Origin: Stomoxys calcitrans
Lineage: Eukaryota > Arthropoda > Insecta > Diptera > Muscidae
Assembly (NCBI RefSeq): GCF_963082655.1
Contig: NC_081552.1
Coordinates: 198,074,781 to 198,138,780, forward strand
Direction: 5' to 3'
Length of the DNA stretch: 64,000 nucleotides
Shown here: positions 1 through 64,000 of the stretch, piece by piece
How the letters are laid out: each line of letters starts with the position of its first letter
Numbering within the stretch: position 1 is the first letter of the stretch
Program-made: the position numbers and the translations under genes
The notes under the pieces: generated by a model
Told to the model about the DNA's origin: nothing
Databases searched by the model: none
Seen by the model: only the letters and a program-made list of their open reading frames with translations

Positions 1-2582
1 CAAAATAGCATGATTCGGAAAAATGGTTTTTTTTGCATATGTCCTTTTCAGGGTCGAAAACACTGTAACTTCTTCATACTTTCGAATTTCGGAAATCCAA
101 ATGCACTCCTGGATTCGAATTTCGAAGGGAAATCGCAAACTAATCAGTTTTTCTTAAAAATTTCACTTTTGATTTTTTTTGCCATTTTCGAGCAAAGGGG
201 GTAGCCTTTTGAAATGATCAATTTTTGATGCCCCAAAATTTTTTGAGTTGAGTTTACATTAGTGAAGTTTATATCTCAAAAATACGTTTAGCCCAATCCC
301 CCAGTTGTTTGTTCGAAAAAGAAGTTCAAAATAGCATGATTCGGAAAAATGGTTTTTTTTTGCATATGTCCTTTTCAGGGTCGAAAACACTGTAACTTCT
401 TCATACTTTTGAATTTCGGAAATCCAAATGCACTCCTGGATTCGAATTTCGAAAAGAAATCGTAAACTAATAAGTTTTTCTTAAAAATTTCACTTTTGAT
501 TTTTTTGCCATTTTCGAGCAAAGGGGGTAGCCTTTTGAAATGATCAATTTTTGATGCCCCAAAATTTTTTGAGTTGAGTTTACATTAGTGAAGTTTATAT
601 CTCAAAAATACGTTTAGCCCAATCCCTCAGTTGTTTGTTCGAAAAACAAGTTCAAAATAGCATGATTCGGAAAATTTGTTTTTTTTGGCATATGTCCTTT
701 TCAGGGTCGAAAACACTGTAACTTCTTCATACTTTCGAATTTCGGAAATCCAAATGCACTCCTGGATTCGAATTTCGAAGAGAAATCGTAAACTAATTAG
801 TTTTTCTTAAAAATTTCACTTTTGATTTTTTTTGCCATTTTCGAGCAAAGGGGGTAGCCTTTTGAAATGATCAATTTTTGATGCCCCAAAATTTTTTGAG
901 TTGAGTTTACATTAGTGAAGTTTATATCTCAAAAATATGTTTAGCCCAATCCCTCAGTTGTTTGTTCGAAAAACAAGTTCAAAATAGCATGATTCGGAAA
1001 AATGGTTTTTTTTGGCATATGTCCTTTTCAGGGTCGAAAACACTGTAACTTCTTCATACTTTCGAATTTCGGAAATCCAAAAGCACTCCTGGATATGAAT
1101 TTCGAGGAGAAATCGTAAACTTATTAGTTTTTCTTAAAAATTTCACTTTTGATTTTTTTTGCCATTTTCGAGCAAAGGGGGTAGCCTTTTGAAATGATCA
1201 ATTTTTGATGCCCCAAAATTTTTTGAGTTGAGTTTACATTAGTGAAGTTTATATCTCAAAAATTCGTTTAGCCCAATCCTTCAGTTGTTTGTTCGAAAAA
1301 AAAGTTCAAAATAGCATGATTCGGAAAAATGTTTTTTTTTGCATATGTCCTTTTCAGGGTCGAAAACACTGTAACTTCTTCATACTTTCGAATTTCGGAA
1401 ATCCAAATGCACTCCTGGATTCGAATTTCGAAGAGAAATCGTAAACTAATTAGTTTTTCTTAAAAATTTCACTTTTGATTTTTTTTGCCATTTTCGAGCA
1501 AAGGGGGTAGCCTTTTGAAATGATCAATTTTTGATGCCCCAAAATTTTTTGAGTTGAGTTTACATTAGTGAAGTTTATATCTCAAAAATATGTTTAGCCC
1601 AATCCCTCAGTTGTTTGTTCGAAAAACAAGTTCAAAATAGCATGATTCGGAAAATTTGTTTTTTTTTGCATATGTCCTTTTCAGGGTCGAAAACACTGTA
1701 ACTTCTTCATACTTTCGAATTTCGGAAATCCAAATGCACTCCTGGATTCGAATTTCGAAGAGAAATCGTAAACTAATTAGTTTTTCTTAAAAATTTCACT
1801 TTTGATTTTTTTGCCATTTTCGAGCAAAAGGGGTAGCCTTTTGAAATGATAAATTTTTGATGCCCCAAAATTTTTTGAGTTGAGTTTACATTAGTGAAGT
1901 TTATATCTCAAAACTACGTTTAGCCCAATCCCCCAGTTGTTTGTTCGAAAAACAAGTTCAAAATAGCATGATTCGGAAAAATGTTTTTTTTTTTGCATAT
2001 GTCCTTTTCAGGGTCGAAAACACTGTAACTTCTTCATACTTTCGAATTTCGGAAATTCAAATGCACTCCTGGATTCGAATTTCGAAGAGAAATCGTAAAC
2101 TAATTAGTTTTTCTTAAAAATTTCACTTTTGATTTTTTTGCCATTTTCGAGCAAAGGGGGTAGCCTTTTGAAATGATCAATTTTTGATGCCCCAAAATTT
2201 TTTGAGTTGAGTTTACATTAGTGAAGTTTATATCTCAAAAATACGTTTAGCCCAAACCCCCCAGTTGTTTGTTCGAAAAACAAATTCAAAATAGCATGAT
2301 TCGGAAAAAATGTTTTTTTTTTGGCAAATGTCCTTTTCAGGGTCGAAAACACTGTAACTTCTTCATACTTTCGAATTTCGGAAATTCAAATGCACTCCTG
2401 GATTCGAATTTCGAAGAGAAATCGTAAACTAATTAGTTTTTCTTAAAAATTTCACTTTTGATTTTTTTTGCCATTTTCGAGCAAAGGGGGTAGCCTTTTG
2501 AAATGATCAATTTTTGATGCCCCAAAATTTTTTGAGTTGAGTTTACATTAGTGAAGTTTATATCTCAAAAATACGTTTAGCC

Positions 2583-5500
2583 CAATTCCCCAGTTGTTTG
2601 TTCGAAAAAGAAGTTCAAAATAGCATGATTCGGAAAAATGGTTTTTTTTGCATATGTCCTTTTCAGGGTCGAAAACACTGTAACTTCTTCATACTTTTGA
2701 ATTTCGGAAATCCAAATGCACTCCTGGATTCGAATTTCGAAAAGAAATCGTAAACTAATAAGTTTTTCTTAAAAATTTCACTTTTGATTTTTTTGTCATT
2801 TTCGAGCAAAGGGGGTAGCCTTTGGAAATGATAAATTTTTGATGCCCCAAAATTTTTTGAGTTGAGTTTACATTAGTGAAGTTTATATCTCAAAAATACG
2901 TTTAGCCCAATCCCTCAGTTGTTTGTTCGAAAAACAAGTTCAAAATAGCATGATTCGGAAAATTTGTTTTTTTTGGCATATGTCCTTTTCAGGGTCGAAA
3001 ACACTGTAACTTCTTCATACTTTCGAATTTCGGAAATCCAAATGCACTCCTGGATTCGAATTTCGAAGAGAAATCGTAAACTAATTAGTTTTTCTTAAAA
3101 ATTTCTCTTTTGATTTTTTTTGCCATTTTCAAGCAAATGGGGGCCTTTTGAAATGATCAATTTTTAATGCCCCAAAATTTTTTGAGTTGAGTTTACATTA
3201 GTGAAGTTTATATCTTAAAAATATGTTTAGCCCAATCCCTCAGTTGTTTGTTCGAAAAACAAGTTCAAAATAGTATGATTCGGAAAATTTCTTTTTTTTT
3301 TGCATATGTCCTTTTCAGGGTCGAAAACACTGTAACTTCTTCATACTTTCGAATTTCGGAAATCCAAATGCACTCCTGGATTCGAATTTCGAAGAGAAAT
3401 CGTAAACTAATTAGTTTTTCTTAAAAATTTCACTTTTGATTTTTTTTGCCATTTTCGAGCAAAGGGGGTAGCCTTTTGAAATGATCAATTTTTGATGCCC
3501 CAACATTTTTTTGAGTTGAGTTTACATTAGTGAAGTTTATATCTCAAAAATACGTTTAGCCCAAACCCCCAGTTGTTTGTTCGAAAAAGAAGTTCAAAAT
3601 AGCATGATTCGAAAAAAATTTTTTTTTTGGCATATGTCCTTTTCAGGGTCGAAAACACTGTAACTTCTTCATACTTTCGAATTTCGGAAATCCAAATGCA
3701 CTCCTGGATACGAATTTCGAAGAGAAATCGTAAACTAATTAGTTTTTCTTAAAAATTTCACTTTTGATTTTTTTTGCCATTTTCGAGCAAAGGGGGTAGC
3801 CTTTTGAAATGATCAATTTTTGATGCCCCAAAATTTTTTGAGTTGAGTTTACATTAGTGAAGTTTATATCTCAAAAATTCGTTTAGCCCAATCCTTCAGT
3901 TGTTTGTTCGAAAAACAAGTTCAAAATGGCATGATTCGGAAAAATTTTTTTTTTTGCATATGTCTTTTTCAGGGTCGAAAACACTGTAACTTCTTCATAC
4001 TTTCGAATTTCGGAAATCCAAATGCACTCCTGGATTCGAATTTCGAAGAGAAATCGTAAACTAATTTGATTTTCTTAAAAATTTCACTTTTGATTTTTTT
4101 TGCCATTTTCGAGCAAAGGGGGTAGCCTTTTGAAATGATCAATTTTTGATGCCCCAACATTTTTTGAGTTGAGTTTACATTAGTGAAGTTTATATCTCAA
4201 AAATACGTTTAGCCCACACCCCCAGTTGTTTGTTCGAAAAACAAGTTCAAAATAGCATGATTCGGAAAAAATGTTTTTTTTGGCATATGTCCTTTTCAGG
4301 GTCGAAAACACTGTAACTTCTTCATACTTTCGAATTTCGGAAATCCAAATGCACTCCTGGATTCGAATTTCGAAGAGAAATCGTAAACTAATTAGTTTTT
4401 CTTAAAAATTTCACTTTTGATTTTTTTGCCATTTTCGAGCAAAGGGGGTAGCCTTTTGAAATGATAAATTTTTGATGCCCCAAAATTTTTTGAGTTGAGT
4501 TTACATTAGTGAAGTTTATATCTCAAAACTACGTTTAGCCCAATCCCCCAGTTGTTTGTTCGAAAAACAAGTTCAAAATAGCATGATTCGGAAAAATGTT
4601 TTTTTTTTGCATATGTCCTTTTCAGGGTCGAAAACACTGTAACTTCTTCATACTTTCGAATTTCGGAAATTCAAATGCACTCCTGGATTCGAATTTCGAA
4701 GAGAAATCGTAAACTAATTAGTTTTTCTTAAAAATTTCACTTTTGATTTTTTTGCCATTTTCGAGCAAAGGGGGTAGCCTTTTGAAATGATCAATTTTTG
4801 ATGCCCCAAAATTTTTTGAGTTGAGTTTACATTAGTGAAGTTTATATCTCAAAAATACGTTTAGCCCAAACCCCCCAGTTGTTTGTTCGAAAAACAAGTT
4901 CAAAATAGCATGATTCGGAAAAAATGTTTTTTTTTTGGCATATGTCCTTTTCAGGGTCGAAAACACTGTAACTTCTTCATACTTTCGAATTTCGGAAATC
5001 CAATTTTTAAGTTTTTCTTAAAAATTTCACTTTTGATTTTGTTTTTGCCATTTTCGAGCAAAGGGGGTAGCCTTTTGAAATGATCAATTTTTGATGCCCC
5101 AAAATTTTTTGAGTTGAGTTTACATTAGTGAAGTTTATATCTCAAAAATACGTTTAGCCCAATCCCTCAGTTGTTTGTTCGAAAAACAAGTTCAAAATAG
5201 CATGATTCGGAAAATTTGTTTTTTTTGGCATATGTCCTTTTCAGGGTCGAAAACACTGTAACTTCTTCATACTTTCGAATTTCGGAAATCCAAATGCACT
5301 CCTGGATTCGAATTTCGAAGAGAAATCGTAAACTAATTAGTTTTTCTTAAAAATTTCTCTTTTGATTTTTTTTGGCATTTTCGAGCAAATGGGGGCCTTT
5401 TGAAATGATCAATTTTTAATGCCCCAAAATTTTTTGAGTTGAGTTTACATTAGTGAAGTTTATATCTCAAAAATATGTTTAGCCCAATCCATCAGTTGTT

Positions 5501-6960
5501 TGTTCGAAAAACAAGTTCAAAATAGCATGATTCGGAAAATTTGTTTTTTTTTGCATATGTCCTTTTCAGGGTCGAAAACACTGTAACTTCTTCATACTTT
5601 CGAATTTCGGAAATCCAAATGCACTCCTGGATTCGAATTTCGAAGAGAAATCGTAAACTAATTAGTTTTTCTTCAAAATTTCACTTTTGATTTTTTTTGC
5701 CATTTTCGAGCAAAGGGGGTAGCCTTTTGAAATGATCAATTTTTGATGCCCCAACATTTTTTTGTGTTGAGTTTACATTAGTAAAGTTTATATCTCAAAA
5801 ATACGTTTAGCCCAAACCCCCAGTTGTTTGTTCGAAAAAGAAGTTCAAAATAGCATGATTCGAAAAAATTTTTTTTTTTGGCATATGTCCTTTTCAGGGT
5901 CGAAAACACTGTAACTTCTTCATACTTTCGAATTTCGGAAATCCAAAAGCACTCCTGGATATGAATTTCGAGGAGAAATCGTAAACTTATTAGCTTTTCT
6001 TAAAAATTTCACTTTTGATTTTTTTTGCCATTTTCGAGCAAAGGGGGTAGCCTTTTGAAATGATCAATTTTTGATGCCCCAAAATTTTTTGAGTTGAGTT
6101 TACATTAGTGAAGTTTATATCTCAAAAATTCGTTTAGCCCAATCCTTCAGTTGTTTGTTCGAAAAACAAGTTCAAAATGGCATGATTCGGAAAAAAATTT
6201 TTTTTTGCATATGTCTTTTTCAGGGTCGAAAACACTGTAACTTCTTCATACTTTCGAATTTCGGAAATCCAAATGCACTCCTGGATTCGAATTTCGAAGA
6301 GAAATCGTAAACTAATTTGATTTTCTTAAAAATTTCACTTTTGATTTTTTTTGCCATTTTCGAGCAAAGGGGGTAGTCTTTTGAAATGATCAATTTTTGA
6401 TGCCCCAAAATTTTTTGAGTTGAGTTTACATTAGTGAAGTTTATATCTCAAAAATACGTTTAGCCCAATCCCCTAGTTGTTTGTTCGAAAAACAAGTTCA
6501 AAATAGCATGATTCGGAAAAAATGTTTTTTTTGCATATGTCCTTTTCAGGGTCGAAAACACTGTAACTTCTTCATACTTTCGAATTTCGGAAATCCAAAT
6601 GCACTCCTGGATTCGAATTTCGAAGAGAAATCGTAAACTAATTTGATTTTCTTAAAAATTTCACTTTTGATTTTTTTTGCCATTTTCGAGCAAAGGGGGT
6701 AGCCTTTTGAAATGATCAATTTTTGATGCCCCAACATTTTTTGAGTTGAGTTTACATTAGTGAAGTTTATATCTCAAAAATACGTTTAGCCCAAACCCCC
6801 AGTTGTTTGTTCGAAAAACAAGTTTAAAATAGCATGATTCGGAAAAAATGTTTTTTTTGGCATATGTCCTTTTCAGGGTCGAAAACACTGTAACTTCTTC
6901 ATACTTTCGAATTTCGGAAATCCAAATGCACTCCTGGATTCGAATTTCGAAGAGAAATCG
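2583..6960. repeat. Satellite higher-order block, copy 1
   Basis: This stretch of about 13 monomers matches 8071-12450 at an offset of 5488-5492 bp. Shared private variants mark the pairing: CAATTCCCC (2583/8071), the ~50-bp deletion monomer (5001/10491), TCCCCTAG (6469/11961) and AGTTTAAA (6821/12313). The block is therefore a segmental duplication inside the array. Edges are approximate. Confidence 0.75.
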
Positions 6961-8070
6961 TAAACTAATTAGTTTTTTTTTCAAAAATTTCACTTTTGAT
7001 TTTTTTTTGCCATTTTCGAGCAAAGGGGTAGCCTTTTGAAATGATAAATTTTTGATGCCCCAAAATTTTTTGAGTTGAGTTTACATTAGTGAAGTTTATA
7101 TCTCAAAACTACGTTTAGCCCAATCCCCCAGTTGTTTGTTCGAAAAACAAGTTCAAAATAGCATGATTCGGAAAAATGTTTTTTTTTTGCATATGTCCTT
7201 TTCAGGGTCGAAAACACTGTAACTTCTTCATACTTTCGAATTTCGGAAATTCAAATGCACTCCTGGATTCGAATTTCGAAGAGAAATCGTAAACTAATTA
7301 GTTTTTCTTAAAAATTTCACTTTTGATTTTTTTTGCCATTTTCGAGCAAAGGGGGTAGCCTTTTGAAATGATCAATTTTTGATGCCCCAAAATTTTTTGA
7401 GTTGAGTTTACATTAGTGAAGTTTATATCTCAAAAATACGTTTAGCCCAAACCCCCCAGTTGTTTGTTCGAAAAACAAATTCAAAATAGCATGATTCGGA
7501 AAAAATGTTTTTTTTTTGGCAAATGTCCTTTTCAGGGTCGAAAACACTGTAACTTCTTCATACTTTCGAATTTCGGAAATCCAATTTTTAAGTTTTTCTT
7601 AAAAATTTCACTTTTGATTTTGTTTTTGCCATTTTCGAGCAAAGGGGGTAGCCTTTTGAAATGATCAATTTTTGATGCCCCAAAATTTTTTGAGTTGAGT
7701 TTACATTAGTGAAGTTTATATCTCAAAAATACGTTTAGCCCAAACCCCCCGGTTGTTTGTTCGAAAAACAAGTTCAAAATAGCATGATTCGGAAAAATGG
7801 TTTTTTTTTTTTGCATATGTCCTTTTCAGGGTCGAAAACACTGTAACTTCTTCATACTTTCGAATTTCGGAAATCCAAATGCACTCCTGGATTCGAATTT
7901 CGAAGGGAAATCGCAAACTAATCAGTTTTTCTTAAAAATTTCACTTTTGATTTTTTTGCCATTTTCGAGCAAAGGGGGTAGCCTTTTGAAATGATCAATT
8001 TTTGATGCCCCAAAATTTTTTGAGTTGAGTTTACATTAGTGAAGTTTATATCTCAAAAATACGTTTAGCC

Positions 8071-11000
8071 CAATTCCCCAGTTGTTTGTTCGAAAAAGAA
8101 GTTCAAAATAGCATGATTCGGAAAAATGGTTTTTTTTGCATATGTCCTTTTCAGGGTCGAAAACACTGTAACTTCTTCATACTTTTGAATTTCGGAAATC
8201 CAAATGCACTCCTGGATTCGAATTTCGAAAAGAAATCGTAAACTAATAAGTTTTTCTTAAAAATTTCACTTTTGATTTTTTTGTCATTTTCGAGCAAAGG
8301 GGGTAGCCTTTGGAAATGATCAATTTTTGATGCCCCAAAATTTTTTGAGTTGAGTTTACATTAGTGAAGTTTATATCTCAAAAATACGTTTAGCCCAATC
8401 CCTCAGTTGTTTGTTCGAAAAACAAGTTCAAAATAGCATGATTCGGAAAATTTGTTTTTTTTGGCATATGTCCTTTTCAGGGTCGAAAACACTGTAACTT
8501 CTTCATACTTTCGAATTTCGGAAATCCAAATGCACTCCTGGATTCGAATTTCGAAGAGAAATCGTAAACTAATTAGTTTTTCTTAAAAATTTCTCTTTTG
8601 ATTTTTTTTGCCATTTTCAAGCAAATGGGGGCCTTTTGAAATGATCAATTTTTAATGCCCCAAAATTTTTTGAGTTGAGTTTACATTAGTGAAGTTTATA
8701 TCTTAAAAATATGTTTAGCCCAATCCCTCAGTTGTTTGTTCGAAAAACAAGTTCAAAATAGTATGATTCGGAAAATTTCTTTTTTTTTTTGCATATGTCC
8801 TTTTCAGGGTCGAAAACACTGTAACTTCTTCATACTTTCGAATTTCGGAAATCCAAATGCACTCCTGGATTCGAATTTCGAAGAGAAATCGTAAACTAAT
8901 TAGTTTTTCTTAAAAATTTCACTTTTGATTTTTTTTGCCATTTTCGAGCAAAGGGGGTAGCCTTTTGAAATGATCAATTTTTGATGCCCCAACATTTTTT
9001 TGAGTTGAGTTTACATTAGTGAAGTTTATATCTCAAAAATACGTTTAGCCCAAACCCCCAGTTGTTTGTTCGAAAAAGAAGTTCAAAATAGCATGATTCG
9101 AAAAAAATTTTTTTTTTGGCATATGTCCTTTTCAGGGTCGAAAACACTGTAACTTCTTCATACTTTCGAATTTCGGAAATCCAAAAGCACTCCTGGATAC
9201 GAATTTCGAAGAGAAATCGTAAACTAATTAGTTTTTCTTAAAAATTTCACTTTTGATTTTTTTTGCCATTTTCGAGCAAAGGGGGTAGCCTTTTGAAATG
9301 ATCAATTTTTGATGCCCCAAAATTTTTTGAGTTGAGTTTACATTAGTGAAGTTTATATCTCAAAAATTCGTTTAGCCCAATCCTTCAGTTGTTTGTTCGA
9401 AAAACAAGTTCAAAATGGCATGATTCGGAAAAATTTTTTTTTTTGCATATGTCTTTTTCAGGGTCGAAAACACTGTAACTTCTTCATACTTTCGAATTTC
9501 GGAAATCCAAATGCACTCCTGGATTCGAATTTCGAAGAGAAATCGTAAACTAATTTGATTTTCTTAAAAATTTCACTTTTGATTTTTTTTGCCATTTTCG
9601 AGCAAAGGGGGTAGCCTTTTGAAATGATCAATTTTTGATGCCCCAACATTTTTTGAGTTGAGTTTACATTAGTGAAGTTTATATCTCAAAAATACGTTTA
9701 GCCCACACCCCCAGTTGTTTGTTCGAAAAACAAGTTCAAAATAGCATGATTCGGAAAAAATGTTTTTTTTGGCATATGTCCTTTTCAGGGTCGAAAACAC
9801 TGTAACTTCTTCATACTTTCGAATTTCGGAAATCCAAATGCACTCCTGGATTCGAATTTCGAAGAGAAATCGTAAACTAATTAGTTTTTCTTAAAAATTT
9901 CACTTTTGATTTTTTTGCCATTTTCGAGCAAAGGGGGTAGCCTTTTGAAATGATAAATTTTTGATGCCCCAAAATTTTTTGAGTTGAGTTTACATTAGTG
10001 AAGTTTATATCTCAAAACTACGTTTAGCCCAATCCCCCAGTTGTTTGTTCGAAAAACAAGTTCAAAATAGCATGATTCGGAAAAATGTTTTTTTTTTGCA
10101 TATGTCCTTTTCAGGGTCGAAAACACTGTAACTTCTTCATACTTTCGAATTTCGGAAATTCAAATGCACTCCTGGATTCGAATTTCGAAGAGAAATCGTA
10201 AACTAATTAGTTTTTCTTAAAAATTTCACTTTTGATTTTTTTGCCATTTTCGAGCAAAGGGGGTAGCCTTTTGAAATGATCAATTTTTGATGCCCCAAAA
10301 TTTTTTGAGTTGAGTTTACATTAGTGAAGTTTATATCTCAAAAATACGTTTAGCCCAAACCCCCCAGTTGTTTGTTCGAAAAACAAGTTCAAAATAGCAT
10401 GATTCGGAAAAAATGTTTTTTTTTTTGGCATATGTCCTTTTCAGGGTCGAAAACACTGTAACTTCTTCATACTTTCGAATTTCGGAAATCCAATTTTTAA
10501 GTTTTTCTTAAAAATTTCACTTTTGATTTTGTTTTTGCCATTTTCGAGCAAAGGGGGTAGCCTTTTGAAATGATCAATTTTTGATGCCCCAAAATTTTTT
10601 GAGTTGAGTTTACATTAGTGAAGTTTATATCTCAAAAATACGTTTAGCCCAATCCCTCAGTTGTTTGTTCGAAAAACAAGTTCAAAATAGCATGATTCGG
10701 AAAATTTGTTTTTTTTGGCATATGTCCTTTTCAGGGTCGAAAACACTGTAACTTCTTCATACTTTCGAATTTCGGAAATCCAAATGCACTCCTGGATTCG
10801 AATTTCGAAGAGAAATCGTAAACTAATTAGTTTTTCTTAAAAATTTCTCTTTTGATTTTTTTTGGCATTTTCGAGCAAATGGGGGCCTTTTGAAATGATC
10901 AATTTTTAATGCCCCAAAATTTTTTGAGTTGAGTTTACATTAGTGAAGTTTATATCTCAAAAATATGTTTAGCCCAATCCATCAGTTGTTTGTTCGAAAA

Positions 11001-12450
11001 ACAAGTTCAAAATAGCATGATTCGGAAAATTTGTTTTTTTTTTGCATATGTCCTTTTCAGGGTCGAAAACACTGTAACTTCTTCATACTTTCGAATTTCG
11101 GAAATCCAAATGCACTCCTGGATTCGAATTTCGAAGAGAAATCGTAAACTAATTAGTTTTTCTTCAAAATTTCACTTTTGATTTTTTTTTGCCATTTTCG
11201 AGCAAAGGGGGTAGCCTTTTGAAATGATCAATTTTTGATGCCCCAACATTTTTTTGAGTTGAGTTTACATTAGTAAAGTTTATATCTCAAAAATACGTTT
11301 AGCCCAAACCCCCAGTTGTTTGTTCGAAAAAGAAGTTCAAAATAGCATGATTCGAAAAACTTTTTTTTTTTGGCATATGTCCTTTTCAGGGTCGAAAACA
11401 CTGTAACTTCTTCATACTTTCGAATTTCGGAAATCCAAAAGCACTCCTGGATATGAATTTCGAGGAGAAATCGTAAACTTATTAGCTTTTCTTAAAAATT
11501 TCACTTTTGATTTTTTTTGCCATTTTCGAGCAAAGGGGGTAGCCTTTTGAAATGATCAATTTTTGATGCCCCAAAATTTTTTGAGTTGAGTTTACATTAG
11601 TGAAGTTTATATCTCAAAAATTCGTTTAGCCCAATCCTTCAGTTGTTTGTTCGAAAAACAAGTTCAAAATGGCATGATTCGGAAAAAAATTTTTTTTTGC
11701 ATATGTCTTTTTCAGGGTCGAAAACACTGTAACTTCTTCATACTTTCGAATTTCGGAAATCCAAATGCACTCCTGGATTCGAATTTCGAAGAGAAATCGT
11801 AAACTAATTTGATTTTCTTAAAAATTTCACTTTTGATTTTTTTTGCCATTTTCGAGCAAAGGGGGTAGTCTTTTGAAATGATCAATTTTTGATGCCCCAA
11901 AATTTTTTGAGTTGAGTTTACATTAGTGAAGTTTATATCTCAAAAATACGTTTAGCCCAATCCCCTAGTTGTTTGTTCGAAAAAAAAGTTAAAAATAGCA
12001 TGATTCGGAAAAATGTTTTTTTTTTGCATATGTCCTTTTCAGGATCGAAACACTGTAACTTCTTCATACTTTCGAATTTCGGAAATCCAAATGCACTCCT
12101 GGATTCGAATTTCGAAGAGAAATCGTAAACTAATTTGATTTTCTTAAAAATTTCACTTTTGATTTTTTTTGCCATTTTCGAGCAAAGGGGGTAGCCTTTT
12201 GAAATGATCAATTTTTGATGCCCCAACATTTTTTGAGTTGAGTTTACATTAGTGAAGTTTATATCTCAAAAATACGTTTAGCCCAAACCCCCAGTTGTTT
12301 GTTCGAAAAACAAGTTTAAAATAGCATGATTCGGAAAAAATGTTTTTTTTGGCATATGTCCTTTTCAGGGTCGAAAACACTGTAACTTCTTCATACTTTC
12401 GAATTTCGGAAATCCAAATGCACTCCTGGATTCGAATTTCGAAGAGAAAT
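8071..12450. repeat. Satellite higher-order block, copy 2
   Basis: Partner of 2583-6960, offset about 5.49 kb (17 monomers, one of them shortened). Beyond it the TCCCCTAG variant recurs again at about 12600, some 640 bp after 11961, indicating a further two-monomer duplication. Confidence 0.75.
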
Positions 12451-14440
12451 CGTAAACTAATTAGTTTTTCTTAAAAATTTCACTTTTGATTTTTTTGCCA
12501 TTTATCGCCTTTTGAAATGATAAATTTTTGATGCCCCAAAATTTTTTGAGTTGAGTTTACATTAGTGAAGTTTATATCTCAAAAATACGTTTAGCCCAAT
12601 CCCCTAGTTGTTTGTTCGAAAAAAAAGTTCAAAATAGCATGATTCGGAAAAATGTTTTTTTTTGCATATGTCCTTTTCAGGGTCGAAAACACTGTAACTT
12701 CTTCATACTTTCGAATTTCGGAAATCCAAATGCACTCCTGGATTCGAATTTCGAAGAGAAATCGTAAACTAATTTGATTTTCTTAAAAATTTCACTTTTG
12801 ATTTTTTTTGCCATTTTCGAGCAAAGGGGGTAGCCTTTTGAAATGATCAATTTTTGATGCCCCAACATTTTTTGAGTTGAGTTTACATTAGTGAAGTTTA
12901 TATCTCAAAAATACGTTTAGCCCAAACCCCCAGTTGTTTGTTCGAAAAACAAGTTCAAAATAGCATGATTCGGAAAAAATTTTTTTTTGGCCTATGTCCT
13001 TTTCAGGGTCGAAAACACTGTAACTTCTTCATACTTTCGAATTTCGGAAATCCAAATGCACTCCTGGATTCGAATTTCGAAGAGAAATCGTAAACTAATT
13101 AGTTTTTCTTAAAAATTTCACTTTTGATTTTTTTGCCATTTTCGAGCACTTTTTCGAGCCTTTTGAAATGATAAATTTTTGATGCCCCAAAATTTTTTGA
13201 GTTGAGTTTACATTAGTGAAGTTTATATCTCAAAACTACGTTTAGCCCAATCCCCCAGTTGTTTGTTCGAAAAACAAGTTCAAAATAGCATGATTCGGAA
13301 AAATGTTTTTTTTTTGCATATGTCCTTTTCAGGGTCGAAAACACTGTAACTTCTTCATACTTTCGAATTTCGGAAATTCAAATGCACTCCTGGATTCGAA
13401 TTTCGAAGAAAAATCGTAAACTAATTAGTTTTTCTTAAAAATTTCACTTTTGATTTTTTTTACCATTTTCGAGCAAAGGGGGTAGCCTTTTGAAATGATC
13501 AATTTTTGATGCCCCAAAATTTTTTGAGTTGAGTTTACATTAGTGAAGTTTATATCTCAAAAATACGTTTAGCCCAATCCCCCAGTTGTTTGTTCGAAAA
13601 ACAAGCTCAAAATAGCATGATTCGGAAAAATTGTTTTTTTGGCATATGTCCTTTTCAGGGTCGAAAACACTGTAACTTCTTCATACTTTCGAATTTCGGA
13701 AATCCAAAAGCACTCCTGGATTCGAATTTCGAAGAGAAATCGTAAACTTATTAGTTTTTCTTAAAAATTTCACTTTTGATTTTTTTGCCATTTTCGAGCA
13801 AAGGGGGTAGCCTTTTGAAATGATCAATTTTTGATGCCCCAAAATTTTTTGAGTTGAGTTTACATTAGTAAAGTTTATATCTCAAAAATACGTTTAGCCC
13901 AATCCCCCAGTTGTTTGTTCGAAAAACAAGCTCAAAATAGCATGATTCGGAAAATTGTTTTTTTTTTGCATATGTCCTTTTCAGGGTCGAAAACACTGTA
14001 ACTTCTTCATACTTTCGAATTTCGGAAATCCAAATGCACTCCTGGATTCGAATTTCGAAGAGAAATCGTAAACTAATTAGTTTTTTTTTCAAAAATTTCA
14101 CTTTTGATTTTTTTTTGCCATTTTCGAGCAAAGGGGTAGCCTTTTGAAATGATCAATTTTTGATGCCCCAAAATTTTTTGAGTTGAGTTTACATTAGTGA
14201 AGTTTATATCTCAAAAATACGTTTAGCCTAATCCCCCAGTTGTTTGTTCGAAAAAGAAGTTCAAAATAGCATGATCCGGAAAAATTGTTTTTTTTTTTGC
14301 ATATGTCCTTTTCAGGGTCGAAAACACTGTAACTTCTTCATACTTTCGAATTTCGGAAATCCAAAAGCACTTCTAGATTCGAATTTCGAAGAGAAATCGT
14401 AAACTAATTAGTTTTTCTTAAAATTTTCACTTTTGATTAA

Positions 14441-14545
14441 CGAGCATTTCTACTTTTGAAAGCCATTGGAAATGTTTAAATTTTTGATGTCCCACAAAAA
14501 TGTTGGAGTTAGACATACAGTTGTGAAGTTTATGGTTCAAAAATG
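14441..14545. repeat. Degenerate terminal satellite monomer
   Basis: After 14440 the match weakens but the monomer's second half is still recognisable (AAATTTTTGATGTCCCA, then GTGAAGTTTATGGTTCAAAAAT). This is the decayed edge of the array on the Lasp side. Confidence 0.7.
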
Positions 14546-14969
14546 TTATTGAAAGCAAACAATAAGTTAAGATAGCAACCAAATTTAAAATTAAATTAAC
14601 AAAACTTTAAAAGGCAATCAATTTAACAAAATTTGTAAAGGAAATAATCTATAACAAACCCAAATAAATGAAATGAACTGAAAAAAAAAAAACAAAAAAA
14701 TGTGTATTCTGTTTATATAGAATAATAATTTATTTAGTTTTTAATTTCTTTGCTAGCAAGAAATATCCATATATCCATAACATTTCAAAAATATTATTAT
14801 TATTATTATTTAAAAAAAAATAAAGATTTAAAAAGAAATATTTCAAAAAATAAAATACATTGATTTTTGTGTTTCTTCGTGTTCAATAATAGAAACCTTA
14901 CTGGTTGTGGGGGGTTAAGCGTAATGGTAATGCCCATGGGCGCTCTTACCGCCTTGCTTATAGTTTCAT
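14546..14969 (-). other. Probable 3' UTR / 3' flank of Lasp
   Basis: AT-rich sequence with A-tracts and an ATT microsatellite near 14792-14812. It lies between the satellite and the last open frame of the Lasp terminal exon. It has no coding potential that I can see. The true cleavage site cannot be placed. Confidence 0.5.
14729..14734 (-). promoter_or_regulatory. Candidate polyadenylation signal
   Basis: TTTATT on the + strand reads AATAAA on the minus strand, about 235 nt downstream of the last stop codon of the terminal exon. Such hexamers are frequent in AT-rich DNA, so this is a weak call. Confidence 0.3.
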
Positions 14970-15485
14970 TTAGAATACATGATTTAGTAGATAATAGTAA
15001 AAATTTTGCTGCCGATCGTTTTGATTTTGCGCATCAACGCCATTAATTTGGGATTTATGTTTCACATTGTTATTGCCGTTGTTGTGTTGGTTATTGGCCC
15101 CCCTGCCGCCCCCGCCTCGGCTGTCATCGAAGAAGACATTGGAGAAGATTATGAATACAAGTGCCAAATAAACGCATAATATTGTTATAACTAATATATG
15201 ATTTTTACAACAACAACCTTTTCTTGGTGTCGGAGAGGGGGGCGAGTGCAACGAGGCATAGGAGGTGGCCGGGATATTGGTGTGCAGATTATTAATGTGG
15301 TTATTGCTACTAGAGTTGTGGCTGTTGTTTGTGGGACCATTGGTTAGATTGGTGATATTGCCATTAGTAATGTGACCATTGCCATTGGCTATGGGGATTT
15401 TGCCATTGGTTTCAGGTTGCTGCTGGTGGTGGTTGTGGTTTTGAGGGTGATTGGGATGGTGGTTATTGTGGCTCGGGGGTTGCAT
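14970..15485 (-). CDS. Second ORF in Lasp terminal exon; putative single-pass membrane protein, 171 aa
   Basis: I do not recognise a family. The ATG lies 6 nt beyond the Lasp TAA (TAA TAG GAA ATG), in the same frame, with G at -3 and A at -1. Residues 1-88 are Asn/His/Pro/Gln-rich and low in complexity. At 89-95 there is a basic Cys cluster (RKGCCCK), a plausible palmitoylation site. Residues about 97-119 form one hydrophobic helix of about 23 residues, followed by acidic FFDDS, a Gly/Asn-rich stretch and a C-terminus ending LLNHVF. No signal peptide is visible, so a signal-anchor or tail-side anchor is likely. The frame is open for 516 nt, and a compact transmembrane segment with a flanking Cys cluster is unlikely to arise by chance in 3' UTR. 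It could be a second cistron translated by reinitiation, a separate transcript, or a conserved relic. Two consecutive stops argue against simple readthrough. Confidence 0.55.
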   Translation of the reverse strand: MQPPSHNNHHPNHPQNHNHHQQQPETNGKIPIANGNGHITNGNITNLTNGPTNNSHNSSSNNHINNLHTNIPATSYASLHSPPSPTPRKGCCCKNHILVITILCVYLALVFIIFSNVFFDDSRGGGGRGANNQHNNGNNNVKHKSQINGVDAQNQNDRQQNFYYYLLNHVF

Positions 15486-15491
15486 TTCCTA

Positions 15492-15671
15492 TTATATAAC
15501 CGCTTGCTCCACATAGTTGGCAGGCAGCATGCCAGTTTTGCCAGTGCGTTCCACTCTTCCCGTCATCCAGCCGGAATCAATGGATTCCACTTCGAATATG
15601 ATATCACCTTCACGGAAGCTCACCTCATCGACATCCTGGGCCTCATAGTCATAGAGGGCACGATAGATGCG
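15492..15671 (-). CDS. Lasp: Lasp, terminal coding exon (SH3 domain)
   Basis: Fifty-nine codons plus TAA. The exon encodes a complete SH3 domain, with ALYDYEA (the ALYDY motif), an acidic RT loop (DVDEVSF), the GWMTGR tryptophan segment, and MLPANYVE at the end. SH3 domains bind proline-rich partners. In Lasp proteins this domain recruits actin-regulatory partners while the LIM and nebulin repeats bind F-actin. The 3' splice site is a long T tract ending TTGCAG at 15672-15673, and the exon starts in phase 0, matching the phase-0 donor of the exon at 20802. The domain closely resembles the insect Lasp C-terminus known to me. The stop is immediately followed by TAG and then by a second in-frame ORF. 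Confidence 0.95.
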
Positions 15672-15734
15672 CTGCAAGCAAAAAAACAAAAATTTTATGT
15701 CTAAAATTGTAAATTACTACAACTTAAAAACCAA

Positions 15735-16375
15735 GTAAAAACGTGTTAAGTTCGGCCGTGGCGAACTTTGGATACCCACCACCATGGATATAATCATTCT
15801 ATTCTATTATAACTCCACTATCATATCCATTGTTATATCTAAAAAGGGGCTGGTATGGATCATATTTGATTCAGGTCTCGAGAACTCTTATACAAGTCAC
15901 AGTTTCAGTAAAATAAGGCAATAAATCTTCTTTTTATGGGAATTAGACCATACATTGGAAGATCGGTCTATAAGGCTGCTACATCTAACTATGGTCTGAT
16001 CTGATCCATATTTGGGTCGGATTTCGGGAGGCTTAAAACAACTCACTATATCAAATTTCTGCGAAATCGGGTAAAAATAAAGCCTTTATGGGTCAGATTG
16101 GTCTATGTGGCAGCTATATCCAAATATAGTCCGATCTGAACCATATTTGGGTCGGATGTCGGTGGGCTTAAAACAACTCACTATATCAAATTTCAGCGAA
16201 ATCTGGTAATAAAGTTTTTATGGGTTTCAGACCCTAATCGGCAGATCGGTCTGTTTTTATCTTACTTGCAACTGTAACTAAATATAGTCCGATCTGAACA
16301 ATATGTGAGTCGGATGTCGGAAGGCTTAAAACAACTCTATGTTTAAAATTTCAGCGAAATCGGGTAATACATGCT
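15735..16375 (+). mobile_element. T1 non-autonomous element, truncated
   Basis: It begins with the T1 signature: AGTAAAAACGTGTT, then hairpin arms AAGTTCGGCC and GGCGAACTT, then GGATACCCACCACC. About four degenerate core repeats follow (GGTCTATATGGCAGCTATATCC-type phrase, ACCGATCTG, TCAGCGAAATCGG). It is cut off by LINE-A sequence at about 16380. It has no coding capacity; apparent frames are repeat translation. Confidence 0.7.
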
Positions 16376-16379
16376 GTTT

Positions 16380-17970
16380 TTATCTTACTTGCTCTGTAAA
16401 AGTTGTGGCGGCTGCATCTGCCGCAACGTAAATGAGCCAGAACTAATCTGGTTTGCCCGGGAAGGTCAATTTCTTCAGGTGCAATGGAAGGCGGTCGTTC
16501 TCCAAGGACTACATTCACCCGGTAGCCAATTACCGCATCTGCTACCGTGTCTGCGTGAATGTTGTCTAGACCCCCTTGATATGCTGCTTGATCTAGAGGT
16601 TTTCTCTTGTAGCGCTGAACCTTACGCTCTAGATCATATAGATCTATCTTAAGGCTTCTGGGCGGTGGATATCTATCCACAAGATGATGATTTGAATGGT
16701 CTCTGCCATAACAGCTCAAAAGGTATTGCTTAGACAGCATGTAATTATGTCTTCACACTGGTAGGATCTTTGCCTGCTGATAATGGTGGTCCACATGAGA
16801 ACTGATGAGACAGCCCGTCGCAGTCGGGAAGGCGGCATACTGATACAGAGCTGACGAGACCACACTGGCGCTGCATAAATTACTACAAACCGGTCAATTG
16901 CTTTGTACATGGCCAACAAGTTTTCTTCGTCTGAAACCCCAAGTGCTGCCGGCAAGTGACTTGAGGACCTTGTTTCTACTTTTGGCTTTATCGCAAATTG
17001 CTCTGGCATATGAAAAGAATGTGTAAAAAAAAATCCAAATTTTGCCCATAAACATTCCACTAAGGAACAGGGGCAAACATCTCACATATCAATGAGTGCA
17101 GTTCGATTGATTCAAGTTTTAGTTCAATGAGAAGTGGCCTCCTTTTTATAGCCGAGTCCGAAGGGCGACCCGCAGTGCGACACATCTTTGGAGAGAAGTT
17201 CTACATTACGTACTACCTCAAAAATGTTGCCAGCATTAGGAGGGGAAAACCAACGCTGAAAATTTTATCAGATGGTCTAGCCAGGATTCGTACCCAGGCG
17301 TTAAGCGTCATAGGCGGACATGCTAACCTCTGCGCTATGTTGACCTCCAATGTGTAAGAGCTGTCAAATGTGACGCCAAGTATTTTGGGACACTAGATGG
17401 TTGGAATCATTTCTCCATCAACCATCGCAGTCAGCTCAGAATTCACCTCAGGAGTATTTGGAGTGAACAATGTGGCTAAAGATTTGGTGGCAGATATCTT
17501 CAGATTTCTTGCAGCTAAATATGAGGCAAGTTCGTTGAGGTAGACGTTCAAACTATCGTAGATGTCAACAATGGGTGGGGGCCTGATGCCATGATCGTAC
17601 ATTCGTCTGCATATGATACGATCTCTATGCCATCTGGAGGGGGTGGAATGGAGGATAGGTAGAAGTTAAACAGTGGCAGTGATATCTGGGGTGGGTGATA
17701 TCTGTTTCACTCTACGGTGCTTCGACTTCTTCTCCCTAAATTCCACAAATGACTGGTGACCCCACAGATAATACGCGACCCGGCGTTTCAGGCCTGGAGG
17801 GAAGTGTTGGCGATTCATCAAATAGTTTGGCCTGGCTGACCGTGTCGAATGCCTTCGATAGGTCCAGTACCACGAGACCGTCCTATCACACGGCCTGGGC
17901 TGATTTAAGCCACGCCAAATGTGTGCCGTGATGGCAAGCAAAGCAGTTGTTGTGCTATGCAGTCTTCGAA
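16380..17970 (-). mobile_element. LINE-A fragment (RT C-terminal half), with SINE insertion
   Basis: Read on the minus strand this is the C-terminal part of the LINE-A reverse transcriptase ORF, split over frames and interrupted by a SINE. In transcript order there are: a palm-region segment near 17700-17940 (ending at a frameshift before the YADD block), a segment with AARNLKISATKS near 17500, KSRNKVLKSLAGSTWG at 16950-17000, and a C-terminal region at 16371-16740 with PPPRSLKIDLYDLE, LDNIHADTVADAV and a cysteine pattern. The order matches the + copy at 30606-32960. Stops and frameshifts show it is dead. Confidence 0.8.
17027..17348 (-). mobile_element. tRNA-headed SINE inserted in LINE-A
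   Basis: On the minus strand it opens GGAGGTCAACATAGCGCAGAGG, carries an A-box-like TAGCGCAGAGGTTAGCA and a B-box-like GGGTACGAATCC, then the family body (GGTTTTCCCCTCCTAATGC, CTATAAAAAGGAGG) and the tail TTCCTTAGTGGAATG. It is flanked by a 9-bp direct duplication AATGTGTAA at 17018-17026 and 17349-17357, which reads as the target-site duplication. It disrupts LINE-A coding sequence. Confidence 0.85.
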
Positions 17971-17974
17971 ATCC

Positions 17975-18844
17975 ATGTTAGGTTAGGTTAGGTTTAAGTG
18001 GCAATCTACCATCAAACTCACTTAGACGTTTTCATCCATAGTGATACCACAGGAACAGAAGAAGGAAGATAACTTCTAGTTCCTACCTTTGAACCATACA
18101 GATCGCTTTAAAAAGCCCAATAACTTGCGAATGTTCACATCTGCTTAATCAGACACGTTCTCAAAGAAATGAGAACCTAAAGTGGAACTCCGTCTTACTG
18201 CTAGTGCGGGACACACACACAGAAGGTGTTCTATAGTCTCTTCTTCTTCGACGTCCTCACAGCTTCTGCAAAAGTCTTTACTGGCAACCTTCACTCTATC
18301 AGCATGTTTTCCGATTAGACAGTGACCTGTCATGACGGACACAATGACTGAGACGTCTGTTCTAGCCAATGACAGCAAAGCAGTAGACCTCTTCAATTCG
18401 AGATTAGGCCAAATAGTTTTGGAATGCTCACAGCCCCCTCTTTGTGAGCATCTATTATTCGCTGTTCTTAAGGCCTGGTCCTGGAAACTTAGATTACATG
18501 TCGCTAGAGGCATACCCACAGATTCCAGTACCCCTGGAATGAGTAGGGTAGTTCCTAGTTTCGCAAGAGCATCCGCTTTACAATTCCCTGGGATATCTCT
18601 GTGGTCCGGCACCCACCACAGGTTAATTTTGAACTGTTTCGCCATCTCGTTGAGAGATCTGCGACAGTCGAGGGCGATTTTTGTGTTCAGAAATACGTTT
18701 TCCAGGGATTTAATGGCTCCCTGGCTGTCTGAGAAGATATTTATGCCAATCGTCCTTATGACATTATATCTCAGCCATTCCACCACTTCCTTAATTGCTA
18801 GGATCTCTGCTTGATACACACTGCAATGGTCGGGTAACCTATTC
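17975..18844 (-). mobile_element. LINE-B 3' part (RNase H, Cys-rich C-terminus, TTAGG-like tail)
   Basis: Minus-strand frame at 18145-18840. It contains an RNase H domain (YQAEILAIKE with the catalytic Glu, FSDSQGAIKSL with Asp, WVPDHRDIPGNCKADALAK with the His..Asp region) and then a CCHC/zinc-like block (FCRSCEDVEEEETIEHLLCVCPAL). RNase H after RT is a feature of the I/LOA groups of non-LTR elements. The 3' end is AACCTAACCTAACCTAAC on the minus strand (GTTAGGTTAGG at 17975). It is joined upstream to LINE-A sequence at 18845, so this is a chimera or nested remnant. Confidence 0.8.
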
Positions 18845-18952
18845 GGGGCCCAACGCCTTGGATGATTTGGCGCCAGGGATGACATTCGTAACTTCGCCCA
18901 CGTTAAATTGTGATGACTGTCCATCGGCTCGGAGACCACGGATATGGCGAAT
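18845..18952 (-). mobile_element. LINE-A patch fused to LINE-B
   Basis: About 108 bp of minus-strand sequence matches the + strand LINE-A copy at about 24230-24345 (region encoding GLRADGQSSQF..EVTNVI.GAKSSKALGP). It abuts LINE-B RNase H on one side and T1 sequence on the other. Confidence 0.7.
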
Positions 18953-20735
18953 GGGTTAAAAAGACATATTTGTGCCAAGCTGCAGCTCAATATCTCAAGT
19001 TTTGAAGGCTGTATATTGATTAGAATAGACGCACGGACAGACACACGGATATCGTTAAATCGCCTTAGAATTTTACGACGATCCGAAATATATATACATT
19101 GTAGGGTCGAAAATGGATAGTTCGATGTTTTGGGAACGGAATGACTAAATGAATATATCCCCTTTCTTTGGTGGTGGGTATAAAACAGGTAAAAAGGCAT
19201 TAAGTTCGGCCGGGGCGAACTTAGGATACCCACCACCTCAGGTATATATGTATAACTTTCATCATAATTCGGTGAAAAATGCATAATTTATGCCCCCATA
19301 GCAGCTTTATCGAAATATGGTCAGATTTGGACCAAATTCGACACGGATATTGAGAGGTCTAATAAGTACATGTCATTGTTCAATGTTATAGAACAAAATA
19401 TTTGTCTGTTTGGTAGCCATATCCAAATATAGACCGATCTAAACCATATACCACACGGATGTCGCAAAGCCTAACATAAGCCACTGTGCCAAATTTCAGC
19501 GAGATCGGATTAAAAATGCGCTTTTTATGGGGCCAAAACTTGAAATTGAGAGATCGGTCTATATGGCAGCTACATCCATACCTGGACCGAACTGGGCCAA
19601 ATTGAAGAGGGCTGTCGAAGGGTCTAACACAACTCACTGTCCCAAATTTCGGCAATATCGGACAATAAATGCGCCTTTTATGAGTCCAAGACCTTAAATC
19701 GAAAGATTGGTCTATATGGCAGCTATATCCAAATTTGAACCGATCTGGGCCAAATTGCGGAAAGTTGTTGAAGAGCCTAACGCAACTCACTGTTCCAAAT
19801 TTCGGCGAAATCGGACAATAAATGCGCCGTTTATGGGTCCAAGACCTTAAATCGAGAGATCGGTCTATATGGCAACTATATCCAGATTTGAACCGTTCTG
19901 GGCCAAATTAAGGAAGGATGTCGACTGGCCTAAAACAACTCACTGTCCCAAATTTCACCAAATGTGGCTTTTATGGGCCTAAGACCCTAAATCGGCGGAT
20001 CGGTCTATATGGCAGCTATATCCAAATCTAGACCGATCTGGTCCAAATTAAAGAAGGATGTCGAAGGGCCTAACACAATTCACTTTCCCAAATTTTGGCG
20101 ACATCAGAAAATAAATGCGCCTTTTATAGGCCCAAAACCTTAAATCGAGCGATCGGTCTATATGGCAGTTATATCCAAATCTGGACCGATCTGGTCCAAA
20201 TTGAAGAAGGATGTCGGAGAGCCTAACCTTACTCACTGTCCCAAATTGCGGCGAAATGGGAAAATAAATGCGCCTTTTATAGGCCCAAAACCTTAAATCA
20301 AGGGATCGGTCTATATGGCAGCTATATTCAAATCTAGACCGATCTGGTCCAAATTGTAAACGGATGTCGGAGAGCCTAACCTTACTCACTGTCCCGAATT
20401 TCGGCGAAATGGGACAATAACTGCGCCTTTTATGGGCTCGAGACCTTAAATCGGCGGATAGGTCTATATGGGGGCTGTATCAAGATATCGTACGATATAG
20501 CCCATCTTCGAACTTAGCCCGCTTATGGACAAAACAAGAATGTGTGCAAGGTTTCAGCTCAATATCTCTATTTTTAAAGACTGTAGCATGATTTCAACAG
20601 ACAGACGGGCGGACGGACATGGCTAGATCGTCTTCGATTTTTACGCTGATCAAGAATATATATACTTTATAGGATCGGAAATGGATATTTCGATGTGTTG
20701 CAAACGGTGATGGGTGAAATTAAAAAAAATTAAAA
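18953..20735 (+). mobile_element. Two adjoining T1 elements
   Basis: 18953-19180 is a T1 3' end (CAATATCTCAAGTTTTGAAG, a CGGACAGACACACGG block, GGTGGGTATAAAA). A second T1 starts at about 19185 with the hairpin arms AAGTTCGGCC/GGGCGAACTT and runs to about 20735. It has around nine core repeats of about 115-120 bp, each holding GGTCTATATGGCAGC, ACCGATCTGG, TGTCGAAGGGCCTAAC, CTCACTGTCCCAAATTTCGG and AATAAATGCGCCTTTTATGG. The long open frames in this stretch (19386-19790, 20048-20389) are translations of that repeat. Confidence 0.75.
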
Positions 20736-20801
20736 CCAAGTTGAAGTTGTGTTTGGAAAAATTTTCTTATAGATAGCTATTTTGTCATATAAATCGCTTA
20801 C

Positions 20802-21058
20802 CAAATTCTGTTTTGCCTGCTTTTGTTGTGGTAGACTGTGATGTGATTGATGATTTTGCTGCTGCTGCTGTTGTTGTTGCTGCATTGCTGGCATTTGCTG
20901 ATAATATTGTTGCTGTTGCAAATTGTGATTGGACAAATGCTGCTGCTGCGCCTGTTGCTGATGCTGCTGCTGATCGACTGCTGTTAAAGAACCATAGATA
21001 CCATTAACAGGATCAATGTCTGCTATAGAGCCTATACGCTTGGCATATGAATTATTAA
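20802..21058 (-). CDS. Lasp: Lasp, second Gln-rich exon
   Basis: An exon of 257 nt: 2 nt completing a codon, then 85 codons. The acceptor is CCTCAG (AG at 21059-21060) and the donor GTAAGC (20796-20801). It encodes NNSYAKRIGSIADIDPVNGIYGSL, the conserved linker seen in insect Lasp, then a low-complexity QQ/HQ tract and QQKQAKQNL before the SH3 exon. The linker connects actin-binding repeats to SH3. Phases agree: the preceding exon ends with one base (G) that forms Val with TT here. The open frame continues through the donor and upstream of the acceptor, but those extensions are intronic. Confidence 0.93.
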
Positions 21059-21529
21059 CTGAGGTCATATAGAATAGAAAAGTGTTTGCAAACCGAAAAG
21101 AAATACCCATGAACCAAATAGATTTGAAAGAAAAGAAGAAGAGAAAGAACGCATAGACAAGAAAATTAATTAAAAGAACCAAAAAAAAAAACACAAAAGC
21201 TACTACAAAAGATAGAGAAATTATTTGATAAAAATTAATTTGGAGAAACAGAATTTGGTCAAAAAATAGAATGTTATTAATCAGTAGTGCTGTTAAAAAA
21301 TAGTATGCATATTGTTCTTAGAAAGAATTAAAAAAATTAATAAAAATAGATAAAAATGCATGCATATATTATATTTTTCTTTGCCATCAGAAAGATGTAG
21401 TTTCATTTAAATTTTGCATTTTGTAAGTATTATATGAGAGGATTTTTTTTTTTTGGGTTATACAAAATTTTATGAACCGGAACCACCGCCTCGAGAATAC
21501 ATGTACTAAAATAATAGAAACAATTTGTA
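21059..21529. other. Intron sequence, AT-rich, nothing recognised
   Basis: AT-rich Lasp intron between the second Gln-rich exon and the mariner remnant; no coding or repeat structure I can support. Confidence 0.6.
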
Positions 21530-22482
21530 TTGGGTTGCCCAAAAAGTAATTGTCGGTAATATAGTAGTAATATAGTCGGCGTTGACAAATTTTTTCAACG
21601 GCTTGTGACTCTGTAATTGCTTTCTTTCTTCTGTCAGTTATCAGCTGTTACTTTTAGCTTGCTTTAGAAAAAAAGTGCCCGAAATTTTGTTTACATTTGT
21701 TTGTTTGGCGTCAATTTTAATATGGGTACCACATGTATTGAAAGAAATTCATTTAACAAACCGAATCAACGCTTATGATATGCATCTTAAACGCAATGAA
21801 TTCGATCCGTTTTTAAAACGAATCATAACTGGAGATGAAAAATGGATTGTTTACAACAACGTTAGTCGAAAACGATCATGGTCCAAGCATGGTGAACCAG
21901 CTCAAACCACTTCAAAGGCTGATATCCACTAAAAGAAGGTTGTGCTGTCTGTTTGGTGGGATTGCAAGGGTGTGGTATATTTTGAGCTGCTTTCAAGGAA
22001 CCAAACGATTAATTCGGATGTTTACTGTCAACAATTGGACAAATTGAATACAGCCATCAAGGAGAAGCGACCAAAATTGGTCAATCGTAAAGGTGTCATA
22101 TTCCACCAGGACAACGCTAGACCGCACACATCTTTGGTCACTCTCCAAAAACTGAGAGAGCTTGGCTGGGAACTTTTGATGCATCCACCATATAGCCCTG
22201 ACCTTGCACCATCAGACTACCATTTATTTCGATCTTTGCAGAACTCCTTAAATGGTAAAACTTTCGGCAATGATGAGGCTATAAAATCGCACTTGGTTCA
22301 GTTTTTTGCAGATAAAGGCCAGAAGTTCTATGAGCGTGGAATACTAAATTTGCCAGGAAGATGGCAAAAGGTTATCGAACAAAATGGCAATTACATATTT
22401 GATTAAAGTTCATTCTAAGTTTTATTAAAAATGCATTTACTTTCTTTTAAAAAAATCCGCAATTACTTTGTGGGCAACCCAA
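21530..22482 (+). mobile_element. mariner element, internally deleted
   Basis: Terminal inverted repeats TTGGGTTGCCCAAAAAGTAA at 21530 and its complement TTACTTTGTGGGCAACCCAA ending at 22482, flanked by TA (21528-21529 and 22483-22484). The inside encodes the C-terminal part of a DD34D transposase in one frame from about 21738 to 22406: ITGDEKWIVY (first Asp), HQDNARPH (second Asp), HPPYSPDLAPSDYHLF (third Asp). One in-frame TAA at 21930-21932 (from a likely CAA) splits the frame. The N-terminal helix-turn-helix half is missing, so the copy is about 950 bp instead of about 1.3 kb. It is inactive, though its ends could still be substrates. Confidence 0.93.
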
Positions 22483-22529
22483 TATATAACAAAACATGCA
22501 AACAATAGTATCGATTTCTTTCAAAAAAC

Positions 22530-23915
22530 AAGTAAAAAGGCATTAAGTTCGGCCAGACTGAACTTTGGATACCAACCACCTCGGATATAAATATTCAGCC
22601 ACCTAACGAAAGGTGGCTGAACAGTTCAAAATTCACTTGTTCTGGGTGCCGTGCCACAGAGATATCCCAGTGAATTGTGGAGCGGACGAGCTAGCGAGAC
22701 TAGGAACTACCTTACACATTCCAGGGGAATATGTGGGCTCAAGAAGTCAAATCGGGAGATCGGTTTATATGGGAGCTGTATCAGGTTATACATCGATTCG
22801 GACCGTACTTAGCACAATTATTGGAAGTCCTCACAGAAAACTACAAGCAAAATTTCAGCCAAATCGGACAAAAGTTGCGGCTTGTAAGGGCTCAAGAAGT
22901 CAAATCTGGATATCGGTTTATATGGGAGCTATATCTGAATCTGAAACGAAAATGTACCTTTATGGGCCTAAGAACTTAAATCAGGAGATCGGTATATGTA
23001 TATGGCAGCTACATCCATATATAGACCGATTTGAACTATATAGGGCGCGTATGGCGAATAGCTAACCGAGCTCACTGTCCCAAATTTCAGCCAAATCGGA
23101 TCATAATTGCGCATTTTATAGGTCCAAGACCTTAAATCGGGAGATCGGTTTATATGGCAGCTATGTACAAATGTAGCCCGATCTTGACCATATTCGGTAC
23201 GAATGTTAAAGGGCCAAACAGATTGTGCCAAATTTAAGTGAAACCGGTTAATAAATTCACCTTTTATGGGCCTATAACCTAAAATCGGGAGTTCCAAAAA
23301 TATGGGAGCTACATCCAAATCAAGCCCGATATGGGAAGTATTAAACAGGGTTGTGGGGGGGGGGTCCTAACACAACTCGTTATCCCAAATTTCAGCGAAT
23401 GCATTTTTATGGGTCCAAGACCCTAAATTGAGAAATCGGTTTATATCCAAATCTCGACCGATATGGGCCAAACTAAACAGGGATGTCGAGGGGCCTAACA
23501 TAACTCACTGTCCCAAATTTCAGCGAAACCGAACAGTAAATTGCGCTTTTTATGGGCTCAAGACTCTAAATCGAGAGATAGGTTTATATGGCAGCTATGT
23601 TCAAATCTGGGTCGTATTGAATAAGGATATTGAGAGGCCTAACACAACTCACTGTCACAATTTTTGAGCGAAAGCGGACAATAATTGTGGCTTAAATGAG
23701 CCTTATACATTAAATCGACCGGTTGGTATATATGGGGGCTATATGAAGATAAAGTCCGTTGTAGTCCATATTCGAACTTAACCTCCCTATGGACAAAAAA
23801 AGAATCTGTGCAAAGTTTCAGCTCAATTACCGTGTTTTTAAAGACTGTAGCGTGATTTCAACAGACAGGCGGATGGACGGACGTCTAGATCGTCTTAATA
23901 TATTTAAGACGATCA
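22530..23915 (+). mobile_element. T1 element with LINE-B insert
   Basis: Hairpin start (AAGTTCGGCC...CTGAACTTTGG) at about 22545 and T1 core repeats from about 22730 to 23800, ending with the GACGGACGTCTAGATCGTCTT block. Frames inside (22968-23318, 23428-23667) are repeat translation. Confidence 0.7.
22605..22728 (+). mobile_element. LINE-B RNase H fragment within T1
   Basis: Encodes MAEQFKIHLFWVPCHRDIP and ADELARLGTTLHIPG, matching the RNase H C-terminal region of the LINE-B copy at 17975-18844. Only about 120 bp is present. Confidence 0.75.
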
Positions 23916-24868
23916 GGCAGTGGTACTCGCAGATGAGCGTAATCGGATTCATTGTATGGACCCCACTAACCCCAGAATCAGCGAGCTAAATCTGGAAATA
24001 AACAGGCTAGTCAACGAACATAAGCGGAATTTGTGGCTGGAACACTTGGAGCAATGTATCTTAGGCACCGGTTCAGGCAAGCTGTGGTCTACTGTTAAGT
24101 CGCTCTCAAATCCCGAACGTGATGACAGGACCCCAGTCACTTTTGGCGAAATAACCGTGACTGATCCGGAGAGATGCGCCAGGTTGTTTAACCGTCGATT
24201 CATTGTGCATCCTGAGAGTGACAGGGCAAGGAGGAGAGCCATTCGCCGTATCCGTGGTCTCCGAGCCGATGGACAGTCATCACAATTTAGCGTGGGCGAA
24301 GTTACGAATGTCATCGCTGGCGCCAAATCATCCAAGGCGTTGGGCCCCAACAGAATCTCTACACTGATGCTGAAGAATCTGGATTTACCTAGAGTTGAGT
24401 ACCTTACTACTATCCCCAACCTGTCTTTGAACGCTCTTATAGTACCCGATGTCTGGAAAATGGGCAGAGTGATCCCGCTACTAAAGCCAGGAAAAGACCC
24501 GAGTTTGGAGGAGTCGTACCGACCGATCTCCCTTCTCTCACCAGTAGCAAAGACGCTGAAGGCATTACCCCTCCCGAGCCTCGTACGAGAATTTCCATTC
24601 GCCGAGCATCAACATGGATTTCGAAGACTGCATTGCACAACGACAGCTTTGCATCAGTCCATGTGATAGGACGGTCCTCGTGGCACTGGACCTATCGAAG
24701 GCATTCGATACGGTCAGCCAAGCCAAATTATTTGAGGACATCGCCAACACAACGCGACAACATCGTCGCGAATGTTCTGTGTGGTCGCCAGTCATTTGTG
24801 GAATTGTGCAGAGTTGCATTTTTGCAACGCGACGCTCAAAAACTAAGATCAACGCTTTGTGTCAACCT
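23916..24868 (+). mobile_element. LINE-A fragment (RT N-terminal half)
   Basis: The frame 23950-24659 encodes the linker and fingers of the reverse transcriptase: MDPTNPRISELNLEINRLV, SKALGPNRIS, VPDVWKMGRVIPLLKPGKD, SYRPISLLSPVAKT and EHQHGFRRLHCTTTALH. An internal deletion then joins to DRTVLVALDLSKAFDTVSQ (with the catalytic FD region) in another frame at 24665-24720. It ends before the YADD block. Defective copy. Confidence 0.82.
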
Positions 24869-25296
24869 TAAGTAACCAATGGCCATTACGTTCCCGCGGC
24901 GATCGGTCCTACAGACTGTTACGAGCTTGCTCACCTATGGAGCTTGACAAGAATCGTTACCTCTCCATGCAAATGTTGCTACAACAACAACCAACTCTAC
25001 GATGGAAAGAACAACTGACTTTACATTAAAATACGTAAGCTCTCAGAGAGCACAATTCTATGATTCGAGAGAAATTTTGCACTAGAAGTTCCGTTGCGAT
25101 TTTCTCACTCTCTAAGTTACACAATACACATGTCATCATGTCATACGAATTTAAACATATAGGGGAAAAAACACACATACACTCACACACTCACTTACAA
25201 ACATATATAGCAATAGAACTAACACTATACCACTCTAGCATATGGCATGAGAATGAGATATGGAGGATAAAGCAGAACTAATAATCTACAACTTAC
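24869..25296. other. LINE 3'-tail-like sequence and intron
   Basis: 24880-24992 ends GTTGCTACAACAACAACC, the same kind of tail that closes the LINE-A copy at 52955, so it is probably a LINE 3' end. 25000-25290 is plain intron with CACACTCACACAC-like tracts. The Lasp donor GTAAGT lies at 25291-25296 on the minus strand. Confidence 0.45.
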
Positions 25297-26580
25297 CATT
25301 GCCACGATTATCGGAACTATAGATGAGTGTGGTACTAGATCTAGCCGTGTTGGGCAATGGACGAGGTCCATCGGATAGGGGATCATAATCGGCAATTTTA
25401 CCAATGCTGCCGTTTATGGTCGAGCCACCGTTACTATTGTGATGGTGATGATGATGATTTGTTTGCTGTTGTGATGGATGATGTTGCTGTTGGCCACCAT
25501 TAAGAGTACCGCTACCACTAGCCACACCTCCTGCCGGGGCCGCATAGCTGTGTTGGTAGGCATTGTTTGGGAACAGCTGCTGCTGGGCCGATGCCGAAGT
25601 GGGCGTAAGATTGGCGGCACCGCCATAACTGGGAGTTGTGGCAACCGAACCCTTTGGGGTTTGATGATATGCTTGCATTGTAACCAGTCCACCACCGCCA
25701 ACATTATTGTTGTTGGTGCTGCCATTGTTGACCGGGTTGTTGTTGTGGTGATAAATTTGTGCCGTCTGTGACGTTGTGCGTTGTTGTTGGCTAACACCAT
25801 AATTGTTGCTGGTATTATCATATTGGTCATAGTTGGCGGTGGTGGTGCTGCTGCTGGTATTATAAGGGGAAGCAGCTGTAGGCGAGGGATCGTTCAAGGC
25901 GCCTGTGGGATGATGGGAGCTTTGCAGAATAGCTGAACGTAATTGGTTGTAACTGGAATTGGGTTGTTGGTATTGTGATGTGGCCTGTTGATGATGCTGC
26001 TGCTGTTGCTGCTGCAAATTGGGTGGAGCTGTTGTATTGGAAGAAGAAGAAGAAGAAGAAGATGGATACAAATGAGATGTTTGTTTATGCCCATGTGGTT
26101 GTTGTTGTTGCAGCTGCTGCTGTTGGCTTTGAGGCTGACGCAACATTTGCGGCTGTTGATAGTGCTGGTATTGTTGTTGTTGTTGCTGTTCGTGTTGTAT
26201 AAATTGCTGTTGTTGCAGGTGTGATGTTGCATAGGGATGCTGGTGTTGCTGTTGTAGTTGTTGTTGGCCCTGTCTACTATTGTTCTGTTGATGATAGATT
26301 TGTGTGTTGGCAGCCTGATTGCTGGCCACCAAGTGGCCTGTATTATGTTGTTGGTGTTGTATATTAGGTGGTGGCATTGTCTGTTGCTGTTGTTGTTGTG
26401 GTGTTGTTGCTGTGTAATGATATTGTTGGTGCTGTTGTTGCTGTTGGGCCGATTGCAGTGGTGGTGCCATGCGCGGTGACATTTGCTGCGGCGGCAATGG
26501 TGAATGGGATGCATTTATCTGAGGTGCATATTGTGCAAATTGTTCAGCGGCCAATTGTTCTGAGAAATATTCCGATTCAT
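25297..26580 (-). CDS. Lasp: Lasp, long Gln-rich exon (428 residues)
   Basis: Acceptor CACACAG (AG at 26581-26582), donor GTAAGT (25291-25296). The exon is 1284 nt: 2 nt, 427 codons and 1 nt. It begins ESEYFSEQLAAEQFAQYAP, the conserved continuation after nebulin repeat 2 in insect Lasp, then runs through long Q, H, N and S tracts (including a Ser tract encoded by TCT repeats at 26041-26063). It ends with a conserved block IGKIADYDPLSDGPRPLPNT and SSTTLIYSSDNRGN. The low-complexity part is a disordered linker; the conserved IADYDP and SSTTL blocks probably bind partners. An internal Met (26554) gives an apparent start, but the splice phase shows that translation enters from nebulin repeat 2. 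Long open frames in the other five frames here are shadows of the Q tracts. Confidence 0.93.
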
Positions 26581-27654
26581 CTGTGTGTTATTATTTCATT
26601 CATGCGCACACATTGTTTTGGTTTTTTTTCATTTTTTTTATCAGTGTATTAATTTTTTTTGATTGGTTTTTGTATTGAATACATATGCGTGTGTTGAATT
26701 CAGTTGCATGTGGTGTTAAGTTGAATGACCAAGTGATTAATGGGTTGTTGTCATGAATACCAAAACACACCAATAACCCACCAAACAGTTACATAAATAT
26801 AGGTGATGGTGAATATTGTTGAGTTGGAATAGGGAGATGTTGAGTTGAAAACAAATGGTTGATGGCCATGATAATAGTTGAGAGGTGAATTTGAATAATG
26901 GTGAAAATCGTGGAATTTGTGGTGGTTTTTAAAGTACACACACACACACAACAAGCAACATACAGGGTGACGAATTGGAATATAAAATTAATAAAAGTAA
27001 AAACAAAATTAAAAAAAATTAAAAAATAACAGAAAATTAAAAAATTATAAAAGTAAATGAACATGAAACTAAAAAACAAAGATTTGAAGTATACTCCTGT
27101 TAAGTTATTTTTTTTTTTGTAAAATAACTAAAAACTTCTTGGTTTTACGCTAGCTTAATACCTAAAACAAAAATGGTGCACTTTATTAAATTCGATGAAA
27201 TTACTTATGAAAATAAAGCTTATGTATTGTCAAAATTTTATATAAAAAACTAAATTTTAATTCATTGTCTACAAATTGAACCCTAACTAGAGAAAAAAAC
27301 AGCAATAAAACCGCACAGAAGAAGATTTTTAATGAAATAAAGTATTATTGGTATAAAATGTGCAAGGCGTCTGTCGTAGTTTTTGCGGAAAATGCGGGAA
27401 CATTTAGCAACGTAGAGGTACAGTCCATAATCCTCACTGCAAACCGTCACATACCCTAATATCAACCGATAGCCAAATAAAATGTTCTGTACGGCTAAGT
27501 TATAAATGGTAATGTATTATAGAAGACGGGAGGTGACACAATCCCTCAAAGAGTTGAGTTATTGCGGATTCCCTTAAATTTGTCATAAGCGGAATCTGGA
27601 CTAGATCCCAACACTGACCTGTATCGAAACCACGGAATAAAACACCAGAGGCTG
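26581..27654. other. Lasp intron, low-complexity, no gene seen
   Basis: AT-rich intron with T tracts, an (AC)n microsatellite at 26937-26952, and A-rich stretches. Nothing further can be supported. Confidence 0.6.
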
Positions 27655-28290
27655 AATTTTTATACCCTCCACCATGGGGGTTTTCGTCATTCCGTTTGTA
27701 ACATCATAGACATAGATAGGCTTGCTATCTAGCAGTGTCCGTCCGTCCGTCTGTTGAAATGCCGCTTATTTTCGAAGTAGTAAAGCTGTAAGTGTGGATC
27801 GGTTGGGATTGTAAATGGGCTACATCGGTCCATGTTTTCATATAGCTCCGATACTAACCGATCTCGGATCTTGGCTTCTTGAGCCGCTAGAGGACGCAAT
27901 TTTAACCTATATGGCAAACTTTTTGCATGAATTGTTTGTTTTGATTTCTAAAAACTGTGCCAAGTATGGTCTAAATCGGTTCTAATCTGATACAGCTCCC
28001 ATTTAAACAGAACTCCCGTTTACACTTCATGAGCCTCTAGAGGGCGCAATTCTTATTCGATTTGGCTAAAATTTTGCACAACGACTTCTATGACCTTAAA
28101 TATACATGTTAAATATGGTCCGAATCAGTATATGAACTGATATGGCTTCCATATAAACAGATCTCCCGATTTTGTTTCTTGAGCCACTATAGGGCGCAAT
28201 TCTTAATCGATTTGGCTAAAATTTTGCATGATGATTTCCATTTTGGTCTCCAACAGCCAAACTAACTTGGTGTAGCTTCAACACCATAGC
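27655..28290 (-). mobile_element. T1 element, inverted and partial
   Basis: Starts TTTTATACCCTCCACCATGG, the complement of the T1 3' end, then GTCCGTCCGTCCGTC and inverted core repeats (CATATAGCTCCGATA, GAGCCTCTAGAGGGCGCAATT). The hairpin end is missing. Confidence 0.65.
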
Positions 28291-28679
28291 ATTTCTTATA
28301 CATTATTCTTTGTTTGCCTATAAAAACCCTAGGGGAAATGGGACAAGCCCCAAACCTGTCAAGGGTTAGGTCCTCCGGTGATTAGGACCGGTCCCAGTAC
28401 CCGTCCCCTTACATGGAAAAAACCTATCATATTAAAAGGGTTTGTCTGTAGAGGTGACGAATTGCCACCATTCTAATACCGTAGGATAGGTCCTAGGACA
28501 GTTCGAAAAGGATGAGTACACTTTGCAAGTATTTTCAAGGGAGATAACATTAGTTAGCAAATATATTTAGCAGATAAGCAATTGTTAACAATAATAAAGC
28601 GACTTTTTAAAAAATAATTAAGAATCATAGGATATGTCCTGTGACAGGTTACTAATACTCCAGTTTAGGACCGGTATAT
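28291..28679. other. Intron sequence, nothing recognised
   Basis: Contains several short C/G-rich GGACCGGT-like phrases and AT-rich filler. No gene or repeat family is assignable by eye. Confidence 0.5.
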
Positions 28680-28882
28680 TTGGGGCAATTGACTGAACAT
28701 TTCTCGTAGGGAAGATATCGGTCAAAGAACTCAACAAAAGAACTCCATGGTAGAGGGTAGATAACATTCGACCCGGTCGAAACTTGCACGATTTTGCTGG
28801 TTTTTATGTTGTCGCCAGGATTCGAACCCTGGCGGCCAGCGTCATAGGCGGATATGCTAACCAATGCGCTACGGTGGCCTCC
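28680..28882 (-). mobile_element. Second SINE type with tRNA-like head
   Basis: On the minus strand: GGAGGCCACCGTAGCGCATTGG, then GTTAGCATATCCGCC, and B-box GGTTCGAATCC followed by TGGCGACAACATAAAAACC. The body after the head (CGTGCAAGTTTCGACCGGG, CCATGGAGTTC) differs from the main SINE family in this window, so this is probably a related but distinct SINE. Confidence 0.55.
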
Positions 28883-30465
28883 AGGGGATGATGTGAGGGA
28901 TATTGGTAGCATTAATCGAGAGGCCCTGAAATTCATATCTGGTGCCAAGAGCACCACTGCGACTGGGCTCTTGGAGATCTTATTGGGGATCCAGCCCATC
29001 GATCTGTCCCCATCGATCTGGCTGTCTTTGAAACATACTCGTATATTAGATACTGACATGATGGACCGTCGTATGGATTTTCCGATGGAGAAGAATATAT
29101 TTAGTTTTATTTCCGATAGAGACGGTTATATTTGGTTGCTTAGGTTCCTACTGTAGAAGAGTGGCAGAAAGGAAGCATTAGGTTCGCAAACGTAAATATT
29201 TGCAGAAAGATCGTCAAGGGAGAACGGCATCGTTTGTGTTGTCCACTGTCTCTAGCTTGGTATTGACATTTGTGTTGTCCACTGTCTCTAGCTTGGTATT
29301 GACATCTCTTTTCGTATGCACAATGAGTGCAGCATTTTTCAGGCGGAGGCCTATGCATTGGCAAGTGCAGCCGAAATTATGTTGGCTTTGGCTTCCGACC
29401 GGAGGAATATCAGCATACTCAGTAACATTCAGGCAGTACTGTAAGCTATCGCTGGTACGGGTTTGAAATCCAAGGAGTTCGACCGATGTAGAAATGGTCT
29501 ACTGCGGCTACAAGAGAGCCATTGCCTGACTATGCGGTGCATACCAGGACATAGGGACATAGCAGGAAATAAGTGCTATAGAGCCAATCTGAGTGTGGTG
29601 TCGGTAACGAATGTATATCAATTTCTCTGTGGAATCTTCTATTTGAGGTGCGATACAAGGTAATATGGTTTAATTGCTGGAGTATCGCAGTAGTCTGTGA
29701 ACAGACGAAAATGCTTTGGGATAAACGATTGAAACGAAATGTTTGCGGCCAATTGTCTATGGAGAAAATGCATTTGAGCGGCAAAATAGGAATCATTACA
29801 GGACACAACAGGAGGTGACCGTAGCGCTGAGGTTAGCATGACGCTGAAGTATGACACTGAAAGCTGGTGTTCGAATCCTGGCGAGAACATTACAAAAAAA
29901 TTTTCAGCGGTGGTCTGCCCTCCTAATGTGTGCGACATTTGTGAGGTACTACGCTATGCATAGAAGCCATGTAAAAAACTTCTCCACAAAGAGGAGTCGC
30001 ACTGTAGAACGCCGTTTAGTTTCGCCTATAAAAAGGAGGTCCCTTATCATTGAGCTTAAACTTGAATAAGACAGCTCTCATTGATATGTCTTAAACTTGA
30101 ATCAGACAGCAGTTATTAATATGTGAGAAGTCCCAGTTCCTTAACAGAATGTTCAGGGGCAAATTCGCAACTTTACAGCATACAACAAGTTAAGGCATCA
30201 GAAACGATGATATTTGTCAATGGTGAAAGGTTGCTTTCATTTTCTCATTCAATGTCCGGCTTTATGTGGCATTAGAAATAGGAAATGTGGATCTATTTAC
30301 TTTCAGCTACTAGAGGAGTCAAGAGGGGTAAGTCCAGTCAAACTCAAGGATTTCATTCTGGCGTCTATAATGGTATGAGAAAATGTATAAACGGATCGTC
30401 TTAAAGTAGAGGAGTTGAAATTCGATGCAAAACCTGCGGCTGAAGAAGGCAAAATGTTGAGGAAT
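28883..30465 (+). mobile_element. LINE-E remnant (RNase H and C-terminal Cys block), SINE-interrupted
   Basis: Broken coding sequence. 29325-29575 reads SIFQAEAYALASAAEIML (RNase H Glu region), ISILSNIQAVL (the usual Asp is replaced by Asn) and MRCIPGHRDIAGN (His region). 29735-29810 reads a LSMEKMHLSGKIGIITGH block, and after the SINE, 30181-30400 reads HFLIQCPALCGIR and VSPVKLKDFI, the Cys/His tail. A perfect 36-bp tandem duplication sits at 29232-29303. Multiple stops and frameshifts. Confidence 0.65.
29811..30180 (+). mobile_element. tRNA-headed SINE within LINE-E
   Basis: Begins GGAGGTGACCGTAGCGCTGAGG, with B-box GTTCGAATCCTGG, body GGTCTGCCCTCCTAATG and CCTATAAAAAGGAGG, and tail TTCAGGGGCAAATTCGCAA. 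It is flanked by ACAACA on both sides (29805-29810 and 30182-30187), a possible short target duplication. Confidence 0.75.
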
Positions 30466-30469
30466 CACA

Positions 30470-30605
30470 ATGGGCGCAGAGGTGAGCATTTCCGCCTATG
30501 ACTCCAAACGCCTGGGTTTAAATCCCGGCGTGAACATCAGAAAAATTTATCAACGGTGATTATGTCCTTACTAATGCTGACTACATTTATGAGGTATCCT
30601 GCTCT
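30470..30605 (+). mobile_element. SINE head, truncated
   Basis: TGGGCGCAGAGGTGAGCATT, TTTAAATCCCGGCGTGAAC and CTAATGCTGACTACATTTAT match the 5' half of the SINE family with decay. It abuts LINE-A at about 30606. Confidence 0.65.
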
Positions 30606-32960
30606 CACCATCGACCGACCACCCGACTTCATAACCTCTGAACGCCGGAGGTTTATCAATCAGAAGAAGGCAGATTGAGCTAGCTTCAGAGAGTATACCA
30701 ATCGCCCTTTCAGTAAACTGCCACCCCACTCAGATGTGCTAGTGGCCGAGAGGAAATTCCGAGACATCATTAACGCAGCAACCGCTCGCTTTATACCAGC
30801 CGGTCGAATACCCCAAGTGCGGCCCAATTTCCCGGCGCAGGCAGTGGTACTCGAAGACGAGCGCGATGGGATTCGTTCGATGGACCCCACAAACCCCAGA
30901 ATCAGCGAGCTTAATCTGGAAATAAATAGGGTAGTCAACGAACATAAGCGGAATTTGTGGCTGGAACACTTGGAGCAATGTAACCGGTGTAGGCAAGCTG
31001 TGGTCTACTGTTAAATCACTCTCGAACCCCGGTAGACAAGATGACAGGACCTCAGTCACTTTTGCCGAAATAACCGTGACTGATCCGAAGATATGCGCCA
31101 GGTTGTTCAACCGTCAATTTGTTGTGCATCCCGAGAGTGACCAAGGAGGAGAGCCATTCGCCGTATTCGTGGTCTTCGAGCCGATGAACAGCCATCACAA
31201 TTTTCCGTGGGCAAAGTAACGATTGTCATCCGTGACGCCAAATCATCTAAGGCGTTGGGCGCCGACGGAATCTCTACATTGATGTGGAAGAATCTGGATT
31301 CACCAGGAGTTGAGTACCTTACTACTGTCCTCAACCTATCTTTGAACACTCTTATAGTTCCCGATGTCTGGAAAATGGGCAGAGTAATCGCGCTACTGAA
31401 GCCTGGTAAGGACCTGAGTTTGGGGGAGTCGTACAGACCGATCTCCCTTCTCTCACCAGTGGCAAAGACGCTTGAAGCATTACTCCTCCTGAGCCTTGTA
31501 AGAGAATTTCCATTCGTCGAACATCAACATGGATTTCGAAGACTGCATAGCACAACAACAGCTTTGCATGCCATCATCGCACACATTTGCCTAGGCTTCA
31601 ATCGGCCCAGACCATGTGATAGGACGGTCCTCGTTGCACTGGACCTATCGAAGGCATTCGACACGGTCAGCCATGTCAAATTATTTGAGGACATCGCTAA
31701 CACGTCCCTCAAGCCAGGCCTGAAACGTTGGTTCGCGAATTATCTGTGTGGTCGCCAGTCATTTGTGGAATTTAGGGATAAGAAGTCGAAGCATCATAGA
31801 GTGAAACAGAGGGTTCCCCAAGGTGGGGTGATATCTCAGGCACTGTTTAACCTCTACCTATCCTCCATTCCACCCCCTTCAGACGGCATAGAGATCGTAT
31901 CATATGCGGACGACTGTACGATCATGGCTCCCCACCCATTGTTGACATCTGTGATAGGTTAAGCGTCTACCTCATATTACGCTGCAAGAAATCTGAAGAT
32001 ATCTGCCACCAAATCTTCACCCACATTGTTCACTACAAATATCCGTGAGGTGAATACTGAGCTGACTGTGATGGTCAATGGAGAAACGATTCCGACCATC
32101 AAGTGTCCCAAAATACTTGGCGTCGCATTTGACAGCTCTTACACATTCTCCCCGCATGCCACAGTAATTTGCGATAAAGTCAAAAGTAGAAACAAGGTCC
32201 TCCAGTCACTAGCTGGCAGCACTTGGGATGCAGACAAAGAAACCTTGTTGACCACGTACAAAGCAATTGGCCGGTCTGTGGTAAGTTATGCAGCGCCAGT
32301 GTGGTCTCGTCAACATTGTGACACGCAGTGTGTCGCCCTCCGAATTGCGAGGGGCTGTCTCCTCAGTTTTTTTGTGGACCACTTCTACCAGGAGACAAAG
32401 ATTCTACCAGTGCGAAGACATAACTACATGCTGTCTAAGCAATACCTTTTGGGCTGTTATCGCAGAGACTATCCAAATCATCAGATATCCACCGCCCAGA
32501 AGCCTCAAGATAGATCTACATGATCTAGAGCGTGAGGTTTAGCGCTACAAGAGAGAACCTCTAAATCAAGCGGCATATCAAACAGGTCTAGACAACATTC
32601 ATGCTGACACGGTAGCAGATGCGGTAAATGGCTACCGGATGAATGAAGTCCTTGGAGAACGACCGCCTCCCATTACACCTGAAGAAATTGACATCCCCCG
32701 GCAAACCAGAGTAGTTCTGGCTTAATTACGTTCCGGCAGATGCAGCCGCCTCAACTCCTACAGAGCTAGGATTGATGCCGACGTGCAAGATGTATGTTCC
32801 GATTGTAACCAGGGACCGCCCGATACACGTCACCTGTTTATCAGCCCAGTCAGACCCACTCAATTCAGACCCAGATCGCTGTGGACGCACCCCATCTTAG
32901 TCGCAGAGTTCTGGGTTATAAATTGTGAACTGTGTGGCTTAACCTAGCTTAAAAGTGTTC
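30606..32960 (+). mobile_element. LINE-A copy, most complete in window (linker, RT, C-terminal Cys block)
   Basis: Pieces in order: linker (INQKKADWASFREYTN, then LVAERKFRDIINAATARFIP, 30640-30980); RT frame 31207-31962 with SKALGADGIS, SYRPISLLSPVAKT, HQHGFRRLHSTTTALH, LDLSKAFDTVSH, VPQGGVISQALFN and the catalytic SYADDCTIM (about 31897-31923); thumb and connection frame 32026-32523 with CPKILGVAFDSSYTFSPH and KSRNKVLQSLAG; and a C-terminal Cys block near 32790-32860 (CSDCNQGPPDTRHLF). Frameshifts after 30980, near 31140 and 31960, and stops beyond 32523, make it a dead copy. It is 5'-truncated inside the endonuclease. Clade is uncertain (Jockey/I group); it would need a tree. Confidence 0.87.
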
Positions 32961-33340
32961 TTAAGTATTATTTTTCTTGATTGACTCATCCTGCCTGTAT
33001 GACAGGAAAACACCATGAAAGGAAACTATAGAACATCTGATGAGTGTTTGACACCCACTGACAACCGAGACAAGTTGTTCAACTTTTCAAAGGAGTTTGT
33101 TTTTTAGCTATAGAAATTAGAAGGTATTATCCTTTTATTGTTCCCTTCTCCATCTCCTATGGAGATTAATCTCCATGGATTGAATTGTCTATGTAAATCT
33201 GATATAGAAAAGATAATATTAAAATGTTAATCAAAATTAAACTTCAAAGAACTTGTTTATAGGAATCTATTGTAATATTAGCCAAAGTTCCTATAAAAAT
33301 TAAAGTGCAACTAAATTTGGTGTAATAAGTTTGTAAAACA
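32961..33340. other. Intron sequence upstream of the ribozyme repeats
   Basis: AT-rich, with a dyad ATGGAGATTAATCTCCAT near 33158-33175. No gene seen. It could belong to the 5' flank of the hammerhead element, but nothing shows that directly. Confidence 0.4.
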
Positions 33341-33572
33341 CCATTACACTGATCACTAATTATTGAGTAGGTGAGGCATTAACTTTTGGTGGCATTGCAA
33401 GCTAATGAGGCCCTTGGCAAGGGCCGAAATCGCGATCCTTGCCGTCCGCCCCCAATACATTTAACATACCACAATTGCTGAGACTCTTTAAAGGGTTTTT
33501 CTTGTTTTGCTTTTCAATTTAAAATAGAGGCAAGAAATATGAACACATTGGTCTAAGCTGGCTAATCCAACA
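33341..33572 (+). repeat. Direct repeat 1 of hammerhead-bearing element
   Basis: About 230 bp that recurs at 33856 with clear similarity: CCATTACACT..TCACTAAT at the start; then the ribozyme; CACAATTG..AGACTCTTTAAAGGGTTTT; TTGTTTTGCTTT; and ACACATTGGTCTA.GCTGG at the end. The two repeats are offset by about 515 bp. No protein frame lies between them. Confidence 0.8.
33388..33453 (+). ncRNA. Hammerhead ribozyme (type I), copy 1, probably inactive
   Basis: Elements in order: stem I 5' side GGTGGC-ATT-GCAAG (33388-33401), core CTAATGA (33402-33408), stem II GGCCCTTGGCAAGGGCC (33409-33425; 7 perfect pairs), GAAA (33426-33429), stem III ATC-GC-GAT using the last A of GAAA, H17 = C at 33437 (predicted cleavage 3' of it), and stem I 3' side CTTGC-CGTCC-GCCCCC (33438-33453). 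GCAAG pairs with CTTGC, and GGTGGC with GCCCCC at five of six positions, leaving the internal loop typical of type I motifs. The core has A where the canonical CTGATGA has the invariant G5, which should abolish cleavage. The fold is seen in sequence; activity is inferred. Confidence 0.8.
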
Positions 33573-33855
33573 TTAAAATTAAGTAATTTTTGTTACAAAA
33601 CTCAATAAGTTCAAACCGAATGAATGCACGAACAGCACGTCAAAAAGTATGTAGCCGGAATATGCTCATATTGAAAGGTTGTTCTATGGCAAGCAAAGTT
33701 TGTCTGGATAACAAGTCTTTGACTTTGTGTGTGTTGTTGATGTAAAATGTCTATTTGAAGAGATGTAGGCTGTTAGATTTTAATTTTTTCTTACTGCGCC
33801 ATGAGAAAAGGTTGAATAAGGAAACCGAACGTTTCATTCGAAAGGTATGGTTCTA

Positions 33856-34053
33856 CCATTACACTACTCACTAATTAATGACTAGGTGGAAGCATGTCAT
33901 CTTTTGGTGCCATTGTAAGCTGATGAGGACCATGACAAAGGCCGAAATCGCGTTCCTTGCAGCCCGCCCCAATGCATTTGACACACTACAATTGTTAAGA
34001 CTCTTTAAAGGGTTTTAGTTGTTTTGCTTTGTTATTTGAAGTAGAGGCCAGAA
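33856..34053 (+). repeat. Direct repeat 2 of hammerhead-bearing element, split by T1
   Basis: Second copy of the repeat at 33341. Its match stops at AGAAATA (34053) where a T1 element enters, and resumes at ACACATTGGTCTAGGCTGG (35131-35165) after the T1. The T1 insertion is therefore younger than the repeat. Confidence 0.8.
33906..33970 (+). ncRNA. Hammerhead ribozyme (type I), copy 2, canonical core but decayed stem II
   Basis: Stem I 5' side GGTGCC-ATT-GTAAG (33906-33919), canonical core CTGATGA (33920-33926), stem II region GGACCATGACAAAGGCC (33927-33943, with two mismatches relative to copy 1), GAAA (33944-33947), stem III ATC-GC-GTT (one mismatch), C at 33955 as H17, and stem I 3' side CTTGC-AGCCC-GCCCC (33956-33970). 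GTAAG pairs with CTTGC through one G-U pair. The two copies have decayed at different places, so the inferred ancestor has an intact fold. Predicted cleavage sites are 518 bp apart, the size of one monomeric RNA. Confidence 0.8.
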
Positions 34054-35130
34054 ATAAGTTTGGCCTTGTCGAATCTTGGGAATCCACCATGGATTCTGCA
34101 AAAAATTTACACAAAATAAATTTAGCTGAATGGCATAATTTTATTCTACATATCAAACTTCTGTCAAAATAGCAAAAATTAAAGCTTCTAGGAACCGAAC
34201 AAGGATGATCGAGAGAGCGGTTTACATGGGAGCTATATCAGGTTATAGACTAATTTGGACCGTAGCCAAATCGTCTTGTAAGGGCTCAAAAAGTCAAATG
34301 GGAGAATCGGTTTATATGAGAGTTATGTCCGGTTATTGACCGATTTGAATCGTATTAGGCAGGGGTATTGAAAGTCATAACACAGCACTACATGCAAAGT
34401 TTCAGCCAAATCGGACGAAAATTGCGGCTTGTAAGGGGTCAAGAAGTCAAATCGGGAGATCGGTTTATGCGTGAGCTATATCAGGTTATTGAGCGATTTG
34501 AAGCCTACTTGGCAGAGTTATTGGATAATTTCAGCCAAATCTGGTAAAAATTGCGGCTTGTAAGGGGTCCAGAATTCAAATCGGGAGATCGGTTTATATG
34601 GGAGTTATATCAGGTCATAGACAGATTTGGCCCGAACTTAGCACAGTTGTTGGAAGCAATAACAGAACATCGCATGCAAAATTTTAGCATAATTGGAAAA
34701 AAATTGCGGCTTCCAGGGGCTCAAGAAGTCAAATCGGGAGATCGGTTTATATGGGAGCTATATCAGGCTATAGACCGATTTATACCGTACTAGGCACAGT
34801 TGTTGGATAATTTCAGCCAAATGGGGTAAAAATTGCGGCTTGTAACAGCTCAAGGAGTATATGGGAGCTATATGCAAATTTGAACCGATTTGGCCCATTT
34901 GCAATCGCCTACGCCCTACAGCAATATTAAGTATCTGTGCAAAATGTGCAAGCGGCTAGCTTTACGCGTTTGACTGCTATCGTGATTTCGACAGACGGAC
35001 GGACGGACTAGATCGACTTAGAACATCGAGACGATCAAGAATATATATACATTATGGGGTCTAAGGCGAAAATTTCGAGTGGTTACAAATGGAATGACTA
35101 GATTTGTATACCCTATGATGGTGGGTATAA
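34054..35130 (+). mobile_element. T1 element inserted in hammerhead repeat 2
   Basis: Starts AAGTTTGGCCTTGTCGAATCTTGGG, a mutated T1 hairpin, continues with core repeats (AAGTCAAATCGGGAGATCGG, TATATGGGAGCTATATCAGG) and a GACGGACGGACGGAC block, and ends GGTGGGTATAAAA. The interrupted repeat on both sides fixes its edges well, which makes this the best-bounded T1 copy in the window. Confidence 0.78.
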
Positions 35131-35426
35131 AAACACATTGGTCTAGGCTGGTTAATCCTACAACAAAATGAACTGAGTTTGAAAATTTCAAAATTTTTTT
35201 TATAAATGACTAATGAAAAAATGTTTTTGTTTTTCTTTGAAAACTCGAATTTCGCCTCAGCGAACATTATGCTGTGTAACTTAGATTAAAATTCTATACT
35301 TTTTTAGTGAAGATCCTAAACGATTGAGATATCTTAACTTCCAATTCTTGGCAAAAAAAAACTTTTACTTAAACAAACAAACAGTAAAACTAAAACAAAA
35401 AAGAAAGTAATAACAAACACACACCA

Positions 35427-35747
35427 TTAAAGGAGAAGTGCTTTACAATATTTCACTACACCACACATTACACCACACATCAACAAATCTTTGAATATTC
35501 TTTTGAAAACTAAGTCATATAGCATCCAGGTAGCAAAAACATACGATCCAATACTAAAAAGCTCTTTCTTATACGAATCAACTTGAATCATAAATAGCAG
35601 CCTTCTACATTGAGAAAGATATTTGAGAAGAGTACCTGCGGTGATATGACCAAGACGTAATAGCATTCGACCTTGATCAAAACATTTTCCAATTATCGAA
35701 ATTAGAGGTTCATATATTTCAGCTAGCAGGTGATAACAGTTGGACAA
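35427..35747 (-). pseudogene. Unassigned open frame, possible gene fragment (106 codons)
   Basis: Open from a TAA at 35748-35750 to TAA at 35427. No ATG at the front; the first codon is TTG and the first ATG is 29 codons in. The translation is not repeat-like: CYHLLAEIYEPLISIIGKCF, RMLLRLGHITAG, FSIGSYVFATWMLYDLVF. It is rich in aliphatic residues and Cys, like part of an alpha-helical protein. I see a vague resemblance to the helical N-terminal region of nucleolar NEPRO-like proteins but cannot confirm it. No splice site fits neatly at either end. It may be a retrocopy fragment, an exon of a nested gene, or chance. Confidence 0.25.
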
Positions 35748-35749
35748 TT

Positions 35750-36204
35750 ATAGAGGGTAAATGAAAGATTTATTCTAATATGACTGAGGTATATGTATAT
35801 AGAAAAACTAAAAATATAGAAAGAAATGTATAAAGAGAGTTCAAACAACTAAAAAAATAGGCCAAATACACATAAATATTCAAGCCAATATTTTAAAACT
35901 TACAACAACTGAAACACAAAAACCCCCAATTTTTTTGATTTTCTATTATTACATAAGAATAAAAGTATTGCGCTTTGTTTCAAAGCGGCTGAACCGATTT
36001 TGTGAAAAATTTCGAAGATTGTAAAGGTTGGCCTGGAAGGAAACATAGGCCATGTAATTTTTTGATATCAGAAGGGGGCGGACCCTCCTTCTTACCACAA
36101 AAGCAGCATACAAAATTGAAAGTGGAGCGATCGAGACAATATGGGTATCAAATGAAAGATATTGAAGTGGTACAGAACGAGTTAAAGGCCTGCAAATAAT
36201 GCAT
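35750..36204. other. Intron with a fragment of a dispersed repeat
   Basis: 35950-36190 (AAAGCGGCTGAACCGATTTT, CCTGGAAGGAAACATAGGCC, ATCAAATGAAAGATATTG) has the style of widely dispersed insect repeats. The rest is AT-rich with no gene seen. Confidence 0.4.
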
Positions 36205-37130
36205 TTGTATACCCTCCACCATAGGATGGGGGTATACTAATTTCGCCATTCTGTTTGTAACACCTCGAAATATGCGTCTGCGACCCCATAAAGTATATAT
36301 ATTCTTGATTGTCAATGTGCCAAATCGGTCCATGTTTTGATATAGCTGCCATATAAACCGATCTTGGGTCTTGACTTCTTGAGCCTCTAGAGGGCGCACT
36401 TCTCATCCGATTTGGAAGAAATTTTGTATAACGACTTCTCTCATGACCTTCAACATACGTGTCTAATATGGTCTGAATTTTGCACGTAGTGTTTTGGTAT
36501 CACTTCCAATAACTGTGTTAAGTATGATTCAAATCGGTTCATAATCTGGTATAGCTGTCATATAAACCGATCTTGGGTCTTGACTTCTTGAGCCAATAGA
36601 GCGCGCAATTCTCATCGGATTGAGAAGAAATTTTGTACAACGGCTTCTCTCATGACCTTCAACATACGTGTCTAATATGGTCTCAATCGATCAATAGCTT
36701 GATACAGCTCCCATATAAACCGATTTCCCGATGTTATGACTTCCAATAACTGTGGTAAGTATGGCGTAAATAGGTGCATAACCTGATATAGCTGCCATAT
36801 AAACCGATATGGGATCTCGACTTCTTGAGCCTCTAGAGGGAGCAATTCTCATCCAATTTGGAAGAAATTTTGTAAAACGGCTTCTCTCATGACCTTCAAC
36901 ATACGTGTCAAATATGGTCTGACTCGATCAATAGCTTGATACAGCTCCCATTTAAACCGATCTCCCGATTTTGCATCCGAATGAACTGAAATATTACACA
37001 ATAGCACATTCTTATTCAATATTCTTTGTTTGCCTAAAAAGAGATACTGCGCATAGAACTCGACTTATGTGATCCATGGTGGAGGGTATATAAGATTCGG
37101 CACGGCCGAACTTAGCACGCTCTTACTTGT
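36205..37130 (-). mobile_element. T1 element, inverted, both ends present
   Basis: Starts TATACCCTCCACCATAGG and ends GATTCGGCACGGCCGAACTTAG then CACGCTCTTACTTGTT, so hairpin and 3' end are both seen. Core units read CTTGACTTCTTGAGCCTCTAG, GGGCGCA and CTCATGACCTTCAACATACG. It is the most compact full-length-looking T1 copy (about 0.93 kb). Confidence 0.78.
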
Positions 37131-38350
37131 TCTCCATTAATGTCATAATGTCGAAAGCAAAAATCATCTGGATACCACCTTTCATCAAAATCTGGTGAAA
37201 ATTGCATACCTTATGTCCCATAGCAATTATATCGAAATATGTTCCGATTTGGACCAAATATGAATAAGTATAAGTCATTGTTCAATTGTGTATAACAAAA
37301 TATTGTTCTTTTTAGTAGCTATATGTAAAAATAAACCGATCTGTACCATATACGACATAGATGTCGAAAAGCCCAACATAAGTCACTGTGTCAAATTTCA
37401 GTGAAATCGGATTATAAATGTGCCTTTTATGGGGCCAAGACTTTAAATCGAGATATCGGTCTACATGGCAGCTATATCCAAATCTGCACCGATTTGGGCC
37501 AAGTTGGAGAAAAATGTCGAAGAGTCTAACACAACGCACTGTCCCAAATTTCAACGAAATCGGACAATAAATGCGCCTTTTATGGCCCCAAACCCAAAAT
37601 CGAGAGATCGGTCTATATGGCAGCTATATCCAAATCTGTATCGGTCTGTACCATATTGCAGAAGTATGTCAAGGGGCATAACACAACTCACTGTTCCAAA
37701 TTTTGGCAACATCGGACAATAAATGCGCCTTTCATGGGCCTAAAGCCTTAAATCGAGAGTTCGGTCTATATGACAGCTATATCCAAATCTGAACCGATCA
37801 GGATCCAATAGAAGAAAAATGTCGAAGGGCCTAACACAACTTACTGTCCCTAATTTCAGCAAAATCGGATAATAAATGTGGCTTTTATGGGCCTAAGACC
37901 CTAAATCGGAGGATCGGTATATATGGCAGCTATATCCAAATCTGGACCGATCTGGGCCAAATTGACGAAGGATGTCGAAGGATCTAATACAACTCACTGT
38001 CCCAAATGTCAGCAAAATCGGATAATAAATGTGGCTTTTATGGGCCTAAGACCGGCCGATCGGTCTATATGGGGGCTATATCAAGATATAGTCCGATATA
38101 GCCCATCTTCGAACTTAACCTGCTTATGGACAAAAAAAGAACCTGTGCAAAATTTCAGCTCAATATCTCTATTTTTAAAGACTGTAGCGTGATTTCAACA
38201 GACAGACGGACGGACATGGCTAGATCGTCTTAGATTTTTACGCTGATCAAGAATATATATATTTTATAGGGTCGGAAATGGATATTTCGATGTGTTGCAA
38301 ACGGAATGACAAAATGGATATACCCCCATCCTTCGGTGGTGGGTATAAAA
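37131..38350 (+). mobile_element. T1 element, direct orientation
   Basis: Follows the inverted T1 directly. It carries about seven core repeats of about 120 bp (TATCCAAATCTG.ACCGAT, AACTCACTGTCCC) and ends with CAACAGACAGACGGACGGAC, the AAATGGATATTTCGATGTGTT phrase and GGTGGTGGGTATAAAA. Its 5' hairpin is missing or merged with the neighbour. Confidence 0.75.
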
Positions 38351-38817
38351 ATGCATTGCTATGATATGTTATCATCAACGCAAAGCCAGACAACAAAATC
38401 ATAAATATGTATTGCATAATTCTCACTTCTCTGCAACTGTTGTTTTTCACGGTTCATTCATTTCGGCTTGTGCAGCCCTTATATGGTAATTAAATTTGAG
38501 TCAATGTTGTCAGAAGGCCTCCCTAACCCCAAAACTACCCTCAAACAGGCAAAATATGGGACTCAAATGAAAGGTATTTGGTAGTAAGGAACGAAATATA
38601 TATCCATATAACCGTATTTGGGATTAGATTTCGAAAAAGACATTAATTTGTGTTCAAGTATCTAGGTGGCTCTTTACCTCTTAAAAACACTTCTTATTGG
38701 TTATTTGACTCATCATGACAACATGGATCTCAAATAAAAAAGTATTTGAGAGTAGAAAACGAATCTGATATCCAATTTTGCTGTCAAATGTTTGAAGCTA
38801 CATCCCAAAGCACTCCT
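38351..38817. other. Intron sequence, nothing recognised
   Basis: AT-rich with short stretches resembling dispersed repeats (ACTCAAATGAAAGGTATTTG). No coding evidence. Confidence 0.5.
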
Positions 38818-40790
38818 TAGGTTAGGTTAAAGAGGCAGTCTGCCATCAGACTCACTTATACGTTTTCGTCCATTGTGATATCACAGGAACATAAGAAGGA
38901 AGATGCCTGCTAGTTCCTACCTTTGAATCATCCAGATCGCTTTAAAGAACCCAATGACTTGCGAATGTTCACATCCGCTAAATCAGACAGGTTCTCTGAG
39001 AAATGAGAACCTAAAGTGGAACTCCTTCTAACTGCTAGTGCGGGACACACACACAGAAGGTGTTCCATAGTCTATTCTTCTTCGATGTCCTCACAGCTTC
39101 TGGAAAAATCTTTGCTGGCAACCTTCAGTCTGTCAGCATGTTTTGCGTTTAGACAGTGATCTGTCATAACGGACACAATGACTGAAACGGTAGACCTCTT
39201 CAGATCTATATTAGGCCACATAGTTTTGGAATGCTCACAGCCCCCTCTTTGTGACCATCTATCATTCGTTGTCCTTCAAGCCTGGTCCTGAAAACTTAGC
39301 TAACATGTCGCTAGAGGCATACCCACAGATTCCAGTATCCCTGGAAGGTGTAGGGTAGTTCCTAGTCTTACAAACTCATTCGCATTACAATTCCCTGGGA
39401 TGTGTCTGTGGCCCGGCACCCAGAACAGCTGAATTTTGAACTGTTCAATCATCTCGTTGAGAGATCTGCGACAGTCGAGGGCGGTTTTTGTATTCAGAAA
39501 TACTTTTTCCAGGGATTTAATGACTGCTTGAGATATTTATGGCAATCGTCGTAATGACATTATATCTTAGCCATTCCATCACTTCCTTAATTGCAAGGAT
39601 TTCTGCTTGATACACACTGCAGGGGTCGGGTAACCTTTTCGATATGGCCAGTTCTAGATCTTAAGAGTACACCCCTAACCCCACCTGGTCGTTTAATTTG
39701 GAACCATCCGTTTAGAAGTGTATGTAGCTTCTGTTACCAGGGATATCGTAGTTCCAATCGGTTCTATCAGGAATAGTGGTACAGTAATTTTTATCAAAAA
39801 CAGCCCCAATGTTCAGAGGCATAAGATGTAGCATAAATTCAGTGCATCAGATGGTGTCGTCCTCAGTGCGGCTGTGATGCACAAACAAGCCACCTTTGGT
39901 TCCGGTTAAGTATTGAGCAGTAGGTGGACTTTTGAAGCGCCGTCCACCAGACCACAACACCATATAGTATCATAGGTCTGACAACTGCAGTATATACCCA
40001 ATGCATGGCACGCGGTCTAAACCCCCCAACTTTTACCAATGGCTCTCTTGCAGGTGTATAGGGCAAGAGTTGCCTTTCATGCCCTTTCCAAAACGTTGGA
40101 TTTGAAGATCAATTTCCTGTCCAGCAAAACAACCTGGTATTTTGCGCTTTCTGTAAATGGAAGATTCTTTCCACGCAAGGAGACAGGTTTCACTGTAGCC
40201 AACTTGTATCTCTTGCTGAAAAGAAATACTTCTGTCTTGCACGGATTTATACCTAGACCACTTTCGTTAGCCCACTATGCTGTTGCACGTAGAGCATCTG
40301 GGTAGAGTGCTGGGAAACTTTCCCCTAACCGCAATTGCCACGTCATCAGCATACGCGACCACTTTTACGCCTTTTTCTTCCAGAGATAATAATATATTGT
40401 TGAACCTTCTTGAGGCGTTCCTCTTCCGACTCATCTTTTTAGATCCACAGATCCCAAGCCTTCCATAATGCATCTTTTTGTAAGTTATTAATAAACTTCC
40501 TTACGGTAGAGTTGATGCCAAGAAACTCCAAATCCTTCATGATTGACGTCGGTTTTACATTATTGAAAGTACCTTCAATGTCATCAGGTGCTACCATTGT
40601 ATATTCCTTGACAGCGAGAGAACCCTTTATGTAGCCGACTAGGTCGTGAAGGGCTGCTTCAGTGGATTTGTCTTCACTATATGCATGCTGCCGGGCGATC
40701 TACAGGGATCTTTGCCCTATGATATGTTTGTATCAACCTCTCAAGAGTCTTCAGAATAAAGGATGGCAGACTAAGTTCTGTGCCTATATT
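38818..40790 (-). mobile_element. LINE-B copy, RT to 3' end
   Basis: Minus strand, 3' end at 38818 (GGTTAGGTTA tail). From 3' to 5': Cys block and RNase H remnants (38990-39630, parallel to 18150-18840), then RT C-terminal region (PRAMHWVYTAVVRPMILYGVVVWWTAL, 39900-40010) and the RT active site EKGVKVVAYADDVAIAV at about 40330-40390. Next comes an upstream segment (LVGYIKGSLA, DIEGTFNNVKPTSI) near 40550-40640 corresponding to the first catalytic Asp motif. Frames are broken throughout. RT followed by RNase H points to an I/LOA-group non-LTR element. Confidence 0.82.
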
Positions 40791-40925
40791 GCAAATACAA
40801 ATTTGCCCATGAACATTATATTAAGGAACAGGGGGAAACTTCTTACATGTAAATGAGTGATGTCCAAATTAAGTTTAAGCTCAATTATAAGGCGCCTCCT
40901 TTTTATCGTCGAGAGTCCAAAAGGA
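40791..40925 (-). mobile_element. SINE 3' tail
   Basis: Complement of the SINE body end: TTGCCCATGAACATTATATTAAGGAACAGGG and CTTTTTATCGTCGAGAGTCC. The tRNA head is absent. Confidence 0.65.
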
Positions 40926-40944
40926 GAAGATTTTACTTGGTTGT

Positions 40945-42270
40945 CATACCATTTTTATATCCTACACCAATACTGTGGTACAGGGTATTATTGTTTAACT
41001 TAGTGAATTTGTTTGTAACACCCAAAAGGAAGAGAGATAGACCCATCGATAAGCATACCGATCGACTCAGAATCGCATTCTGATTCGATTTAGCTATGTC
41101 TGTCTGTCCGTCCGTCTGCCCATGTTGATTTGTGTACAAAGTAGCAGTTTTCATCCGATCGTCTTAAAATTTGCTACAGGCATGTTTTTCGGCCTAGAGA
41201 CAAGATCTATTAAAATTGGAAAAAATCGGTTCAGATTTGGATATAGCTTCCATATATATGTACGTCCGAATGACGGTAATAATGCAATAAAATGGTCATT
41301 TGTTAACCGATTCTGTCGAAATTTGGCATAAGGGATTTTCTTATGACTTTCGATATTACTGGTGAATTTCATATATATCGGTTCAGATATAGATATTGCT
41401 CTCATATATATGTATCGCCCGATTTTAACTTCTAGAGTCACATCAAGCGCATTTATTGACCAATCTTGCCAAAATTCTGCACAACGCTTTCGTCAACAAC
41501 TACCACAATATTTGACAAGTTTGCTCGAAATCTGTTCAAATTTAGATATAGCTCCCATATATATGTTTGTCCGACTTTGAGTAATATTGCAATATTGTTC
41601 TCATTTGTTAACCGATTCTGTCGAAATTTGGCATGAGGGATTTTCTTATGACTGGTGAATTTCATAGAAATCGGTTCAGATTTCGATATAGCTGTCATAT
41701 ATGTATATCGCCCGATTTCCTCGACAACTACCACAATATCTGATCAGTTTTCTCCAAATCGGTTCAGATTTAGTTATAGCTCTCATATATATGTTCGTCC
41801 AATTTTTAGAAATATTGCTAATTTTTTTGCCATTCTCTCGAAATTTGGCAGGAAGGATAATCTTGCCAAAATTTTGCAAAACACTTTCTCCTCGACAACT
41901 ACCACAAAATTTAAGAAGTTTGCTCGAAATCTGTTCAGATAATGTTGTCATTTGTCAATCGTAGTTATTACAGTTTGAACATAATTGCTCGAAATTTGAT
42001 AGGGAATGTTTAATAACCCATCTGAAAACATACTCCGAGGTCCATCAAAATTGGTTCAGAATTGGATATAGCTCCCATATTGTACTTATAGGGTAGGTGT
42101 AGGTTATTATATAGTCGGCACTGTTGGTTTTCCTTTTCCATTTGCATCTCCGATCATTGAGCTCGTCTCGAAAGAGAATCAAACAAAAATTGTAAAATTT
42201 AATGATCTTCGCCAACAGGCAAAAACTTGAATAATGAAAAATTTTCTGATATCTTCTAACAGGTAAGCAT
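40945..42270 (+). mobile_element. T1-related dispersed element, variant
   Basis: Opens ATCCTACACCAATACTGTGG then TACAGGGTATTATT, with GATCGACTCAGAATCGCATTC, a GTCTGTCCGTCCGTCTG block and repeats of TCGGTTCAGATTTGGATATAGC, TCTCATATATATGTTCGTC. The layout (terminal box, CCGTCCGTC block, array of TATAGCTCCCATATA repeats) is that of T1, but the sequence has diverged. The frames at 41151-41964 are repeat translation. Confidence 0.55.
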
Positions 42271-42274
42271 AAAT

Positions 42275-42990
42275 ATTTGTATACCCACCACACCCTAGGA
42301 AGGGGGTTTACTAATCTAGTCATTCCAATTGTAGCACCTAGAAATATTGAACTGCAACCCTAGAATGTATATAGTCTTGACAGCGGTCAAACGATAAAGA
42401 TATCCGCTTGAAATTTTGCACAGATATTTTTTAGTGATGTAACGACCTAAATTTGGATTGAGGGTTACAAATGGGCAAAAACGGTTCAATTTTGAATATA
42501 ACTCCACTGGAAGCCGCAATTGTTACCCGATTTGGCTGTGTTCTGTTACAACCGCAGTGTTCTGTTACAACCGATTTCCCGATTTGAGATATTTAGCCCC
42601 GCAATTGTAATCCGATTCGGCTGACATTTTGCACGTAGTGTTCTGTTACGACTTTAAACATGCTAAGAACGATTCAAATCGGTCTATAAGCTGACATAGC
42701 ACCCATATATACCGATGTTCCTATTTAAGATCATGATCGTGTGTAAGCCTCAAATGTTTTCCGATTTGGCTGAAATTCACTGTATGTAAAATTTCAGCCA
42801 AATCTGTTATGGCTTTTAATATGCATGATAGATATTTTTGAAATCGGTGAAGTCGGTTGATAAGGTTGAAATCGGTTGATAAGATTCCCATATCAACCCA
42901 TATGGCCTTCAACTAAGTTTATTTGTGTACATTTGTAGTAGAATCTATGGTGGCGGGTTCCCAAGATTCAGCCCAGCTGAACTCAGCACG
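42275..42990 (-). mobile_element. T1 element, inverted
   Basis: Begins GTATACCCACCACACCC and ends with the hairpin remnant GATTCAGCCCAGCTGAACTCAGCACGT. Inverted core repeats lie between. Confidence 0.65.
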
Positions 42991-44295
42991 TTTGCTATAG
43001 ATATTGTGCTTGCTGCATATATTCTGGCTGAAACAAAATCTCTGGATAATTCCTTCTGATCGACTGACGAAGATGGCTTTGCTGTTCAACTTGTTAATGG
43101 AGGCATAGGGAAACGGGATTTTATTCAATAAATAACCAAAATGTGGCTGTTAATTGGGAGATTATACTTGGTATGTGAGCTTATCTAAGCCCATTAACCA
43201 GACTTTTTTCCAACACATACAGTAGCGAATAAGGAGTGGCATTTAAGGATTTTCAAAATAAATTAGATTTCGAAGATAGTGTACTCACACTAACGTCTTT
43301 CTATTGTTTGATAGAAATAATTGAAGCGTTCTAAATTACACTAAAAACAAACAAAAAATTAAAGCAAAAATTTAGAAATTCCACCCAAAAATTTGTCTAT
43401 GGTTAATTGATACTGTATTGTTAATTGTTTAGACAATATTATTCCGTTCGGTGATGGTGGGTAATGGATGCGAAAGAAACATAAAAATAAATAGAAATTA
43501 AAACTAATGCATAGTCATCGCAAAAAAAGCCTTCCATCAATTTGGGAAACAATATCAAAAACTTTGGAGAACGATACAAAAAGAACAAAACCGAACCACA
43601 TACACGCATGTTATTGACGTAACCACAAAATTCAAAAATGTTTGTTTAGTTTTGTAAGGGGCAAGAGGGGGATGGTCAGCTGTGGTGGTGGCATAAGATA
43701 AGACCAATTAATTGATGGAACGGGGCAAATTTACACCTACTCATACACACATATATCTACACGAATATGATACGATTATTGTATTTATCCATCACTAAAC
43801 GTCAAAAGATAAACATATCAATTAAATCATTCGCTTATTTAACACAATCATAATTGAAATAACACGCAAACAAGTACAAAGTTTTTTATAGCACGAAACC
43901 CTGAATACTCGGAAACAATTTTTAAGGCCTAGCTGGCTATAAGGCCTTAATTGAACAAGGAAAAAGTTCAAATTCTGATATACAAAATACATAAGTCGGT
44001 CTAAAACGGAAGTTGTTTATATTTGGGAGGAAATACAATCTACTCACCCAAATCGAAAAATCTTTGAAATAATTCTGGAAATATTGAATGGATAGTGATA
44101 TGGACACTAAACTTAACATAGTCAATGTTGAGATGTTTTCCAATAAGTATGCTAAATTTGAATTGCTTGTCAAACATTTCTCATTTATAAGTCGATCGGC
44201 TTGATTCTTCTTTTAAAATATAGAGCTCGTATAACCCTTCTAAAGACATGAGGAAATGCCTTTATTGTCTCTAACGGTTTATGTGTTATTTGACT
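42991..44295. other. Lasp intron, no gene seen
   Basis: AT-rich unique-looking intron. Apart from the T1 edges I see no repeat family, RNA gene or credible coding frame. Confidence 0.55.
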
Positions 44296-45120
44296 TACAA
44301 CAAGTAAACGCGTGCTAAGTTCGACCGGGCCGAATCTTGCCTGTTAGGGAGAAGATCGCCATCAATACAACTTCCAACAGATGCACAAAATCATGTGTAG
44401 TGCAGAAGAAGTGTAATTTGCCACAGAAAGAATGTCTGTCATTACACAAAAATTAATGTATTGGGAAAAAGTACAGCTAATAGACAGGGTTGTCGAGCGT
44501 GGATTCAATTCAAATACAACATACCAACGCACGGGTCTTGAAGCCATCACACCTAATATGTTGAAAAGTCCTCTAACCAAAGACGAAACGCGTCACATAG
44601 TGGTTGGAGTATGCTGCTATCTTTGGCTTTCCTTTTCCATTTGCATCTCCGATCATTGAGCTCGTCTCGAAAGAGGAACAAACAAAAAATTGTGAAATTT
44701 AATGATCTTCGACCTAACAGGCAAAAACTTGAAACATGAAAACAAAATAAATTTAGTTGAAGGGCATGATTTTATTCCACATACCAAACTTCTGTAAAAC
44801 CAGCAAAAATTAAAGCTTCCAGAAACCGAGCAAGGATGATCGAAAGCTATAGCAGGTAGCGGACCGATTTGGACCGTATTTGGCACAGTTTTTATAAGGC
44901 AACGGAACACCACATGTAAAATTTCAGTCAAATCGGACAAAAATTGCGACTTGCAGGGGCTCAAGAAGTCAAATCGAGAGATCGGTTTATATGGGAGCTA
45001 TTTCCAAATCTCAACCGATATGGCCCCATTGAAATTCACAATGACCTAGAGAAATATTAAGTATCTGTGCAAAAGTTTACGCGTTCCACCGTTCGACACT
45101 ATTTGTGAATAGTGTTGTAG
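44296..45120 (+). mobile_element. T1 pieces
   Basis: 44302-44345 holds the hairpin end (CAAGTAAACGCGTGCTAAG, TTCGACCGGGCCGAATCTTG). 44740-45120 holds core repeats (TCAGTCAAATCGGACAAAAATTGCG, GAGATCGGTTTATATGGGAGC). The stretch between is unassigned, except that 44630-44740 repeats 42128-42245 (TTTCCTTTTCCATTTGCATCTC). The copy is rearranged. Confidence 0.55.
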
Positions 45121-45127
45121 TTTACAA

Positions 45128-45472
45128 ACCAAGGAAAACATGCAGACAGACTGAAGGTTGCCCGCAAAGAATTTTGCAAAAGCTGTGAGTACATCGAAGA
45201 TGAAGAGACTATAGAACACGTTCCGTGTGTGCGTACCGCACTAGCAGTCAGAAGGAGTTTCACTTTTGGCTCTCATTTCTTTGAGAACCTGTCTGATTTA
45301 GCGGATGTAAACATTCCCAAGTTATTGGGCTTTTTAAAGCGATCTGGATGATTCAACGGTAGGACCTAGAAGGCATCTTCCTTGTTCTGTTCCTATGGTA
45401 TCACAATGGAAGAAAACGTCTAAATGAGTCTGATGGCAGACTGCCACTTAAACCTAACCTAACCTACAAACC
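45128..45472 (+). mobile_element. LINE-B 3' end
   Basis: Encodes ADRLKVARKEFCKSCEYIEDEETIEHV (Cys block) and FGSHFFENLSDLADVNIPKL, then the 3' UTR ending ACTTAAACCTAACCTAACCTA. Same family and tail as 17975-18844, opposite orientation. Confidence 0.8.
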
Positions 45473-47740
45473 AAGAAGTATCCACCAGCATCGTTGAGTC
45501 TTAAATTGAAATCTTTGAAGCATTTTCAGATTTGAATTACTTGTCGTACCCCAAATTTGGATGCCATAGGTCCATACAGGTTTTAATAGAACTTTAGATA
45601 AAAGTACTTTGTTTTCCAATGAAAGTTGCGATTTTTTCCCAAGTAACCAATACATTTTCTTTTATTCAATATCAAATGCTTTCTTTTTCCAATTACATGT
45701 GATTTCCAAATAAGTCTTCTATTCAGATGGATTCTCAAGTATTTAACAAGTTCTACTTTCGGAATAATATTTTCATTAATGTACACATGGAGGCAGTCGT
45801 TCTTTCTTAAGGTAAATGTGATATGAGGTGATTTATCGGTATTCAATTTAAATCAAAGGAGCGTATTTAAACCAATACTTATATACGCTTCAGTAATTTG
45901 GTGGACTGTTATGGAGAAAAAGTACAACATAAGGACCATACAACAGGTTCAGAGAACATGTTGTTTTAGCATAGGCGGAACGATGTGGACAATGCCCACT
46001 AGAACACTGGATACTATTCTGGATATCCGAGCCAGTGACATACAGATTAAGTGTGAGGTAGCCACTGCGGCTATGAGACTTAAAGCGATGGGAGAATGGA
46101 TTGAGGATGGGTGCAGCTCATACCATCGGATAGCTTAGATGAGGTCGAGTGCGAGGCACTGCTGCCAGCGGCACAGTCTTGGATTGACGGAACCCTAGTA
46201 TTGCCATCTGGAAGATCATGTTAAACGGATGGATCAAAGCTAGGGGACATAGTGGACCTGGGGGTTTACCTTGAGAACCAAGGGACTGAGATCTGTTTTA
46301 GATTGCCTGACCATAATACGGTCCTGCAGGCGGAGATCCGGGCAATCACGGAACGCTTGAAATGGTATGATGCTAACGCGAGGACATCGTGAACATCTTT
46401 ACGGACGGTAAGGTCACGAACAGTCTTGCAGTAAAGAAGAAGATTAACGCCTTCTCTGAGGATGACAAAATCCGCATCGCATGGGTGCCGGGCCATAACG
46501 GAGTAAGGGGGAGTGAAAGGGCAGATGATTTGGCGGTGAAGGCGAGAGGACTGCCGTCAATAAACTTGGTTAACCAGAAGCCTTTCGCCTTCTCTTCTCT
46601 GAGAATGGAAAAATCCGCATAGCATTGGTGCCGGGCAATAATGGATTAAGGGGGAATGAAAGGGCAGATGATTTCGCGGTGAAAGCCAGAGGACTGCCGT
46701 CAATAAACTTGCTTAACCCGAAGCCTTTCGGATCGACGCAATACAAGTTAAGAGCGAGGGAGACGAATGCGCATGCAACACTATGGAACAGCGAAACGTT
46801 CGGTAGGACGGCGAAAATGCTATGGGGGATTCAGATCGTGAGAAGATGAGGCTATTACTGAAAGGAAGTAAAAAGGAGGTAAGTATAGCTACTAGCTCAC
46901 TTATGTAAAATCGGTGCGGCAAGTAATAGCATGTGTAGGGCATGGGGGGAAGATGATGAGATGTTGGAGCATTTCCTTTGTCATTGGCCGGCGTTCGAGT
47001 CTAACAGATACTGCACTTAGGTGGGGACACTATACCAGACATGAACCAAATTAGGGGTGTGGCATGGAAAACAATTAAGGACTTAGTAAGTACCATGGAA
47101 TTGCTTTAGATTTTCTTTTTCGAGGTTACTTTTTTTGTATTTAGAGCGCACAACAAGCCGTTTACTGGCTTAGGTGTTTGTCCATAATGAAATGGGCGGA
47201 TTAATATCTGCCCCCTCTTTTCACCCTAAACTAATTTAATGCTCCACTTTATACACCACTCCTGAATTTTAATCAGCTCGCTTTGAACTATAGCAGACGC
47301 TTTTATATGGGATGTATTAGAGGCCAGTAATGCAGTGTCATCGGCATTAGTTACAATTGTTACATTGCTATTATGTGGCATGTCTGATATAAAGTTTGTG
47401 TAAAGAATTGGCCCTAATATACTTCCTTGGGAAACTCCAGCCTTTATTCTTTCAAATTCAGAATCTGCATCAGTAAAACTAGCAAAAAGTTTCTTTCATG
47501 AAGAAAAGACTTGAATACTAAATAAAAAGGAGTTGGTAGAATCCGTTTTAATTTAAAAAGTAGCCCGTTGTGCCAGACTCTATCGAAGGCTTGCTTCACA
47601 TCAAAGAAAACAGCGGAACAGTAAAGCTTCTTTTCTAATGAATCTCTGATGACATTTACTATACGGTGGCATTGTACGGAGTTCCATGATGGTTTCTGAA
47701 ACCGAACTGATAGTTCGGAATCACGTTTTTTTGTAAAGTC
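45473..47740 (-). mobile_element. LINE-D (Jockey-like) RT, split by LINE-C
   Basis: Two minus-strand pieces of one RT flank a foreign + strand insert. The upstream piece, 47216-47740, reads ELSVRFQKPSWNSVQCH, KKLYCSAVFFDVKQAFDRVWH (first catalytic Asp region) and NADDTALLAS (YADD block with N for Y). The downstream piece, 45473-45854, reads NTDKSPHITFTLRKNDC, VELVKYLRIHLNRRLIWKSH and NKVLLSKVLLKPVWTYGIQIW, the thumb and connection of Jockey-type RTs. The pieces are consecutive parts of the family, so the element was continuous before LINE-C entered. Confidence 0.75.
45855..47215 (+). mobile_element. LINE-C, RT C-terminus and RNase H, inserted in LINE-D
   Basis: Reads WWTVMEKKYNIRTIQQVQRT (RT end, 45900-45960), FRLPDHNTVLQAEIRAITE (RNase H Glu), NIFTDGKVTNSLAV (Asp), WVPGHNGVRGSERADDLAVKA (His..Asp) and a C-terminal CRACGEDDE-like Cys block with HFLCHWPAFESN near 46920-47000. 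About 143 bp of the RNase H C-terminal motif is tandemly duplicated (46482 and 46625 start the two copies). The 3' UTR reaches about 47215. Possible target duplication: AATTTAAAT near 45846 versus TAATTTAAT near 47231. Confidence 0.75.
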
Positions 47741-48096
47741 TAGAATATGAAAAATTTATTAAGTGTAACAACAAATATGCGAAAAACTGGAATTTTCTGA
47801 TACAGATTGATTCAAAGAAAAAAAAAAAACGATGACAGATATCTTAACAATTCTTTTTGCATTTTGCAGAAAAAAAGTAATCATAAAAAACAAAAATAAA
47901 TTCCAATTTTTTTTACTATAATCCCCAAAATACTCATTTTTTATTAAATTTGCTGTGGAAGCTTGTTAGATGCAAACAATTTTTTGCATGGGTTAAGGCA
48001 CCCGTAAAACCTAGTCCATGAAATGATCTCGATAATATCTCAGCTTTAATCATATCAAATTTCAAATTTCTAACCGATCTCAAATTTTTTCTGGTT
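47741..48096. other. Intron sequence; perhaps decayed transposase downstream of 48097
   Basis: AT-rich. The frame on the minus strand at 47934-48143 continues from the HTH fragment but has no motif I can name. Confidence 0.35.
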
Positions 48097-48330
48097 TTAT
48101 TGATTTTCTTCCACTGTGCAAAGACCGTTTTGCACACCTTCACACCTTAGCGAGCGTCGGCGACGACTGAATTCATTTAACCCGTTTTTCACAGTGCTGT
48201 AGGATGGTTGCTCATTGCCATACAAAAATTTAAGCTCATCAATGCACCCTTGTCGTGATAATCCACGTCGAAAGTTGTGAAAAATGGTCGCACACAAATG
48301 TTCACGAGTTAATTAAATTTTTTTGTCAAA
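48097..48330 (-). mobile_element. mariner transposase N-terminal fragment
   Basis: Minus strand reads LTREHLCATIFHNFRRGLSR, QGCIDELKFLYGNEQPSYST and VKNGLNEFSRRRRSLR, the first helix-turn-helix DNA-binding domain of mariner-type transposases. The catalytic domain is absent and the frame degrades. It is a different lineage from the mariner at 21530. Confidence 0.75.
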
Positions 48331-48504
48331 TTAATTTCTTCATGTCACTGTAAACAACACAAATGATGGTAATACGTCAAAACGTTCCGAGTACGATTAT
48401 GCTAAAAAATGTCAAACTTTCCAACGGAAATGATAGATTGCATCTGGAAACACTTGGGTAGGTCAGAAACTTATACAGCAGCCCTCGTATCCCTTGGGAG
48501 GAAC

Positions 48505-48688
48505 CACTGTTGTTAAAAGGTAAGCACCGCCGTTGACGCTGAAGTCCGGGTTCAAATCCTAGCGGGAACAAATTTTTCAGCGGCGTTTTTTTTCTCGTAA
48601 GCCGTCTAAACTTTTCTACTAAGTAGTATAAGTTTACAACAAGCCGTTCGAAGTCGGCAATAAATAAGAGGTCGCTTAATATTGAGCT
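48505..48688 (+). mobile_element. SINE, decayed
   Basis: Head remnant GTTGACGCTGAAGTCCGGG, TTCAAATCCTAGCGGGAAC (B-box), body CAGCGGCGTTTTTTTTCTCG, and tail GTCGGCAATAAATAAGAGG. It is followed directly by another SINE. Confidence 0.65.
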
Positions 48689-48990
48689 TAAGGAGGCCAC
48701 CGCCTATACGCTGAACGCCTAGGTTCGAATCCTGGCGAGACCATCAGAAAAAATTTTCAGCGGTGGTTTTCCCCTCCTAATGCTGGCAACATTTGTGAGG
48801 TACTATGCCATATAAAACTTCTCTCTAAAGAGGTGTCGCACTGCAGCACGCCGTTCGGTCTCGGCAATAAAAAGGAGGCCCCTAATCATTCAGCTTAAAC
48901 TTGAATCGGACTGCTCTCATTGATATGTGAGAAGTTTGCCCCTGTTCCTTAGTGAAAGGTTCATGGGTAAAAATTTTAATTTTTTTTACT
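48689..48990 (+). mobile_element. tRNA-headed SINE
   Basis: GAGGCCACCGCCTATACGCTG with a deletion removing the A-box region, B-box GGTTCGAATCCTGGCGAG, body GGTGGTTTTCCCCTCCTAATG, and CGGCAATAAAAAGGAGGCC. The tail is TGTTCCTTAGTGAAAGGTTC. The A-box loss should block Pol III transcription. Confidence 0.8.
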
Positions 48991-49315
48991 ATTGAGCCTA
49001 ACATTGTATCGGACAGCATTCGTTGATATAAGAGAAGTATCTATCTCTCCTCTCCCTTAATTGAAAGTTCACTGGCAATTTTCCACATTTTTTGGGAATA
49101 AATGCAGAACTTCGATTAATGCGGAATGCCTTTAGATAAGACGTCGTTACAACCCAAAATTGTTGCAAGTAACAAATCTCTCAGTCTACAAATGCAGTAT
49201 CACCTAAGTAGAGGCAGAACAAATCTCTGTGATTTAAGCGCCAGTCTGCAACATTATTCAAATCTGGATTGACTATTAATACAAGAGTTGTTCTGTTGGT
49301 CACTGAATAAATGTC
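48991..49315. other. Intron sequence, nothing recognised
   Basis: Moderately AT-rich. A second decayed SINE-like tail phrase lies near 49000-49090 (GGACAGCATTCGTTGATAT, TTAATTGAAAGTTCA). Confidence 0.4.
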
Positions 49316-49875
49316 ACTTCATTAGGTTTCGCTCCACTTTCAAAGGTGGTTAAATTTTTTTGAGATTTTTCGAACATCTTCTGGCTTGAGATCATATTCA
49401 ACGCTTTCTATTCAAAGAAAAGCATACTTAAGAACTTTTAAAAGTTGGGCGAGTGTGTGTTATTATTCAAAACACTTTGACTTGCTCGGTGGATCATGAT
49501 TTCTGATACGCCATGCATCTTTATCAATACTTTGTCAAATTGATTAGGGTGCCCTTCACACCTATAGACTTTCGAGTCCAGTGTAGAACAGGCGTATCAG
49601 AAATCATGATCCACCAAGCCAGTCAAAGTGTTTGGAATAATAACACACACTTGCTCAAATTTGCGATGCTATTCTTTGAATAGAAAGATGTTAAAAAAGT
49701 GGATTGAAACCTAATGATGTTTCAAAACAAAAGCGTGCTCTATACCGTACTCAATAGTCTTTGGGTATGTAGGGCACACTAATCAATTTGACAAAGGTAT
49801 TCATGAAGATACATGGCGTGTCAGAAATCATGATCCACCAAGCCAGTCAAAGTGTTTTGAATAATAACACACAGA
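49316..49875. mobile_element. Fold-back element with long inverted repeat
   Basis: Arm 1 (49316-49514) contains CATTAGGTTTCGCTCCACTT, TTTCTATTCAAAGAAAAGCA and GTGTGTTATTATTCAAAACA, then GGTGGATCATGATTTCTGAT. Arm 2 (49588-49728) is its inverse with high identity over the last ~60 bp. A third copy (49783-49875), also inverse to arm 1, adds ACTTTGTCAAATTGATTAGGG in complement. No coding capacity. It resembles a MITE or fold-back element with a nested or duplicated arm. Confidence 0.7.
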
Positions 49876-50300
49876 AATTTTCCCTAAATAATAATAATAA
49901 TGTTTACAATATAATATTTTAATGAATTTTAATCGAAATTTCAATAAAAATTTCTCCAAAGATATGATTTAAAAAAAAATATATTCCTTAAGACAACATT
50001 TTAAAAAAACTATTTTCTGAAAACAAAGTTATGAAAAAAATTTTAAAAAGAATTTCTAAGAAATTTTCCTAAAAACAAAATTTTACAATAAAATTTTCGC
50101 GATATAAAAAATTTATATTTTTGACAAAATTTCGATGGGGTGACCTCACGCTTGTCTTCAAAAAATAAAAAAGTTAAAACTTTTATCATTTTTCAGTTCC
50201 AGTTCGAGGTGTTAGTATAAAAAAACGAATTAAACATTTTGATAATGTTATTGAGCCTTTTGCCAAAATTGTAACCATTGCAAGGGCTTTTAATACGAAC
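49876..50300. other. AT-rich degenerate repeat and Lasp intron
   Basis: 49900-50130 repeats AAATTTC/AAAATTTT phrases in the style of the 29-bp repeat at 63740-64000 but without a clean period. The Lasp donor GTTCGT follows the exon at 50296-50300. Confidence 0.4.
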
Positions 50301-50439
50301 CTTTTGTTGAATCTGATGCTTCCGCCGCTCCACGTTGTTTTTCCATGGCCGCTTTCTTCTCCAAATCTCCATGATAGGCCACATTTGATATGTGTTTTGT
50401 ATTCTGTTTAATACGCAATGTCTCTGGATCATCGGCGAC
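50301..50439 (-). CDS. Lasp: Lasp, nebulin repeat 2 exon
   Basis: 139 nt: 46 codons plus 1 nt. Acceptor ATGACAG (AG at 50440-50441), donor GTTCGT (50295-50300). It reads VADDPETLRIKQNTKHISNV, then AYHGDLEKKAAMEKQRG and AAEASDSTK. This is a nebulin repeat with the signature of a conserved Pro-Glu, basic/Gln-Asn core and SNVAYHGD. Nebulin repeats bind along F-actin. Entry phase is 0 (after KFTQ of repeat 1), and exit leaves G, which with AT from the next exon makes Asp before ESEYFSEQ. A longer open frame runs in another phase of the same DNA and is a shadow. Confidence 0.95.
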
Positions 50440-50762
50440 CTGTCATCATATAAACCAACGAGTAAAGAGAAATTTGAAAAATTATATAAAAAATGGGTGG
50501 AATTTGAAATAGGTTTTACAACTAGAGCTAGAACTAAAACTAAAATTTATGCTTAAAAATGAACAACATTGTCCTGAGGCCATTGATGGGATACATGCAG
50601 TGAACCGCGGAGGTTAAAGCAAAGTGTAGAACATTTTTTATGTTACGTAGAAACGGTTGACGCCTTTCTTGGTGCACACAGTGGGGTGTTTTTCCTAAAT
50701 TTTTCCGGCAGCCAAACAGGAATGAAATCTCTGAAAAACTTAATTGTCTGAAATGGCGGATC
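50440..50762. other. Lasp intron, nothing recognised
   Basis: Contains the acceptor for nebulin repeat 2 at its left edge and otherwise unremarkable AT-rich sequence. Confidence 0.55.
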
Positions 50763-51092
50763 GATAGGTTAGGTTCAAGTGGAAGTCTACCATCAGATTC
50801 ACCTAGACGTTTTCGTCCATTGTGATACCACGGGAACAGAAGAATGAAGATCTAATTCTAGTTCCCACCGTTGAACCGCTTTAAAAAGCCCTACAACTTG
50901 CGAATGTACACATCCGCTAAATCAGACAGGTTCTCAAAGAAATTAGAACCTAAAGTAGAACTCCTTCTGACTGCTAGTTCTCTTGTTTCTTCTTGTGCGG
51001 TGTCTTCACAGTTTCTGCAAATGTCGTTGCTGGTAACCTTCAGTCTGTCAGCATGTTTTCGAATTTGACAGAGACCTGCCATGAAGGATCGG
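50763..51092 (-). mobile_element. LINE-B 3' end
   Basis: Minus strand encodes AGLCQIRKHADRLKVTSNDICRN and CEDTAQEETRE (Cys block), then RRSSTLGSNFFENLSDLADV, and ends in AACCTAACCTA. A short internal deletion joins the Cys block to RRSSTL. Fourth copy of this 3' end in the window. Confidence 0.8.
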
Positions 51093-51299
51093 TACATACA
51101 GAAGTTATTAGGCCGTGTTCCTTTGGACTACAATGGCCTTAAATGTTTGATCGCAGGCTACCACTAAAAGCTTACGTAACCATCAAAAATCCTTATTTCG
51201 ATTATCAAAATCGGTTCAGTTTTAGGCTCTAGTAGTCATAATTTTGGTTTCGTTATGTTTTGCTGAACGATTTTTTGAAAAAAAAAAAATCGACCCGGC

Positions 51300-51437
51300 C
51301 TAATGGACATACACCTAAGTCAGTAATCGACTTGATGTTCTCTGTAAATACTAAAAAGTAACCTCGAAAAAGAAAATCTAAGTTAGAAATTCCGTGTTTT
51401 CCATGCCACGCCCCTAAGTTGGTTCATGTCTGGTATT
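51300..51437 (-). mobile_element. LINE-C 3' end
   Basis: Complement of the 3' end seen at 47040-47200: CCAGACATGAACCAACTTAGGGG, GATTTTCTTTTTCGAGGTTAC and GACTTAGGTGTATGTCCATTA. It confirms the 3' terminus of the family. Confidence 0.7.
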
Positions 51438-52950
51438 GCGTGTAGGATCTATTAGCCGATGATGGGTTTAATCGGACTATATCCTGATATAGCCCCCATA
51501 TAGACCGATCTTCCCATTTAAGGTTTTAGTCCCATTAAAGCCATATTTATTATTCGATTTCTTATCTCGACATTCGTACTGAGTATGGTCAAGATCAGGC
51601 TATATTTCGATATAGCTGCCATATTGACTGATCTCCCGATTTGGGATCTTGGGCCCATAAAAGGCGCATTTATTACCAGATTTTGCTGAATGTTGGCATA
51701 GTGACCTATTTTAGGCTTTTCGACTTCCATACCTTATATGATTCAGATAGCTCGATATCTGGATATAGCTACCATACATACCGATCGCCCGATTTTAAGT
51801 CTTGCACCCATAAAAGGCTCATTAATTATCCGATTTCGCTGAAATTTGGCATAGTGACCTATGTCAGGCTTTTCGACATCCATGCCCTATATGCTTCAGA
51901 TCTGCCGATTTAGTGTCTTGGACCCATAAAAGACGAAGACGACGATTTCGCTGAAATTTGGCACAAGGATCTGTGCATCCGTTGTCTATATGGTTCAGAT
52001 TGGCCTACATTTGAATATAGCTGCCATATAGACCGATCTTACGATTTAAGATATTGGGCCCATAAAAAGAGCATTTATTACCCGATTTCACTGAAATTTT
52101 GCACAGTAGGCTGTGCTATAGACTCCTCAACGTCTGTGTTCAATATAGCTCCCATCGGCATATATTTCGACATAGCTGCCATATAGACCGATCTCCTGAT
52201 TTGTGGTCGTGAGCTTATAGAAGGCTCATTTATTATCCGATTTCGCTGAAATTTGGCATAGTGACCTATTTTAGGCTTTTCGACATCCATGCCCCATATG
52301 GTTCAGATCGGTCTATATTTGGATATAGCTGCCATATAGACTGATCTCACGATTTAGGGACTTGGGCTTATAAAAGGCGCATTAAACGATTTCGCTGAAA
52401 TTTGGCACAAGGATGTATGTTAGGCTTTCTGATATCCGTTCCCGATATGGCTAAGTTCAGCTTATAGTTATAGTTGCCATATATACCGATCTCCAGATTT
52501 TAGTCCTTGGATCCATAAAAGCAGTGTTTATTATCCCATTTCGCTGAAATGTGACAACGTGAGCTATGTTAGGACCTACAACATCCACCTACATTAGCCC
52601 TCATCGGTCTATATTTGGATAAAGCTGCCATATAGAGCGATCTCCCGTTTTAGGGTCCAGGGCCCATAAAAGGTGCACATTTTCCGATTTCACTGAAATT
52701 TGGTTAAGTGACCTATGTTTGGCTTTTCGATCCCGAGCTCTGTATAGGTTAGATCGGTCTATATTTTGATATAGCTGCCACATTGACCAATATTCCGTTT
52801 TTGCAACTGTGAATTGTATTTATGAGACCACTCGACGTACGTGCCGAGTTTGGTCCAAATTGGACCACATTTCAATAAAGCTGCAATGGGTTCTCATATA
52901 TTATGCATTTTTCTTCGGATTATGACGAAATGTGGTTAACATATATATCC
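51438..52950 (-). mobile_element. T1 element, inverted, long core
   Basis: About ten inverted core repeats (TATAGCTGCCATATAGACCGATC, CCCATAAAAGGCGCATTTATT, GATTTCGCTGAAATTTGGCA). No protein-coding frame; open frames are repeat translation. Ends are not clear. Confidence 0.7.
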
Positions 52951-52954
52951 GAAG

Positions 52955-55190
52955 TGGTTGTTGTTGTAGCAGTTTGTTGTGTTCTAACTTTCGTCTGCTT
53001 GATTCTGTTGAGTGTCAAGACCCAGGAACTCTGCGACTAAGATGGGGTGCGTCCACAGGGATCTGGGTCTGAGTCGAGTCGCATATCGTGTGGACCCTGG
53101 TTACAATCGGGAAATACATCTTGTACGTTGGCATCAATCCTTGCTCTGTAGGAGTTGAGGCGGCTGCGTCTGCCGACACGTAATTGGGCCAGAACTACTC
53201 TGGTTTGCCCGAGGATGTAAATTTCTTCAGGTGCAGTGGGAGGGGGTCGTTCTCCAAGGACTACATTCGCCCGGTAGCCATTTACCGCATCTACTACCGT
53301 GTCTGCATGAATGTTGTCTAGACCTGCTTGATATGCGGCTTGATCTAAAGGTAGTCGTTCAACCTATCGCAGATGTCAACAATGGTTGGGGCCTGATGCC
53401 ATGGTCGTACAATCGTCCGCATATGATACTATCTCCTTGCCGCCTGGAGGTGGTGGAATGGAAGATAGGTAAAGGTTAAACAGTGCCGGAGATATCACCC
53501 CACCTTGGGGAATTCCATGTTTACCCTACGGTGCTTCGACTTCTTATCCCTAAATTCCTCAAATGACTGGCGACCTGGCAGGTCAGCCGTGCCAGGCTGG
53601 ACTGGACCTGTCGAATGCCTTCGATAGGTCCAGTGCCACGAGGATCGTCCTATCACATGGCCTGGGCTGATTGAAGCCACGGCAAATGTGTGCGGTGGTG
53701 GCATGCAAAGCTGTTATTGTGCTATGCAGTCTTCGAAATGCGAATGGAAATTCTCCTACGAGGCTCAGGAGGCTCAAGAGGAGCGGTTTCTGCGTTAAAG
53801 ATGTCTCGGAATTTCCTCTCGGCCACTAGCACATCCGAGGGGGGTGGCAGTTCACTGAAGCGGCATTTAGTACTCTCTGAAGCCAGCCCAATCGGCCTTC
53901 TTCTGATTGATAAACGTCCGGCGTTCAGAGGTTATGAAGTCGGATGGTCGGTCGATGGTGAGAATTATGGAGAGGATAAGTCACTCAGGAGATCAGGGGA
54001 TACAATGGAAATGTCTGGCGAGCTGCTGCACCTCCTCATAATCCTAGTGGCGGCATCCTCATTCACCGTACTAAACGTGGAGCCTACAATCTGCTCTGCC
54101 AAAGCTATGCCACGGTGGTCGTTACCTAGGGGAGAATGCCATGAAGTATGATGCGCATTGAAGTTCCCTAGAACTAAACGATTACGGCCAGATAGTAACC
54201 TAGATATTAACCCGGAGTTGTAAGTTTGACCATTAATCTGAACACAGCTACCAACCGGCGGTATGTACCTTTCTGCATGAATGTTGTCTAGACCTGTTTG
54301 ATATGCCACTTGATCTAGAGGTTCTCTCTTGTAGCGCTGAACCTCACGCTCTACATCAAGTAGATCTACCTTAAGGTTTCTGGGTGGTGGATAGCTCTAT
54401 CTCGGCAGTTGTATAGCTCTATCTCGGTAGTACCGAACCTGACTGCTATCGCCATGCACTCCATGTAGGGGTCACTAGCACCAAGTGCATGCGAGATGGG
54501 TCTATATTGCACAGAATGGTGTATCACGAAGGCTAATCCCCTACCTCCATTCCTTGAGCGATGCTTACGTAGCACATTGTATCCGTGACAACTTTGCAAG
54601 CTGCAGGTGTTGGTCAGCTTTGTCTCCTGGATCGCTGCGGCCAATATATCTTTCCGACTCATGAAATCCACAATCTCATCGATCTTGCCACGGAGACCAT
54701 TGCAGTTAAGTTTCAAAAATTATACATTTCCCGGCACTGGCCTGGCAATATTTGGGCTGGGATGCTGCCGTTGCGTATATTGCTGTACGGGAGAAGTCGG
54801 GGGGTCACATAGTCCGACGACGAGGACGCAGAAGGCGACTACAACGACGCTTGTGACCCACATATCCAGTATGACTATACTCCCGTAGTGAAGTGAAGCC
54901 AGAGCAATATCGAAAATGTACCCACTCCATGCACCAGTTACACTTAACCGACACCGACCGATGATGGAGGCGGTTCTGGCAAACCGAACAGAACCAGTGT
55001 CCGGAACGGACCAGAAGCGTGCGGAAAAGGTATTCCGGGATGCGCCTCTCCCATGACGAAAAAAGACCAACACGTACACTGAGGGGGCAGCGCTTGCCGA
55101 TGAAGGTTCCATTGGGTCAATCCGGTGCGTACAGCCGGCTGCTATGGGATTGATCCGAAGTAGTGAGTATCCAAACTTCGACCCGGCCGA
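52955..55190 (-). mobile_element. LINE-A copy with 5' zinc finger, endonuclease, rearranged RT
   Basis: 5' (right) to 3' (left). A PHD-like zinc finger is encoded at about 54860-55030 (HWFCSVCQNRLHHRSVSVKC, NWCMEWVHFRYCSG). The APE-type endonuclease starts at 54716 (KLNCNGLRGKIDEI, AIQETKL with the catalytic Glu, RNGGRGLAFVIH) and continues at 54250 (YIPPVGSCVQ, LVLGNFNAHHTSWHS). Then come linker pieces (RNFLSATSTSE), RT fragments (53490-53780; LDLSKAFD) and the C-terminal Cys region (53010-53340). The 3' tail is GCTACAACAACAACC at 52955. Most of the RT palm is deleted and a 3' segment lies inside the endonuclease. It is the only copy here showing the 5' part of the family. Confidence 0.8.
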
Positions 55191-55196
55191 ACTTAA

Positions 55197-55365
55197 TGCC
55201 ATGTAAAACCTATGCCATGTATCCGTACGAACTCGGCTATAAAAAGGAGGCCCGTTATCATTGAGCTTAAACTTGAATCGGACTGCACTCATTGATAGTT
55301 GTGAGAGTTTGCCTCTGTTCCTTAGTGGAATGTTCATGGGCAAAATTTGCAATAATTTCAAAACT
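55197..55365 (+). mobile_element. SINE 3' part
   Basis: CCATGTAAAACCTATGCCATG, ACTCGGCTATAAAAAGGAGG, CCCGTTATCATTGAGC and TTCCTTAGTGGAATGTTC match the SINE body and tail; the tRNA head is absent. A T1 hairpin remnant (CCGGCCGAACTTAATGCC) lies at its left edge. Confidence 0.7.
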
Positions 55366-55510
55366 CTCCCACTGTGTCATACGGCATTAAGCATAGTACA
55401 CTTTGTAATTGAGGCGTAGCAAAAAAAAATGAAAGAAAAAAGAAACACTTCAACTAAAGTTGGAGTCTCTGTTTTTGGGCAATTTGTTAGCATGCTTAAT
55501 AGGGACTGAC

Positions 55511-55643
55511 CTGTGTAAATTTGCCTTTGGCCTTTTCAAAATCTTCATGATATTTAACATTCGATTGGATTTTAGTATTTTCCGCTATTCTCTTTAATTC
55601 GGGCGTATCTGCTATCGCTGTGGCTTTGGCCTTTGGAATGTGA
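55511..55643 (-). CDS. Lasp: Lasp, nebulin repeat 1 exon
   Basis: 133 nt: 1 nt then 44 codons. Acceptor TCCTTTTAG (AG at 55644-55645), donor GTCAGT (55505-55510). It reads HIPKAKATAIADTPELKRIA and ENTKIQSNVKYHEDFEKAKG, then KFTQ. The HIPKAKAT start is the segment that follows the last Cys-containing turn of the LIM domain in insect Lasp, so the missing upstream exon should end in the LIM domain with the first two bases of an Ala codon. It was too short to appear as an ATG-initiated frame. It is the 5'-most Lasp exon in the window. Confidence 0.94.
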
Positions 55644-56394
55644 CTAAAAGGAGAAGAGACAATCAAAAAATAAAATAAATTTTTGGTTTATAACATAAAG
55701 TCAAAAACATACGAAATGTTTATTTTTCCTCAAGGAAATGGCAATAAGTACTCTGTTGAACCCAAATATTTCACAATCATTTGTACATATACTAACTTTT
55801 AATATCAGATTATACGAACGATGTCGATAATATGGAATTGTTAATGGACAATTATAAACATTATTATGTACTTAAATAAAATAGATAACAATAAGGGAAA
55901 TTACCGTTTATGACATATGCTCGCATACCCTAGTAAATCTTTTTACATGTCAGTATGCCAAAAGATAATAGCATTAATTTGATTGCAAATGAATCCTAAT
56001 CGAAAACATACCTTAGTTTATCTCATTAACTTTAAATAATGTATAATGACATCACCATCTAAATTAACACTTAAAGCTCATATCGACAATATAATACAAA
56101 TAAATTGAATTGAAATGACTTTAATAGGAAGTGAAAAGCAAAATTGTGGTATACAATTTAAGTACTAAATGTTCTTCAACTCAAATTCGATAAATTACAC
56201 GGATATATATTTCTTATTTCGTATAATTAAATATAATGAACTACACATACAACTATGGAGGAGCAATTTAATCTTAAGATGTCTATATGTCAGCTCTATA
56301 CAAAAATTTGTCCCATTTGACTATACCTTGTACAGGCCTCAGAAACTGAGAGCTACATACTTTATATTAGTCTGAAAAGCACGTGGCCATTAGT
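55644..56394. other. Lasp intron, no gene seen
   Basis: AT-rich single-copy-looking intron; no LIM exon or RNA gene visible. Confidence 0.55.
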
Positions 56395-56600
56395 AAACAG
56401 TGTGAACATCAACAAGCTCTCTCCATCGAGCTGTATCGTTGGTCAAAGCCTTGGCTTGATTCCACGAAATATAAGTTGATTCCAACTCTCTTTTCGTACA
56501 GCGGATCCATGTGTTTTTAGGGCGTCCCCTCCATCATTGTCCTTGCGGGTTTCAGTCAAGAACATTTCTAACTATACCATCGCGCTGTCGGCGATGATAT
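56395..56600 (-). mobile_element. LINE C-terminal tail fragment
   Basis: Minus strand reads GRPKNTWIRCTKRELES, ISWNQAKALTND and TARWRELVDV, the Gly-Arg-Pro..Trp C-terminal signature of many insect non-LTR elements. It is a different family from the adjoining LINE-F tail. Confidence 0.6.
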
Positions 56601-58784
56601 TCTATTCTATTGCACCACAGTGCAATATTCACCACCATGGGTATATTCATCTTATTTTACTTTAATTGGCTATGACAGAACATTTGTCCCTTTAGCCGAA
56701 CGTAGAATAGCGTTCCAAGCGCCTCGATCTTCTGTGCTCATTCTAAAATCTCTGACACCCAGTTTCGAGGTGTCTCCCACCACTTGCTTCTTCCATCCGG
56801 CTTTTGGTCGTCCCGGTTTGCGTGTACCACCGTTATCGCATTCAAAAGACATTTTTGCTGGAGCTTCTTCATTCATTCTGAGAACACGACGTAGCCAACA
56901 CAACCGTGGTATTTTGATGCTTGTAACTATGCTATCGTCGTCTAACAGCTCGTGATTCATACAACACTTATAGTCTCCATTAACGACGATTATATTCTCC
57001 AATCCGATTTCGCTGAAATTTGACATAGTGACCTATTCTAGGCTTTTCGACATCCGTATCCGATATGGTTCAGATCGTTCTACATTAGATATATAGCTGC
57101 CATATAGACCCAAGACCCAAGGGCTTATAAAAGGCGCATTTATTACCCGATTTCTCCGAAATTTGGCACAAGGAACTATGTTAGGCTTTCTGACATCCGT
57201 TCCCTATACGGTTTAGATCGGTCTATAGTCGGATATAGCTGCCATATACACCGATCTGCAGATTTTAGTCCTTGGACCCATAAAAGCAGCATTTATTATC
57301 TGATTTCGCTGAAATGTGACACCGTGAGTTGTGTTACGACCTGCAACATCCGCATTCAATATGGCCCCCATCGGTCTATATTTGGATATAGCTGTCATAT
57401 AGAGCGACCTGCCGTTTTAAGGTCTTGGGCTTATAAAAGGTGCACATTATCCGATTTCACTGATATTTTATATATTTATATATTTTATATATATTTTACA
57501 AAGAATCTTTCTCTCAAACACTCCAAGAACTACCTCGTCTGCTTTCACAAGTACCCATGCCTCGGAACCATATAACAACACGGATAGTATCAGTGTCTAG
57601 TACAATGTAATCTTCGTCTGTCAAGAGGTGGCATTGTTTTTAAACTGCTTAGTAAATCCAAAGTAGCACCTACTTGCACAGTATTATTCTTCGCCTTATT
57701 TCAAAACTGGTGTCATTCGTTTCGGTTATGGCGTTGTCGAGGCAGATGAAGTTGCTGACTATCTCAAAGTTGTGGTTCCCAACTTTCTCCATTTTCTGTA
57801 TCAGATCAGTTGTGCAAGGCGTTTTGGAAGTTGATACCAACCATTTCGTTTTATCTCCATTTACTGCCAGACCCAGTTTCACTGACTCTCTTTCGATTCT
57901 TTCAAAGGCTGCAGTTACTACTTCTGGTGACCGACCCAGGGAAACGATGTCGTCGGCATAGGCGTGTAGCACGTGTTCTCTTGTGATTAGTGTGCCATAT
58001 CTATTCACATCTGCATCTCGTATAATTTTCTCCAGTAGGATATTAAAGAGATCACACGATAGGCTGTCTCCTTGTCTGGAATCTCGTTTGGTATTAAATG
58101 GTTCTGAGAGATTCTTTCCTATTCCTACTGAGGAATGCGTATCAGCAAGTGTCATCCTGCAGAATCTTTTTAATTTTGCAGGGATACCAAACTCAGACAT
58201 GGCTTGAAATAACTTTGAAGGTAAAGGAGTATCGAAGACGGCTTTGTAGTCAACAAAGAGGTGGTAGGTGTTGATTGTCCTTCTCGGGTCTTTTCCAGGA
58301 TTTGGTGTGAATATCTGGTCTATGGTGGATTCACCAGGTCTAAAACCGCATTGATGGTTTTAATCTTTCACAAAGTACGCTCGAGAGTATCTTGTGTGCG
58401 ATGGGGAGTAGACTTATTCCTCTGTAGTTGGCACATTCCGCCTTGTCTCCTTTCTTGTGTACGGGACATAATACGCTGAGGTTCCAATTATCGGGTATGC
58501 GTTCTTCTAGCCAGGTTGCGCAGACAAGCTGATGCATACGCCTTATCCGCGTGTCGCCTCCGGTTTTAAAACGTTCAGTCGGCAACCCGTCGGCTTCTGC
58601 TGCCTTGTTATTTTTCAGTCGGGTCACTGCTACTTCGACCTCATTCTGACTAGGATGTAGACATTCTATACCATCATCAGGGATTGGTTCTGCGGTATCC
58701 TCTTCGCCGCCATCGTCGGACACTAGCAGCTGGGTAAAATGTTCTTTCCATATCCTCAGCACACTATAGGTATCAGTTACCAGT
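56601..58784 (-). mobile_element. LINE-F (RTE-like) RT, split by T1
   Basis: N-terminal RT piece at 58340-58762: LRIWKEHFTQLL, LKNNKAAEADGLPTERFK and HKKGDKAECANYRGISLL. Palm piece at 57670-58200: RQGDSLSCDLFNILLEKIIR, HAYADDIVSLGRS (catalytic YADD) and LGLAVNGDKTKWLVS. C-terminal piece at 56670-56960: LCWLRRVLRMNEEAPAK and TRKPGRPKAGWK, then EDRGAWNAIL. The T1 at 57005-57475 separates palm and C-terminus. Motif style (NYRGISLL, RQGD, EDRGAW) is that of RTE-like or related elements. Frameshift near 58340 and others. Confidence 0.78.
57005..57475 (-). mobile_element. T1 fragment inside LINE-F
   Basis: GATTTCGCTGAAATTTGACAT, TATAGCTGCCATATAGACC and TATAAAAGGCGCATTTATTACC are inverted T1 core repeats. 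They sit between the palm and C-terminal parts of LINE-F, so T1 moved after LINE-F. Confidence 0.7.
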
Positions 58785-59165
58785 GGATCTTCGGCGAGGA
58801 TTCACACCTAAATCTTTCCGCAAAATTTGCCACGTTGTTGAGTGACAGAGGCCCAATTGTTGCGAACGGCGACGAATCGATTACTGATGGTCATCATTAT
58901 CACTGGCCAATACAGCTGCGATATTTTCTTCAGTTCGCACTCAGCGTAAGCGTGTTGATAGTTTAATGTCTAAAAATGAAAATTTGGTGCAAAATTTAGT
59001 CACAATAGCCCGAATAGCCGCTTCAGTGGGTCGATTAAGCTGACCATAAAATGGAGGAAACGCGCGATGAACTTTCTTAATAGAGCACGCATTTTGATAA
59101 TAAGTTTCAATAATTTGCAACCGTTGTTCGTTTGAAAGACGCTTCATAGTTAAATTATAGACCAA
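58785..59165 (-). mobile_element. Tc1/mariner-superfamily transposase N-terminal fragment
   Basis: Minus strand reads MKRLSNEQRLQIIETYYQNA, FYGQLNRPTEAAIRAIVTKF, then across frames VRTEENIAAVLASDNDDHQ, SIRRRSQQLGL and TTWQILRKDLGV. These are two helix-turn-helix modules of a Tc1/mariner-type transposase. The catalytic half is missing because LINE-F abuts it at 58784. Confidence 0.75.
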
Positions 59166-60404
59166 ACTAAAGATGTTTGAGAGTGAAACAAAACACGAAA
59201 GCGCGTGAGCTGTTTAAACCAGTGTTGCCTTAAAGATAAAAGCTAAAAAATCACCGTTTACAACCTACCACAATGTATGGTTCTTAAAGTCTCCACACCA
59301 AATATAGTTTTGGTCTTTACTGTATAAAATATAAGCACAATCAATAAGCAATAAATATAATCAATTTTAATACCTCACTAAATAAATTGGCACATTAAAA
59401 TTAAAAAAAAAAAAATCAATTCCTATGAAAAGCAAACAAACAAGCAAACAATGCCATTTTCAATGTAGTTTCCATAACAATTGCACACATATATATGTAG
59501 ATATTTTAATCAACTGCATTATAAATATTAACACATGGAATTAATGTCACAGTTACTGGAGCCCTGGGGAAACAACCAGTCGATTTATTACTCTTTGTCA
59601 ATAAAACGGTGTATTGACATGTTATGCGAAGTTGGCCTTTTATTTTCATGTCTATTTAACAACTATTTTATGGATGTGGTTAAGCCCTTGGGCCATATAT
59701 GGATGATACTTTTTCCACAGCCCTCCGCAATGAAAGTGTAGTGGGGCAATAATGGAGATGAAGAGACAAACCACAATTAATGGTAAACTACCTACAGATT
59801 TCACTGAACGAACGATGAAAGCTTTTAATGAGATGTATTTCAATACATTTGCTTTATATATTTGCCATTGACATATGTAGGTCGGTGAAATGAAATTGGT
59901 CTTAATTGCCAAAGTTTAAATGACACTCAAATTGCAATGGCTTACTTATTTTAGAGCAGGAATACACAGCAATTTTCCAAGGAAAATGGGTTTTCGGCAT
60001 TTTTCTACTTTCTTAGAAACAAAATTGATAAAAAAAATTATAATTACAAGCAAATGCTTTTAAATGACAAGAGGTATAGTATAAATGGCATTAAGTTTGA
60101 CCACTATCTGTAAACATTATATTGAGGTTATATCAGAGGATTGCTTTACAGAATCTTATACCAAAAGCTGTTGCTAAATGAAGCATAATTCTTTGAAGCG
60201 CATAGGCTTCGACGATTAATATTTTATCTCAATCTGATGCGAAAGGAGTCGTATAAAATAATAAAAAGTGTCCTGAAAGCTAAAAGTTGACCACCAAACA
60301 TTGCGTAAAGGAAAAACAGCGGGTATACTTCTCGTATATCATTGACTGCTGTCCGCATTCGAAACCACGTTCAGGACCATATACATTGTGACACGTATGA
60401 TGTA
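59166..60404. other. Lasp intron, no gene seen
   Basis: AT-rich intron with A tracts. No repeat family or RNA gene identified. Confidence 0.55.
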
Positions 60405-60470
60405 GAGCTCGAAAAATATCGATAACATCGATATTTAATTTTTTGATTGAATATCGATTGATATTTTTCC
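60405..60470. promoter_or_regulatory. CGATA/TATCGATA cluster
   Basis: Several ATCGAT/CGATA phrases within 60 bp, including a full TATCGATA, the palindrome bound by DREF and overlapping BEAF-32 half sites in Drosophila. Function here is inference only. Confidence 0.3.
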
Positions 60471-60480
60471 GATGGATACT

Positions 60481-60620
60481 GGGCCACCGTAGCGCAGAGG
60501 TTAGCATGTCCGCCTATGGCGCTGAACGCCTGGGTTCGAATCCTGGCGAGACCATCAGAAAAAAATGTCAGCGGTGGTTTTCCCCTCCTAATGCTGGCAA
60601 CATTTGTGAGGTACTATGAC
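60481..60620 (+). mobile_element. SINE head, 3'-truncated
   Basis: GGGCCACCGTAGCGCAGAGG, with intact A-box and B-box (GGTTCGAATCC), ends GAGGTACTATGAC. It is flanked by ATGGATACT at 60472-60480 and 60622-60630. Confidence 0.8.
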
Positions 60621-60630
60621 AATGGATACT

Positions 60631-60925
60631 AGGCCACCGTAGCGCAGAGGTTAGCATGTCCGCCTATGACGCTGAACGCCTGGGTTCGAATCCTGGTGAA
60701 ACCATCAGAAAAAAATTTTCCCCTCCTAATGCTGTCCAAAATTTGTGAGGTACTATGCCATGTACAACTTTTCTTCAAAGAGGTGTTGCAATGCGGCACG
60801 TCGTTCGGACTCGGCTTTAAAAAGGAGGCCCTATACATTGAGCATAAACTTGAATCGGACTGCATTCATTGATATGTGAGAAGTTTGCCCCTATTTCTTA
60901 GTGTAATGTTCATACTATCACAAAA
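60631..60925 (+). mobile_element. tRNA-headed SINE, near-complete
   Basis: AGGCCACCGTAGCGCAGAGG, GGTTAGCATGTCCGCCTATG, B-box GGGTTCGAATCC, a small deletion at the body start (AAAATTTTCCCCTCC), and GGCTTTAAAAAGGAGGCCC. The tail is CCCCTATTTCTTAGTGTAATG. Confidence 0.8.
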
Positions 60926-61114
60926 GTAAAATGGTTTGGAAAACTAAACAAAAATAAGCAATCCGACACTGAATGTATTTTTTAACATTCATTTTCATGC
61001 GATTAGACTAACATATTATACAATGATTTTTCTCATGACTTCCAAATTAGTTTATTAACCTTGGTTGTATTTGGTCTGTGCATTGATATTGTTTCTTTAT
61101 AAATCGATCTCCTG

Positions 61115-62325
61115 ATTTTTATACCAACCACCATAGGATGGGGGTGTTTGTAACACCTCGAAATATTCGTGTAAGACCCCATAAAGTATATATATTCTTG
61201 ATCGTCTCGACGTTCTGAGTCGAACTAGCCATGTACGTCCGTCCGTCTGTCGAAATCACGATAGAGGTCGAACGCGTAAAGCTAGTCGCTTGAAATTTTG
61301 CACAGATCCTTAGTATTAATACAGGTCATTGGAAATTGCAAATTGGTCATATCTGTTCAGATTTAGATATAGCTCCCATATAAACCGATCTCCCGATTTG
61401 ACTTCCTTAGTCTCGTGAAGCCACAATTTTGTTCCGATTTGGCTGAAATTTTGCGCGTAGTATTCTGTTACGACTTTCAACAACTATACCACTGACTTCT
61501 TGAGCCCCTGGAAGCCTCAATTTTATCCGATTTGGACGAAAGTATGCACGTCATGTTCCGTTATGACTTCCAACAACTGTGTCAAATACGGTTTAAAGCG
61601 GTCTATAACCTGATATACCTCTCATATAAGCCGATCTCCCGACCTTACTTATTGAGCCCCTGGAGGCCCCAATTTTTGTTCGATTTGGCTGAAATTTTGC
61701 ATGTGGTGTCCCGTTACGACTTCCAATAACTGTGCTAAGTACGGTCCGAATTGGTCTATAACCTGATATAGCTCCCATGTAAACCGATCTCCCGATTTGA
61801 CTTCTGGTGCCCCTGGAAGCCGCAATTTTGTATCCGATTTTGCATGTAGTGTTCTGGAGTGTAGTGGAGGCCACCGTAGCGCAGAGGTTAGCATGTCCGC
61901 CTATGACGCTGAAAGCCTGGGTTCGTATCCTGGCGAGACCATCAGAAAAAAATTTTCAGCGGTGGTTTTCCCCTCGTAATGCTGGCAACATTTGTGAGGT
62001 ACAATGCCATGTAAAACTTCTATCCAAAGAGATGTCGCCCTGCGGCACGCCGTTCGGACTTGGCTATAAAAAGGAGGCCCCTTATCATTGAGCTTAAAAC
62101 TTGAATCGGACTGCACTCATTGATATGTGAGAAGTTTGCCCCTGTTACTTAGAGGAATGTTCATGGGCAAAATTTGCAATTTGCAGTGTTCTATTATGAT
62201 TTCCAACAACACTGCTAAGTACGTAGTAAGTAGTAAGTAGTTTATTTTGTATAAATTTTTAGCAGAATCCATGGTGGTGGGTTCCCAAGATTCGGCCCAG
62301 CCGAACTTAACGCTCTTTTACTTGT
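61115..62325 (-). mobile_element. T1 element, inverted, with SINE insert
   Basis: Starts TTTTTATACCAACCACC and CCCCATAAAGTATATATATTC, has a CGTCCGTCCGTCTG block and inverted core repeats (CATATAAACCGATCTCCCGA, GGCTGAAATTTTGC), and ends with the hairpin GATTCGGCCCAGCCGAACTTA then CGCTCTTTTACTTGTT. Confidence 0.75.
61858..62180 (+). mobile_element. tRNA-headed SINE inserted in T1
   Basis: GGAGGCCACCGTAGCGCAG, intact A-box, GTTCGTATCCTGG (one-base change in the B-box), full body and GGGCAAAATTTGCAATT tail. Target duplication TGTAGTGTTCT before and TGCAGTGTTCT after. It lands in the middle of a T1 core repeat, dating it after T1. Confidence 0.83.
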
Positions 62326-63739
62326 TACTTCTCATTTTCGTTTGATATATAGGTGATCAGGAAATCAACGATAGTATCGATACAATCAATATTTTTCATT
62401 AAAACTATCGAAAATATCGAATGTTGCGATTATCGATAGTTTGCCAGCTCCAGTATGAAGCCCCAAAAACCCCTAAAAGACAAGGACAAGGAAGAGTACG
62501 TGTCCTAATCGAAAAGTCTTTAAGTGTGGAGAATCCACTACCAAAAATGCCCCCAGATGGAGATATCGGCCGTCTGAACCACATAGTCCATCGGAAAAAT
62601 TGAACCTAGAGACATCTTGTGTTTCTAAACTACACAGAAGATGCCAATGAAATTCACAATTCTAATCTAACCATCATGTTACATATGTAATTTCCTCTAT
62701 TTTGCCCTATTTCTTTGTGTGCCAATTAGTTGTTGCCCAACGAAATGCTGTTCTACAAAAGGAAGCCCAAGAACATATGTTTGTGATCCCTTCAGCCTAT
62801 GTGGTAGTCGTAGATGAATTTCATATCTGGCACAAATAACAATCACTTGACTGCCTTTGGTGGCTCACATTAAAATATGTTTGCCCTAGTCCAAGTTGTA
62901 ATCTTTGCTGCTCCTCTTGGAGGAAAGCCATTGTGGTTTCTGTGTGGAGAAGGGTTCGGGTGAGGCTTCGTTATTATCATTAAAAGGTAATAACTTTTCC
63001 TTTTGTGGTTGTACATTTATTACTCCAAACTAAAACTGGCTGGCAAATTGTGACATTAGTATTGCCAAGATATTTCTTTAATTTTTTTTTTGTACCATTG
63101 CTTTGGTTTTGTTGTAATGAATAACCGGCAGCCAGGGAATCGGATGGGAGGGAGGGCAACCTCCGTCCGAGTGAACTACATAAAATGAAACCTGGATTTT
63201 GTTTTTTTTTTTTATTTTTCCTCATTTGTTGGCATTTGAAAGTTTTGTCCGCAATGAGTAAGCAGCAAAAAACACAAATAAACAACAAATGTAGCGGCGA
63301 CATAGATATCAGTGGACTGAAATCGAGTCGAACCGTTTAGCATTACATAGGGGAGATTAGTTTTCATTTCACTTCGTTTTGTGCATAATTTTACTTTCAT
63401 TTTATATTTACGATACAGTATATAAATTTTAAAAGATTAAAATGTTCATTACATTTTGTTGTGTTACTTAATGTTTGCCAAAACAAACATTTTGCATAAA
63501 GGCTTGATAGCAACTAAAAATCTGCGGTTTACATAAATCCCTAGCAAGAGGGAATTTTTTGGCATACATTGTCGAATGAAGGTGTTTTTTATTTAAAACC
63601 CCCGTCATGAAGGAATGGTTTATAATTTAATATGCCAATAAACCCCTATAACATTCCAATTACAAATAGTTGGAACCGTGGATAAAGTTGGAATTTCATT
63701 AAAATGTTGTCTAAAGGGAAAATTAATTAAAAGAAAATT
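62326..63739. other. Lasp intron, no gene seen
   Basis: Includes a second CGATA/ATCGAT cluster at 62361-62440 (TATCGATAC.., ATTATCGATAGTTT). The frame at 62980-63303 on the minus strand starts with a hydrophobic stretch, but composition and lack of context make it unconvincing. Confidence 0.5.
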
Positions 63740-64000
63740 TCATACAAACTTAGAAGAGATTCCAAAGAAATTTTGTCTTTAGAGAAAATTTCATGGAAAT
63801 TTTGTCTTTAGAGAAAATTTCATGGAAATTTTGTCTTTAGAGAAAATTTCACGGAAATTTTGTCTTTAGAGAAAATTTCATGGAAATTTTGTCTTTAGAG
63901 AAAATTTCATGGAAATTTTGTCTTTAGAGAAAATTTCATAGAAATTTTGTCTTTAAAGGAAATTGCATGGAAATTTTGTCTTTAGAGGAAATTGCATGGA
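63740..64000 (+). repeat. 29-bp tandem repeat, running off the window
   Basis: GAAATTTTGTCTTTAGAGAA followed by AATTTCATG repeats with a 29-bp period, about eight to nine copies with point variants (CACGG, AGGAAATTGC). The last copies are slightly diverged and the array continues past 64000. Confidence 0.9.

Follow-up and report, generated by a model that had tools for sequence, protein, structure and literature searches.

The window analysed here, a stretch of 64,000 nucleotides from the genome of the muscid fly Stomoxys calcitrans, harbours an element with a type I hammerhead ribozyme in each of two direct repeats. We consider it, with a probability of roughly 0.7, to be a non-autonomous retrozyme-like retroelement, built from a 515-bp non-coding unit with one hammerhead per repeat, whose RNA would be cut to unit length and then copied by the target-primed reverse transcriptase of another element. 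The window element itself is an old, broken and dead copy.

The anatomy of this copy is readable despite its age. All its parts lie on the forward strand. The first repeat, R1 (33340..33590), aligns over 251 bp with the second, R2, and extends in other copies about 35 nt further, to about 33625 (as judged by eye). It contains hammerhead copy 1 (33388..33450; core at 33402-33408, with A at position 5), whose parts follow in the order GGTGG-loop-GCAAG, CTAATGA, stem II, GAAA, ATC-GC-GAT, C and CTTGC-loop-CCGCC. A body of 264 bp (33591..33854), in which no coding domain was found and which is present in other copies, separates it from R2. Hammerhead copy 2 (33906..33968, core intact) lies in the first part of R2 (33855..34056, 202 bp). 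The predicted cleavage sites, after 33437 and after 33955, are 518 bp apart, with an element period of 515 bp; both motifs, their arrangement in direct repeats and this distance are as the sequence-only reading had described them. R2 is split by 1.07 kb of a repeat common in the window (34057..35131, AAGTTYGGCC...GGTGGGTATAAAA). Directly after the 3' end of this repeat follow 49 bp (35132..35180) that match 33542-33590, the sequence immediately beyond the first repeat as originally delimited, at 40 of 49 positions (E 1.6e-7). Because the 1.07-kb repeat is a later insertion, R2 consists of 202 plus 49 bp, and is 251 bp long like R1. Direct repeats had been recognised earlier, but were ended at 34053, short of their 251 bp and of the split in R2.

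The inserted repeat (ACAAGTAAAAGCGTGCTAAGTTCGGCC...GGTGGGTATAAAA, 5'-truncated in the window) also sits in the hammerhead element at other places of the genome, namely L013/L049, L016, L020, L027 and L042, where it lies at the identical or an almost identical nucleotide of R, after AAGAAATA. At L020, two repeats have that site occupied. The element tail resumes directly after the inserted repeat at L049, and does not resume at L051 (the L027 place). Either a target preference or a composite source element would give such a recurrent insertion site. Elsewhere in the window there are a satellite array (1-14438; 326-bp unit, about 44.5 copies, about 32% G+C), a transposase fragment (21942-22406; Pfam Transposase_1) and a 29-bp tandem repeat that reaches the window end (63767-64000; 8.1 copies, 96% matches). 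Two reverse transcriptase fragments (Pfam RVT_1) lie at 31207-31962 and 57670-58200. The first, upstream of the element, appears on inspection to be LINE-type and not Penelope-type, with RVT_1 as its family match; three of the 120 relatives listed for it have a species name, namely Cyamophila willieti, a psyllid and the one with the highest score, Musca autumnalis and Cochliomyia hominivorax.

Both window hammerheads have decayed. Copy 1 was correctly described as having a core with A for G5, and this A is private to it, as the other 50 of 51 aligned rows have G. Its 7-pair stem II is present too, but is rare (7 pairs in 3/51 rows), the stem of the family having 4 pairs. In copy 2, the canonical core and the damaged stem II (3/4 pairs) were confirmed, but stem III is not full as had been thought, with one mismatch leaving 2/3 pairs. 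Of the 199 sites compared between R1 and R2, 31 are different (K2P 0.176). The differences are spread about evenly, with 10/62 within the hammerhead motif and 21/137 outside, which is the pattern that decay following insertion should leave. A tree of 39 repeats places the window repeats as sisters, with moderate support (83/70), within a group that has G-C at the base of stem I. The suggested independent decay of both copies from one intact ancestor fits this sisterhood and divergence.

With neither window copy complete, the hammerhead likeness could be suspected to be a chance feature of an ordinary repeat. A descriptor scan of the window matched exactly these two hammerheads, also when relaxed to its loosest setting (up to one mismatch in the core, at least 4 pairs in stem I and at least 2 in stem II); a scan for type III motifs gave none. 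The loosest type I setting gave 3073 matches in 5000 dinucleotide-shuffled windows, therefore that level alone means little. The covariance-model match proposed earlier as a check did not materialise, as no Rfam family reached its gathering score in the window, nor in 20 of the 39 loci fetched from the genome; with a permissive setting, copy 2 matched Hammerhead_3 below threshold, scoring 15.8 bits where 48.5 are required (E 3). These results would suit a chance origin. At the level of copy 1 (stem I 5, stem II at least 5 and stem III 3 pairs), though, the 5000 shuffles gave 17 matches, two of them with its outer stem. The level of copy 2 (exact core, 5 pairs in stem I and at least 2 in stem II) was reached 46 times, 34 of these with an outer stem of at least 3. 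A separate run of 200 shuffles gave 13 matches at a loose level and none at that of copy 1. Folding energy is uninformative as evidence for a ribozyme here: the 518-nt window RNA is not unusually stable (z -0.87), and the single hammerheads tested do not beat shuffles.

The conservation of the core among the genomic copies also speaks against chance. The invariant core of type I hammerheads is CUGANGA...GAAA...UH. We aligned 51 hammerhead rows, two from the window and 49 genomic ones, the latter being those of 75 R pieces that cover the hammerhead. C3, A13 and A15.1 are present in all 51 rows, U4, G5, A6, G8, A9, A14 and U16.1 in 50, and G12 in 49, while H17 is C in 48, A in two and U in one. 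The whole core is intact in 43/51 rows, with window copy 2 passing and copy 1 failing at position 5. The 4-pair stem II is complete in 26/51 rows, and the core together with all inner pairs of stems I, II and III in 15/51. In 37 genomic rows and over the first 200 positions, mean conservation was 0.984 for the 12 core columns, 0.933 for the repeat outside the motif, and 0.905 for the other columns of the motif; one of 20000 random column sets reached the core mean.

The stems point in the same direction. Over the 51 rows, 90.6% of the pair cells are paired (outer stem I 88.4%, inner stem I 94.1%, stem II 87.5%, stem III 92.2%), in the fold of a type I hammerhead, with helix I open-ended and helices II and III as hairpins. 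The covariation score was 0.164 against a shuffled mean of 0.114, a value reached by none of 500 shuffles, and slid structures scored at most 0.073. Three pairs, the third in one row alone, have changed on both sides, a count that does not exceed the shuffles, as 397 of 500 reach it. The basal pair of stem I is U-A in 39 rows, G-C in 10 and GU/UG in two, and the second pair of stem II is G-C in 33 and C-G in six, unpaired in 10 and gapped in two. Each switch needs a single change on the 39-repeat tree (support 97/88 for stem I and 84/62 for stem II), so the compensated pairs represent few events, not many. In the test that the sequence-only reading had proposed, other copies thus restore G5 and carry compensatory stem changes, in two pairs. 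Given a core conserved over 51 rows and these compensated pairs, we regard a chance likeness as the least credible of the readings considered.

Querying the host assembly (1.07 Gb, 297 contigs) with the window element gave at least 56 matches from 40 scored of 915 candidate places, the window's own element included. The family is therefore multi-copy. We fetched 39 places, chosen by likeness to the window and hence a sample biased to window-like copies. According to blast maps, same-orientation R pieces flank a body in 20/39 of them, many are 5'-truncated, and in six the 5' side bears an inverted R (L009, L026, L041, L042, L043 and L045). Three repeats, the most seen among the 39 places, occur at L012. 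Copies are partial multimers of the 515-bp non-coding unit, which has a G+C content of 37%. On the tree, both repeats of an element group together in the case of L011, L015 and L042, and less firmly in that of the window; those of L010 do not group as sisters. The branches of some repeats are short, the lowest values being 0.0085-0.01 changes per column. L024 and L027, near-identical copies separated by about 133 kb on contig C1, share their upstream flank and represent either a duplication or two copies within one same repeat.

The ends of the copies carry information on how they were inserted. The 3' end of the element reads ...TGTGACCAAACTAAAGAAGCGC...GAATGAAT, and many of the copies listed end near ...AAAGAAGCGCAAAAGAATGAAT, about 35 nt beyond the 251-bp repeat, with others ending earlier. 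The 5' starts, taken from blast edges, are scattered and form two clusters, one around unit positions 246-256 and another, adjoining the common 3' end, around 274-293. There is no accumulation of starts at the predicted cleavage site (unit position 98/99), where a single one was found (L028, at 98), so insertions of unit length do not have this site as their boundary. Matches between the two flanks of at least 8, 10 and 12 nt occurred in 12, 5 and 3 of the 39 places, where mismatched flanks led us to expect 6.6, 0.9 and 0.16. Flush target duplications at the mapped ends were found in 4/39 places (L010, 14 nt; L015, 15 nt; L034 and L043, 11 nt each). The flank match of L017 (12 nt, one of the three longest) does not sit at the element ends. 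For the window copy, the 10-nt AATAAGTTTG (33324-33333 and 34053-34062) was considered as a target duplication and rejected, its right half being the start of the later insertion; this match between the left flank and the junction of R2 with the insert is equalled by 13 of 20000 random flank pairs. A candidate at the corrected ends, AGTTTG.AAA, is weaker (209 of 20000 equal it) and is not claimed.

Taken together, tandem units, 5' truncation, 5' inversion and flush duplications of 11-15 nt point to target-primed, non-LTR-style retrotransposition. They fit poorly with a small LTR retrotransposon (TRIM) or a plant-type LTR retrozyme with the hammerhead inside its LTRs. The arrangement R-body-R does resemble that of plant LTR retrozymes, described with direct repeats of 300-400 bp and a non-coding centre of 300-600 bp (PMC4918200). 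However, the tested stretch after R1 lacks the TGG of a primer binding site (PBS), and the 62 nt ahead of R2 hold purine runs of 6-9 nt, none of which ends at R2, as a polypurine tract (PPT) would. Target duplications are 11-15 nt long instead of 4, and the many 5'-truncated copies, the three repeats of L012 and the inverted repeat in 6/39 places also disagree, as does a hammerhead of type I and not type III. An LTR origin is thus very improbable.

The main rival is an internally deleted Penelope-like element without a circular stage. In such an element the repeats would be pseudo-LTRs with a Penelope-type hammerhead, and linear RNA would be moved by a Penelope protein. Inverted repeats beside copies are a Penelope trait, as seen here in 6/39 places. 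Twin priming, known from LINE biology, yields 5'-inverted pieces as well, and those found here are compatible with it. Repeats in tandem or partial tandem with a hammerhead, the layout of the 20/39 places with R on both sides, are reported for Penelope-like elements (PMC11167929, PMC7761336). For one Penelope element, insertion in vitro is reported to have persisted in hammerhead mutants, and none of the RNA-seq reads to have had its start or end at the cleavage site (PMC11167929). The latter matches the missing 5' starts in our copies, and their absence at the cleavage site leans toward a Penelope derivative. On the other side, no Penelope coding remnant was found in or beside the element. 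Helix III is present with 3 pairs, and hammerheads of Penelope-like elements are described as usually lacking it (PMC7761336, PMC6155905). A search of the whole genome for the GIY-YIG family gave one match from 16 candidates, which weighs little against a Penelope origin, as divergent domains could be missed. The element could be a non-autonomous Penelope derivative, although we consider this rather unlikely.

In the retrozyme-like reading, the element would be moved by a helper enzyme supplied from elsewhere. No coding domain was detected in the body, in agreement with the original statement that no reverse transcriptase or GIY-YIG frame lies between the repeats, and a Pfam scan of 31 of the 34 window ORFs of at least 100 aa found no GIY-YIG domain. 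In viral and prokaryote collections, no related sequence was found with the exact patterns tried. The absence of a detected coding domain, the tandem units, the long target duplications and the 5' truncation all support the non-autonomous, retrozyme-like character first proposed for the window element.

For transcription, cleavage, dimer action, circularisation and the helper enzyme, we infer the following scheme. Source copies would be transcribed across two or more units, and each hammerhead would cut after C17, releasing unit-length RNA of about 515-518 nt. Cleavage would probably be most efficient if two hammerheads paired with each other through their palindromic helix III strands (AUCGCGAU). 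The unit RNA would probably be ligated to a circle, and this circle probably copied by a borrowed target-primed reverse transcriptase, either Penelope-like or from a LINE. A reverse transcriptase running round the circle would produce insertions of 1.5-mers or longer with the arrangement R-body-R.

The dimer step is suggested by helix III itself, an 8-nt palindrome (ATCGCGAT) that is perfect in 37/51 rows. Its two loop bases are G in 49/51 and C in 51/51 rows. A hairpin loop needs no conservation, whereas a palindrome pairing two tandem hammerheads would, hence the conserved "loop" suggests that the hammerheads may cleave as dimers. Dimer action through a weak helix III was reported for newt and axolotl hammerheads (PMC7229834; PMC6155905), and by analogy it may apply to the window family. 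A more specific proposal, which we put forward tentatively and consider possible rather than likely, is a lineage of double-hammerhead insect retrozymes, with an 8-bp palindromic helix III between tandem ribozymes, inserting by target-primed copying of circular RNA and leaving 1.5-mers and 5' inversions. If true, the copies would be a genome-wide record of circular-RNA retrotransposition.

In the available portions of the literature, hammerhead elements of insects receive brief mention, as retrozyme-like repeats in general and as type III motifs in Diptera. With a multi-copy type I family that includes short-branch repeats, an insect would become available for studying the role of hammerheads in retroelements, their possible action as dimers in vivo, and the identity of the reverse transcriptase that mobilises circular-RNA elements without a protein of their own. 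Its insertion footprints, that is 1.5-mers, 5' inversions and duplications of 11-15 nt, constrain the mechanism of mobilisation.

The accessible texts name insects once among the hosts of retrozyme-like repeats (PMC7229834), and report type III hammerheads in Diptera, including Musca domestica (PMC7936874). The latter resemble our family in residing in fly genomes and in the internal loop of stem I, and differ in topology. A search limited to open-licence PMC papers yielded no account of a muscid element family with type I hammerheads, in line with the earlier remark that no such description was known. Plant LTR retrozymes (PMC4918200) share with the window family terminal direct repeats with hammerheads around a non-coding centre; the fly family differs in its type I instead of type III hammerhead, in the lack of visible PBS and PPT, in long target duplications and in 5' truncation. 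Penelope-like elements with pseudo-LTR hammerheads likewise have partial-tandem copies with one hammerhead per repeat (PMC11167929, PMC7761336). Compared with them, the family showed no reverse transcriptase or GIY-YIG frame, its palindromic helix III is longer than the minimal form, and its unit is far too short for autonomy.

The closest anatomy is that of the metazoan non-LTR retrozymes (Cervera and de la Pena 2020, PMC7229834). These too carry type I hammerheads in tandem repeats that are short, non-coding and low in G+C content, and have target duplications longer than 4 bp, a weak helix III that may need dimers, and no LTR signals, as in the window copy where PBS and PPT were looked for. 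Unit-length linear and circular RNA in tissues is a trait of metazoan retrozymes, and such RNA would be expected of the fly family under the scheme above. Unlike metazoan retrozymes, it shows no long arrays, with at most three repeats in the 39 places. Its unit of 515-518 nt exceeds the 170-400 nt of animal retrozymes, which is a reported range and no mechanistic requirement. The family is probably best placed with the retrozymes, on its anatomy and not on monomer size.
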